A stretch of 36,873 bases of DNA from Nitrososphaeraceae archaeon (GTDB lineage: Archaea > Thermoproteota > Nitrososphaeria > Nitrososphaerales > Nitrososphaeraceae). The stretch covers positions 1 through 36,873 of the forward strand of contig WHTU01000031.1 of NCBI GenBank assembly GCA_009377575.1, given 5' to 3'. A program made the translations under genes and the position numbers. The notes below the pieces were generated by a model. The model was not told the DNA's origin and made no database searches. It saw only the letters and a list, made by a program, of their open reading frames with translations. Shown here piece by piece: positions 1-36,873 of the stretch; the first letter of the stretch is position 1, and each line of letters begins with the position of its first letter.

Positions 1-57
1 TAACACCTTTGATTGGTATTCATGTCCACAGTTTTTACATGTGACCATTACAACCAT
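1..57 (-). CDS. Zinc-ribbon-like protein, N-terminal part (runs off left edge)
   Basis: An open frame on the minus strand starts with ATG at 57 (a second ATG in frame is at 48) and runs off the window. The 19 visible residues contain a CKNCGHEY knuckle, typical of the first half of a small zinc ribbon. Nothing of the second half can be seen, so the function is open. It lies downstream of the C2H2-finger gene on the same strand, 53 bp away. Confidence 0.4.
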   Translation of the reverse strand, partial: MVVMVTCKNCGHEYQSKVL

Positions 58-110
58 TATAGTTTGTTTTGACCGTTAAGTCATATAATTATTATCATAC
101 TAATTTTCGG

Positions 111-269
111 TCATCTCTCGTTTTTTGATAGATTTTGATGTTTTGTCTCATGCTCTTCTAACTCTTCACGTGACTCAAATTCTTGACCACAATCAACGCA
201 AGAGAAAGGCGCATACATTTTAACATCGATATCATCAGATTTTTCATCAGGATCTGTTTTATCACTCAT
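111..269 (-). CDS. Small single C2H2 zinc-finger protein (52 aa)
   Basis: The frame opens with ATG at 269 and stops with TGA at 111-113. After an acidic, Asp-rich start (about residues 1-18) comes one classical finger: Cys24-x2-Cys27-x12-His40-x3-His44. Single-finger C2H2 proteins of about 50-60 residues are common in Nitrososphaeria and are thought to bind DNA or protein, but their targets are unknown. It is divergent from the secreted peptide gene at 303, with a 33-bp gap that must hold elements for both genes. A second protein of the same type is encoded at 27074-27244. Confidence 0.7.
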   Translation of the reverse strand: MSDKTDPDEKSDDIDVKMYAPFSCVDCGQEFESREELEEHETKHQNLSKNER

Positions 270-302
270 AATATTTTTTATGTGGGGTAACTAAAAAACA
301 AT

Positions 303-509
303 ATGCCAAATCCGTTAAAGCTCATCACCATCGTAATCATTATTGCAGCAGTAGCTAATCTTACGTTTGGTAGTAGTGCATTGATCGAACAAGTTGTTAA
401 CGCTCAAAATATGACTGAAAACAACAACACCGATGATAATAGTACGAACGAATCAGGCACGATATCTAGTCTCCCGATGCCCATTCGTCCGCCATACGTT
501 AGTAATTAG
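303..509 (+). CDS. Small secreted Asn/Ser/Thr-rich protein (68 aa)
   Basis: A short basic N-terminus and a hydrophobic stretch (residues about 6-26) form a signal peptide or membrane anchor. It is followed by a hydrophilic segment rich in Asn, Thr and Ser with several N-x-S/T sequons, and a Pro-rich tail. This composition is typical of exported thaumarchaeal proteins that may be N-glycosylated. No catalytic motif is visible. The ATG at 303 fits the signal peptide well. The role is unknown; a cell-surface location is inferred. Confidence 0.6.
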   Translation: MPNPLKLITIVIIIAAVANLTFGSSALIEQVVNAQNMTENNNTDDNSTNESGTISSLPMPIRPPYVSN

Positions 510-545
510 TTATCGTTACTCTAAATTGAGCACTCGGCCTGTGAC

Positions 546-773
546 GTGGATAGACCTGGCTCAGCGAGAGATATTAAAATCTTGAACTTTCAAAGTCTCG
601 AAGTCTGTCCACATATTAAATCCAGTAACTACAAAAACCTGAAATGTCCAAAATGTATGGGAGATAATATTGAGATAATTCCAGTCCAGGATTACGAGAA
701 ATATAGTATTAGTATTAATAAGATCAGAGGAATTGATGTTGAATTTAGTGATGATAGGGCCAAGTCTAGGTAA
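546..773 (+). CDS. Hypothetical protein with one CPKC knuckle (75 aa)
   Basis: The frame uses a GTG start at 546 and ends at 773, directly abutting the stop of the convergent helix-turn-helix gene. A CPKC pair near residues 34-37 and a Cys at about residue 21 suggest metal binding, but no full four-Cys ribbon is present. I do not recognise the family. The start is uncertain because no clear ribosome-binding site decides it. Confidence 0.4.
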   Translation: MDRPGSARDIKILNFQSLEVCPHIKSSNYKNLKCPKCMGDNIEIIPVQDYEKYSISINKIRGIDVEFSDDRAKSR

Positions 774-1226
774 TTAATATTGCCTAATTTTAGAATTCAT
801 AAAATTCTGTTTGATATCTTTTTGATTAATCAATTTATTTTTTTTCATTGTATGAAATAGTCTAAGAAATAGATCAATGTGATTCCTGATTTCCAGATAC
901 ACATATGCTAATTCGTCAAGCTTGTTTAGTACCCAAAATTCTTGTAATATATTTTCTACCTCACTAGATGAAAGATCTAATTCAATAGCAACGTCAACTG
1001 GACGTTTACCGTGCAAGAATAGATATAATGCTCTTGTTTCTTTGGACTTATTTTTCAGGTCTTTTGTTTCAATGTCATGGTCTTCTTGACCATCTATTCG
1101 TCTAATGATTGTGCCGATGTCTTTGAAGCTCATATGTACCTGCTGTGCGATTTCTCGGATTGTCTTACCTTCCTGATGAAGCTTAATTACTAGCTGCTCT
1201 TTATCTTGTTTGTTTAGGACTTGCAT
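774..1226 (-). CDS. Helix-turn-helix protein (150 aa)
   Basis: The N-terminal half carries a homeodomain-like HTH: the segment EGKTIREIAQQVHMSFKDIG (about residues 19-38) has the spacing of a recognition-helix pair as in resolvase or sigma-like HTHs. A second HTH-like unit (about 74-92, GKRPVDVAIELDLSSSEVE) follows, then a helical tail. Proteins of this layout form a large paralogous family in Nitrososphaerales and are presumed DNA-binding regulators; targets are unknown. ATG at 1226 is the only good start. Confidence 0.65.
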   Translation of the reverse strand: MQVLNKQDKEQLVIKLHQEGKTIREIAQQVHMSFKDIGTIIRRIDGQEDHDIETKDLKNKSKETRALYLFLHGKRPVDVAIELDLSSSEVENILQEFWVLNKLDELAYVYLEIRNHIDLFLRLFHTMKKNKLINQKDIKQNFMNSKIRQY

Positions 1227-1378
1227 ATGATTTGTACACTATTTATTTGGAACTGTTGCTAGATAGCTTTTTCTCTCTCTGTTATCGGTTGTTACCTACC
1301 GCTACAGATTGATTTTAGCTGTTATTTTGTACCGTCTTATACTCACGGTGTAAGCTTATATGTGATGTATTTACAATC

Positions 1379-1400
1379 GTTAAATACCTTTTTGAATAGC
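1379..1400 (+). repeat. 22-bp promoter-like direct repeat, copy 1
   Basis: A TTAAATA-containing 22-bp block occurs identically here and at 2500-2521. It holds a TATA-like core followed by CCTTTTTGAATAGC. Here it ends 11 bp before an ATG (1412) that opens a small membrane-protein gene. The position suits an archaeal promoter plus initiator region. Confidence 0.6.
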
Positions 1401-1411
1401 TCTAAACGAGA

Positions 1412-1576
1412 ATGGTACTCGGAACTCTACTGTACATAATTATTATCATTGTCGTTATTATTGTTATAATAGCTCTACTCAAATTTCTTTTTCAATTGTT
1501 TTTTGTAGTACCAATTGGAACTGATTATTCTGTGGATATTCTATATGCTAAAGAGATTCTATTATCGATGAACTAG
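1412..1576 (+). CDS. Small single-pass membrane protein (54 aa)
   Basis: An ATG-to-TAG frame of 55 codons. Residues about 5-33 are an almost pure run of Ile, Val and Leu, giving one transmembrane helix. It is followed by a VVPIGTDYS segment and a short amphipathic tail. A second small gene at 10683-10814 encodes the same plan: a hydrophobic helix, then an aromatic/Leu stretch and VPAGVDLS. I infer one family with a VPxGxD-S/YS motif. It is preceded by a TATA-like repeat that also occurs at 2500. The function is unknown. Confidence 0.55.
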   Translation: MVLGTLLYIIIIIVVIIVIIALLKFLFQLFFVVPIGTDYSVDILYAKEILLSMN

Positions 1577-1682
1577 ATTAAGTCTGGCTGTAATGGCATT
1601 TGATTCAATCAGTTTTAATTGATGTATCAAACTTGCTATTTTTAGGATATAATGAACTGGATGAAGGTCCTGTCTCGTAGGC

Positions 1683-1901
1683 CTATCTATCATACCACTT
1701 TCTCGCCATTAAGACTGTATTTTTAGTGCGTTCCGTATTCCATAGATAAGATTTACACTTGCGACAGAACCGAGGAAGGCCCTTTCTTTCCCTGCCATTT
1801 CTTCTTTCTATCCATTTGTCCCCACAGCGATTACATTCATATTCTGTAGTACGAATCTGATAGATGGGCATTTTCTTTACTATTAGTAAAGTGACTCTCA
1901 T
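1683..1901 (-). CDS. Four-Cys zinc-ribbon protein
   Basis: The open frame gives 72 residues, but the better start is the internal ATG at residue 11 (MPIYQIRTTEYEC), which leaves about 62 residues. It has two Cys pairs, CNRCG (about 23-27) and CRKCKS (about 46-51), separated by a very basic loop, followed by W-N-T-E-R-T-K. This is the pattern of small nucleic-acid-binding zinc ribbons that are numerous in Nitrososphaeria. Its partners are unknown. Confidence 0.6.
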   Translation of the reverse strand: MRVTLLIVKKMPIYQIRTTEYECNRCGDKWIERRNGRERKGLPRFCRKCKSYLWNTERTKNTVLMARKWYDR

Positions 1902-1969
1902 AGGTTAAATATTTAACCCTACCATAAAGCTGCAGTTTCGATCAGTAGCGTTGAGCGCACATGTAGAAA

Positions 1970-2419
1970 TTAAATCATTACGATCTCAGCCACCAGATCA
2001 GTTAAGCGATCTGTGTCAAACGGTTTTTGTATGTATTTTGATATGTAATTTCCGTTTTCTAATTCTCTTATGAGTACATCATCTACATTATATGCTGAAT
2101 TGAGAATTATTTTGGTTTCGTTGCATTCTTTTATCTTGCGAGCAACAGAGTCTCCCCACATGCCCTCCAATTTATAATCCAATAGTATGAGAGATATTTT
2201 GTTACCCCGGTTTGTTTCTTCTATGTATTTCTCAATACACTCTTCGCCAGAGTCTACCGTTATTACATCGTATCTTGACCCGAGTACTAACCCAAATAAT
2301 AAACGCACGTCTGGTTCGTTATCACATATCATTATCGTTTTCTTTCTTCTTTTAAAATTACTATTACTATGATGATTATAGGTTAAATTCAAAATGCGTG
2401 ACTGCAAGCTTTGGCACAC
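1970..2419 (-). CDS. Stand-alone response-regulator receiver domain
   Basis: From about residue 28 the protein is a CheY-like receiver domain. An acidic cluster (MICDNEPDVR) follows beta-1, the phospho-acceptor Asp lies in LILLDYKLEG, and the conserved Lys-Pro sits in IQKPF near the C-terminus. The usual Thr/Ser switch position reads LNSAYN. There is no output domain, so it probably signals by protein contact within a phosphorelay. The first about 25 residues (MCQSLQSRILNLTYNHH...) do not look like a domain, and the true start may be later. No kinase gene is adjacent. Confidence 0.75.
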   Translation of the reverse strand: MCQSLQSRILNLTYNHHSNSNFKRRKKTIMICDNEPDVRLLFGLVLGSRYDVITVDSGEECIEKYIEETNRGNKISLILLDYKLEGMWGDSVARKIKECNETKIILNSAYNVDDVLIRELENGNYISKYIQKPFDTDRLTDLVAEIVMI

Positions 2420-2499
2420 TGGGTATAAAGACCTTTAGAACCACATACCTCACGATATAAGCTTCAACAGTTGTCTTGCAGGGGGTGAGTTTTATAATA

Positions 2500-2521
2500 G
2501 TTAAATACCTTTTTGAATAGC
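2500..2521 (+). repeat. 22-bp promoter-like direct repeat, copy 2
   Basis: Identical over 22 bp to 1379-1400. It lies after a TTTATAATAG stretch and 28 bp before an ATG at 2550. It probably drives the short frame(s) at 2550-2784. Confidence 0.6.
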
Positions 2522-2549
2522 GCCCAATCGACAAATTCACTCATGGATT

Positions 2550-2684
2550 ATGGGGGATGGCCATGACGACAGGAATGACAGTTACTATCACTATCATGGA
2601 TTTATTTTTGTTCATTCGGCTTTTTCAGGGTATATTCTGTGTAGTATCAATTTACCTCAAGAGTGTACGGGTTTCTATAACTAG
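2550..2684 (+). CDS. Possible short His/Tyr-rich peptide (44 aa), tentative
   Basis: Downstream of the duplicated promoter-like repeat, the ATG at 2550 opens a 44-codon frame whose N-terminal part is rich in Asp, His and Tyr (GHDDRNDSYYHYHG), followed by a more hydrophobic stretch. An alternative frame from 2557 gives a 75-residue Cys/Leu-rich product of unusual composition. I cannot tell which, if either, is translated. It is kept because the duplicated promoter suggests that something here is expressed. Confidence 0.25.
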   Translation: MGDGHDDRNDSYYHYHGFIFVHSAFSGYILCSINLPQECTGFYN

Positions 2685-2813
2685 CTACAGTTCCCAGCTC
2701 TTATCCTCCTATTGTTGCTGGTTGTATTGCCTGCGTTGGTTGTATCGCTGTCTGCGTCTGCGTCAGTTGAGTTTTCATATTTAATATACTAGTATCTGCT
2801 AATGCTTGACAGA

Positions 2814-3014
2814 TTAGTTGGGTGTTACCGACTTGCGTACACCCCATAACGAAGCCATCAGAGTAAGCTTTCTGGGCGTTTGTAAAAAGTCCACATGCTT
2901 GATATTTAACTGAATCAAACTTTTGTAGTATTCCATCTGCGCTCCATCAATACGGAGCAGTAAGAATGAAGATGAACGTAAGATTTTTGAGGCAGACTTG
3001 GCACAATTTATCAT
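2814..3014 (-). pseudogene. Possible sensor-kinase fragment, tentative
   Basis: The 66-residue frame begins MINCAKSASKILR and continues ...EYYKSLIQLNIKHVDFLQTP, loosely resembling the stretch before the histidine-kinase core in thaumarchaeal sensor kinases, where an INCA-x-SA segment precedes a strand. No H, N or G box is present. It could also be a chance frame. The surrounding 2.8-3.3 kb shows no other coherent gene. Confidence 0.2.
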
Positions 3015-3331
3015 CAGGTTCGTTTCTCGATTTTCTTACGAAATTTGAGTGTCATTGTGGCATGATGTAAGGAAAATAGAACCTTTTTGGATCATATGTA
3101 CATCGGCCTTCTATTCATTGAATTTGTGATATCATAAAAGAAATGGTGCTGAAATTACGAGAGCATATAAATAAATGAAGATCATGTGGAGTATCAGGCT
3201 TTTTGCAAATATGGGTCAGAAGAACTAAGGGTAATTGTCGGTTCGATGCACACAAAGGATCCCTATGAGTGTCCATAATATGATGAATTGCATACATAAT
3301 ACTCGATTACATGTAAAAAAGAGCACTACTT

Positions 3332-3523
3332 GTGAGGATTGATAACCACTTATTATCGTCAGAATGTAATTTTGGCCTTAGCGGATGTGTCAACGATGTG
3401 AGAGATTTTGCAACTACACTAATTCTGTGTAGATTTAGACCCGATATGATCAGAATACTAATAAACGAACGAGCCACAAAAGCTAAGATACTAGAAAATC
3501 TGGATTCGATCGTAAGAAATTGA
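3332..3523 (+). pseudogene. Caspase-like (C14, metacaspase-type) peptidase fragment
   Basis: The segment LSGCVNDVRDF followed by RPDMIRILINERATKAKILE matches the N-terminal part of the p20 caspase fold of prokaryotic metacaspases, where the pattern is L-x-G-C-x-N-D-x-x-x-M/F followed by I-x-x-L-x-D/N-E-x-A-T-x-x-N/K-I-L. The frame stops before the region holding the catalytic His and Cys, and its 5' end lacks the first ALxIGI strand. It starts directly as RIDNHLLSSEC. It is therefore a decayed remnant with no expected activity. Confidence 0.6.
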
Positions 3524-3696
3524 ACTTTGCGATAAGAATAACTGGGCCTGTTTCTTCTTCCATTTGATCAGAGTTAGGCTTTAGAACATTCTATTAGTTG
3601 AGTTCATAATTGTGACACAAAACTGTCCAACGATATTCAAAGCAAGAGTGCCATAAAAAATCTTTTTAATAAAAGCTTTTGCTGAAAGTGATTGTC

Positions 3697-4140
3697 CTAC
3701 AGAAATCTAAAATCCTCTTTTACAGTAATAAGTACGATATGGCTATTTGTTCTTTCAATGGCAGGAAGGGCGAGATCTCTTTTGACAAAGTTGCTGAGTT
3801 CTCGATGATTCCGAAATTTGGCTACAATTATCATGTCTGTAAGTCCAGTAATGTCGTATACAGCGCATACATTGGGAAATTCAGAGATTGCTCTTTCAAC
3901 CTCTGCTATCTTTCCCTTGTGTGCAGTAACTTCTATTATTGCTGTCAAATCGTAACCTAATTTCTCATGGTCTACTATTGCCGAATAGGATTTGATTATT
4001 CGATGGTCCTGAAGTTTATTTATTCGCGAAAGGACAGTAGGAGGAGAAACACCTATCTGAGCTGCAATATTTCTGTACGAAAGCCTTGCATCACGCAGAA
4101 TCATCTTTAATATCTTTATGTCTGTTTCGTCGATATTCAA
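3697..4140 (-). CDS. Lrp/AsnC-family transcriptional regulator
   Basis: At 147 residues it has the usual family length. Residues 1-60 form the AsnC-type winged HTH (MNIDETDIKILKMILRDAR, then YRNIAAQIGVSPPTVLSRI). Residues about 65-140 are the ligand-binding RAM/AsnC domain with the ...VYDITGLTDMIIVAKF strand typical of the dimer core. Such proteins sense amino acids or related small molecules and regulate metabolic genes. It faces the same way as the membrane protein gene upstream (4249-5187), separated by 108 bp. ATG at 4140 fits the family start. Confidence 0.88.
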   Translation of the reverse strand: MNIDETDIKILKMILRDARLSYRNIAAQIGVSPPTVLSRINKLQDHRIIKSYSAIVDHEKLGYDLTAIIEVTAHKGKIAEVERAISEFPNVCAVYDITGLTDMIIVAKFRNHRELSNFVKRDLALPAIERTNSHIVLITVKEDFRFL

Positions 4141-4248
4141 TGCGGCGTCCTAATTAATTACAAGAAAACAAATAGTATATTGACTTGTTTCACTTATTCC
4201 TGTTCCTGCTTCTGCGACTAAAAATTATTATTATCACCATACTTTTTT

Positions 4249-5187
4249 TTACCTAGAATACTTTAATCCTGCCTCTAATTTACGAATTCGATTGATTATG
4301 TTTAGATGATTGGCTTGTACTTCTGTAGTTACATACAGGAGATAGTCATCTCCAAATGGCATAGTAATACGCTTAATCTTTTCATATTCTGCTAATACGT
4401 ACCTTCCTTTTCCTATCTTGTGGGAAAGTTCACTGCGTACCTTCCATCCAGTCATAGCCATTTCAAGCGATTTTTTGGTCTCTTCTGAAGTAAGCAAATT
4501 CTCTACACCTTGGCGATGTCGAGAGTACATTGTCTTGCCATCGGAATCGCATATAGTAACTAACGTAATATTTGGATCGATATTTACAATATCATTATAG
4601 TGCTGCTTTATCCTAAAGAGTCTGATCCTTAGCAAAGAACTAATTATGAATCCAAATATTGCACCCCATATGAGATGAAACGCTATCGCAATTAATGTAA
4701 TATTTGTGATAGACTGAATTATATCTTCAGAGGATACTGGATCCTGTGATTCTATAGCTAATATAGTAGTTATAGAATTAATAGCTGGCTCAACTAAGAA
4801 CGCGGTTATTGGTAAAAATAATACAAGCCATACTATCATACCTGCTCCCATGCCAACCAGTGAACTCTTGTACGGATTGAGCATACGTACTTTTTTCCAT
4901 CTAATCCCAATGACACCAAATGCTGCTCCTATTATAGTACCAATTAACAGGTGAAGACCAAAAGCCGTAGACGTTGCAGCTGTTACATCATCTATGCCTA
5001 GACTAATTCCCATAATCGAATAAAATGCTCCAATTGGTAATCCAAGCAATAATTCAGTTACTATGATAACCGAGGATAATGACCAAGTTGCTATAAAACC
5101 AGCAAATGCTCCATACTTTACTCCTTTGAATATCACCATTACTTGATTTTTATCTTTGTTTCTTTTTTTAGTTATGGAGAGCATCAT
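4249..5187 (-). CDS. Four-helix membrane protein with cytosolic sensor-like domain (312 aa)
   Basis: The N-terminal part (about 20-195) has four hydrophobic helices: about 23-52, 73-97, 108-135 and 162-188. The soluble C-terminal domain (about 200-312) begins NITLVTICDSDGKTMYSRHR and contains LLTSEETKKSLEMAM, RSELSHKIGKGRYVLAEYEK and DDYLLYVTTEV. I recognise this C-terminal unit as a domain found widely as a free protein in Thaumarchaeota (DUF6659-like, roadblock/profilin-like in size). Joining it to a membrane bundle suggests a sensor or transport-coupled function, which is inference. The ATG at 5187 precedes a Lys-rich leader. Confidence 0.6.
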   Translation of the reverse strand: MMLSITKKRNKDKNQVMVIFKGVKYGAFAGFIATWSLSSVIIVTELLLGLPIGAFYSIMGISLGIDDVTAATSTAFGLHLLIGTIIGAAFGVIGIRWKKVRMLNPYKSSLVGMGAGMIVWLVLFLPITAFLVEPAINSITTILAIESQDPVSSEDIIQSITNITLIAIAFHLIWGAIFGFIISSLLRIRLFRIKQHYNDIVNIDPNITLVTICDSDGKTMYSRHRQGVENLLTSEETKKSLEMAMTGWKVRSELSHKIGKGRYVLAEYEKIKRITMPFGDDYLLYVTTEVQANHLNIINRIRKLEAGLKYSR

Positions 5188-5202
5188 GAAAGTCTCTTTT
5201 TA

Positions 5203-5373
5203 TCACGTCCTACTCTGCTCAAGAAAAGTGTTTTTCACTACCTTGAACATACATTGTTTTATCGTCGTATCTGAAATTCTGCAAGCAGTGAAATGCCAAA
5301 CGACTTCTAGTGACAAGTAACTGATTGTAAAGCCGATAATAGGAAATATTATGAGATTTAGGTTTTTAAGCAT
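5203..5373 (-). CDS. Small membrane protein, paralogue A (56 aa)
   Basis: An ATG-to-TGA frame of 57 codons. One hydrophobic helix (about 6-22) is followed by LEVVWHFTACRI and a Cys-containing basic tail. It is clearly paralogous to the protein encoded at 6137-6310: both share NLNL, GFxISYLxLE, WHFTACRIxD, and CxFKxVK. The helix ends in a conserved Trp-His-Phe-Thr-x-Cys motif that could bind metal or haem, though this is only a guess. It is on the same strand as, and 15 bp upstream of, the 4249-5187 membrane protein, so the two are probably co-transcribed. Confidence 0.6.
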   Translation of the reverse strand: MLKNLNLIIFPIIGFTISYLSLEVVWHFTACRISDTTIKQCMFKVVKNTFLEQSRT

Positions 5374-5670
5374 TTTTCAATACACAATCATAACGGGATT
5401 AGTAGAATATAAAGCATTCTCCTAAATCGCATAACGTTTGAAAGCAAATATCTTCAATCGGATTATATCTGTTAAATCGACTTATCCTGAAATAGGAATT
5501 AGCTTAACGGATGCAAGATGAAATAGTTATGCTCGATGAAGAATAATTAATCAATATTTCCATTTTAGATCGACCTACGTTCTTAAAATTCTTAATTTTC
5601 GTTAATTTCAAAACACCTTCATAAGATAAAACAAGCTATCCATTTGGGTGAATATTTTAAGCATGTGAAA

Positions 5671-5883
5671 TCATGAAATGAGCTTTATTTTATTTAAGAG
5701 TCTCCTTCTTAGCTTTGCATCATGCGTTTTTATTCTCAAACTTGTTCCGCAGCACGGACACCTGATCTTATTCCACCTTATAAAAACCTCACATTCTGTA
5801 CATCGTCTTACACCATCTTCATAACACGTAGTATGATATGACTTCTTTGCTTTATACTCAACGCAAATATTTCTGCAGGACAT
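5671..5883 (-). CDS. Cys-rich zinc-ribbon protein (70 aa)
   Basis: The Cys pattern is Cys3/Cys7, Cys20, CTEC (about 28-31) and CPCC (about 43-46), then a basic tail (LRRRLLNKIK). The segments RRCTECEVFIRW and IRCPCCGTSLR match a small protein family repeated many times in Nitrososphaerales genomes. Metal binding is likely; nucleic-acid binding is inferred from the basic tail. It lies between the two paralogous small membrane-protein genes, on the same strand. Confidence 0.65.
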   Translation of the reverse strand: MSCRNICVEYKAKKSYHTTCYEDGVRRCTECEVFIRWNKIRCPCCGTSLRIKTHDAKLRRRLLNKIKLIS

Positions 5884-6136
5884 AATATGTCTTACTTGTA
5901 TTTCAAAACATAATTATTAGTTGTTTTCACAGTCCACAGCTAGTTAGTACCCTAAAGTTATCCAGCTGCAAAATACTGAAAGCCATCTCTAAGAATAATT
6001 GTTAGCGTTTCTCTCATAGATGCAGATTCAGAATTTCTCTCTATTGGTTTGACTCTTGATAACTTGCTGTTCTTCTTACTGCTATTAGGCACTAAGAAAT
6101 TGTTCATCTCTCTCGTTCTCACTTCGCTTTATTTAT

Positions 6137-6310
6137 TTAGGTTCTTTTGCTGCTTGAGATGACTAATGTTTTTACTTGTTTGAATACACATGGTGGTATA
6201 GGTTTGTCTTTAATTCTGCAGGCTGTAAAGTGCCATCCTCCTTCAAGAGCCAAGTAGCTGATCACAAAGCCAAGCGCCACGTAAGTTAATAGATTCAGAT
6301 TTTCTAACAT
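6137..6310 (-). CDS. Small membrane protein, paralogue B (57 aa)
   Basis: The frame can start at 6325, but the ATG at 6310 (MLENLNLL) matches the start of its paralogue at 5203-5373 and is preferred. One transmembrane helix (about 7-23) leads into LEGGWHFTACRIKDKPIPPC and a basic tail. Conservation between the copies centres on the end of the helix and the WHFTACRI motif, suggesting selection on that site. The function is unknown. Confidence 0.6.
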   Translation of the reverse strand: MLENLNLLTYVALGFVISYLALEGGWHFTACRIKDKPIPPCVFKQVKTLVISSSKRT

Positions 6311-6456
6311 TCCAGTAGTACCCATCTGATTTGTATTATATAAGGTTCTTTATGACAAAATTAAACATTTGAGTTGAAATGCAATCTAATACCTGATATC
6401 TGTTAAGATCTGTACTTTAGTCATGAAGTGCTCCTTATCAACTGTAAACAGGTATA

Positions 6457-6906
6457 CTAACAAAATCTGGGGTGCTCCCAATCTGTTCTTTCTTCAAATG
6501 ATGGAAGTTGTGATTGACGTTGCAAGTACCAATTGTATATCCATCTAAAGAAAAGTTTTATTCTATTCAAGTAATGGTTCCACGTCGTTATCCATCGTTT
6601 GTCTGGGTCGATCTGTGGATCCTTGACTTTCCCATTGAGATAGGCTAGAATTTGCTCCTTTATATTGATATCAAGAAGTGAGATAGGGCCTAAGTACTTC
6701 GCAAAGTCAATGATCGGTTTGAGATTATTAATCTGATGATTTCATAAGATCCCTTTTCTTGCATGTAATTATAAAAATCCACAATTGTGGATCTATTTTG
6801 TTCGTTGGGGAGTAACTGAATTTTAGTTAACAAAGTTGAAATCTTGATGGCCATCTTTTGCTTGGTTTGAATTAAGAGGTGGTGCTTCTACCATGAGAGT
6901 ATCCAT
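6457..6906 (-). pseudogene. Decayed tyrosine recombinase / integrase, N-terminal part
   Basis: Joining frames on the minus strand rebuilds the SAM-like core-binding domain of a thaumarchaeal tyrosine recombinase. There is an N-terminal piece from ATG 6906, a middle piece (ATG 6854) ending in FYNYMQEKGS, and after a shift near 6745 a long piece running INNLKPIIDFAKYLG ... YLNRIKLFFRWIYNWY ... DWEHPRF. It stops with TAG at 6457. At least two frameshifts are needed, and the catalytic R-H-R-Y domain is missing. It starts only 42 bp beyond the 3' end of tRNA-Gly, on the same strand, as integrases do in elements inserted at tRNA genes. Confidence 0.65.
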
Positions 6907-6947
6907 CTCTTTAATAGTAAATCTAGTACTTGAATTCCTATACTTAG

Positions 6948-7072
6948 TGCGGTCACCGGGATTTGAATTCCCGCCCTATCTTGTTAAAAGATCGAGTCCC
7001 GGGTTACGGGCTAGCCTCGTATTCTAGGATACATGGAAGGCCAGTGTACTAACCAAACTATACGATGACCGC
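6948..7072 (-). tRNA. tRNA-Gly(UCC) with two apparent introns
   Basis: The acceptor stem GCGGTCA/TGACCGC plus A73 is perfect. The D arm is GTAT-AGTTTGGTTA-GTAC. The anticodon arm is CTGGC-CTTCCA...G-GCTAG with anticodon TCC at 7035-7037. A 17-nt insert after A37 (7017-7033), with an internal GTAT/ATAC hairpin, is a canonical 37/38 intron. The T arm closes as CCGGG-TTCAAAT-CCCGG only if about 30 nt (6968-6997, with an ATCTT/AAGAT hairpin) are removed, implying a second intron near position 53/54. The variable loop is then 8 nt, longer than usual, so exact splice points are uncertain. A Trp(CCA) reading is possible but fits worse. Confidence 0.8.
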
Positions 7073-7100
7073 ACATATAATTAGGCTCGGAAGCAATGGC

Positions 7101-7110
7101 TATTTATTTC
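7101..7110 (-). promoter_or_regulatory. TATA box of the tRNA-Gly gene
   Basis: On the minus strand the sequence reads GAAATAAATA, 29-38 bp upstream of tRNA nucleotide G1 (7072). This is the spacing of an archaeal TBP site. The same 103-bp gap also holds the upstream region of rtcB on the other strand. Confidence 0.5.
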
Positions 7111-7175
7111 TATGTTAGAGTATTTAGCAGGTAATGGAAGCATTCATGAATTGGATTGCTTAAGCAAGGCTTATA

Positions 7176-8681
7176 ATGACAACCTACAATGAAGCTTGTG
7201 TGATGAATGAATTATTTACTAAACATGGCAATCATAGAATTCAAAAGATTAATGATTTCGAATTCCGACTCGAAAAGAATGAAAAAAAAGGAATGAATGT
7301 TCCAGTCACTATTTTCTCCGACGATCTTCTAATTTCCAAGATGGTCTCCGATCGAACGATCGATCAAGCTGCTAATGTTGCCACACTTCCCGGCGTAAGA
7401 AAACATGTCGTGGTTCTTCCAGACGGTCACGAGGGATACGGATTTCCTGTCGGAGGGGTTGCTGCAACTGATTTGGTTGAAGGTGTCATCAGTCCAGGAG
7501 GAGTCGGATACGACATTAATTGCGGTGTAAGACTGATCCGTACAAGCCTGACCGAAAAAGATCTGTTGAAGAGAGGAATCAAGGATGTAGTTGATGAACT
7601 CTTTAAAACCATACCTTCCGGCGTAGGAAAAACAGGTTCGATTAGATTAACAAAATCTAGCCTTGATGAATTTCTCGTTGAAGGTGTGAAATGGACTATT
7701 GAAAACGGGTACGGTTGGGAGCAGGACGCCGAGGTTTGTGAGGAAGGAGGTAAGATGGATGGAGCTGATCCTGAAAGTGTTTCCGAGACTGCTAAGAAGA
7801 GAGGCATGAATCAGCTAGGAAGCCTTGGATCGGGAAATCACTTCCTAGAAGTTCAAAAGATAGATAAAATCCTTGATGAGAGGGCAGCGGCTGCTATGGG
7901 TCTGAACGAAATAGGTCAAGTGACCATCCTCATTCATTGCGGATCTAGAGGTTTCGGGCATCAGGTATGCAGCGATTACCTACGCCTCTCTGAAAGTATT
8001 TCGAGAAAGTACGGACTAAAACTAGTAGATAGGGAATTGGCTTGTGTTCCAAACAGCTCTGATGAAGGAATGAGCTACCGAAAAGCAATGTATTCTGCAC
8101 TCAATTTTGCTTGGTGCAATCGGCAATTAATAACCCATTGGACGAGAAAGACATTCGAAAAACTGTTTGGTATGAATGAACAAGACCTAGATATGAAACT
8201 AGTATATGACGTTTCACATAACATTGCGAAGGTAGAGCGGTACGATATCGATGGCGAGGGAACTCGTGATTTAATGATTCATCGTAAAGGCGCAACTAGG
8301 GCATTTCCTGCTGGAATGGCACAAGTATCTGAAAGATATCGAGCCATTGGACAGCCGGTCATTATACCCGGATCTATGGGAACTGCAAGTTGGATTCTAC
8401 TAGGTAATAAGAAATCCCTTGAGTTGAGCTTCGGCTCTACCGCTCATGGTGCTGGAAGAACCATGTCAAGATCGGCCGCAAAGCGAACATATTCTTTGGA
8501 CGAAGTTAGAAAAAATCTTACAGATAAAGGTATTTATCTCAAGGCCCTAACTAAAGAAGGTGTCGTGGAGGAAACACCTCATGCCTACAAAGATGTTGAT
8601 AGGGTCGCTACTATTTCTCATTCCGTTGGTATTGCAACAAAGGTGGTAAGATTAGTCCCGTTAGGTGTAATGAAGGGTTGA
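7176..8681 (+). CDS. rtcB: RtcB, tRNA-splicing ligase (3'-phosphate/5'-OH RNA ligase)
   Basis: RtcB joins tRNA exon halves after intron removal, using GTP and Mn2+. The 501 residues contain the family's hallmarks: LPDGHEGYGFPVGGVAA (82-97), GGVGYDINCGVRL with the metal-binding Asp113 and Cys116, GSGNHF with His222, IHCGSRG with His254, VSHN with His348, and AHGAGR with His424, the residue that becomes guanylylated. The protein is about 20 residues longer than Pyrococcus RtcB; ATG 7203 (residue 10) is an alternative start. The gene is divergent from an intron-containing tRNA-Gly and overlaps the following PDCD5-family gene. Confidence 0.97.
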   Translation: MTTYNEACVMNELFTKHGNHRIQKINDFEFRLEKNEKKGMNVPVTIFSDDLLISKMVSDRTIDQAANVATLPGVRKHVVVLPDGHEGYGFPVGGVAATDLVEGVISPGGVGYDINCGVRLIRTSLTEKDLLKRGIKDVVDELFKTIPSGVGKTGSIRLTKSSLDEFLVEGVKWTIENGYGWEQDAEVCEEGGKMDGADPESVSETAKKRGMNQLGSLGSGNHFLEVQKIDKILDERAAAAMGLNEIGQVTILIHCGSRGFGHQVCSDYLRLSESISRKYGLKLVDRELACVPNSSDEGMSYRKAMYSALNFAWCNRQLITHWTRKTFEKLFGMNEQDLDMKLVYDVSHNIAKVERYDIDGEGTRDLMIHRKGATRAFPAGMAQVSERYRAIGQPVIIPGSMGTASWILLGNKKSLELSFGSTAHGAGRTMSRSAAKRTYSLDEVRKNLTDKGIYLKALTKEGVVEETPHAYKDVDRVATISHSVGIATKVVRLVPLGVMKG

Positions 8682-9100
8682 AGCCGGAAGAGGATCCAGA
8701 TTTAGAAATTATAAAAGCTCGAAAAATGCTAAAGCTTAGGGAGCAGGCTGCTGCTACTGAAAAGCGAAGAAAAATTGAAGATGAATCCAAGCTTGTAGAA
8801 AAGTCAAAGAAGCAGGCTTTTCTCAAATATATTTACGACAGAGGGGATGAGGTATTGTCAGCGGCTGAATCTCAATATCCTTCACAGACCGCGTCGGTAA
8901 TGAATCGCATACTCGATTTGATAGAGAGAGGAGATATTCAGCAAAAGATATCGGGAGGAGAATTGTTGTCACTTTTCCGTATGTTGGGATTGAACATCAG
9001 AATGAACACAACTATAAAAATCGAGGATCATGGTAAGTTAGTTTCATTTTCTGATAAGTTGAAAGCCTACAATGTTAAGAATGAAAATGAGACCGATTAG
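8678..9100 (+). CDS. PDCD5/TFAR19-family DNA-binding protein
   Basis: The 140-residue protein opens with EDPDLEIIKARKMLKLREQ, the acidic then helical start typical of archaeal PDCD5 proteins. It continues with a charged helix and a three-helix bundle core including RGDEVLSAAESQYPSQTASVMNRI-type sequence. Family members bind DNA weakly and may act in chaperone or translation contexts; the role in archaea is unsettled. A TTG start at 8678 overlaps the rtcB stop codon (TTGA), implying translational coupling. The C-terminal about 35 residues extend past the usual core. Confidence 0.85.
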   Translation: MKPEEDPDLEIIKARKMLKLREQAAATEKRRKIEDESKLVEKSKKQAFLKYIYDRGDEVLSAAESQYPSQTASVMNRILDLIERGDIQQKISGGELLSLFRMLGLNIRMNTTIKIEDHGKLVSFSDKLKAYNVKNENETD

Positions 9101-9103
9101 ATC

Positions 9104-9370
9104 TCGCGGGTCTTTGAAATTCAGGTTCTGAACTATTCTAGCATATTCATCCACTAGTGTGGATATTCTTTTTTCAATTTCTTTTGCCTTGCGTGTGGAA
9201 ACAACTGAATCTCTATTACTTCCTTTTCTGCCTTAACATCACGATCATTGTGTATTGGATTAATGCTTGACCTGAGAAGGAGTGAACCTATGACACTTTG
9301 TTCTAATTTTAAGTATCCCATAACATAGTACGGATATTGAACTATTAATGCCTGTCTAAAATATCAGAAT
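9104..9370 (-). pseudogene. Frameshifted remnant of an unrecognised gene
   Basis: On the minus strand one frame reads about 60 residues (ALIVQYPYYVMGYLKLEQ, then SLLLRSSINPIHNDRDVKAE) and stops. Another frame takes over with TRKAKEIEKRISTLVDEYAR and VQNLNFKDPR. The two pieces overlap near 9190-9215, and both have protein-like composition. I infer one former gene broken by a frameshift. No family is recognised. Confidence 0.35.
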
Positions 9371-9493
9371 GGTGTAAATGCTTGTAGTGCATCAGCAATC
9401 ATTTGAAACTCATTCGATTAAATAGAATGCTAAGTACAGATACGTTTTAATTTAATTGACAACTACTATTGGGAGTAACTACTTGTTAAAAAA

Positions 9494-10240
9494 GTGTACC
9501 AAATGGACTACACCGAACTCATAAATATGACAAGAGATTATCAACTTGGAGATATATCCAGTAACGATAAAGCTCTGATCTACAGGATAATGAACTCTGA
9601 AGCATCATCATATAGAGTTGCATCATCAAAATTTAGATTTCGACAGCAAAATTCCCAAGATAGAAATGATTATACGATATTAAAAAGGCTTATTGAGCTT
9701 CGATATATTGAAGAAAATCAAGAACAGAGAAAAATATTCGGTGGGAGTATGATATATAGGTTTACTACTCATGGCCTGCTTTACATTTTCTTAAACAAGC
9801 TAATGTACCCGCCGCAGCTACTCTTGAATTATAATGTAAATAGTGTCCTCAAAACGCTTGTATTTCAGTATTTTGAAACTAAAACGATTAGTCAGGGCAC
9901 TGCTAGATTCTATGATGCAATTACTGAGTATTTGAATGAATGTGCAAGATTGTTAATTGATCAAAATTCTCCTCCAAAATCCGAATTGGAAAGCCACGCT
10001 AGGAGAGAAAACTCCTTGGGATACGAATTAGACGAATTGATCAAGTTCGTCGCAGTGAAGCTAGCATTGATGTATAGTGAGTCAAATCTTCTAACCATTT
10101 CTTCTGCACTTGTAGAAAATGATAGTGCAAGAGTCACGCTATATGAATTGGAAAGTTCAATGAAAAGTCTTATAGCCTCCGACAGGAAATTCATGCATCT
10201 CTTGGAAAAAACCAAAACTGAATTCGATGAAATTCGATAA
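9494..10240 (+). CDS. Unrecognised protein with winged-helix-like N-terminus (248 aa)
   Basis: Residues about 15-105 have the features of a winged helix. A helical SSNDKALIYRIMNSEASSYR region is followed by DYTILKRLIELRYIEENQEQRK and a wing-like SMIYRFTTHGLLYIF, as in DNA-binding domains where a Leu-rich helix precedes a wing. The remaining 140 residues are helical without a recognised motif. A regulator is plausible but unproven. GTG 9494 or ATG 9503 (MDYTELI) could be the start. It stands alone, with long intergenic regions on both sides. Confidence 0.55.
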   Translation: MYQMDYTELINMTRDYQLGDISSNDKALIYRIMNSEASSYRVASSKFRFRQQNSQDRNDYTILKRLIELRYIEENQEQRKIFGGSMIYRFTTHGLLYIFLNKLMYPPQLLLNYNVNSVLKTLVFQYFETKTISQGTARFYDAITEYLNECARLLIDQNSPPKSELESHARRENSLGYELDELIKFVAVKLALMYSESNLLTISSALVENDSARVTLYELESSMKSLIASDRKFMHLLEKTKTEFDEIR

Positions 10241-10682
10241 GTCTCAGATTTATTATTAAATGCCGAACGAAGAGCACTACTTTAAACGTGAGGCCTCTCT
10301 AGTATGCCTAAAAATTTTTAAACTTTACTTCGAGTATCGTATCGATTAGTTGGTACCCGTTCCGACCTTATACAATAACTCAAAGCATTCTATAATAAAG
10401 GGTAGAAGCTCTATTGTGCCATAACATTCTTGAATACTTCTAACACTGGTCAGCGATAGGTCTTTGAATTCCCTAACGTTTCACAGGAATTCGTATTGAA
10501 GGTGCAACGTACGACTTCCAGATTGGAGTTTTTTTCGAAATAGCTAGTGACTAAAATCTTGCAAAAGGCCAGGATCAACAAAACCTGATAATTTGTAGAA
10601 GGGAGAGTTTACATGAAAATTTGTTTGTAATTACTTTCTTGGTTCGGAATTAGAGACTGCTGAATATTAGAAACACAATTCT
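10241..10682. other. Intergenic stretch without a recognisable gene
   Basis: I see no coherent frame, RNA gene or repeat in these 440 bases. The composition is AT-rich with stops in all frames. It may contain control elements for the flanking small genes. Confidence 0.5.
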
Positions 10683-10814
10683 TCATGAAAGATCTACTCC
10701 AGCCGGAACAATCAAATCCAGATCTTTAAAATCAATAAGTAAATTTCGTATTATAGAACTAGACACATATAATAATAAAATGACTAGTGCAACTGTCCTA
10801 TCAGATAAGATCAT
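10683..10814 (-). CDS. Small single-pass membrane protein (43 aa), VPxGxD family
   Basis: An ATG (10814) to TGA frame of 44 codons. Residues about 8-24 form a hydrophobic helix (VALVILLLYVSSSIIRNLL), followed by a Leu/Asp-rich link and the motif VPAGVDLS at the end. The same plan occurs in the 54-residue protein at 1412-1576 (helix, then VVPIGTDYS). I infer a common family of tiny membrane proteins. The function is unknown. Confidence 0.45.
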   Translation of the reverse strand: MILSDRTVALVILLLYVSSSIIRNLLIDFKDLDLIVPAGVDLS

Positions 10815-11084
10815 ATAAGATTACATATTCTTTGAACTCTTGTTGTGACATTTAGTTGAAGCCAATATGCGCTAACTCCTGTTATGAGTTTTGGTTAAAG
10901 ATTCCACGAGCAAATTATTCAAAATTGAGCACTCAAACTAAATAACTACGGCATTTGTCATGACAATATAAGACAAATCGAGTTTGTAGACCTATGGTAA
11001 GCGAGATCCTCGTGCGGACATCAGGGTTGGTCTTTCTAGGATAGTGAACGGATTAGAAATATTAAAGGAAGTATTATTGTCCTC

Positions 11085-11426
11085 TCATTCGGCCCTTTTC
11101 ATCTTTGAACCGCAGATAGAACACGTTATATCTTTATGCTCATTACCACATCCCATGCAAAAGTATCTTATCGAGCTATAATTATAAGACGATGTATCAG
11201 AGGATGAGGAGAGAGAATCAAAAAGGCTTCTTGTACTAGTATCCTTCTTCCTTATCCTTAGACGCGTTATCAAAAAGTTAATTGCAATAAATGCACCCAA
11301 AGCTACAGCCACAGATATAGGAAATGGTAAAAGCAAAGAAGCAATAAGACCTATTCCTGCATATAGGCATATCCATTTGAGAGTATCTAGAATCAAATGT
11401 GTTTTGTTATTGTCGACATGCTTCAT
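11085..11426 (-). CDS. Two-helix membrane protein with C-terminal zinc ribbon (113 aa)
   Basis: Two adjacent hydrophobic helices (about 15-33 and 35-54) with a short turn are followed by a basic stop-transfer stretch (RLRIRKK), a Ser-rich linker (about 68-85), and a four-Cys ribbon: CMGCG (about 89-93) and CSICGS (about 101-106). The ribbon resembles the zinc-ribbon ends of archaeal membrane proteins that dock cytosolic partners. No enzyme motif is visible. ATG at 11426 is the only reasonable start. Confidence 0.6.
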   Translation of the reverse strand: MKHVDNNKTHLILDTLKWICLYAGIGLIASLLLPFPISVAVALGAFIAINFLITRLRIRKKDTSTRSLFDSLSSSSDTSSYNYSSIRYFCMGCGNEHKDITCSICGSKMKRAE

Positions 11427-11725
11427 GTGTAGATGCCATCGTATCCTACTATACTTCTAGCAATAACCTACTCTTAAAGTAACTGTATACTCTGTGGTAG
11501 GAGGATTTCAATCTGAACTAAATGCCTTAGATCTATTCGAATGTGCTGGATGTCTTCAAAGGAACAAGCGCAATAGTCTGAAAAAGTTCAAAATTTTTGT
11601 TTTCCCCTATACCAGAGACCTACTAATTGTTTGCTCTTAATGTGATAAATATCTCATAAACATCACTTAAAAAAATTGGCGAAATAAATCCAATATATAC
11701 ACTATCTTTTGATTAAAAATGTCAT

Positions 11726-13126
11726 TTAATTTGTATAAGCATATTCCCTTAATCCAGCTTTTGCAGTCGATTTACCTCCTATTCTGACTAATACAAATTC
11801 CTTATTGCTATGATTGATAGAATCAAACAAACCCCTTCCTATTCCGCGGTGCAGTCCTTCGTATTCCTCCATCGAGAGTTTCATTCTCGTACCTATCTCT
11901 TCTTCTAGATTCATTGAAGTTACTATTTCCTTATAAGGAGGTTGAATTACCCCGCTGAAAACCATCGCACTGCTACCACTCCCATACGAACCGAAGCCTA
12001 CCCTTTTGCCATCCAAATCCGTTCCTCTCTTGAACTCATATTCTAACGAACTCCTGAAACCCATATACATTGAGGCCGTGTACAGATTGCCTATCAATTC
12101 GGAAGCCTTCAAAGAACTCGCCATCTTCTTTTCATAGGCCCCGTGGTAAAGGGCTGTCTGCATAAAGAGTCTCCGGAACTTCTCATCTGCTTTCATAAAT
12201 TCTGTATCCGCCAGGATAGATTCAATGGTTCCCCTAGGATCTTTTGGATAAGGTTCTTCTACTCCTATCTCGTTAATGACTTCTTTCCATCTGGGAAGGT
12301 TTCTCCACTCGTGTCTTAAGAGATACGCCAACGCCTTCTCGCCCATTCGTCTATATGGTAAATGAACACTGATTAGATCGATATGATCAGTAATTGATTC
12401 TCCATCCTTTAGATCAATTAATCCATACTTCAATGCTTTCTCTTTATAACTGTCAAAGGCCTTCCTGACCTGTATAAGATATAACAGATTTGAATAAGTC
12501 CCATTAACTAAAGGCGTTTCTTTTCCAATTGGTCGGTAAAAATCATACTCATTACTGATGATGGTCGATGTCACTTTTTGATCGAAGGCCAATAACCTAG
12601 GATTATCCTTGATCAGCATTGCCACTGCACCAGCTCCCTGAGTGTATTCAGCTGTCGAACCAAGATCATACTTGGCAATATCGCTCACAATCACAATTGC
12701 TGCTTTATCGTTATTTTCTTCAGCACGTATCCAATTAGCATTATCATATAGAGCGTAAGATCCGCTTACGCACGCAAATTTGCATTCGATCCCTCCTGCG
12801 TGCTCAAAAGAACCTTGACCATAAACTTGCTCCAGCATCCCGATCACAAACGAATTCATTGCTTTTGACTCATCAAGTGCTGATTCAGTTGCTACATACA
12901 TTCTCCCTATATCTTGGGGCCGCAAATCATTCTTCTCCATTAACGTTAAGCAGGCATTGGCCGCCATACAGGCCGGATCTTGATTAACATCAACAATAGC
13001 CATTTTCCTAATCCCTATACCGTATTCTAGCTTCTGTGGGTCTATGCCCCTCGCCTCCGCAAAGTCTTTACAATCTACATAGAGCTTAGGAACGTAGATA
13101 GCCAGATCATCGATTCCTACTGGCAT
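11726..13126 (-). CDS. Hydroxymethylglutaryl-CoA synthase
   Basis: This thiolase-fold enzyme condenses acetyl-CoA with acetoacetyl-CoA to HMG-CoA, the entry to the mevalonate pathway for archaeal lipids and quinone tails. Visible catalytic features are Glu81 (ATESALDESKA), Cys119 in ECKFACVSGSYAL and His255 in SVHLPYRRMG, plus the GSYGSGS loop near residue 385. At 466 residues it is nearer the bacterial/eukaryotic length than the about 350 of most archaeal forms. A TATA-like CAATTTAAAGGT block about 30 bp upstream suggests a leaderless mRNA. It lies downstream of mqnC on the same strand, with a 158-bp gap. Confidence 0.92.
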   Translation of the reverse strand: MPVGIDDLAIYVPKLYVDCKDFAEARGIDPQKLEYGIGIRKMAIVDVNQDPACMAANACLTLMEKNDLRPQDIGRMYVATESALDESKAMNSFVIGMLEQVYGQGSFEHAGGIECKFACVSGSYALYDNANWIRAEENNDKAAIVIVSDIAKYDLGSTAEYTQGAGAVAMLIKDNPRLLAFDQKVTSTIISNEYDFYRPIGKETPLVNGTYSNLLYLIQVRKAFDSYKEKALKYGLIDLKDGESITDHIDLISVHLPYRRMGEKALAYLLRHEWRNLPRWKEVINEIGVEEPYPKDPRGTIESILADTEFMKADEKFRRLFMQTALYHGAYEKKMASSLKASELIGNLYTASMYMGFRSSLEYEFKRGTDLDGKRVGFGSYGSGSSAMVFSGVIQPPYKEIVTSMNLEEEIGTRMKLSMEEYEGLHRGIGRGLFDSINHSNKEFVLVRIGGKSTAKAGLREYAYTN

Positions 13127-13151
13127 GATAACAACAATTGATATTTATAGA

Positions 13152-13163
13152 CAATTTAAAGGT
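13152..13163 (-). promoter_or_regulatory. TATA box of HMG-CoA synthase gene
   Basis: On the minus strand ACCTTTAAATTG is centred about 31 bp upstream of the ATG at 13126. This places transcription start at or very near the start codon (leaderless transcript, common in archaea). Confidence 0.45.
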
Positions 13164-13284
13164 ACTTCTAAGCTTATTTGACTAGTTGTTCTAACTCCAT
13201 TGACTATCGCCTTTGCATGTGTTTTTTTATAGCCTTACAAATGTTATCTTATATTGCCAGGTTCTTGACAAGGGAACGGCCCAT

Positions 13285-14424
13285 TCAAAAGTACCTAATT
13301 ATATTATAGTAGTTGTCTCTTTCACATGGTCTATACCCTATCTGCCTTATGGACTCTATTATCTTGCTTGCTGATAATTCTGTTGACCTTGCCCCTGTAG
13401 CACTAACAACTTCTTCTCCGATCAGAGTCCCTCCGAAATCATCTGCTCCATAATTCAAGGCCAGCTGAGCCATTCCTACACCGTTGGTTAACCATGAAGA
13501 CTGCAAATGATCAATCAAACTGTAGAAGACTATCCTAGAGATCGCGATCATTTTTAGAAGCCCTGATCCTCCTGAAGAATACCTCACAGAACCGTCAGAT
13601 TGCATTTCAGTTTTATTGGGTTCGAAACTCCAGGGTATAAATGACATAAAACCGTGCGTTTTTTCCTGTAATCTCGCGATTAGGAGTAGATGATTCGCCC
13701 TCTGTTCGGTTGTCTCAACTGTGCCGTACATCATTGTAGCGGATGACCTAATGTCCAAGCTATGAGCCTCCTCCATGATTCTCAACCATTCGTGACTCTT
13801 AATTTTCAACGGACTAATTGCTGATTTTACTTCATCGTCAAGTATCTCTGCACCGGCACCGGGAAGTGAATCAAGTCCAGCCAGCTTTAATCTATGAAGG
13901 ATTTCTTTTGTGGTGCTCCTCTCTACTCTCGCTATCATATCTATTTCGGATGCAGAAAGGCCGTGGATACCAATCTTAGGATGCCGCTTTTTTATTTCTC
14001 TGAATACTTCTTCATAGTACTCGATCCTAAGATTTGGATTGTGACCACCTTGAATAAGAATTTGAGTGATGCCATACGCCTCCTTAGCCATGATTACACG
14101 CTCAAGTACCTGCTTTAGAGAGAGAGTGTATGATTCAGAATGACCTGGAGGTCTATAGAAAGCACAGAATTTGCAATACGTTACACATACGTTAGTATAA
14201 TTGAGTATTATATTATTAACAAAGCTGGCATTGTTCCCAAATAATTTATTGCGCAAATGATTGGCCGATATACCAAGAGAATAAATATCGTCAGATTCCA
14301 AAAGTCTAAGGCAATCGCTCAAGTTAAGGCGACTCCCATTTAGAACGTTATATACAATATCTGAAATATCCGACTTGTTGATCAAGTTTAGAGCAAATGC
14401 AGCCAAGCTATTCACTATATACAT
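13285..14424 (-). CDS. mqnC: Cyclic dehypoxanthinyl futalosine synthase (MqnC), radical SAM
   Basis: MqnC cyclises dehypoxanthinyl futalosine in the futalosine route to menaquinone. The radical-SAM cluster motif is Cys80-x3-Cys84-x2-Cys87 in YTNVCVTYCKFCAFYRPPGH, which is the MqnC version (Phe-Tyr-Arg-Pro). QGGHNP (about 125), GLSASEI (about 158), SLPGAGAEI (about 190) and the C-terminal YRPCERDNYY match the MqnC/MqnE/CofH superfamily, and RDxxYN is typical of MqnC. At 379 residues the length is normal. It is divergent from mqnE across about 250 bp, so the two genes share an upstream region. Confidence 0.9.
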   Translation of the reverse strand: MYIVNSLAAFALNLINKSDISDIVYNVLNGSRLNLSDCLRLLESDDIYSLGISANHLRNKLFGNNASFVNNIILNYTNVCVTYCKFCAFYRPPGHSESYTLSLKQVLERVIMAKEAYGITQILIQGGHNPNLRIEYYEEVFREIKKRHPKIGIHGLSASEIDMIARVERSTTKEILHRLKLAGLDSLPGAGAEILDDEVKSAISPLKIKSHEWLRIMEEAHSLDIRSSATMMYGTVETTEQRANHLLLIARLQEKTHGFMSFIPWSFEPNKTEMQSDGSVRYSSGGSGLLKMIAISRIVFYSLIDHLQSSWLTNGVGMAQLALNYGADDFGGTLIGEEVVSATGARSTELSASKIIESIRQIGYRPCERDNYYNIIRYF

Positions 14425-14673
14425 GATATGTGGATAAATAATGCTATTTATTCGTTACAAGCCTCGATTTGACGATTCACGAAACGAAATACCTTTGTCT
14501 CAATTATCTTTTTCTGCTGTCAGCCTAATTCGGGGTATAACTAAGAATCACTTTAGAATTCAACCAATGCATCCACACTTTAAATCTACCTTTTTAGATC
14601 AATTTTGAAAAATGCAAAAGAAAGAAATGAGAATTGTCTGAACAATCTTTTGTCCCCATTTGAAAGCTGATCA

Positions 14674-15819
14674 TTGCATAGGTTTTATATTGATATTCGC
14701 AGAGATAAGTCAGATAGATTGCTACAAGGTATTGAAAGAGTAACCCCTGCACTCGAGAAGGCGATGGCAGGCGAAGAATTGTCATATGATGATGGAATCC
14801 AACTCATGAGAGAAGAGAACCTATTCTTACTGGGAGCAGCGGCAGATAGTTTACGCAAGAAAAACAGCGGAAATACGGTAACATTCGTTTGTTCGTACTA
14901 TCTCAATTATACGAATATCTGTGCCGCAAGTTGTCCATTATGTGCTTTCTATAGAAAGGGTCAAGAGGCAGACGCTTACACGCTTACCATCGAGCAACTC
15001 CTCGCAAGGGCCAGGATAGCAGTGAATGATTTGGGAGCCACAGAATTGCACATAGTTGGAGGGTTTCATCCGAAATTGGGGCTTGATTACTATGAACGTA
15101 TGATCATCTCCATTAAGAAGGAATTCCCTCATGTATGTATAAAAGCACTCACGCCAGCTGAAATCTTTTTCATATCCAAGCTAACCAGGAATTCCGTAAA
15201 GGAGGTATTAAGTAGATTGAAAGATTCCGGACTAGATGCATTACCAGGGGGAGGTGCAGAAATTTTCCACGAGCAATCAAGGAATTTGATTGTAAGAGGT
15301 AAATGTTCCGGAGAGGAATGGCTTGACACCGCTCGTCAAGCTCACGAAATAGGGCTAAGGAGCAATTGTACGATGCTCTTTGGCCATATAGAGAAACCTG
15401 AACACATTGTAGATCACATTATTAGGATCCGAGAGTTAAACAAGGATACTAACGGCTTCACTACATTCATCCCACTAAAATTTAGCCTAGAAAATACCGA
15501 ATTGGAGCAGAAGCATATGATTCAAAGAGAAAGTCCCTCGACATATGACCTGAGAGTTATTGCGGTCTCAAGGATCCTATTATCTGACGTACTAAACAAT
15601 ATCTCTGTATATTGGATAGCACTTGGAAAGAAGCTAGCTCAAGTCGCTCTTCATTACGGTGGCAACGACTTAGTCGGGACAGCGTTTTCAGAGGAGATAT
15701 TCAAAGCAACAGGAAAGCATAATGTAACTTCAACTGAGGAGCTGATTAATCTAATTAATGAGATTAACAGACAACCTGCTCAACGAGATACATTTTTCAA
15801 CGTTCTCAGACGTTTTTAA
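14674..15819 (+). CDS. mqnE: Aminofutalosine synthase (MqnE), radical SAM
   Basis: MqnE joins the MqnA product to S-adenosylmethionine in menaquinone synthesis. The cluster motif is Cys83-x3-Cys87-x2-Cys90 in YTNICAASCPLCAFYRK. IVGGFHPKL, ALTPAEI and ALPGGGAEIF follow, the Ala-Leu-Thr-Pro and His-Pro forms being characteristic of MqnE. FIPLKF and the C-terminal QPAQRDTFF complete the family pattern. It uses a TTG start at 14674. A TTTAAAT element near 14578-14584 is a likely TATA box. It is divergent from mqnC and convergent with the mqnA/mqnD-family gene. Confidence 0.9.
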   Translation: MHRFYIDIRRDKSDRLLQGIERVTPALEKAMAGEELSYDDGIQLMREENLFLLGAAADSLRKKNSGNTVTFVCSYYLNYTNICAASCPLCAFYRKGQEADAYTLTIEQLLARARIAVNDLGATELHIVGGFHPKLGLDYYERMIISIKKEFPHVCIKALTPAEIFFISKLTRNSVKEVLSRLKDSGLDALPGGGAEIFHEQSRNLIVRGKCSGEEWLDTARQAHEIGLRSNCTMLFGHIEKPEHIVDHIIRIRELNKDTNGFTTFIPLKFSLENTELEQKHMIQRESPSTYDLRVIAVSRILLSDVLNNISVYWIALGKKLAQVALHYGGNDLVGTAFSEEIFKATGKHNVTSTEELINLINEINRQPAQRDTFFNVLRRF

Positions 15820-15877
15820 TTAGTTTTTGATAACTTTTTACTACAATTATGAGATCTTGAAATAGTAAACATGTACT

Positions 15878-16708
15878 CTATATGATCAAACTTGAAATAT
15901 TTTCCTTCAATATTCCTTTATCAGATGCCAACTTAAACATTTTCTTAATAGATGTAAGACCTTCGGTTCCCATATCTACTGTCAGCTTGTTTACGTACAT
16001 ACCTATGAATTTGCTGATCACGGCTCTGGCCTGACCTCTGCTATACATCATGGCATAGTCCAATGCGTCCTCAAAATGGTTAAGCCCATATAAGATAGAA
16101 CTTCTAAACAAATTCTCAAATTCTTGTATCTGGAAGTTAGACATGGTTTCTGAACTGGCCACGTTTATTCCAAGTGGAACTGCAAGACCATTAGTAAGAA
16201 CATTCCACCAACTTCCCAGGTCTAGGACCTTTAAAAGACCAAATGTCTCATAAGTTATCTGCCCCTCATGAATTACTAAACCAGCTTCCACCTCTCCATC
16301 CTTTACAATTGTTGGTATCGTGTGAAATGGCATCTGGACGTTAGGGTAGTTCCCTAGCGCAATCCTTGAAATCAGGTATGCTGAGGTCATTCTTCCGGGT
16401 ACGGCAATCTTGGTGTGACCAAGTTCAGAAATAGTAAATCTTTTCTTGGAAATAATCACTGGACCATAATTAAGCCCAAAACTGGCACCACAGGGCAATA
16501 TCACATAATTTCTCAAGTATGCATATGCATGTGCTGAGATCGCTGTGACGTCAAGTTCATGGTTCAATGCCCTCTTGTTAAGGGTTTCAATATCCTCTAT
16601 TACGTGTTTGATCTCAAATGCAGGATTATTCACCTTGCCTGATGCAATTCCATAAAACATGAATGCGTCATCAGCGTCGGGAGTATGACCTAATCTTAAT
16701 TCGACCAC
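15878..16708 (-). CDS. mqnD: MqnA/MqnD-family protein, probably 1,4-dihydroxy-6-naphthoate synthase
   Basis: The 276 residues have the periplasmic-binding-protein-like fold of the VitK2_biosynth family. The opening RLGHTPDADDAFMFYGIASG corresponds to the substrate-binding loop of the MqnD-like branch. ISAHAYAYL (about 58-66), YGPVIISKK, AVPGRMTSAYL and VIHEGQITY follow the family order. MqnD cleaves cyclic dehypoxanthinyl futalosine to dihydroxynaphthoate; MqnA (chorismate dehydratase) is the alternative, as the two share the fold. Length and motif favour MqnD. It converges on mqnE with a 58-bp gap. Confidence 0.7.
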   Translation of the reverse strand: MVELRLGHTPDADDAFMFYGIASGKVNNPAFEIKHVIEDIETLNKRALNHELDVTAISAHAYAYLRNYVILPCGASFGLNYGPVIISKKRFTISELGHTKIAVPGRMTSAYLISRIALGNYPNVQMPFHTIPTIVKDGEVEAGLVIHEGQITYETFGLLKVLDLGSWWNVLTNGLAVPLGINVASSETMSNFQIQEFENLFRSSILYGLNHFEDALDYAMMYSRGQARAVISKFIGMYVNKLTVDMGTEGLTSIKKMFKLASDKGILKENISSLII

Positions 16709-16889
16709 ATAACGTTGATTGTTTCAGAGTCATATATGCTTCTCCTTACCATATGCCAGTCTTAGGGAAAATATTATAAGCTTCTTTCATCGTACGATGG
16801 CGATTTTACTGAATTGGGTAGTAGAATAAGGTAATATGACCGTCTTACTCAACTAGTAGTAAATACCTTGACGGGTAGTGATTCAGATT

Positions 16890-17508
16890 ATGGATCAGAA
16901 AATCCTCAATTCACAGGTAGTAATACATAAACTCTTGTCACTCAAACTCAAAGTCGGGTTGGAAAGCTTTGGAGAGATTATACGAATATGACTCTAGCTT
17001 CGAAGATGGCAAGGGATATCTTCTCAATCATGCCAGTTCCAAAGTACGACTCATAATTATGTACGTCGACTTAGTTGGTTCTACGAATACGAGCATGACC
17101 TTGCCGGTCGACAAACTCGTTACCATTATACGAGCGCTTTCCTATGAAGTGACCTCTGTAATACAGAGCCATGGAGGGTACGTATTAAAGTATGGTAGTG
17201 ATGCAGTTATTGAATTATTTCCTTCAAGTTCTGATAGGATGATCGTTGCATGCAAAAATTCGGTTAAATGTGCTCGGTCTATCTTGATGTGATTAAAAAT
17301 GGAATTAACCCAATATTGAATCAATATGACTACCCTGAGTTCAGCGTAAGATTAAGCATTGACGAAGGAGAGAATGTAGTTGTACTTTATGGACAAGACA
17401 AAAGTTCTTCGACCCAAAGACACGCTATGTCCTAACTATCAGTAATAGCGTCGTGGCTGTCTACGTGTGCCTGCATGCTTTCCGAGTTAGTATAGAATAG
17501 CTCATAGT
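16890..17508 (+). pseudogene. Frameshifted class III nucleotidyl cyclase
   Basis: The frame from ATG 16890 (MDQKILNSQVVIHKLL) shifts near 16965 into a segment of about 107 residues. That segment carries the cyclase core: IIMYVDLVGSTNTSMTLP with the first metal-binding Asp, then SHGGYVLKYGSDAVIELFP with the second Asp. Near 17289 the frame shifts again to DVIKNGINPILNQYD and VRLSIDEGENVVVLYG, the next cyclase strands, and then breaks up. At least three lesions are present. No full catalytic domain can be made, so loss of activity is inferred. Confidence 0.65.
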
Positions 17509-17520
17509 CAATTCACGCAA

Positions 17521-18426
17521 TTGAATTATAAGTATCTAAAGCGAAATAGCATCCTCGAACCTATAATGAGGTTGCCATTCAAGGATACCAAGAACAGTAA
17601 TGTTCAAGAGATAAATTCTATATTCTATCGCGTCGGAGAGTGTTTTATTCGCTCTATATCTCCTAGCATCTCGATGCGGGAGGTAAATGTTATGCTGGCA
17701 GATGGAACCGTAACGCAGGCGCCTACATTCGATATTGGAAGTGTGACGAAATTCTATGAAAACTTGATACGATCCCTATCTGGGTGGCAAAGTTTTGGCA
17801 TATCCAGGTCACAAATCGAGGATTTAAATAGGATCTATTGTGAATTGAGGAAATCTGTGGGCAAGTATGATGTCAAAGGATATTTTGGAATTCAGTTTCA
17901 TGCCCTACCATTCTATCAGGTTAACAAGAAAGTGCTTGACGTGCAAAGAAACCTCAGACGATTGGAAAATGAAAGCATCCAATCTTATTCTCAGATCTCG
18001 CAGCAAGCGGATAATGTGATTAGAGAGGAATTATCATATAGGGGGCTTGAAAACCTCAGCGAGGAAGAGGTATTCAAGAATTTACTTGAAAATGAAGGGC
18101 TCTATGGTGATTTAGTGAAGAAAGCCGAGACAATTGAGAGCGGATTCCCTCAATACCTTGATATTGATTATCAAAAGAAACAATTATTCAAAGAATTGGA
18201 GGACCTTGTAATAGAGCTATATCAAGTTTCACCGGTGCTGATTGATTACAATAAGTTAATGCAGGGGGATGCTGGAGTTGCTTTGTATGTTGATGTTGGG
18301 ACTATTAAGAATGAGAAAACGGGAGCAATTGATCCTTTTGTGAATACTAAACAGATGTCTGCGGTCCACTCAGAACAGATCATAACAGCGCTTCTAGAGG
18401 TGCAAGATGCAATGGATCGAATATGA
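17521..18426 (+). CDS. Unrecognised soluble protein (301 aa)
   Basis: The frame can start at TTG 17521, but ATG 17566 (MRLPFKDTKN) is more likely. Residues about 40-110 look mixed alpha/beta (SISMREVNVMLADGTVTQAPTF). From about 145 to 240 the sequence is highly charged and helical, with coiled-coil-like composition. A short DAGVALYVDVGTIKNEK strand region follows near the C-terminus. I recognise no domain and no catalytic motif. It lies between a dead cyclase gene and the ComA-like gene on the same strand, with 255 bp to the latter. Confidence 0.6.
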   Translation: MNYKYLKRNSILEPIMRLPFKDTKNSNVQEINSIFYRVGECFIRSISPSISMREVNVMLADGTVTQAPTFDIGSVTKFYENLIRSLSGWQSFGISRSQIEDLNRIYCELRKSVGKYDVKGYFGIQFHALPFYQVNKKVLDVQRNLRRLENESIQSYSQISQQADNVIREELSYRGLENLSEEEVFKNLLENEGLYGDLVKKAETIESGFPQYLDIDYQKKQLFKELEDLVIELYQVSPVLIDYNKLMQGDAGVALYVDVGTIKNEKTGAIDPFVNTKQMSAVHSEQIITALLEVQDAMDRI

Positions 18427-18681
18427 CCCCAGCTTTTTCCTGCTCAGTCAGTAAGAGATATGTTACATTAGATTGGTATTGCGCTAAATCCAGAAAATGA
18501 GAATCCGATCTAACATACGAAAACGACATAGTTGTCATGAATAACACCCTTAGGAGGCTATGCTTCACTACCTTTGTGTATTCCTGTGTTGTGTAGCCTG
18601 CCTATATGCGATTATTGATGTATAGATCAAGTGAGCAACTTCCATATATGTAATGAAGCCTAATGAATACTCTTAGTTAAG

Positions 18682-19668
18682 ATGCTTGATGATATAATAA
18701 AGGATCGAATCGACTCGAAAAAACCGCGAGAGGAAGGGCTTACTTACATGATAGATAGGCTACCGAGCATAGATACCGAAGGTATTGAGACTCTCTCGCC
18801 GATAGTAGATATGGTCAAGATCTATGGAGCATATCCACTTTTGATTCCCGATATTATTCTCGAAAAGAAAATAGGGATTTACCACAAGCATGACGTTCAA
18901 GTGTCGCTTGGAAGTACAATAACAGAGTACGCAATTATTGAAAATGTATTTGAGAGGTTCATAACTGAGGCTGCCAGAATAGGCATTGACGTTATAGAAA
19001 TAAGTGAAAACAATCGTGATTTGAGTTTGGACGAAAAAGAAAAAATCGTTAACGCTATTGAATCAAAGGACATGCGGTACTTGTGGAAAATCGGACGGAA
19101 GGATCCTAGGCATCAGCTGACCGTGGAGCAGATTCTTTCAAGAACTGAACAAAGCATCAAGCTCGGTAGTAACAAGGTTATTTTGGAGGCAAATGAAGGG
19201 ATAGGTGTGGGAATTTACGACGAACGCGGAGCGGTAAAATGGCACCTTATGGGCGCTCTCACATCAAAATTTCCTCCGAGAGCATTCGTTTTTGAAGCCC
19301 CCCTTGAATCACAACAATCAGCGCTTATAGCTGAGTTTGGACAGCGAGTAAACTTGGCAGAAGTTAGGCCAGATCTGCTTATGTCTGTCGAAACACAAAG
19401 AAGAGGTTTAATGTCAAAAGCAGCATACGGAGTCTCTTACTTTCGAAAGGATCCTGAAGGCGGTCCTGCATCCAAATTTATCTATTACATAATCAAAACC
19501 AAATACCCTGTGGAACAGAGTGAATTGATCCGGATTAGTCATTTACCTAGGAGAACAATTCAGAATGCCATTGAAGATCTTAAGGAACAAGGATTGGTTC
19601 TAGAGAAAAACAGCCTTGATGACACGCGACGGAAGGCCTATTATCCAGTACTTTCTGAATGGCTCTAA
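18682..19668 (+). CDS. Phosphosulfolactate synthase (ComA)-like protein with C-terminal winged helix
   Basis: Residues 1-250 follow the ComA TIM-barrel: KPREEGLTYMID (14-25), a VDMVK strand (42-46), VQVSLGSTITEYA (72-84), IDVIEIS (102-108), GRKDPRHQ (138-145), SNKVILEANEG (163-173) and FVFEAPLESQQ (202-212). ComA adds sulfite to phosphoenolpyruvate in coenzyme M synthesis. Several expected residues differ here, for example IYGAYPL where ComA has a Gly-Trp-Gly-Thr-type loop, so the reaction is not assured. Residues about 265-328 are a MarR-like winged helix (EQSELIRISHLPRRTIQNAI). It lies 260 bp upstream of phaC on the same strand. Confidence 0.75.
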   Translation: MLDDIIKDRIDSKKPREEGLTYMIDRLPSIDTEGIETLSPIVDMVKIYGAYPLLIPDIILEKKIGIYHKHDVQVSLGSTITEYAIIENVFERFITEAARIGIDVIEISENNRDLSLDEKEKIVNAIESKDMRYLWKIGRKDPRHQLTVEQILSRTEQSIKLGSNKVILEANEGIGVGIYDERGAVKWHLMGALTSKFPPRAFVFEAPLESQQSALIAEFGQRVNLAEVRPDLLMSVETQRRGLMSKAAYGVSYFRKDPEGGPASKFIYYIIKTKYPVEQSELIRISHLPRRTIQNAIEDLKEQGLVLEKNSLDDTRRKAYYPVLSEWL

Positions 19669-19867
19669 TCTTTTCTATTGTTATTTTCAGAACATTTAGT
19701 TGACGTGCGTGAATGTTGAATGAAGTGAATCACATTGACCTGCCGCTGCGTTCCCAACTCTAAACCATGAACAGCGCTTAATTTTAAATACTTCCTGATT
19801 AAGGTCCTCACGCCCAATACTTCTTGCAACTCAAATACGCTTTATCCACCTCAATACAACATCTATA

Positions 19868-19880
19868 AGTTTTTAAATCT
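19868..19880 (+). promoter_or_regulatory. Probable phaC promoter (TATA box)
   Basis: AGTTTTTAAATCT is the best TATA-like element in the 260 bp upstream of phaC. Transcription would start near 19900, leaving a leader of about 25-30 nt that contains a GAAGGAGA Shine-Dalgarno-like block (19896-19903). That block is further from the GTG than usual. Confidence 0.4.
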
Positions 19881-19928
19881 CAGCAGTAAAAATTAGAAGG
19901 AGACAGTTACGTAAGCAGGCGAATATTT

Positions 19929-21122
19929 GTGACCAAACAAGAAGAAACTACCACTGAACAGAGAGTTGAACCCGGTGACGAGGCACTAAAGTTGCCTAAG
20001 TCCAATCACGATCAACCGACTACTGACCCGGATTCGTCGCTAAATTTCGCGCAGGAATTAGTAGACTATTCTAAGCGTTTGGAAACATGTCGAAGGACGC
20101 TCCATCTGGCTGGTAAGACAATAAAAGTAGGAACTACACCCAGTGAAATACTACATGAAACCCGGCATTATACTCTCTTACATTATCGGCCAATGACGAA
20201 CAAGACTTTTTCGACCCCTATACTAGTCGTATATGCCCTTATGAATAAATCGTACATACTTGATCTCCAGCCTGGAAAAAGCTGGATCCAAAATCTTCTT
20301 CGCCAAGGGTTTGATGTATATCTGATTAATTGGAACGCTCCATCCTCTATAGATAAATACACTTCCTTTGATGATTACGTAAATTACTACTTAGATCGTT
20401 GTGTTGGAATTGTCGAGAAAAAAAGGGACGTAGAAAAGGTAACTTTACATGGTTATTGCCTTGGTGCTACGATGTCAGTAATGTATACAGCAACACACCA
20501 GGAAAAAGTTAGAAATCTAGTAACTATTGCCCCCATAATAGATGCCGATCAAGACTCAACAGTCCTCGCAAATTTTGCCAAGAACATAGATGTCGATAAA
20601 CTTGTAGATACATTAGGGAATTTTACTTCTGAACAACTTTACGCTTGCTATTCGATGCTTAAACCCTTTAAGCAGGGGGTAAACAAATACATTAACTTAG
20701 TCCAAAATATTGACAATAAAAAGTTCGTAGAGAACTTTCTGGGAGTTGAGAAATGGCTTTACGATACTCCCCCTATTGCAGGTGAAACATTTAGGCAGTG
20801 GATAAAAGACATTTACCAAAATAACTTGCTTGCAAAAAACGAAATGCGAATAAAAGAAATTTCAGGCAGGGACAATTATGTTACAGATGATCATAATATT
20901 ATAGATCTATCCAAGGTCACAGTACCACTTCTAAATATAGTCGCTGAAGAGGACCACTTGGTTGCGCCGGCGTCCAGCGCTGCATTGAATGACTTGGTCT
21001 CGAGTAAAGATAAACGTTTGATGAGATTTCACACTGGTCATGTAGGGCTTATTGCGAGCAGCTATTCTCAAAATAATGTTTTGCCGAAAGTTGGCCAATG
21101 GATAAAATCTAGATCCCAATGA
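19929..21122 (+). CDS. phaC: Class III poly(3-hydroxyalkanoate) synthase subunit PhaC
   Basis: PhaC polymerises hydroxyacyl-CoA into PHA storage granules. The 397-residue alpha/beta-hydrolase has the lipase-box Cys177 (HGYCLGATMS), Asp342 (AEEDHLV) and His371 (TGHVGL), which form the catalytic triad. LINWNAP and the Tyr-Trp/Asp-containing cap sequence also fit. The length matches class III enzymes, which normally need a PhaE partner. No phaE is seen next to it. The first about 40 residues are acidic and low-complexity, probably disordered. The start is GTG at 19929. Confidence 0.93.
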   Translation: MTKQEETTTEQRVEPGDEALKLPKSNHDQPTTDPDSSLNFAQELVDYSKRLETCRRTLHLAGKTIKVGTTPSEILHETRHYTLLHYRPMTNKTFSTPILVVYALMNKSYILDLQPGKSWIQNLLRQGFDVYLINWNAPSSIDKYTSFDDYVNYYLDRCVGIVEKKRDVEKVTLHGYCLGATMSVMYTATHQEKVRNLVTIAPIIDADQDSTVLANFAKNIDVDKLVDTLGNFTSEQLYACYSMLKPFKQGVNKYINLVQNIDNKKFVENFLGVEKWLYDTPPIAGETFRQWIKDIYQNNLLAKNEMRIKEISGRDNYVTDDHNIIDLSKVTVPLLNIVAEEDHLVAPASSAALNDLVSSKDKRLMRFHTGHVGLIASSYSQNNVLPKVGQWIKSRSQ

Positions 21123-21778
21123 CCTATGATCCAAACCTATGGCCGAAATATCAAATGTGGACCAGATGAGTATTATTCTTTACATGCATTCAGATGATGA
21201 CACTTAGCTCATCAACTCGTCTTTCGCAAGAAGGCATAGACGGTTGTTCACTTCTAGTGAAGATCACATGGTTCTACTTAGTTTAATTGAGTCAGTATTC
21301 AGAATTGTACAATCACACTCTACGGAAAGGTGTAGGATTCGAATCGACTCGATTAAGGTATCAATAAGCTGTTGGGTTTTCTAATTTTTTATCTATCTAA
21401 GATTTGAATTTAAGCCGAACAATATAACTATCAGAATAAGAAAAATACGATACTGTTGGCAAGACCCACGAAACTGCAAAGTATTAGCAGAAGGGAATTG
21501 TACAATGCTTTGTCGTTGCTAAGCGATGTCATGAAGAGAATTCTATTCAAGAGGTAAGTGAATATGTCCACAGAACAATAGCATTACTTGTTACTAAACC
21601 GTACATCAGTCTGATATTTTTGGTGAATAAATGATCGTATTGTCTTGAACAGTGATTAGCGATCATTTATTATTTTCTGAAATACTTAGCCACAAATAGT
21701 TCAACAAAACCCTAGAGTTCCTCTCTGAGTCTATATTACCCGTATTCATAAGGGGCTAATGCCTTCGCAGCCATAAAC
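21123..21778. other. Long intergenic stretch
   Basis: About 650 bp between phaC and the 107-aa gene. It contains a perfect long inverted repeat (listed separately). A short frame near 21440-21560 reads LQSISRRELYNALSLLSDVM, possibly a remnant, but no start or homology supports it. Confidence 0.4.
21626..21671. repeat. Perfect 12-bp inverted repeat with 22-nt spacer
   Basis: AATAAATGATCG (21626-21637) is matched by its exact complement CGATCATTTATT (21660-21671). As RNA it could form a stable hairpin. It could be a processing or termination site, or the trace of a small mobile element. It lies 504 bp after phaC and about 140 bp before the next gene. Confidence 0.6.
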
Positions 21779-21787
21779 CTTTTAAGA
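21779..21787 (+). promoter_or_regulatory. TATA box of the 107-aa gene
   Basis: CTTTTAAGA is centred about 27 bp upstream of the ATG at 21810, so the transcript is probably leaderless. Confidence 0.45.
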
Positions 21788-21809
21788 GATATAAATTTGA
21801 ACTAGGTAT

Positions 21810-22133
21810 ATGCAGTATTTCACAGCACTAAAGATAGGAGAGAAGAGAGTCAAATCAGCTCAGGATATTTTGAAGGCTTACACGGGAAGTGCTATGCCTG
21901 CTTTGGCGTTGAAGGACAACAAATCTGATCAATGGGAGCCAGTAGGGGAAGAGAATTTTTACGGAGTTGTAAAGGAATCAAATGGATACATGATTGTAAT
22001 ATGCGACAAAAATGGCATTGCAAAGAGTCTGGCAAATTGGTTTACTGAGGAAGAAAGAATCAATATAGTAGCAAAAATAAAGTCAGAGCATGCGATGGAG
22101 GAATACGTAGGCAGACTATCTCTTCCGGTCTAA
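21810..22133 (+). CDS. Conserved-looking hypothetical protein (107 aa)
   Basis: A compact alpha/beta protein. A short strand and Lys-rich helix (about 1-25) are followed by GSAMPALALKDN, a second strand pair (FYGVVKES, YMIVICDKNGIAKSLANWF), and an acidic C-terminal helix (EEERINIVAKIKSEHAMEEY). The codon use and the well-placed TATA box support a real gene. I do not recognise the family, and no catalytic residues stand out. It is monocistronic. Confidence 0.6.
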   Translation: MQYFTALKIGEKRVKSAQDILKAYTGSAMPALALKDNKSDQWEPVGEENFYGVVKESNGYMIVICDKNGIAKSLANWFTEEERINIVAKIKSEHAMEEYVGRLSLPV

Positions 22134-22420
22134 TTAGTACTAATTTATTTCGATCTCAAAATTTGCAATTGTATCATTCCGTATTAGATGTGATGATAGT
22201 TTGCGAGCATGTTAGTCTTTATGATATTAAACACGCGTGTTAAGAACTAAAGTTCTTGTGTACACAATCCTCGTCAAACCTCATGCCTTGCATGCATCAC
22301 GATCAACGTAGTGCATAATTAATTTGCTGAAACTGCTTTTAACCACCATTACCAAATTGGTTTGCCTATATGAATAGAATTCGTTTTGTATTTCAATTGT
22401 CATAGAATAATACGAGATGA

Positions 22421-23455
22421 CTAATCTGCCCTCCGATTTTTCCTCTTCCTCTTACTTTGGATGATACCTATTAGCTGATATCCATACTCTAGGTTATGTT
22501 TAACGTGATTGATCCCATGAGACTTGTCTGGAACGAATTTATCGTCAAGGATATTCTCAATGTATATTTTTGACCTTCTCACCGACAGGATCGCATGTTG
22601 AACCTGACTATCTAATAACTTCCTTCCTAATTCTCTTTCCGCTATTTCTTTGAATTCCCTTTCGTCTCCAGCAATATCATAATATTTTTGTAGCTTATTG
22701 TAATTACTACACAGGTCTTTAATGCTATTCAAATCGTACTCAGACAATCCCTGAAGCGCATCACGGACTGACTCTGTAGTTCTTCCTGTTATCTGTGCCA
22801 AACTATCAACGAGACTTTGATCCGATATTACTCTTTCAGCAACTGGTTTACGTACATGACTAACTTCGACCTTAGTAGAGAAATCTAAATTAAAGGATTG
22901 TGCCATATCTTGTTGAGCCTTCCTAGTTCGGTAATATGCTTCAGCATTGTACGAATCAATTAGTACTCCCGAAGCATCTTTTCCACTATGAATTACAGAA
23001 ATTACATTCACAAGTATTTCTGGATAGGATTCTTTTAAGGAGTCGTTGAAACTTTGGTAGTTTTCATTAAGATCCTTATAGATGTTAAAAACGACTTGAT
23101 CAAATGTTTGAAGGTTTTTTTCCTCTGCCCTTCGACCCTTCCTTATCTCTCCCACAGCAATGGTAAGTATATCTGATAATTCAGAATGATCAAAGATATA
23201 TCCAATTTCCCTTGCAGCCTGGACAATTACTCTTACAGCCTCCAAGAAATTCGGCTGAATCTGTAGCTCTCGTACAGAAATTTTTTCTACATAGGACATT
23301 GAAGTAGAAAACAACGGATCATCTGAAGAGATTTTCAAATTGTTGAAATAATGGAGCAGCGCATCGTGCAGGGACTCCCTAAGGAGTGTACTGGCATCCT
23401 CTCGTATATTTTGTTTGAGACCCAAATCCACGCTTTTCCTTTCACTTGCATCCAC
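22421..23455 (-). CDS. Unrecognised helical protein with HD-like C-terminal motif (344 aa)
   Basis: The protein is almost all helical and strongly charged. The only motif I see is KSHGINHVKHNLEYGYQLIG at residues 311-330, which resembles the first helix of HD-type phosphohydrolases (His-Gly-x-x-His-Val). The sequence ends with a Lys/Arg-rich tail instead of the HD and Asp elements that should follow. Either the motif is coincidental or the domain is truncated. ATG at 23455 fits. There is no operon partner. Confidence 0.55.
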   Translation of the reverse strand: MDASERKSVDLGLKQNIREDASTLLRESLHDALLHYFNNLKISSDDPLFSTSMSYVEKISVRELQIQPNFLEAVRVIVQAAREIGYIFDHSELSDILTIAVGEIRKGRRAEEKNLQTFDQVVFNIYKDLNENYQSFNDSLKESYPEILVNVISVIHSGKDASGVLIDSYNAEAYYRTRKAQQDMAQSFNLDFSTKVEVSHVRKPVAERVISDQSLVDSLAQITGRTTESVRDALQGLSEYDLNSIKDLCSNYNKLQKYYDIAGDEREFKEIAERELGRKLLDSQVQHAILSVRRSKIYIENILDDKFVPDKSHGINHVKHNLEYGYQLIGIIQSKRKRKNRRAD

Positions 23456-23864
23456 GTTTTTTTGACTCTCCTATTGGTATAAGTACTCACCACCATGCAT
23501 GACTAATTGCATGGTTGGAATAATTTTCTTCAATGAATACAATTCTAACAGGAATAAGTGTTTCACATTACTTAAATATGTCATGACCATATTTAACGTT
23601 ACTATGTACGAGTAATTTTATCACTATACCTGAGCTAGTAGAATTTATTAATCGCAATAGTAGGATAGATCTCTATTCCATCTTCCTTTATGTAGAATTA
23701 CGTGGTAAAGTCAGCAATCTTTCTATCATCAATGCATTCCATTCTGCTAATCGACGAATCATTATCAACAGGAAGATGCTTCCGATTTTTCATTGTTCAA
23801 TATTACTAATATCTCATTTTTCCATTTTCTTTTAATTGTTATGTACAACTAGCTCATACAGCTA
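23456..23864. other. Intergenic stretch
   Basis: About 400 bp between two minus-strand genes. Near 23490-23520 there is a short inverted repeat (ACCATGCA...TGCATGGT) just upstream of the 344-aa gene, possibly an operator. No gene-like frame is seen. Confidence 0.4.
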
Positions 23865-25145
23865 TCAATTGCGCTGTAACTGTGTACGCTCATTTCCCGC
23901 CGACGTTCTAATGTGTGTCAGATTATCTACTATCATAGGCAGAAATGTTCCTACGTCAGTTACTACCCCAATTGCTTGTGTTGTGCCTCTATCCAACAAT
24001 TTTGTTACAACAGGTTGGCTGATGTCAACTGCAACTACTTTTACTGATGACGGTAGCATATTGCCCACTGCAATGGAATGAAGCATGGTTGAAAACATCA
24101 AGACCAGCTTCACATTCTCAAGTAATTTTTTATACCTGCGTTGAGCTTGGACGACATCAGTCACAACATCAGGTATTGGACCATCATCACGAATTGATCC
24201 TGCCAAAACGTACGGCACCTTCTTTGAAACGCACTCGTACATTATTCCGCTACGTAGAGCACCACTAGTCACCATTTTCTTTAAGGATCCTGCTTTGAAT
24301 ACTTCGTTTATAGCTTGCATGTGATTTCTATGCCCTCTTACTGCTAGAGTTCCATCTCTAACGTGCATTCCAAGAGAAGTGCCCATGATGGCGTTTTCAA
24401 CGTCATGAACTGCTAAGGCATTACCAGCAAGCAGTCCGTCTACATATCCCAACCGTATCAACTGCGCCAAGGCAGCAGAGGCACCAGAATGGACTATTAC
24501 TGGTCCTGATACTACAACTATTTTTCCATGAGAGCTTTCTTTAGTATTGTAAATGTCATATGCTACTTTTCGAGCAATTTGTTGGGTTGGTCTTTCACTC
24601 GAACTCGAACTACTCATAAACTGAAATATATCCACGCCTTCTCTTGGACGTTCCTGAGGAATGATTCGAATTCCATGCTCTCCTGTGACAATCAAGTCTC
24701 CTTTTCGTATCTCCCGTATCATCTTACATTCCGCATTCTTGTTTTTGATGTCTAAGGTAATGCATTTGTCCATCATCATATTCTTTACATTGATCCAGGA
24801 ACTTCTAAAGTAGATTTGTGTTGGATTATTTGTGGTGCTATAGAAGCCATTTGGCAATACCATATCCTTCCTGGCAGGTTCTAATACTACTTCGTCTACG
24901 TAGAGGGGTTGCGCTCCCTCACGGTATACTGATTCCAGTAACCTGTCTAAATGGTCCTGGTCTTTCCCTACTATAAGAAGACGCGAAGCACTTTCTTCTC
25001 CTTTCTTCTTGCCAACTTGAAATTCAAGAACCTGAAAGTCCCCTTTGAGATCCATTATGGTATCAAGAATTCTTCCTAGGATCATTGAATCAATTAAATG
25101 GCCCCTAACTTCCACTTCCTGGGCATGGTTTATTTTTTTATCCAC
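23865..25145 (-). CDS. Archaeal-type ornithine cyclodeaminase (TIGR00300 / LOR-SDH-like)
   Basis: The 426 residues match the archaeal TIGR00300 type, one member of which has been shown to be an ornithine cyclodeaminase and whose relatives form the C-terminal half of cyanobacterial arginine dihydrolase. The enzyme would turn ornithine into proline with NAD. Visible marks are EVEVRGHLIDS (11-21), the IVVVSGPVIVHSGAS-type nucleotide-binding loop (about 208-222), DGLLAGNALAVHDVENA with the family's Asn/His pair, GTSLGMHVRDG, SGIMYEC and LAGSIRDDGPIPD. This is unrelated to bacterial ornithine cyclodeaminase. It is monocistronic. Confidence 0.8.
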   Translation of the reverse strand: MDKKINHAQEVEVRGHLIDSMILGRILDTIMDLKGDFQVLEFQVGKKKGEESASRLLIVGKDQDHLDRLLESVYREGAQPLYVDEVVLEPARKDMVLPNGFYSTTNNPTQIYFRSSWINVKNMMMDKCITLDIKNKNAECKMIREIRKGDLIVTGEHGIRIIPQERPREGVDIFQFMSSSSSSERPTQQIARKVAYDIYNTKESSHGKIVVVSGPVIVHSGASAALAQLIRLGYVDGLLAGNALAVHDVENAIMGTSLGMHVRDGTLAVRGHRNHMQAINEVFKAGSLKKMVTSGALRSGIMYECVSKKVPYVLAGSIRDDGPIPDVVTDVVQAQRRYKKLLENVKLVLMFSTMLHSIAVGNMLPSSVKVVAVDISQPVVTKLLDRGTTQAIGVVTDVGTFLPMIVDNLTHIRTSAGNERTQLQRN

Positions 25146-25353
25146 TTGTTTGTAGTTAAATTACTTGTTCATTTAAGTTTTCACTAATCCTTAACAAATC
25201 CATCTGCAACAGTGCGTTTAATTTGCTTATTTAAAATGGTAGAATTATTTGAATGCAATTTATGAAACGCGATCGGCTGATGATTCTTTAGCTAATTGAC
25301 CAGACAAGAATAAACTGGAAATTTATTCATAGGCCAAGATAAGCTTTGCTTAT

Positions 25354-25953
25354 TTAGTACCGTTTATTTAGAAAAAAAGCATCTTTAGTATGTTCTAGAA
25401 GCATTAGTACATCGTTACCATCTATTCCATCCATTGTGTAAGTAAAGAACTGTTGAAGAATACTGGAAGGATAACCTTGACTTTCATATGTTTTAGCTTG
25501 AAGAGCCATTTCGAATTTGTCTATCCAATGGACGAGCTGTGATATTTCAGTCTTATTTTCTAGATACTCATTCCAAATATCTACATATTCTTTCCTTGAT
25601 TCCAGAGGCAAGTGATTTAGAATATGATCTAAAGCCTCAGTTTCTTTGATTTTCTTTTCATTCCTAGAAATTACATTTGGTTCGTAATCTCCAATAATGG
25701 ATTCCCCTAGATCGTGCAATATTGCCATCTTCACGGCTCTCTCCGTCTTCATGCCTAATATGTCAGAGAATACCATTACCATGGTACTCATTGCATACGT
25801 GTGATCTGCCACAGATTCAGGATTCTTAACTTTTACTTTGTTGATCCATCCTGATCTCTTTATTGTTTTCAATTCCATCACAAAGTTAAAGAAATTTGCC
25901 AACAGTCGATAATTAAGGGATGACAATACCATCGTTGTTGTCATACTGATCAC
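25354..25953 (-). CDS. HD-domain 5'-nucleotidase-like protein (YfbR/HDDC2 type)
   Basis: The HD residues are in order: His51 (ESVADHTYAMS), His80-Asp81 (AILHDLGES) and Asp145 (VHWIDKFEMALQA). The SGW segment at 34-36 and Glu84 (DLGE) are also typical of the HDDC2/YfbR group, which dephosphorylates deoxynucleoside monophosphates. This implies a role in nucleotide pool balance. The N-terminal about 20 residues (MISMTTTMVL) are atypical; ATG 25941 or a later codon could be the start. Divalent metal dependence is inferred from the family. Confidence 0.8.
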   Translation of the reverse strand: MISMTTTMVLSSLNYRLLANFFNFVMELKTIKRSGWINKVKVKNPESVADHTYAMSTMVMVFSDILGMKTERAVKMAILHDLGESIIGDYEPNVISRNEKKIKETEALDHILNHLPLESRKEYVDIWNEYLENKTEISQLVHWIDKFEMALQAKTYESQGYPSSILQQFFTYTMDGIDGNDVLMLLEHTKDAFFLNKRY

Positions 25954-26344
25954 CTAATAAAAGATTCGGCTCGTGGGAGTACCCATATTTTAGTCCATTT
26001 TTACTGAAAATTTTAGCATCTCATGGATTTTGAAAGTTTCAATCCCTTGTACCGCGGATTACATTGGAAACGGAACTATCCACTTTACCATAATATGTCA
26101 TGGGTTCTATTCAAATGATATCTGAATATATCCTCTGTTACTATTTTGAATATAAAAAACAAGACTATTCAGCTGTTCTAATTTGGCAAGACAAGACAAG
26201 ATATTAATTTCTTATTCGCATTTATTGTTCACCCAATAGGAAAGAACTATATTTGCAAATAATGTAGTTCAATCTAAGTATGCCATTTAATCTACAGGGT
26301 TTTTTGAAATTAGACCGTAGAACAAAAGATAAGGAAGACGAAAG
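25954..26344. other. Intergenic stretch
   Basis: About 390 bp with no gene-like frame. A TTTGAAAGTTTCAATCCC string near 26029 resembles part of a CRISPR repeat but occurs only once. Confidence 0.4.
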
Positions 26345-26920
26345 TTAATGCGTTCTCTTCCAAGCATTATCTGGAACCCCCAACCGCTTATTTGCTGTTC
26401 TAGCCATGACGAAAAACAGATCAGAAAGTCTATTGAGATAAATTATTGTGAGAGGATTGATTGCTTCTGCTTTAGATAAAGCTATTACTGAAATTTCTGA
26501 TCTCCTTGCAATACTTCGACTCAGGTGCAATTGACCAGATTCAAGACTGCCTCCTGGCAGTATAAAGAAAGAAATCGGTGAAAGCCCTTGTTCAAGAGTG
26601 TCTATAGTCTTCTCAACTGTGGTTATCATGTCGTCACTTATTCGTGGGCTTCCATAACGGTTATCGGTACTCGGACTGTCATCGGCCAAATCTGCACCGA
26701 GGGTGAACAGATCATTTTGGATTGTTAACAGAATCTCAATAAGATCTGAGAAATCGTTTGCATGTTGGGAAGAATGGAAAGTTGCTAGGCCTAGGCCTAC
26801 ACTGGAGTTTAATTCATCGACTGATCCATATGCAATTATTCTTGCATGATGTTTTGATATTCTCCTTCCGCCTATGAGTCCAGTTTCTCCTAGATCACCA
26901 GTTTTTGTATAAATTTTCAT
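26345..26920 (-). CDS. ATP:cob(I)alamin adenosyltransferase, PduO/MMAB type
   Basis: The enzyme makes adenosylcobalamin, the cofactor of methylmalonyl-CoA mutase and related enzymes; in thaumarchaea this serves the hydroxypropionate/hydroxybutyrate cycle. The N-terminal TKTGDLGETGLIGGRRISK (about 5-23) is the ATP-binding loop of this family. YGSVDELNSSVGL, LPGGSLESGQLHLSRSIARRSE (catalytic Arg pair region) and LNRLSDLFFVMAR follow in the normal order. The 191-residue length is usual. It is monocistronic, with no cobalamin riboswitch visible upstream. Confidence 0.92.
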   Translation of the reverse strand: MKIYTKTGDLGETGLIGGRRISKHHARIIAYGSVDELNSSVGLGLATFHSSQHANDFSDLIEILLTIQNDLFTLGADLADDSPSTDNRYGSPRISDDMITTVEKTIDTLEQGLSPISFFILPGGSLESGQLHLSRSIARRSEISVIALSKAEAINPLTIIYLNRLSDLFFVMARTANKRLGVPDNAWKRTH

Positions 26921-27073
26921 ATGAAGGAATTATGGATTAATGGAGATTTAATTTTTGATGTCCACATCAACCATTGGTAAAAATACCCGCTTTAGTTTGA
27001 TCGTGAATTAGGTAATTTTAGAATAAATCTCTAGACGCAAACTACGAAAAAGGCAAAAACTATAATAGCTCAG

Positions 27074-27244
27074 TTAATACGAATGAATCTCGGCCTTGTG
27101 TTCTCTTAGATACTTTTTTTTCTTGAATCGCTCATTACACTTTTCACATTTGAATGGCTTTTCGAATTCGAGTAGAAATCGTTCCCTTCTTTCTTCAGAA
27201 GTTTCAATTATTGACTCTGGTTCGCTTTCAGCTGAATTTATCAT
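27074..27244 (-). CDS. Small single C2H2 zinc-finger protein (56 aa)
   Basis: An ATG (27244) to TAA frame of 57 codons. An acidic N-terminal half (Glu/Ser-rich, about 1-28) precedes one C2H2 finger: Cys33-x2-Cys36-x12-His49-x4-His54, with the linker-like KPFKC start of eukaryotic-type fingers. It is the same plan as the protein at 111-269, but too diverged elsewhere to be a recent copy. Nucleic-acid binding is probable. It stands alone. Confidence 0.65.
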   Translation of the reverse strand: MINSAESEPESIIETSEERRERFLLEFEKPFKCEKCNERFKKKKYLREHKAEIHSY

Positions 27245-27598
27245 GATGAATTATAATCAAAACCATATATGTTAGTATATTTAGCTTGAGTAAGAAATTT
27301 ACATGAGAAAGATTCTTGCTAATCGTACTGAGAAATTACCCCTATCTATATAATTTGGCCCTTCACGTAGGGATAGACCAAATAGGTTCGTTTGACGACA
27401 AACCAGTGAGTTCAGCTCCCAAAAATTATTGCTGTATGGAGCCCTCAATGACGGCAAATTATAGACATGCACATCTGAACCCGTCCTGTACTCGTATACG
27501 TGCCTTCTAGCAAGTTGTCGTGCTTTCAACGTTGCTGATCATTTCTGGATTCAATCCTAGGTACCTATGAACCAGTAGACATTTCTAGAATAGTAGGC
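27245..27598. other. Intergenic stretch
   Basis: About 350 bp. Overlapping short frames on both strands (27299-27529 and 27316-27510) show no domain and look like chance. No RNA gene is recognised. Confidence 0.4.
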
Positions 27599-28585
27599 TT
27601 ATCTGACCATAAAAGGTGTTTTCCTTCCGCTCAAAAGTTCTATAATATTCTGGGCCGCAATTTCTGACATTTTGGAGCGAACTTGATATGTGGCACTTCC
27701 TATGTGCGGCAACAGTACCAAGTTCTCCATTTTAATGAGTGGACTATTAGTTTCTAATGGTTCGCTTTCAAAAACGTCAAGCGCAGCCCCAGCAATCCAC
27801 TTTTTTCTAAGTGCTTTGACAAGACTCCTTTCATCAATTACTTGACCACGAGAGGTATTGATTAAAAAGGCAGTATTTTTCATACGCTTGAGTTTTGATT
27901 CGTTCATCATATCGGTGCTCTCAGCATTCAAATTAGCATGAATCGAAAGATAATCACTTTCTCTTAAGAGAGTGTCCAACTCCACATACTTGGCACCTAT
28001 TTCTTGTTCGAGCTTTGTCTCTAATCGGCGCCGGTTGTGGTATATAACATTCATGTCAAATCCTTTCGCTCTACGAGCTACGGCCCTTCCAATTCGCCCT
28101 GCACCTATTAGCCCCAATGTCTTGCCATAGACATTTGAACCTAGAAAAAGATCGGGTGACCATCCTACTTTCCATTTTTTTTGTCTTATGTAATTATCTG
28201 CAAGTACGACTTTTCTAGATATAGCAAGAATCAGAGCGAAAGTCAAATCGGCAGTTGCTTCAGAAAGCACTTCTCCGGTGAAAGTAACATGGATGCCCCT
28301 TTTTTTTGCCTCCTTTACATCTATGTGGTCATATCCGGTACTTAATGTACTGATAACTTTAAGCTTTGGTCCTGCTTTCTCAATGACTTCCTTGTCGATA
28401 CGCTCAGATAAGCTGCAGAGTAACGCGTCCTTGTTTACAACATTTCTCAAGATTACCTCTCTAGGAGGTGACAATGACTTTCTATTCATCGTAACAGAGT
28501 ATTTCCTTGATAACAGGGTAGGTCCAGGTTCAGGGATTTTCCTCATTATGTATACAGACCGTTTGATCCTCAACAGAATACTCAC
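27599..28585 (-). CDS. D-isomer-specific 2-hydroxyacid dehydrogenase (glyoxylate reductase type)
   Basis: The Rossmann NAD(P) loop is GLIGAGRIGRAVARR (about 158-172). The catalytic residues are Arg in INTSRGQVID, Glu in FESEPLE and His in LLPHIGSAT, all in the family order. The VYIMRKIPEPG start and STLSTGYDHIDV segment match archaeal glyoxylate/hydroxypyruvate reductases (GyaR-like). The enzyme reduces 2-oxoacids to D-2-hydroxyacids; the substrate is not certain. At 328 residues the length is normal. ATG 28546 (MRKIPEPG) is another start. Confidence 0.9.
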   Translation of the reverse strand: MSILLRIKRSVYIMRKIPEPGPTLLSRKYSVTMNRKSLSPPREVILRNVVNKDALLCSLSERIDKEVIEKAGPKLKVISTLSTGYDHIDVKEAKKRGIHVTFTGEVLSEATADLTFALILAISRKVVLADNYIRQKKWKVGWSPDLFLGSNVYGKTLGLIGAGRIGRAVARRAKGFDMNVIYHNRRRLETKLEQEIGAKYVELDTLLRESDYLSIHANLNAESTDMMNESKLKRMKNTAFLINTSRGQVIDERSLVKALRKKWIAGAALDVFESEPLETNSPLIKMENLVLLPHIGSATYQVRSKMSEIAAQNIIELLSGRKTPFMVR

Positions 28586-28834
28586 TCTAATGCTTCTATG
28601 AATAGGTTCGTGTATTTCGTGTTCCGAGTTTATCTTGTCAATTCGTGCTTTCCAAGCATGTTATTTTGAAATGTTAAGACACCTATTTACATCAGAACTC
28701 TTCATGATTGTACCTCTACTCACGGACAACTTTTGAACAATATGGACAACAGCTGATTTGGTTGTTTCCTAAATTACAAGTACTTAGGATATATCATCGC
28801 AAAAAGGACTATATGTTAAGATCAAGTATACTCG

Positions 28835-29185
28835 TTACATCGCACTTTCCATGCAGGCCGGCAGTTTCCCGTTATGTCGAAGCTTATAATCTTTCAGCAG
28901 CTCCGTTTTCAAATTGTCTAGGGAGTCGTGGTTTACCATATAGCTGAATCTCTGTCCCTTGCCTATGCAAGGGTCCATTATAGAATCTTGTAAAGTTTTT
29001 TTAAGGTTCTGGGCCATTCCTATATACAATACTTTCATACTAGCATGAATTTTGAATAATCCTGAATCTTCAGGTGCGAAAGAACTGATAGTTTCACGGT
29101 TGAAATCTAGCCATATTGACCATTCATTCTCACTTTTTTTGGAAATTGCTTCATCGTTACCATCGTTTACCAAATCCATTCCCAA
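28835..29185 (-). CDS. GIY-YIG-like protein, probably non-catalytic (116 aa)
   Basis: Residues about 38-110 resemble a GIY-YIG nuclease core: GLFKIHASMKVLYIGMAQNL aligns with the GIY...YIG strands, followed by a helix, RFSYMV strand, and an ELLKDYKLRHNGKLPACM end. The helix after YIG has Lys-Lys-Thr where active nucleases have the catalytic Arg, and the catalytic Glu is not obvious. I infer a binding rather than a cleaving role. Proteins of this kind occur in Nitrososphaeria. The N-terminal about 35 residues are extra. Confidence 0.5.
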   Translation of the reverse strand: MGMDLVNDGNDEAISKKSENEWSIWLDFNRETISSFAPEDSGLFKIHASMKVLYIGMAQNLKKTLQDSIMDPCIGKGQRFSYMVNHDSLDNLKTELLKDYKLRHNGKLPACMESAM

Positions 29186-29289
29186 AAATCTCTATACTAT
29201 TTAGTATATAATTGCTATCTTGCTTTGTAATGGGACTTTTGTTAGACTATCTGCTATCTGCAATGGCATGTATCTGATGGACTACACGC

Positions 29290-29586
29290 TTATGCCTGTT
29301 GTCGGGAAGGGAGGGGTAACTCGTAGTTGCTACTATAGAGATGGGCCATTTCACCCATATCTCTCTGCAGTTCAAGAAAATCTCGTCCCTTCACCGTTGT
29401 CCTATACGTTCTAGCAGATCTATCATATTCTATTAATTCCTGCTGTTGTAGAAAAATAAGATAATCTTTGAGCTGATTATAATTAACTAGACTTTTGTAC
29501 ATGATATGCGATCTGGATTCCCCGTTTATTGCATTAGCGGCGCTTAGTATAAGTCCGATAATGTCAGTTCTGCATCTATACTTCAT
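29290..29586 (-). CDS. Winged-helix regulator (HTH_45-like, 98 aa)
   Basis: The sequence follows the archaeal HTH_45 pattern: RCRTDIIGLILSAAN (helix 1), ESRSHIMYKSLVNYNQLKDYL (helices 2 and 3), then QQQELIEYDRSARTYRTTVKG (wing) and RDFLELQRDMGEM (dimer helix). Such one-domain regulators are numerous in archaea. Targets are unknown. The gene is on the same strand as the GIY-YIG-like gene, 104 bp upstream of it. Confidence 0.8.
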   Translation of the reverse strand: MKYRCRTDIIGLILSAANAINGESRSHIMYKSLVNYNQLKDYLIFLQQQELIEYDRSARTYRTTVKGRDFLELQRDMGEMAHLYSSNYELPLPSRQQA

Positions 29587-29983
29587 ACTATTATTCTGTC
29601 ATCATCATGGTGAATATTTAGTATTTAAGGTGAATCAAAGTGAGTACTTGATCCATGCTTCATTTTTTTATTATGTTACATTCTTGAGATCCTGAACTCA
29701 ATATCATGCTCGTCTTTGTCCTTATTGTAGGAGAAATACAATTACGTATGCATATGTATACTAATGAAAGGACATTTTGGAACTTCTTTTCTTCGATCCC
29801 ACTTTCCTGCGAATAGGACCCGTTAATCTTAAATTTTCACCATGAAATAATGTACGTATAATGTTTTATTTCGTTTACTAATAGACATAACTATCTGCAA
29901 ATACTAGGTTCAAATTCCGATTGGATAATGCAATACGATATACTTCGGAAGCTCATTTAAGCGCAGAATGAAGAATCGAAATT
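29587..29983. other. Intergenic stretch
   Basis: About 400 bp between divergently oriented genes. AT-rich, with no gene-like frame or RNA recognised. Promoters for both flanking genes must lie here. Confidence 0.4.
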
Positions 29984-30808
29984 GTGAAGAGGATAGTGAT
30001 CGGAGAGCAATCGTGCAATAGATGCAATCTTGCAGTAACAACAGTTGCATTTTTTCTTGTTATAATGATCCCAAATTACAGTGTATTAGCCTATACAGAG
30101 CATGGAGAAGGGGATAAACCATCTTCAGATGCCATGTTTTTCAGGGTATTAAAAGGAGATCTGAATGTATGTTCACCTGACTACAAATATAATATGACAG
30201 TATGTCAGATGGTTATGAAAGAAGAGGAACTTCTGCCATCTGTCGGGGAGGTTACTAACAGTACAAACTCTTCTAATACTTCAAATACTACAAACAGCAC
30301 AAACAGCAGTAGCTATCCCCCATTGTCAGTTAATCCTGAAATGGTAATCAATGAAGAAGAGCTGCAACAGCTATTGACTAATAGTTCCTTGGGCACATTT
30401 GAAGGAGGTGAAGGTGGAAGACAGAACGGCACTAGTACTAGCCCTAATAGTGATACTCAGCGTGCGGGCGTAGGGAAAATATATGTTGACGAATATCCTC
30501 AATATGAACCTCTGGTTATTGAACAGCCACTAGAAGGGGAGATTACTATCGACAATACTTTACAGAGCCCATGGCAAAACAACCAACAGCCACTATTCAC
30601 GAATAACCAGACATTATCAAATGGAGTTCATGATCTAGAAGCGCCAGAGCTACCGAACGACGCCTTACACCAACAGAACGATGATCAAGATTCTACGTTA
30701 CCCCCAGATGGCTCAAAGTTATACGACGATACTAATAATTCCAAAGCAGACACAAGCAATTCCTACAGCAGTATTCCTATAGGAATGTCATTGCCTCTCA
30801 GAAACTAA
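29984..30808 (+). CDS. Secreted Asn/Ser/Thr-rich protein (274 aa)
   Basis: A signal peptide is visible (basic start, then LAVTTVAFFLVIMIPNYSVL at about 17-36). The mature part has a small Cys-containing segment (VCSPDYKY and VCQMV, about 58-71), then a low-complexity Asn/Ser/Thr run with many N-x-S/T sequons, and a long acidic, Gln/Asp/Pro-rich tail without folded-domain features. It is probably glycosylated on the cell surface or in the pseudo-periplasm. The start is GTG 29984. No known domain is recognised. Confidence 0.65.
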   Translation: MKRIVIGEQSCNRCNLAVTTVAFFLVIMIPNYSVLAYTEHGEGDKPSSDAMFFRVLKGDLNVCSPDYKYNMTVCQMVMKEEELLPSVGEVTNSTNSSNTSNTTNSTNSSSYPPLSVNPEMVINEEELQQLLTNSSLGTFEGGEGGRQNGTSTSPNSDTQRAGVGKIYVDEYPQYEPLVIEQPLEGEITIDNTLQSPWQNNQQPLFTNNQTLSNGVHDLEAPELPNDALHQQNDDQDSTLPPDGSKLYDDTNNSKADTSNSYSSIPIGMSLPLRN

Positions 30809-30827
30809 TCACTGAGCTGAGGCAAAC

Positions 30828-31502
30828 TCAGTGAAAACGTTCTATTATATTTTGCTTCAGCATAATGAATTCTTGCTCAGTTAATACCCCTTCGCTTTTC
30901 AATCTAGCTATCTTTAAGAGCTCATCGGCTGGTGAATCCACTGTAGAAAAGGAGGCAACAATATGCTCATTTGGATCGGCGATAGGTTGCTGATCCTCAG
31001 ACAAAAGCTCCCGTTTACTTATCATCGCTCTGACTATTTTGACTAATCGTACAGCCTTGTCATTAGGAAGGTGTTCAATTATCCATTCAATTTCGTTCCC
31101 GGTAACTCCATATTGACCTAATGCAGTCAAACCATTCTCACCCCGCATTCGATTCACTTTCAACTTAATGCTAGATGAAATAAAGCCTTGTTTATGGGCG
31201 ATATCGGTTATTATTGTGTATGGTATTCCAATGTTGTTTTCCTTCAACCCATGCAATGAGATATCTCGGAGAATTATTCTTCTGTCGGTTGCATAAATAA
31301 TATTAGATGAGAACGGAAGACCTACGAGTCTTATTTTGCTTTGTGCTATAACTAATAGTACTTTTTCATCTACATCTAGCATACCACTTATCTCAGTAAT
31401 TCTGTACAAATCACCTTCGTCCTTGATCGGTATCAGTGTAGTTGTAGGGTCGGCGTCGATATTAATTACTCTCTTAGTTCTCAAACCGAAGAGCACGCGC
31501 AA
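30828..31502 (-). CDS. PH-like domain protein with C-terminal SHOCT motif (224 aa)
   Basis: Residues about 30-150 look like a bacterial PH domain (KVLLVIAQSKIRL, IIYATDRRIILRDIS, IPYTIITDIAHKQGFISSSI), a beta-rich fold often found in membrane-associated or oligomeric prokaryotic proteins. The C-terminus is a SHOCT module: ADELLKIARLKSEGVLTEQE, followed by FIMLKQNII. No membrane helix is present. PH plus SHOCT fusions are common in archaea; their role is not known. It converges on the secreted-protein gene, with a 19-bp gap. Confidence 0.75.
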   Translation of the reverse strand: MRVLFGLRTKRVINIDADPTTTLIPIKDEGDLYRITEISGMLDVDEKVLLVIAQSKIRLVGLPFSSNIIYATDRRIILRDISLHGLKENNIGIPYTIITDIAHKQGFISSSIKLKVNRMRGENGLTALGQYGVTGNEIEWIIEHLPNDKAVRLVKIVRAMISKRELLSEDQQPIADPNEHIVASFSTVDSPADELLKIARLKSEGVLTEQEFIMLKQNIIERFH

Positions 31503-31636
31503 TATCCTCCCAGTCCACTATTTAAGCAGAAGACCATGATGCTATGCACAATAAGGCCAATAATAGCTGTGTATTGGATATTGCATTTTCGTGCTCAATA
31601 ATGTAATGTATGGAACCAATAGCAAGTGAAAATAGG

Positions 31637-31886
31637 CTGCAGGGGGGACCAGAACAGCACCAAATGCTACGGTTGAACGGAAGTTAGCGGCCGAGAACAA
31701 GTCATGTGTGGTTTGGAGAGAGCTAGTACTCCTGCTTTATCCGACTATCGAATCTACCACAATTACATACGCCCACATGGGTGGTTCGAAAATATAACAC
31801 CGGCTGAGAAATGTGGAATCACTGTCGATGGTGAGAACAAGAGGAGAAGGTTGATGCAGAATGTTCAGAGAAAGTGGCGTTCAATG
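31637..31886 (+). pseudogene. IS transposase remnant A (C-terminal part)
   Basis: Translation in joined frames gives RLQGDQN, then (after a shift) REQVMCGLERASTP, YRIYHNYIRPHGWFENITPA, and EKCGITVDGENK-type sequence. This is the end of the same transposase as at 35858-36722. At least one frameshift and an internal stop separate the parts, and the catalytic domain is absent. The fragment abuts the start of the 31942 membrane-protein gene. Confidence 0.6.
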
Positions 31887-31941
31887 AATAAATTAGCATT
31901 TGAAATTCATAATCTCAGATTTGGAAGCAAAAACTGTAATT

Positions 31942-32556
31942 ATGATAGTTATAATACTAATTGCTTCTGCTCTAGGAATAGGGATAGCCATTGGTTTGTC
32001 TTACGCTGAAGTAATAAATCCTCAACCATATGCCACGTCAACAATCTCATGGATTGCTGCGGGGATCGGTGTGATAACGTTGTTCTGGGGTCTTGGCAAA
32101 AGTGTATTAGAATCACTTGGGAAACCGCGACTAGAATATGGTAGAAGATCGACTAAGAGTTATGGACATGAAACCCATAATGGCAGATATTCTTACATCA
32201 ATTATCTTTTGGAAATAAAGAACAAAGCCCATGGCATAGAAGCTGAAGATTGTAAAGCTACTCTTAGTGTACCAAATACACAAATCGATAGACAATACGT
32301 AGTGTGGGAAAGTGGGGAGACAAGTATTCCGATCGGTCATGATGAATTATTAAAATTATTTACAGTACGAGAATTCTATGTAGATAATAAATTAGATTCG
32401 AAGAAAATTCTTTTTCATATTCATGAAATGGAGTATGCTGAGGTAGACAACAAATCTATATTCGTAAAAATTCAATCAAAAAATGCAGAGTGTCCGTCTG
32501 AAGCGTATAGCGCCAAGATTCAAGATGTGATTGCAACTAGCATGTCCAGGAGTTGA
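31942..32556 (+). CDS. Two-helix membrane protein with extramembrane beta-rich domain
   Basis: The frame is open from TTG 31900, but ATG 31942 (MIVIILIASALGIGI) is preferred because the upstream part adjoins a dead transposase fragment. Two transmembrane helices (about 1-23 and 33-52) are followed by a soluble domain of about 150 residues with alternating strands (SYINYLLEIKNKAHGIEAED, KATLSVPNT, ILFHIHEMEYAEVDNK, SIFVKIQSKNAE). The strand pattern resembles an immunoglobulin-like or jelly-roll domain, which is inferred only from its shape. The family is unrecognised. Confidence 0.55.
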   Translation: MIVIILIASALGIGIAIGLSYAEVINPQPYATSTISWIAAGIGVITLFWGLGKSVLESLGKPRLEYGRRSTKSYGHETHNGRYSYINYLLEIKNKAHGIEAEDCKATLSVPNTQIDRQYVVWESGETSIPIGHDELLKLFTVREFYVDNKLDSKKILFHIHEMEYAEVDNKSIFVKIQSKNAECPSEAYSAKIQDVIATSMSRS

Positions 32557-32587
32557 TAACCCAATTCCGTAGCAGGATGCCAATCTG

Positions 32588-32605
32588 GAGCCATAAACCT
32601 GGCTC
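32588..32605. terminator. Possible terminator hairpin
   Basis: GAGCCA (32588-32593) and TGGCTC (32600-32605) form a 6-bp stem with a 6-nt loop, followed by TTTC. It lies 32 bp after the 31942-32556 gene. The stem is short and archaeal termination mainly uses T tracts, so support is weak. Confidence 0.3.
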
Positions 32606-32759
32606 TTTCAACTCAATGGCTTATTCATATCAGTCAACTCGCTCATTTATCTAACAATTGATACGAATAGGTGCCAGAATAAATAGCTAATAGCTAACCT
32701 AATGTAAAATTAATCTAATTTCAAATATTTGACCTATCCCAACTTCTATCAGGAGATCG

Positions 32760-32948
32760 ATGTCGGCTAAACTAGATGACTTAAAAAAAGTTGCCGAATT
32801 GCATATGCAAAGAGAGGTCGACATAATGGAGACTGTCATGGAGTTGGATAACAATGATATAGAACTATTTTACCGATGGTATATTAATCACCCCTACTCG
32901 AAAGGCATAAGAGAGTTACAACAGATTGTCCGAAATAAAACAGATTGA
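32760..32948 (+). CDS. Small helical protein, first gene of an overlapping pair (62 aa)
   Basis: ATG 32760 follows an AGGAG Shine-Dalgarno at 32751-32755. The protein is a single helical domain: LDDLKKVAELHMQREVDI, then LDNNDIELFYRWYINHPYS. Its 3' end overlaps the start of the next gene by 23 bp, suggesting coupled translation. A decayed relative with the same pattern (EAFMHKEVEM, then KQWFRAHPRY) lies at 34323-34533 and also overlaps a second small gene. I do not recognise the family. Confidence 0.55.
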   Translation: MSAKLDDLKKVAELHMQREVDIMETVMELDNNDIELFYRWYINHPYSKGIRELQQIVRNKTD

Positions 32949-33138
32949 AAACATTAAACAACAATTCACTCTCAATACTCATACGGAGACGAGAAACAAA
33001 GCCATCGACGCGTTATCTGCCTATGGCAACAATGGCATAGATGCAATCAATGATTTAATGAGAATTACAGTGAATGACGAAGTTAAGATTCATGGTCTGG
33101 AAACAATTAAGAAAATAAAGGATTCCATGAAGAAATAA
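32926..33138 (+). CDS. Small HEAT-repeat-like protein, second gene of the pair (70 aa)
   Basis: The TTG start at 32926 lies inside the 3' end of the preceding gene. Residues about 20-65 look like one or two HEAT-type helices: RNKAIDALSAYGNNGIDAI and NDEVKIHGLETIKKIKDSM. The Gly-Asn-x-Gly turn between helices is typical. Such short repeat proteins usually serve as protein-binding partners. The overlap with the previous gene suggests the two products act together (inference). Confidence 0.5.
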   Translation: MSEIKQIENIKQQFTLNTHTETRNKAIDALSAYGNNGIDAINDLMRITVNDEVKIHGLETIKKIKDSMKK

Positions 33139-33189
33139 CATTTTATTTTTTTGAATACTACTGCTTCTTATTCCACCAGCAGGGATATT

Positions 33190-33425
33190 CGACAATTTCA
33201 ATTGCAAGGCGATCACAGTGACAAAGATAGGACGACTTAACGGGGGAGCGAAAGAGAAAAAGTAATGCGGGGTTTGAAGATAGCTGGCAACATCAGTCTT
33301 ACCCGGACATCAAATCTATCATAGCTTCGTAAGACTGTGTTTAGGCATTGCAAACATGACTCCGGCTGAGAACAGTGGTATCAATGTCGAAGGACAAAAC
33401 AAATGTGTGACGGTATTTTAAAATG
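33190..33425 (+). pseudogene. IS transposase remnant B (C-terminal part)
   Basis: At the DNA level this aligns with the end of the transposase at 35858-36722: CAATTGCAAGGCGATCAC matches the LQGDH region, and CGACTTAACGGGG matches RLNG. GAGAAAAAGTAATGCGGGG and later the stretches around GACTCCGGCTGAG (TPAE) and CAATGTCGAAGGA (NVEG) follow in order. Several indels and stops break the frame. It is the C-terminal third of the gene only. Confidence 0.6.
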
Positions 33426-33496
33426 CAACGAAAAATAGCAGTTCATGAATATTTGGACTGAATCAAATAAATTATTGGTAGTAGATGTCCAATTAG

Positions 33497-33709
33497 ATGG
33501 TGGTGCCAAGGCGATTGACTAGAAGATGTATTGAATGTCAAGGTGGAATGATGTAAGGCGAATTCCAAGCAATTCCTACTGAACTTGAATTACCATTATT
33601 TCAAAAAATAGATCCAACCACATACATGCAACAAATCATGAGAAAGCATCACTATTACGAAGTATATGTATGTAACAATTGTGGAAGTTTGAAGATATTT
33701 CTCAGATAA
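33497..33709 (+). pseudogene. Four-Cys zinc-ribbon gene with one in-frame stop
   Basis: ATG 33497 opens a frame reading RRLTRRCIECQGGMM, then TAA at 33554-33556, then continues in the same frame for 50 residues: GEFQAIPTELELPLFQKI, HHYYEVYVCNNCGSLKIF. The two Cys pairs, CIEC and CNNC, fall on opposite sides of the stop, as expected for one broken zinc ribbon. The last bases overlap the convergent small gene at 33655-33876. Confidence 0.5.
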
Positions 33710-33876
33710 ATTGACTGCACGTTAAGGATGCACGGCATCTGATTTGGATCTTGCGGATGACCCCAATGACCGTTGGAATGAAGATACTCTGCTAATCTAC
33801 TGAGTGTAGCAAAATCTTGCTCGGTTGTGCGGTACTGAATAATCTTAGCTTTAGCCCGTGACATGTTATATAACAA
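33655..33876 (-). CDS. Hypothetical protein (73 aa)
   Basis: Starts at ATG 33876 (or ATG 33864, MSRAKAKII). The first about 45 residues look protein-like: SRAKAKIIQYRTTEQDFATL and RLAEYLHSNGHWG, helical and basic, as in small DNA-binding ribbon-helix-helix-type proteins. The C-terminal part overlaps the broken zinc-ribbon gene on the other strand by 55 bp, so it may be extended or truncated. Family not certain. Confidence 0.4.
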   Translation of the reverse strand: MLYNMSRAKAKIIQYRTTEQDFATLSRLAEYLHSNGHWGHPQDPNQMPCILNVQSIYLRNIFKLPQLLHTYTS

Positions 33877-34322
33877 AATTCTACTACTATTTAATACCGT
33901 TGAACGTTCTGAACGGGGTACATAAGGGAAAGCGATCTGGTGTCTTTAACAATAGCTTGTTCATTCAGAATCGTTTAGCGGGCTGAGCGTGAAACCTTAT
34001 TGAACGGTTGTATACCGACGCAACCGTAGACAAAAATGTACACAACTTTTTCAAACTGTATACCAGTCGCATATTATACCGTATACGTGACACTCTACCC
34101 CAAGAGTAGCCCATTTTAGCTAATAACTAATAGAACCAACAGAACTGTAACCAACAATACTACTATTTCATTTGACCTTCATCAAGATTGAAAGTTGGTA
34201 CGGGTGCATTTCTGTCGCGAACCGGGTGTTTTTGCAGCTCGCTGTACTCCGGTTGAAAACTACCAAAAACTGTTGCGAGTCAAGTGGGAAAAAACTATAG
34301 CTCTACAAATGCAGAATATGTT
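33877..34322. other. Stretch with no intact gene; possible further IS fragment
   Basis: Near 33899-33945 the bases GTTGAACGTTCTGAACGGGG resemble the codons for ME-RLNG in the IS transposase, so this may be a fourth short fragment. The match is short. The rest has no gene-like frame. Confidence 0.3.
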
Positions 34323-34533
34323 TTGACTCCAATAGAAGATGCTCAGAATGCAGCCGAAGCGTTCATGCATAAAGAGGTGGAGATGACATATAAGATTAGC
34401 CTATTGGGAAAAGACCATGCTGAAAAAGTTCAAACAGTGGTTTAGAGCCCATCCACGCTATCAGCGAATGCAGAATTTCAAATCAGATGTCAGACCTTAT
34501 ATGGGTGTATGGTATCGGCTTCCTAATGTATAG
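34323..34533 (+). pseudogene. Decayed relative of the 32760 small gene
   Basis: A first frame (from TTG 34323) reads IEDAQNAAEAFMHKEVEMTY and KISLLGKDHAE. A shift near 34425 leads to KKFKQWFRAHPRYQRMQNFK in another frame, ending with TAG at 34531-34533. The joined product aligns along its length with the 62-residue protein at 32760-32948 (AELHMQREVDIM, YRWYINHPYS). As in that pair, its end overlaps the start of a second small gene (34487). Confidence 0.5.
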
Positions 34534-34684
34534 TAGCAAACCATTGGATGATTTACTAAAATCGTTCGACGATTTTCATAGACAGGTGGGTAGTTATTGG
34601 ACAGCATTTATTAGCAATAATTATGTCGTAACAGTGGCAGCAGTAGATTTTTTCATTAAATTTGGTTCTGAGGCATTCAGATAA
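34487..34684 (+). CDS. Small hypothetical protein, second gene of the decayed pair (65 aa)
   Basis: ATG 34487 lies inside the 3' end of the decayed gene before it, the same arrangement as the 32760/32926 pair. The protein is helical with a hydrophobic N-terminus (IWVYGIGFLMYS) and FDDFHRQVGSYWTAF, then VTVAAVDFFIKFG. It shows no similarity to the HEAT-like protein of the other pair that I can see. It may not be functional. Confidence 0.35.
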   Translation: MSDLIWVYGIGFLMYSSKPLDDLLKSFDDFHRQVGSYWTAFISNNYVVTVAAVDFFIKFGSEAFR

Positions 34685-35014
34685 CATACTCAACTATGGC
34701 TTCAAAATGAATACATGCGTAGTCTACAAGAGCAGAACCGTAACCAGACTAGTTTGCCATCCTAACTGAATAATGTCTTTTGTCTATGGTAAGAAGCTCT
34801 TTTTGTTAACGGTGCCTGCACCATTGTTTTAAGGTATTCGCGTCTATCTCTCCGCTTGAGGAGTCTGTAAATATATTCGCTTACGGGAGAGGCGCTTGCT
34901 TATTTTATCCAATCATGAGTTTGTTATGCAAGTGTTGTTTGTTAGCTATATTCGTTTCATCCGTGTCGCAACACACCCTCCCGCCTTGCAACACTATGTT
35001 AGATCAACCGGAAT
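34685..35014. other. Intergenic stretch with a probable promoter
   Basis: 330 bp with no convincing gene. GTAAATATATTC (34866-34877) is a good TATA-like element on the plus strand and could drive the interrupted gene that begins at 35015. An alternative Cys-rich frame from 34915 overlaps that gene and looks like a shadow. Confidence 0.35.
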
Positions 35015-35455
35015 ATGATAACTATATCCAACTCTATCTCGGCTGCTCTTATTGCAATTGCAACATTTGCTCTAACAAACAAACTGATCATCAATCATGA
35101 ATATACTCCAATAATGATATCGATAGCACTTGCAATAGGCATGGGTGCTGTCTGATTGTTTATTTGGTCTTATTGTTTACGAAGGTATCAATACCCACTT
35201 GGACATGAAATATTTTTCAGAGATAGGGGAAAAGGCGATTACAATAAAGATAAAGTTAATGAGTGGCGAACTAGTTCTAGAGAAAAGTTTAATGATAGAA
35301 TCATAGAGGAATATTTGAGTGGTATAAAGACGAATTCGAATAGCAATATTGCAAAAGCCAGGCTCTTGGAAATCGGTCAGTTGTTATTTTTTGGACTCAT
35401 ACCATCAATTTCTATTTGGTTAGTTATGCTATTCGTCGGAACACTAGTAGATTAA
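35015..35455 (+). pseudogene. Membrane protein gene interrupted by one in-frame TGA (about 146 aa)
   Basis: ATG 35015 opens a frame reading MITISNSISAALIAIATFAL, a helix; then MISIALAIGMGAV, TGA at 35153-35155, and LFIWSYCLRRYQYPLGHEIF in the same frame, followed by a charged segment and a last helix (FGLIPSISIWLVMLFVGTLV). The hydrophobic helix spans the stop, so both sides clearly belong together. A TGG-to-TGA change would explain the lesion. The plan is a small multi-pass membrane protein. It converges on the zinc-ribbon gene at 35457. Confidence 0.55.
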
Positions 35456-35456
35456 T

Positions 35457-35633
35457 TTATTCCGACTTCCACTCAAACATAGTACTGTCGAATGTAGACG
35501 TAATATCACATTTTGGGCATGTTTCTCTAGTACCCATTGCCGTTATATTCTGATATTCACTTGGATCTTTGACTTTCAACGTAGTAGATTTAAATTCATT
35601 ACCGCATTTAGGACACGTCAATATCACAGCCAT
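35457..35633 (-). CDS. Small zinc-ribbon protein (58 aa)
   Basis: An ATG (35633) to TAA frame of 59 codons with two CPKC knuckles: Cys7-Cys10 (LTCPKCGNEF) and Cys39-Cys42 (ETCPKCD). This is a classical four-Cys ribbon of about 50 residues, similar to those of RNA-polymerase-associated or tRNA-binding archaeal proteins, though no specific family is recognised. Its end is 1 bp from the end of the convergent interrupted gene. Confidence 0.6.
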   Translation of the reverse strand: MAVILTCPKCGNEFKSTTLKVKDPSEYQNITAMGTRETCPKCDITSTFDSTMFEWKSE

Positions 35634-35895
35634 TATTGTAAAAAATTGGATGTAGATTGAGATATAATAAGCTATCCAATCGTTTTTGAAATAAGTCTTG
35701 GGTTTTTTTATCTAATGCCCAATCGCGTATTAAATCTTCGTTTTCGAGAAAATATTGTCTATCTACAACTATTAGGTCATTACAATCTGTCAGGTCGAGA
35801 AATGGCTCTTTCCTAATTGGAAAGTTTTTGCCAGCTTCGAGCCCTCCTACAAACACTCTATGTATCTTTCTGGTCATCTTTCTCCCTCTTTGCAT
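35608..35895 (-). CDS. Hypothetical protein overlapping transposase end (95 aa), tentative
   Basis: The frame has protein-like composition (RKIHRVFVGGLEAGKNFPIR, FLDLTDCNDLIVVDRQYFLE, LIRDWALDKKTQDLFQKRLD). ATG 35877 (MTRKIHRVF) is a better start than ATG 35895. Its 5' end overlaps the 3' end of the transposase gene by about 38 bp at most, and its 3' end overlaps the next zinc-ribbon gene by 26 bp. Whether it is an IS passenger or a host gene cut by the insertion is unclear. Confidence 0.4.
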   Translation of the reverse strand: MQRGRKMTRKIHRVFVGGLEAGKNFPIRKEPFLDLTDCNDLIVVDRQYFLENEDLIRDWALDKKTQDLFQKRLDSLLYLNLHPIFYNNGCDIDVS

Positions 35896-36873
35896 TTTGG
35901 ATCAGCGTTACCCATTTGTTTTCGCCTTCAACTTTAATTCCGCATTTCTCAGCCGGAGTTAGGTTTGCAATGCCTTCATGTAATCGCATGTAATTATGAT
36001 AAATCTGATAACCGGGTAAGATCGACGTATTAACTCTCTCCAATCCCAGCATAACCTTTTCACGGCCACGAACTTCCCCGTTTAGACGTTCCATCTTGTT
36101 ATTGTTGTGATCTCCATGCAAACTGATGTGTCTAATGTGTCGACTTCGTGGCCTTCTGCGGTTAAAAAATTCATCTTTGAATGCCTGATTCTAGTTGGGT
36201 GCACCATCATTAATTAGCACATTCGGTCGTTTACCTGTGACCTCTTTAGCTTTTTTGAATAACGGTCTTACATCAGCTAGGTATTTAGTTGCAGAAACTT
36301 GTTGAGCAATCCAGAATCGCGTTTGATCGTCCATGATTGCATAGAGATATTTCAAGTTCCCGCGAAACTTAACATATAACTCATCTGTTCTCCACGCGTT
36401 ACCTAACATCGGTAGCTTTATCTTCTCAACGTAGCTCTGCATCAGGATAACATATTTCCGAATCCATTTGTAAACCGTGACATGACTTACATGAACCCCA
36501 CGTAACTTCAGAAATCGCATAACATTTTCTAAATGATTCTCCAGTAAAATAGAGTTGCATTGCTGACGTAATCGCATCAGCCGGAGCCCGCATTTTCTCG
36601 AACCCAATATTAAATGAGAATCGTTTACCACAATCTTTGCACAAATATCTTTGAATGTCATATTGTTTGTTCCGCCTTATAGCTTTTTTGACGGTATGCT
36701 CCGAGTTACAGTAGCTGCACACCAGTTGTGATATAGGTTGAATGACAACTTCCTGTTGTACAGTCTCACGAATAGCAAAACTAAATTCGACTGCGTAAAT
36801 GTGTTTGCAGCGTATACCACGAAACTTGTGATCGGCACATGAGCATACCCAACCAATTTTTGTCAGGCGAACC
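35858..36873 (-). pseudogene. SWIM-finger DDE transposase (IS6-like), broken, runs off right edge
   Basis: In minus-strand order: a SWIM-type finger (IGWVCSCADHKF..CKHIY, at the window edge), a zinc ribbon (CSYCNSEH...CKDCGKRF), an HTH (VHVSHVTVYKWIRKYV), then the DDE catalytic core with Asp in AWRTDELYVKF, Asp in LINDGAPN and Glu in KMERLNGE, and a C-terminal part ending TPAEKCGIKVEGENKW. Two lesions are seen: a one-base shift near 36530-36535 and an in-frame TAG at 36191-36193. It is therefore inactive as written. The left inverted repeat lies beyond the window. Confidence 0.75.

Follow-up and report, generated by a model that had tools for sequence, protein, structure and literature searches.

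A ComA-like barrel fused to a winged helix in Nitrososphaeraceae, a candidate enzyme-derived regulator of sulfur acquisition

The window, that is, the whole stretch of 36,873 nucleotides analysed here from a Nitrososphaeraceae archaeon, carries on its forward strand a real reading frame for 328 residues with an ATG start, followed by the gene of a class III PHA synthase, phaC (Table 1). The genome it belongs to (3.89 Mb, 99% complete, 380 contigs) has this gene as its single ComA gene. Other parts of the window hold futalosine-type menaquinone genes (13288-16708; MqnC/MqnE/CofH-type radical SAM and VitK2_biosynth), here in a Nitrososphaerales genome, and a truncated class III nucleotide-cyclase-like ORF (16969-17292; the label is our own reading of the ORF), which has a 255-aa version in one congener (L039:9979-10743) and is split in another (L097). 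Near the contig end we also read two translations as transposase-like fragments (31704-32006 and 35861-36661).

Table 1. Features at the fusion gene locus (positions in the window).
Feature	Position	Strand	Basis
Upstream ORF, 301 aa, adjoining the fusion gene in four congeners only	17521..18426	+	neighbour comparison
Promoter block conserved in four congeners, core AGCAACTTCNATATAKG	18630..18669	+	four-congener alignment
ComA-winged-helix fusion protein, 328 aa	18682..19668	+	ORF, Pfam, conservation in relatives, structure model
Putative sensor domain (residues 12-245), a ComA-like (beta/alpha)8 barrel	18715..19416	+	PF02679, superposition on 1qwg
C-terminal MarR-type winged helix, residues 262-322	19465..19647	+	predicted structure and structure search
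Predicted recognition helix, residues 290-302, starting inside the conserved LPRRT motif	19549..19587	+	model, conservation
Spacer between fusion gene and phaC, 260 bp	19669..19928	+	own conserved AT-rich block, alignment of four congeners
Class III PHA synthase PhaC	19929..21122	+	TIGR01836, 437.9 bits against a cut-off of 365.3

The original prediction described a ComA-like N-terminal region joined at its C-terminal end to a winged helix of MarR-like type, and our analysis confirms this, both parts being confidently predicted. Residues 12-245 matched the Pfam family ComA (PF02679) with E=9.5e-64 and 215.6 bits against a cut-off of 25.2, and an AlphaFold2 model of the fusion protein, made with 54 sequences (mean pLDDT 87.9), gave an eight-stranded barrel and then a winged helix. 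Superposition on ComA, a check suggested along with the prediction, placed the barrel on the M. jannaschii enzyme (1qwg; 1u83 is a further ComA structure) with a Z of 32.0 over 244 residues, at about 29% identity, and the C-terminus does fold as a winged helix in the model. On TIGR03849, the NCBIfam model of archaeal ComA, the protein reached 164.7 bits, below the cut-off of 280.

The modelled winged helix consists of three helices (residues 262-274, 279-286 and 290-302) and two strands (306-310 and 318-322), a wing fold of MarR-like structure. Pfam recognised it weakly, MarR_2 and HTH_11 being matched at E of about 1e-3, under their cut-offs (19.9 bits against 27 for MarR_2). Modelled separately, the last 79 residues formed a winged helix (mean pLDDT 88.9) that matched MarR structures with a Foldseek E of 1e-4 and a best Z of 11.1 (3bpv, 69 residues); RNA polymerase III winged helices were also present among its structural matches. 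The MarR dimerisation helices are absent from the model of the window protein, in which only the wing domain follows the barrel. Since winged helices can mediate protein contacts, the low Pfam scores and the RNA polymerase III matches would also suit a domain that touches proteins and not DNA, but we regard this as extremely improbable: the LPRRT helix and the basic wing are strongly conserved in the fusion family, the structures most like it belong to DNA-binding MarR proteins, and a promoter palindrome, described below, tracks the fusion gene family.

A fusion of the same length recurs in about 70 fetched loci, with the C-terminal signature GGPAxKFIYYIIKTKHPIEQxEL...LPRRTVQ, and is also found in Thermoplasmata and other Thermoproteota, so it is no assembly accident. 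Among named relatives the closest to the window protein is that of Nitrososphaerales archaeon TH526, at 96% identity. In a quick tree the proteins without a winged helix, both bacterial and methanogen, all fell on one branch (SH-aLRT 96), so that a single fusion origin, or a single loss, suffices.

The claim that several active-site segments differ from ComA could be made precise by taking ComB-linked proteins and M. jannaschii ComA as the enzyme reference set and comparing their invariant residues (M. jannaschii numbering). Six of these positions are changed in the window protein: G75S, G107N, E133K, R170N and N227E, which in the model lie at or after the ends of strands 3, 4, 5, 6 and 8, where barrels of this kind have their active site, and R244S, which lies after the last barrel helix. 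D20, K43, E79, E103, K137, E168, E205, Q211, Q212, E237 and R240 are kept, and K140 and four core acidic residues are still present. The window protein is thus like ComA in its core acidic residues and K137, and unlike it in the added winged helix, the six altered residues and the lack of ComB in its genome. G107N, E133K, R170N and N227E are common to all 24 Nitrososphaeraceae-type sequences counted. Fusion proteins from Thermoplasmata, f14 and deep Thermoproteota have nearly all enzyme residues, and for this reason early-branching members may be enzymes. At the other end, a long-branched side clade (L073, L074 and the second copy of L047) has lost many of them and retained the winged helix along with neighbouring transporter genes, which points to regulation without catalysis. 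The simplest reading of these sequences is that the barrel, at first an enzyme or an intact pocket, may have become a pure sensor in ammonia oxidisers and then decayed further in one clade.

ComB had no match in the window's own genome. Among 121 related genomes searched, ComA was present in 66 and ComB in one, which lies outside those 66, so every ComA-bearing relative sampled is devoid of ComB. Synthesis of coenzyme M or sulfolactate via ComABC is unlikely here because ComB is absent, and we rejected this pathway for the window genome, in line with the original prediction, which had argued against coenzyme M synthesis. Moreover, the protein scored below the TIGR03849 cut-off, differed at enzyme-invariant residues and came from a genome where ComB was not found, and on these three defining features we did not class it as a strict ComA. 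Fusion proteins are hits of the phosphosulfolactate synthase family, and in soil archaea they can readily be mistaken for products of coenzyme M genes, a likely annotation error.

These data also bear on a bifunctional protein, whose barrel would still convert sulfite and PEP to phosphosulfolactate, as a sink for surplus sulfite, while the winged helix regulates sulfur genes. RbkR, a riboflavin kinase that regulates riboflavin genes (PMC8305020), offers a precedent; the Thermoplasmata, f14 and deep Thermoproteota members with their nearly complete set of ComB-linked-enzyme residues would suit it, and one Thermoplasmata genome (G507, locus L189) does carry ComB. We nevertheless consider it unlikely, as R170, E133, G107 and N227 are missing from the window protein and from all 24 Nitrososphaeraceae-type sequences counted, and ComB is absent from the Nitrososphaeraceae-type genomes and from 7 of the 8 further fusion genomes in which it was sought.

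A survey of neighbouring genes in other Nitrososphaeria, also suggested with the original prediction, did reveal a conserved context for the fusion gene, but this was sulfonate uptake or sulfate assimilation and not PHA. When neighbour genes were clustered across 72 loci, just three families recurred widely: a solute-binding protein, a permease and an ABC ATPase. A gene of the SsuA/B/C families lay at most 1 kb from 42 of the 75 fusion genes in Nitrososphaeria loci, a linkage spanning 9 of 13 named genera and one unassigned locus, and the fusion gene was often divergent from the ssu transporter genes, with 31-172 bases between them. Five of the seven solute-binding proteins tested scored above the cut-off of TIGR01728 (SsuA_fam, the aliphatic sulfonate family; best 214.9 against 163.5 bits), and the closest solved relative of one neighbouring solute-binding protein is a taurine-binding protein. 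Sulfonate transporters have already been reported in cultured soil ammonia-oxidising archaea, without this regulator (PMC4129164). SsuD was rejected as the partner desulfonase, since only distant luciferase-family matches were found (best 64.9 bits against 518.2).

Sulfate assimilation genes accompany other members of the family. In a deep Nitrososphaerales locus (L052) the operon divergent to the fusion gene consists of sat, a type I phosphodiesterase gene and cysC; in Thermoplasmata the order is phosphodiesterase, cysC, sat and fusion gene in L183, and in L189 and L190 the fusion gene and cysH are divergent. Curated cut-offs were exceeded by sat and cysC of L052, by cysH of L189 and, in one of two models, by sat of L183. 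Some paralogues have no sulfur neighbour, namely the second Nitrosocosmicus copy and that of genus g8. The type I phosphodiesterase (PF01663) turns up repeatedly, either inside sat-cysC operons or close to the fusion gene (L052:11124-12530, L183:3543-4907, L187 and L196). If the barrel catalysed another reaction on PEP or a different small acid, with the winged helix as a self-regulating appendage only, retention of the equivalents of K137, E79, E103, E168, E205 and R240, beyond what a dead domain needs, would be accounted for. This is quite improbable in our view, because the most degenerate clade has lost several of those residues and still has the winged helix and transporter neighbours, and because no pathway partner recurs beside the fusion gene except the sulfur uptake and assimilation genes. 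The new ligase-like reaction on PEP raised in the original prediction likewise gained no support.

Upstream of fusion genes we found inverted repeats with the form ATATGCA-N5-TGCATAT. An open search of 4+4 gapped palindromes, with no prior pattern, ranked TATG-N9-CATA (11 of 69 fusion genes against 0 of 552 controls) and TATG-N11-CATA (15 of 69 against 2 of 552) at the top. A palindrome of the TATGCA-N5-TGCATA type occurs at -22 to -50 of 22 of 68 fusion genes and of 3 of 768 other genes from the same loci; it was seen in 8 of 13 genera, the window's not among them, and none of the control gene families shows it in more than one genus. The patterns were selected and counted on the same sequences, which inflates these figures somewhat, and selection among about 3,300 candidate palindromes is unlikely to be the full cause of an effect of this size. 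Related palindromic sites precede several ssuA genes. In fusion genes the palindrome lies on or next to the core promoter, a placement that suggests repression. Sites of the form GCA-N5-TGC in front of Thermoplasmata genes were left uncounted, as they resemble alanine codons at the protein start. When 12 genomes were scanned in full for TATGC-N7-GCATA, counts were mostly near chance by comparison with the reversed pattern, so no regulon could be read from them; one match (G027:C1:2353769) is the own promoter of a fusion gene. The second Nitrosocosmicus-type paralogue (L050, L053, L054 and L063) has a different palindrome upstream, GGTATA-N6-TATACC, and no sulfur-transport neighbour.

In the window's genus the palindrome was found in none of four members. 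The conserved block before the window gene contains an imperfect inverted repeat, TATGT-N6-GCCTA (18647-18662), which reads TAGGC-N6-GCCTA in one congener and may, as a weak candidate, be the diverged operator of this copy. Nothing convincing as a matching operator was seen before the two ssuA copies or the cysH-sat genes of the window genome. Those two ssuA copies (L116 and L117) have the upstream string AATGCACCACTAATATTGGAGAG in common. The window copy has no adjoining sulfur gene; ssuA and ssuC genes are present in the genome, unlinked to the fusion gene, and no remnant of a second fusion gene was found at their locus. In a congener (L077) a second fusion gene does stand beside ssuB-ssuC.

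The neighbour of the window copy, phaC, had raised the idea of a link to PHA, which did not hold up. Adjacency and shared direction in four congeners, and a conceivable tie of PHA to PEP/acetyl-CoA status, would fit a regulator acting locally on phaC and PHA storage. We rejected this reading as highly improbable: the arrangement is limited to those four genomes of one genus, phaC was in no other fetched fusion-gene neighbourhood, and the conserved block upstream of phaC shares no element with the promoter block of the fusion gene.

A metabolite-sensing regulator, originally suggested, as a repressor, by the enzyme-regulator fusion next to phaC, is also the role we rate as likeliest. In our reading the window protein is probably an enzyme-derived transcription factor for sulfur acquisition, an explanation at the level of the family that is applied to the window gene, given that this copy is unlinked to ssu genes. 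It would be a one-component transcription factor, with a sensor domain descended from phosphosulfolactate synthase and a MarR-type winged helix that binds DNA. The family would control its own promoter and genes supplying reduced or organic sulfur, with SsuABC-type sulfonate importers as proposed targets in Nitrososphaeria and sat/cysC/cysH as those of Thermoplasmata and of a single deep lineage within Nitrososphaerales. Because the candidate binding site overlaps the core promoter, the default action would probably be repression, altered when a ligand occupies the old active site. In the window species the gene may have moved, or been duplicated, to its site beside phaC, and as the only ComA found in the genome, away from the ssu genes, it would act in trans on the transporter genes, its putative targets.

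Sulfite is the common outcome of sulfate reduction by Sat/CysC/CysH and of sulfonate cleavage. The substrates of ComA are sulfite, acting as nucleophile, and PEP (PMC3087415). Since these are the substrates, and sulfite is where both groups of proposed target genes lead, the presumed ligand that we favour is sulfite, either by itself or together with PEP, or else a small sulfonate related to it; the choice of sulfite itself is tentative. Equally speculative is the broadest version of the proposal, in which a factor derived from phosphosulfolactate synthase and responsive to sulfite, or sulfite plus PEP, would, in two archaeal phyla, control the uptake of sulfonates as well as the assimilation of sulfate; its early members would still be enzymes, those of ammonia oxidisers pure sensors, and in one clade most of the pocket would be gone.

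Enzymes with a regulatory role are known from archaea. RbkR, described as both gene regulator and enzyme (PMC8305020), likewise joins an archaeal enzyme-type domain to an HTH and is linked to genes from the metabolic field of that enzyme; it differs in fold, in metabolite and in its N-terminal HTH, and the enzyme site is altered in the fusion proteins of ammonia-oxidiser lineages. The ThiN domain is named as part of both repressors and enzymes in the title of reference 54 of PMC8305020, and, going by that title, the archaeal ThiR/ThiN repressors resemble our family in the reuse of a biosynthetic enzyme domain as a sensor, whereas their domain is unrelated and they concern thiamine instead of sulfur. 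The fusion family has features of the RbkR/ThiR kind, with a conserved enzyme-HTH fusion and neighbours (ssu, sat, cysC and cysH) in the metabolic area of the substrate. Additionally, SurR of Thermococcales is a sulfur-responsive archaeal regulator of sulfur metabolism (PMC10746257). The fusion protein is proposed to share that role of regulating sulfur metabolism in archaea. SurR works as a redox switch in the metabolism of elemental sulfur and hydrogen, and is not known to have an enzyme-derived sensor. The bacterial CysB/Cbl regulators, which control ssu, tau and cys genes, are set apart by description as LysR-type proteins of unrelated make-up, and plant Hsa32, a ComA homologue outside coenzyme M synthesis with a role in heat stress, by having no known winged helix.

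The fusion is undescribed in the open-access literature searched, which most subscription journals lie outside; for ammonia-oxidising archaea this literature likewise gave no regulator of the assimilation of sulfonate or sulfate. The family thus provides a concrete candidate for such a regulator, with a candidate operator that is short and defined, and it would carry a stepwise record of the passage from enzyme to sensor. The window genome has a second enzyme-winged-helix fusion, in which an NAD kinase domain is followed by a C-terminal MarR-like winged helix (G000:C360:2460-2639; L119:688-1692) that is about 30-37% identical to the winged helix of the ComA fusion.
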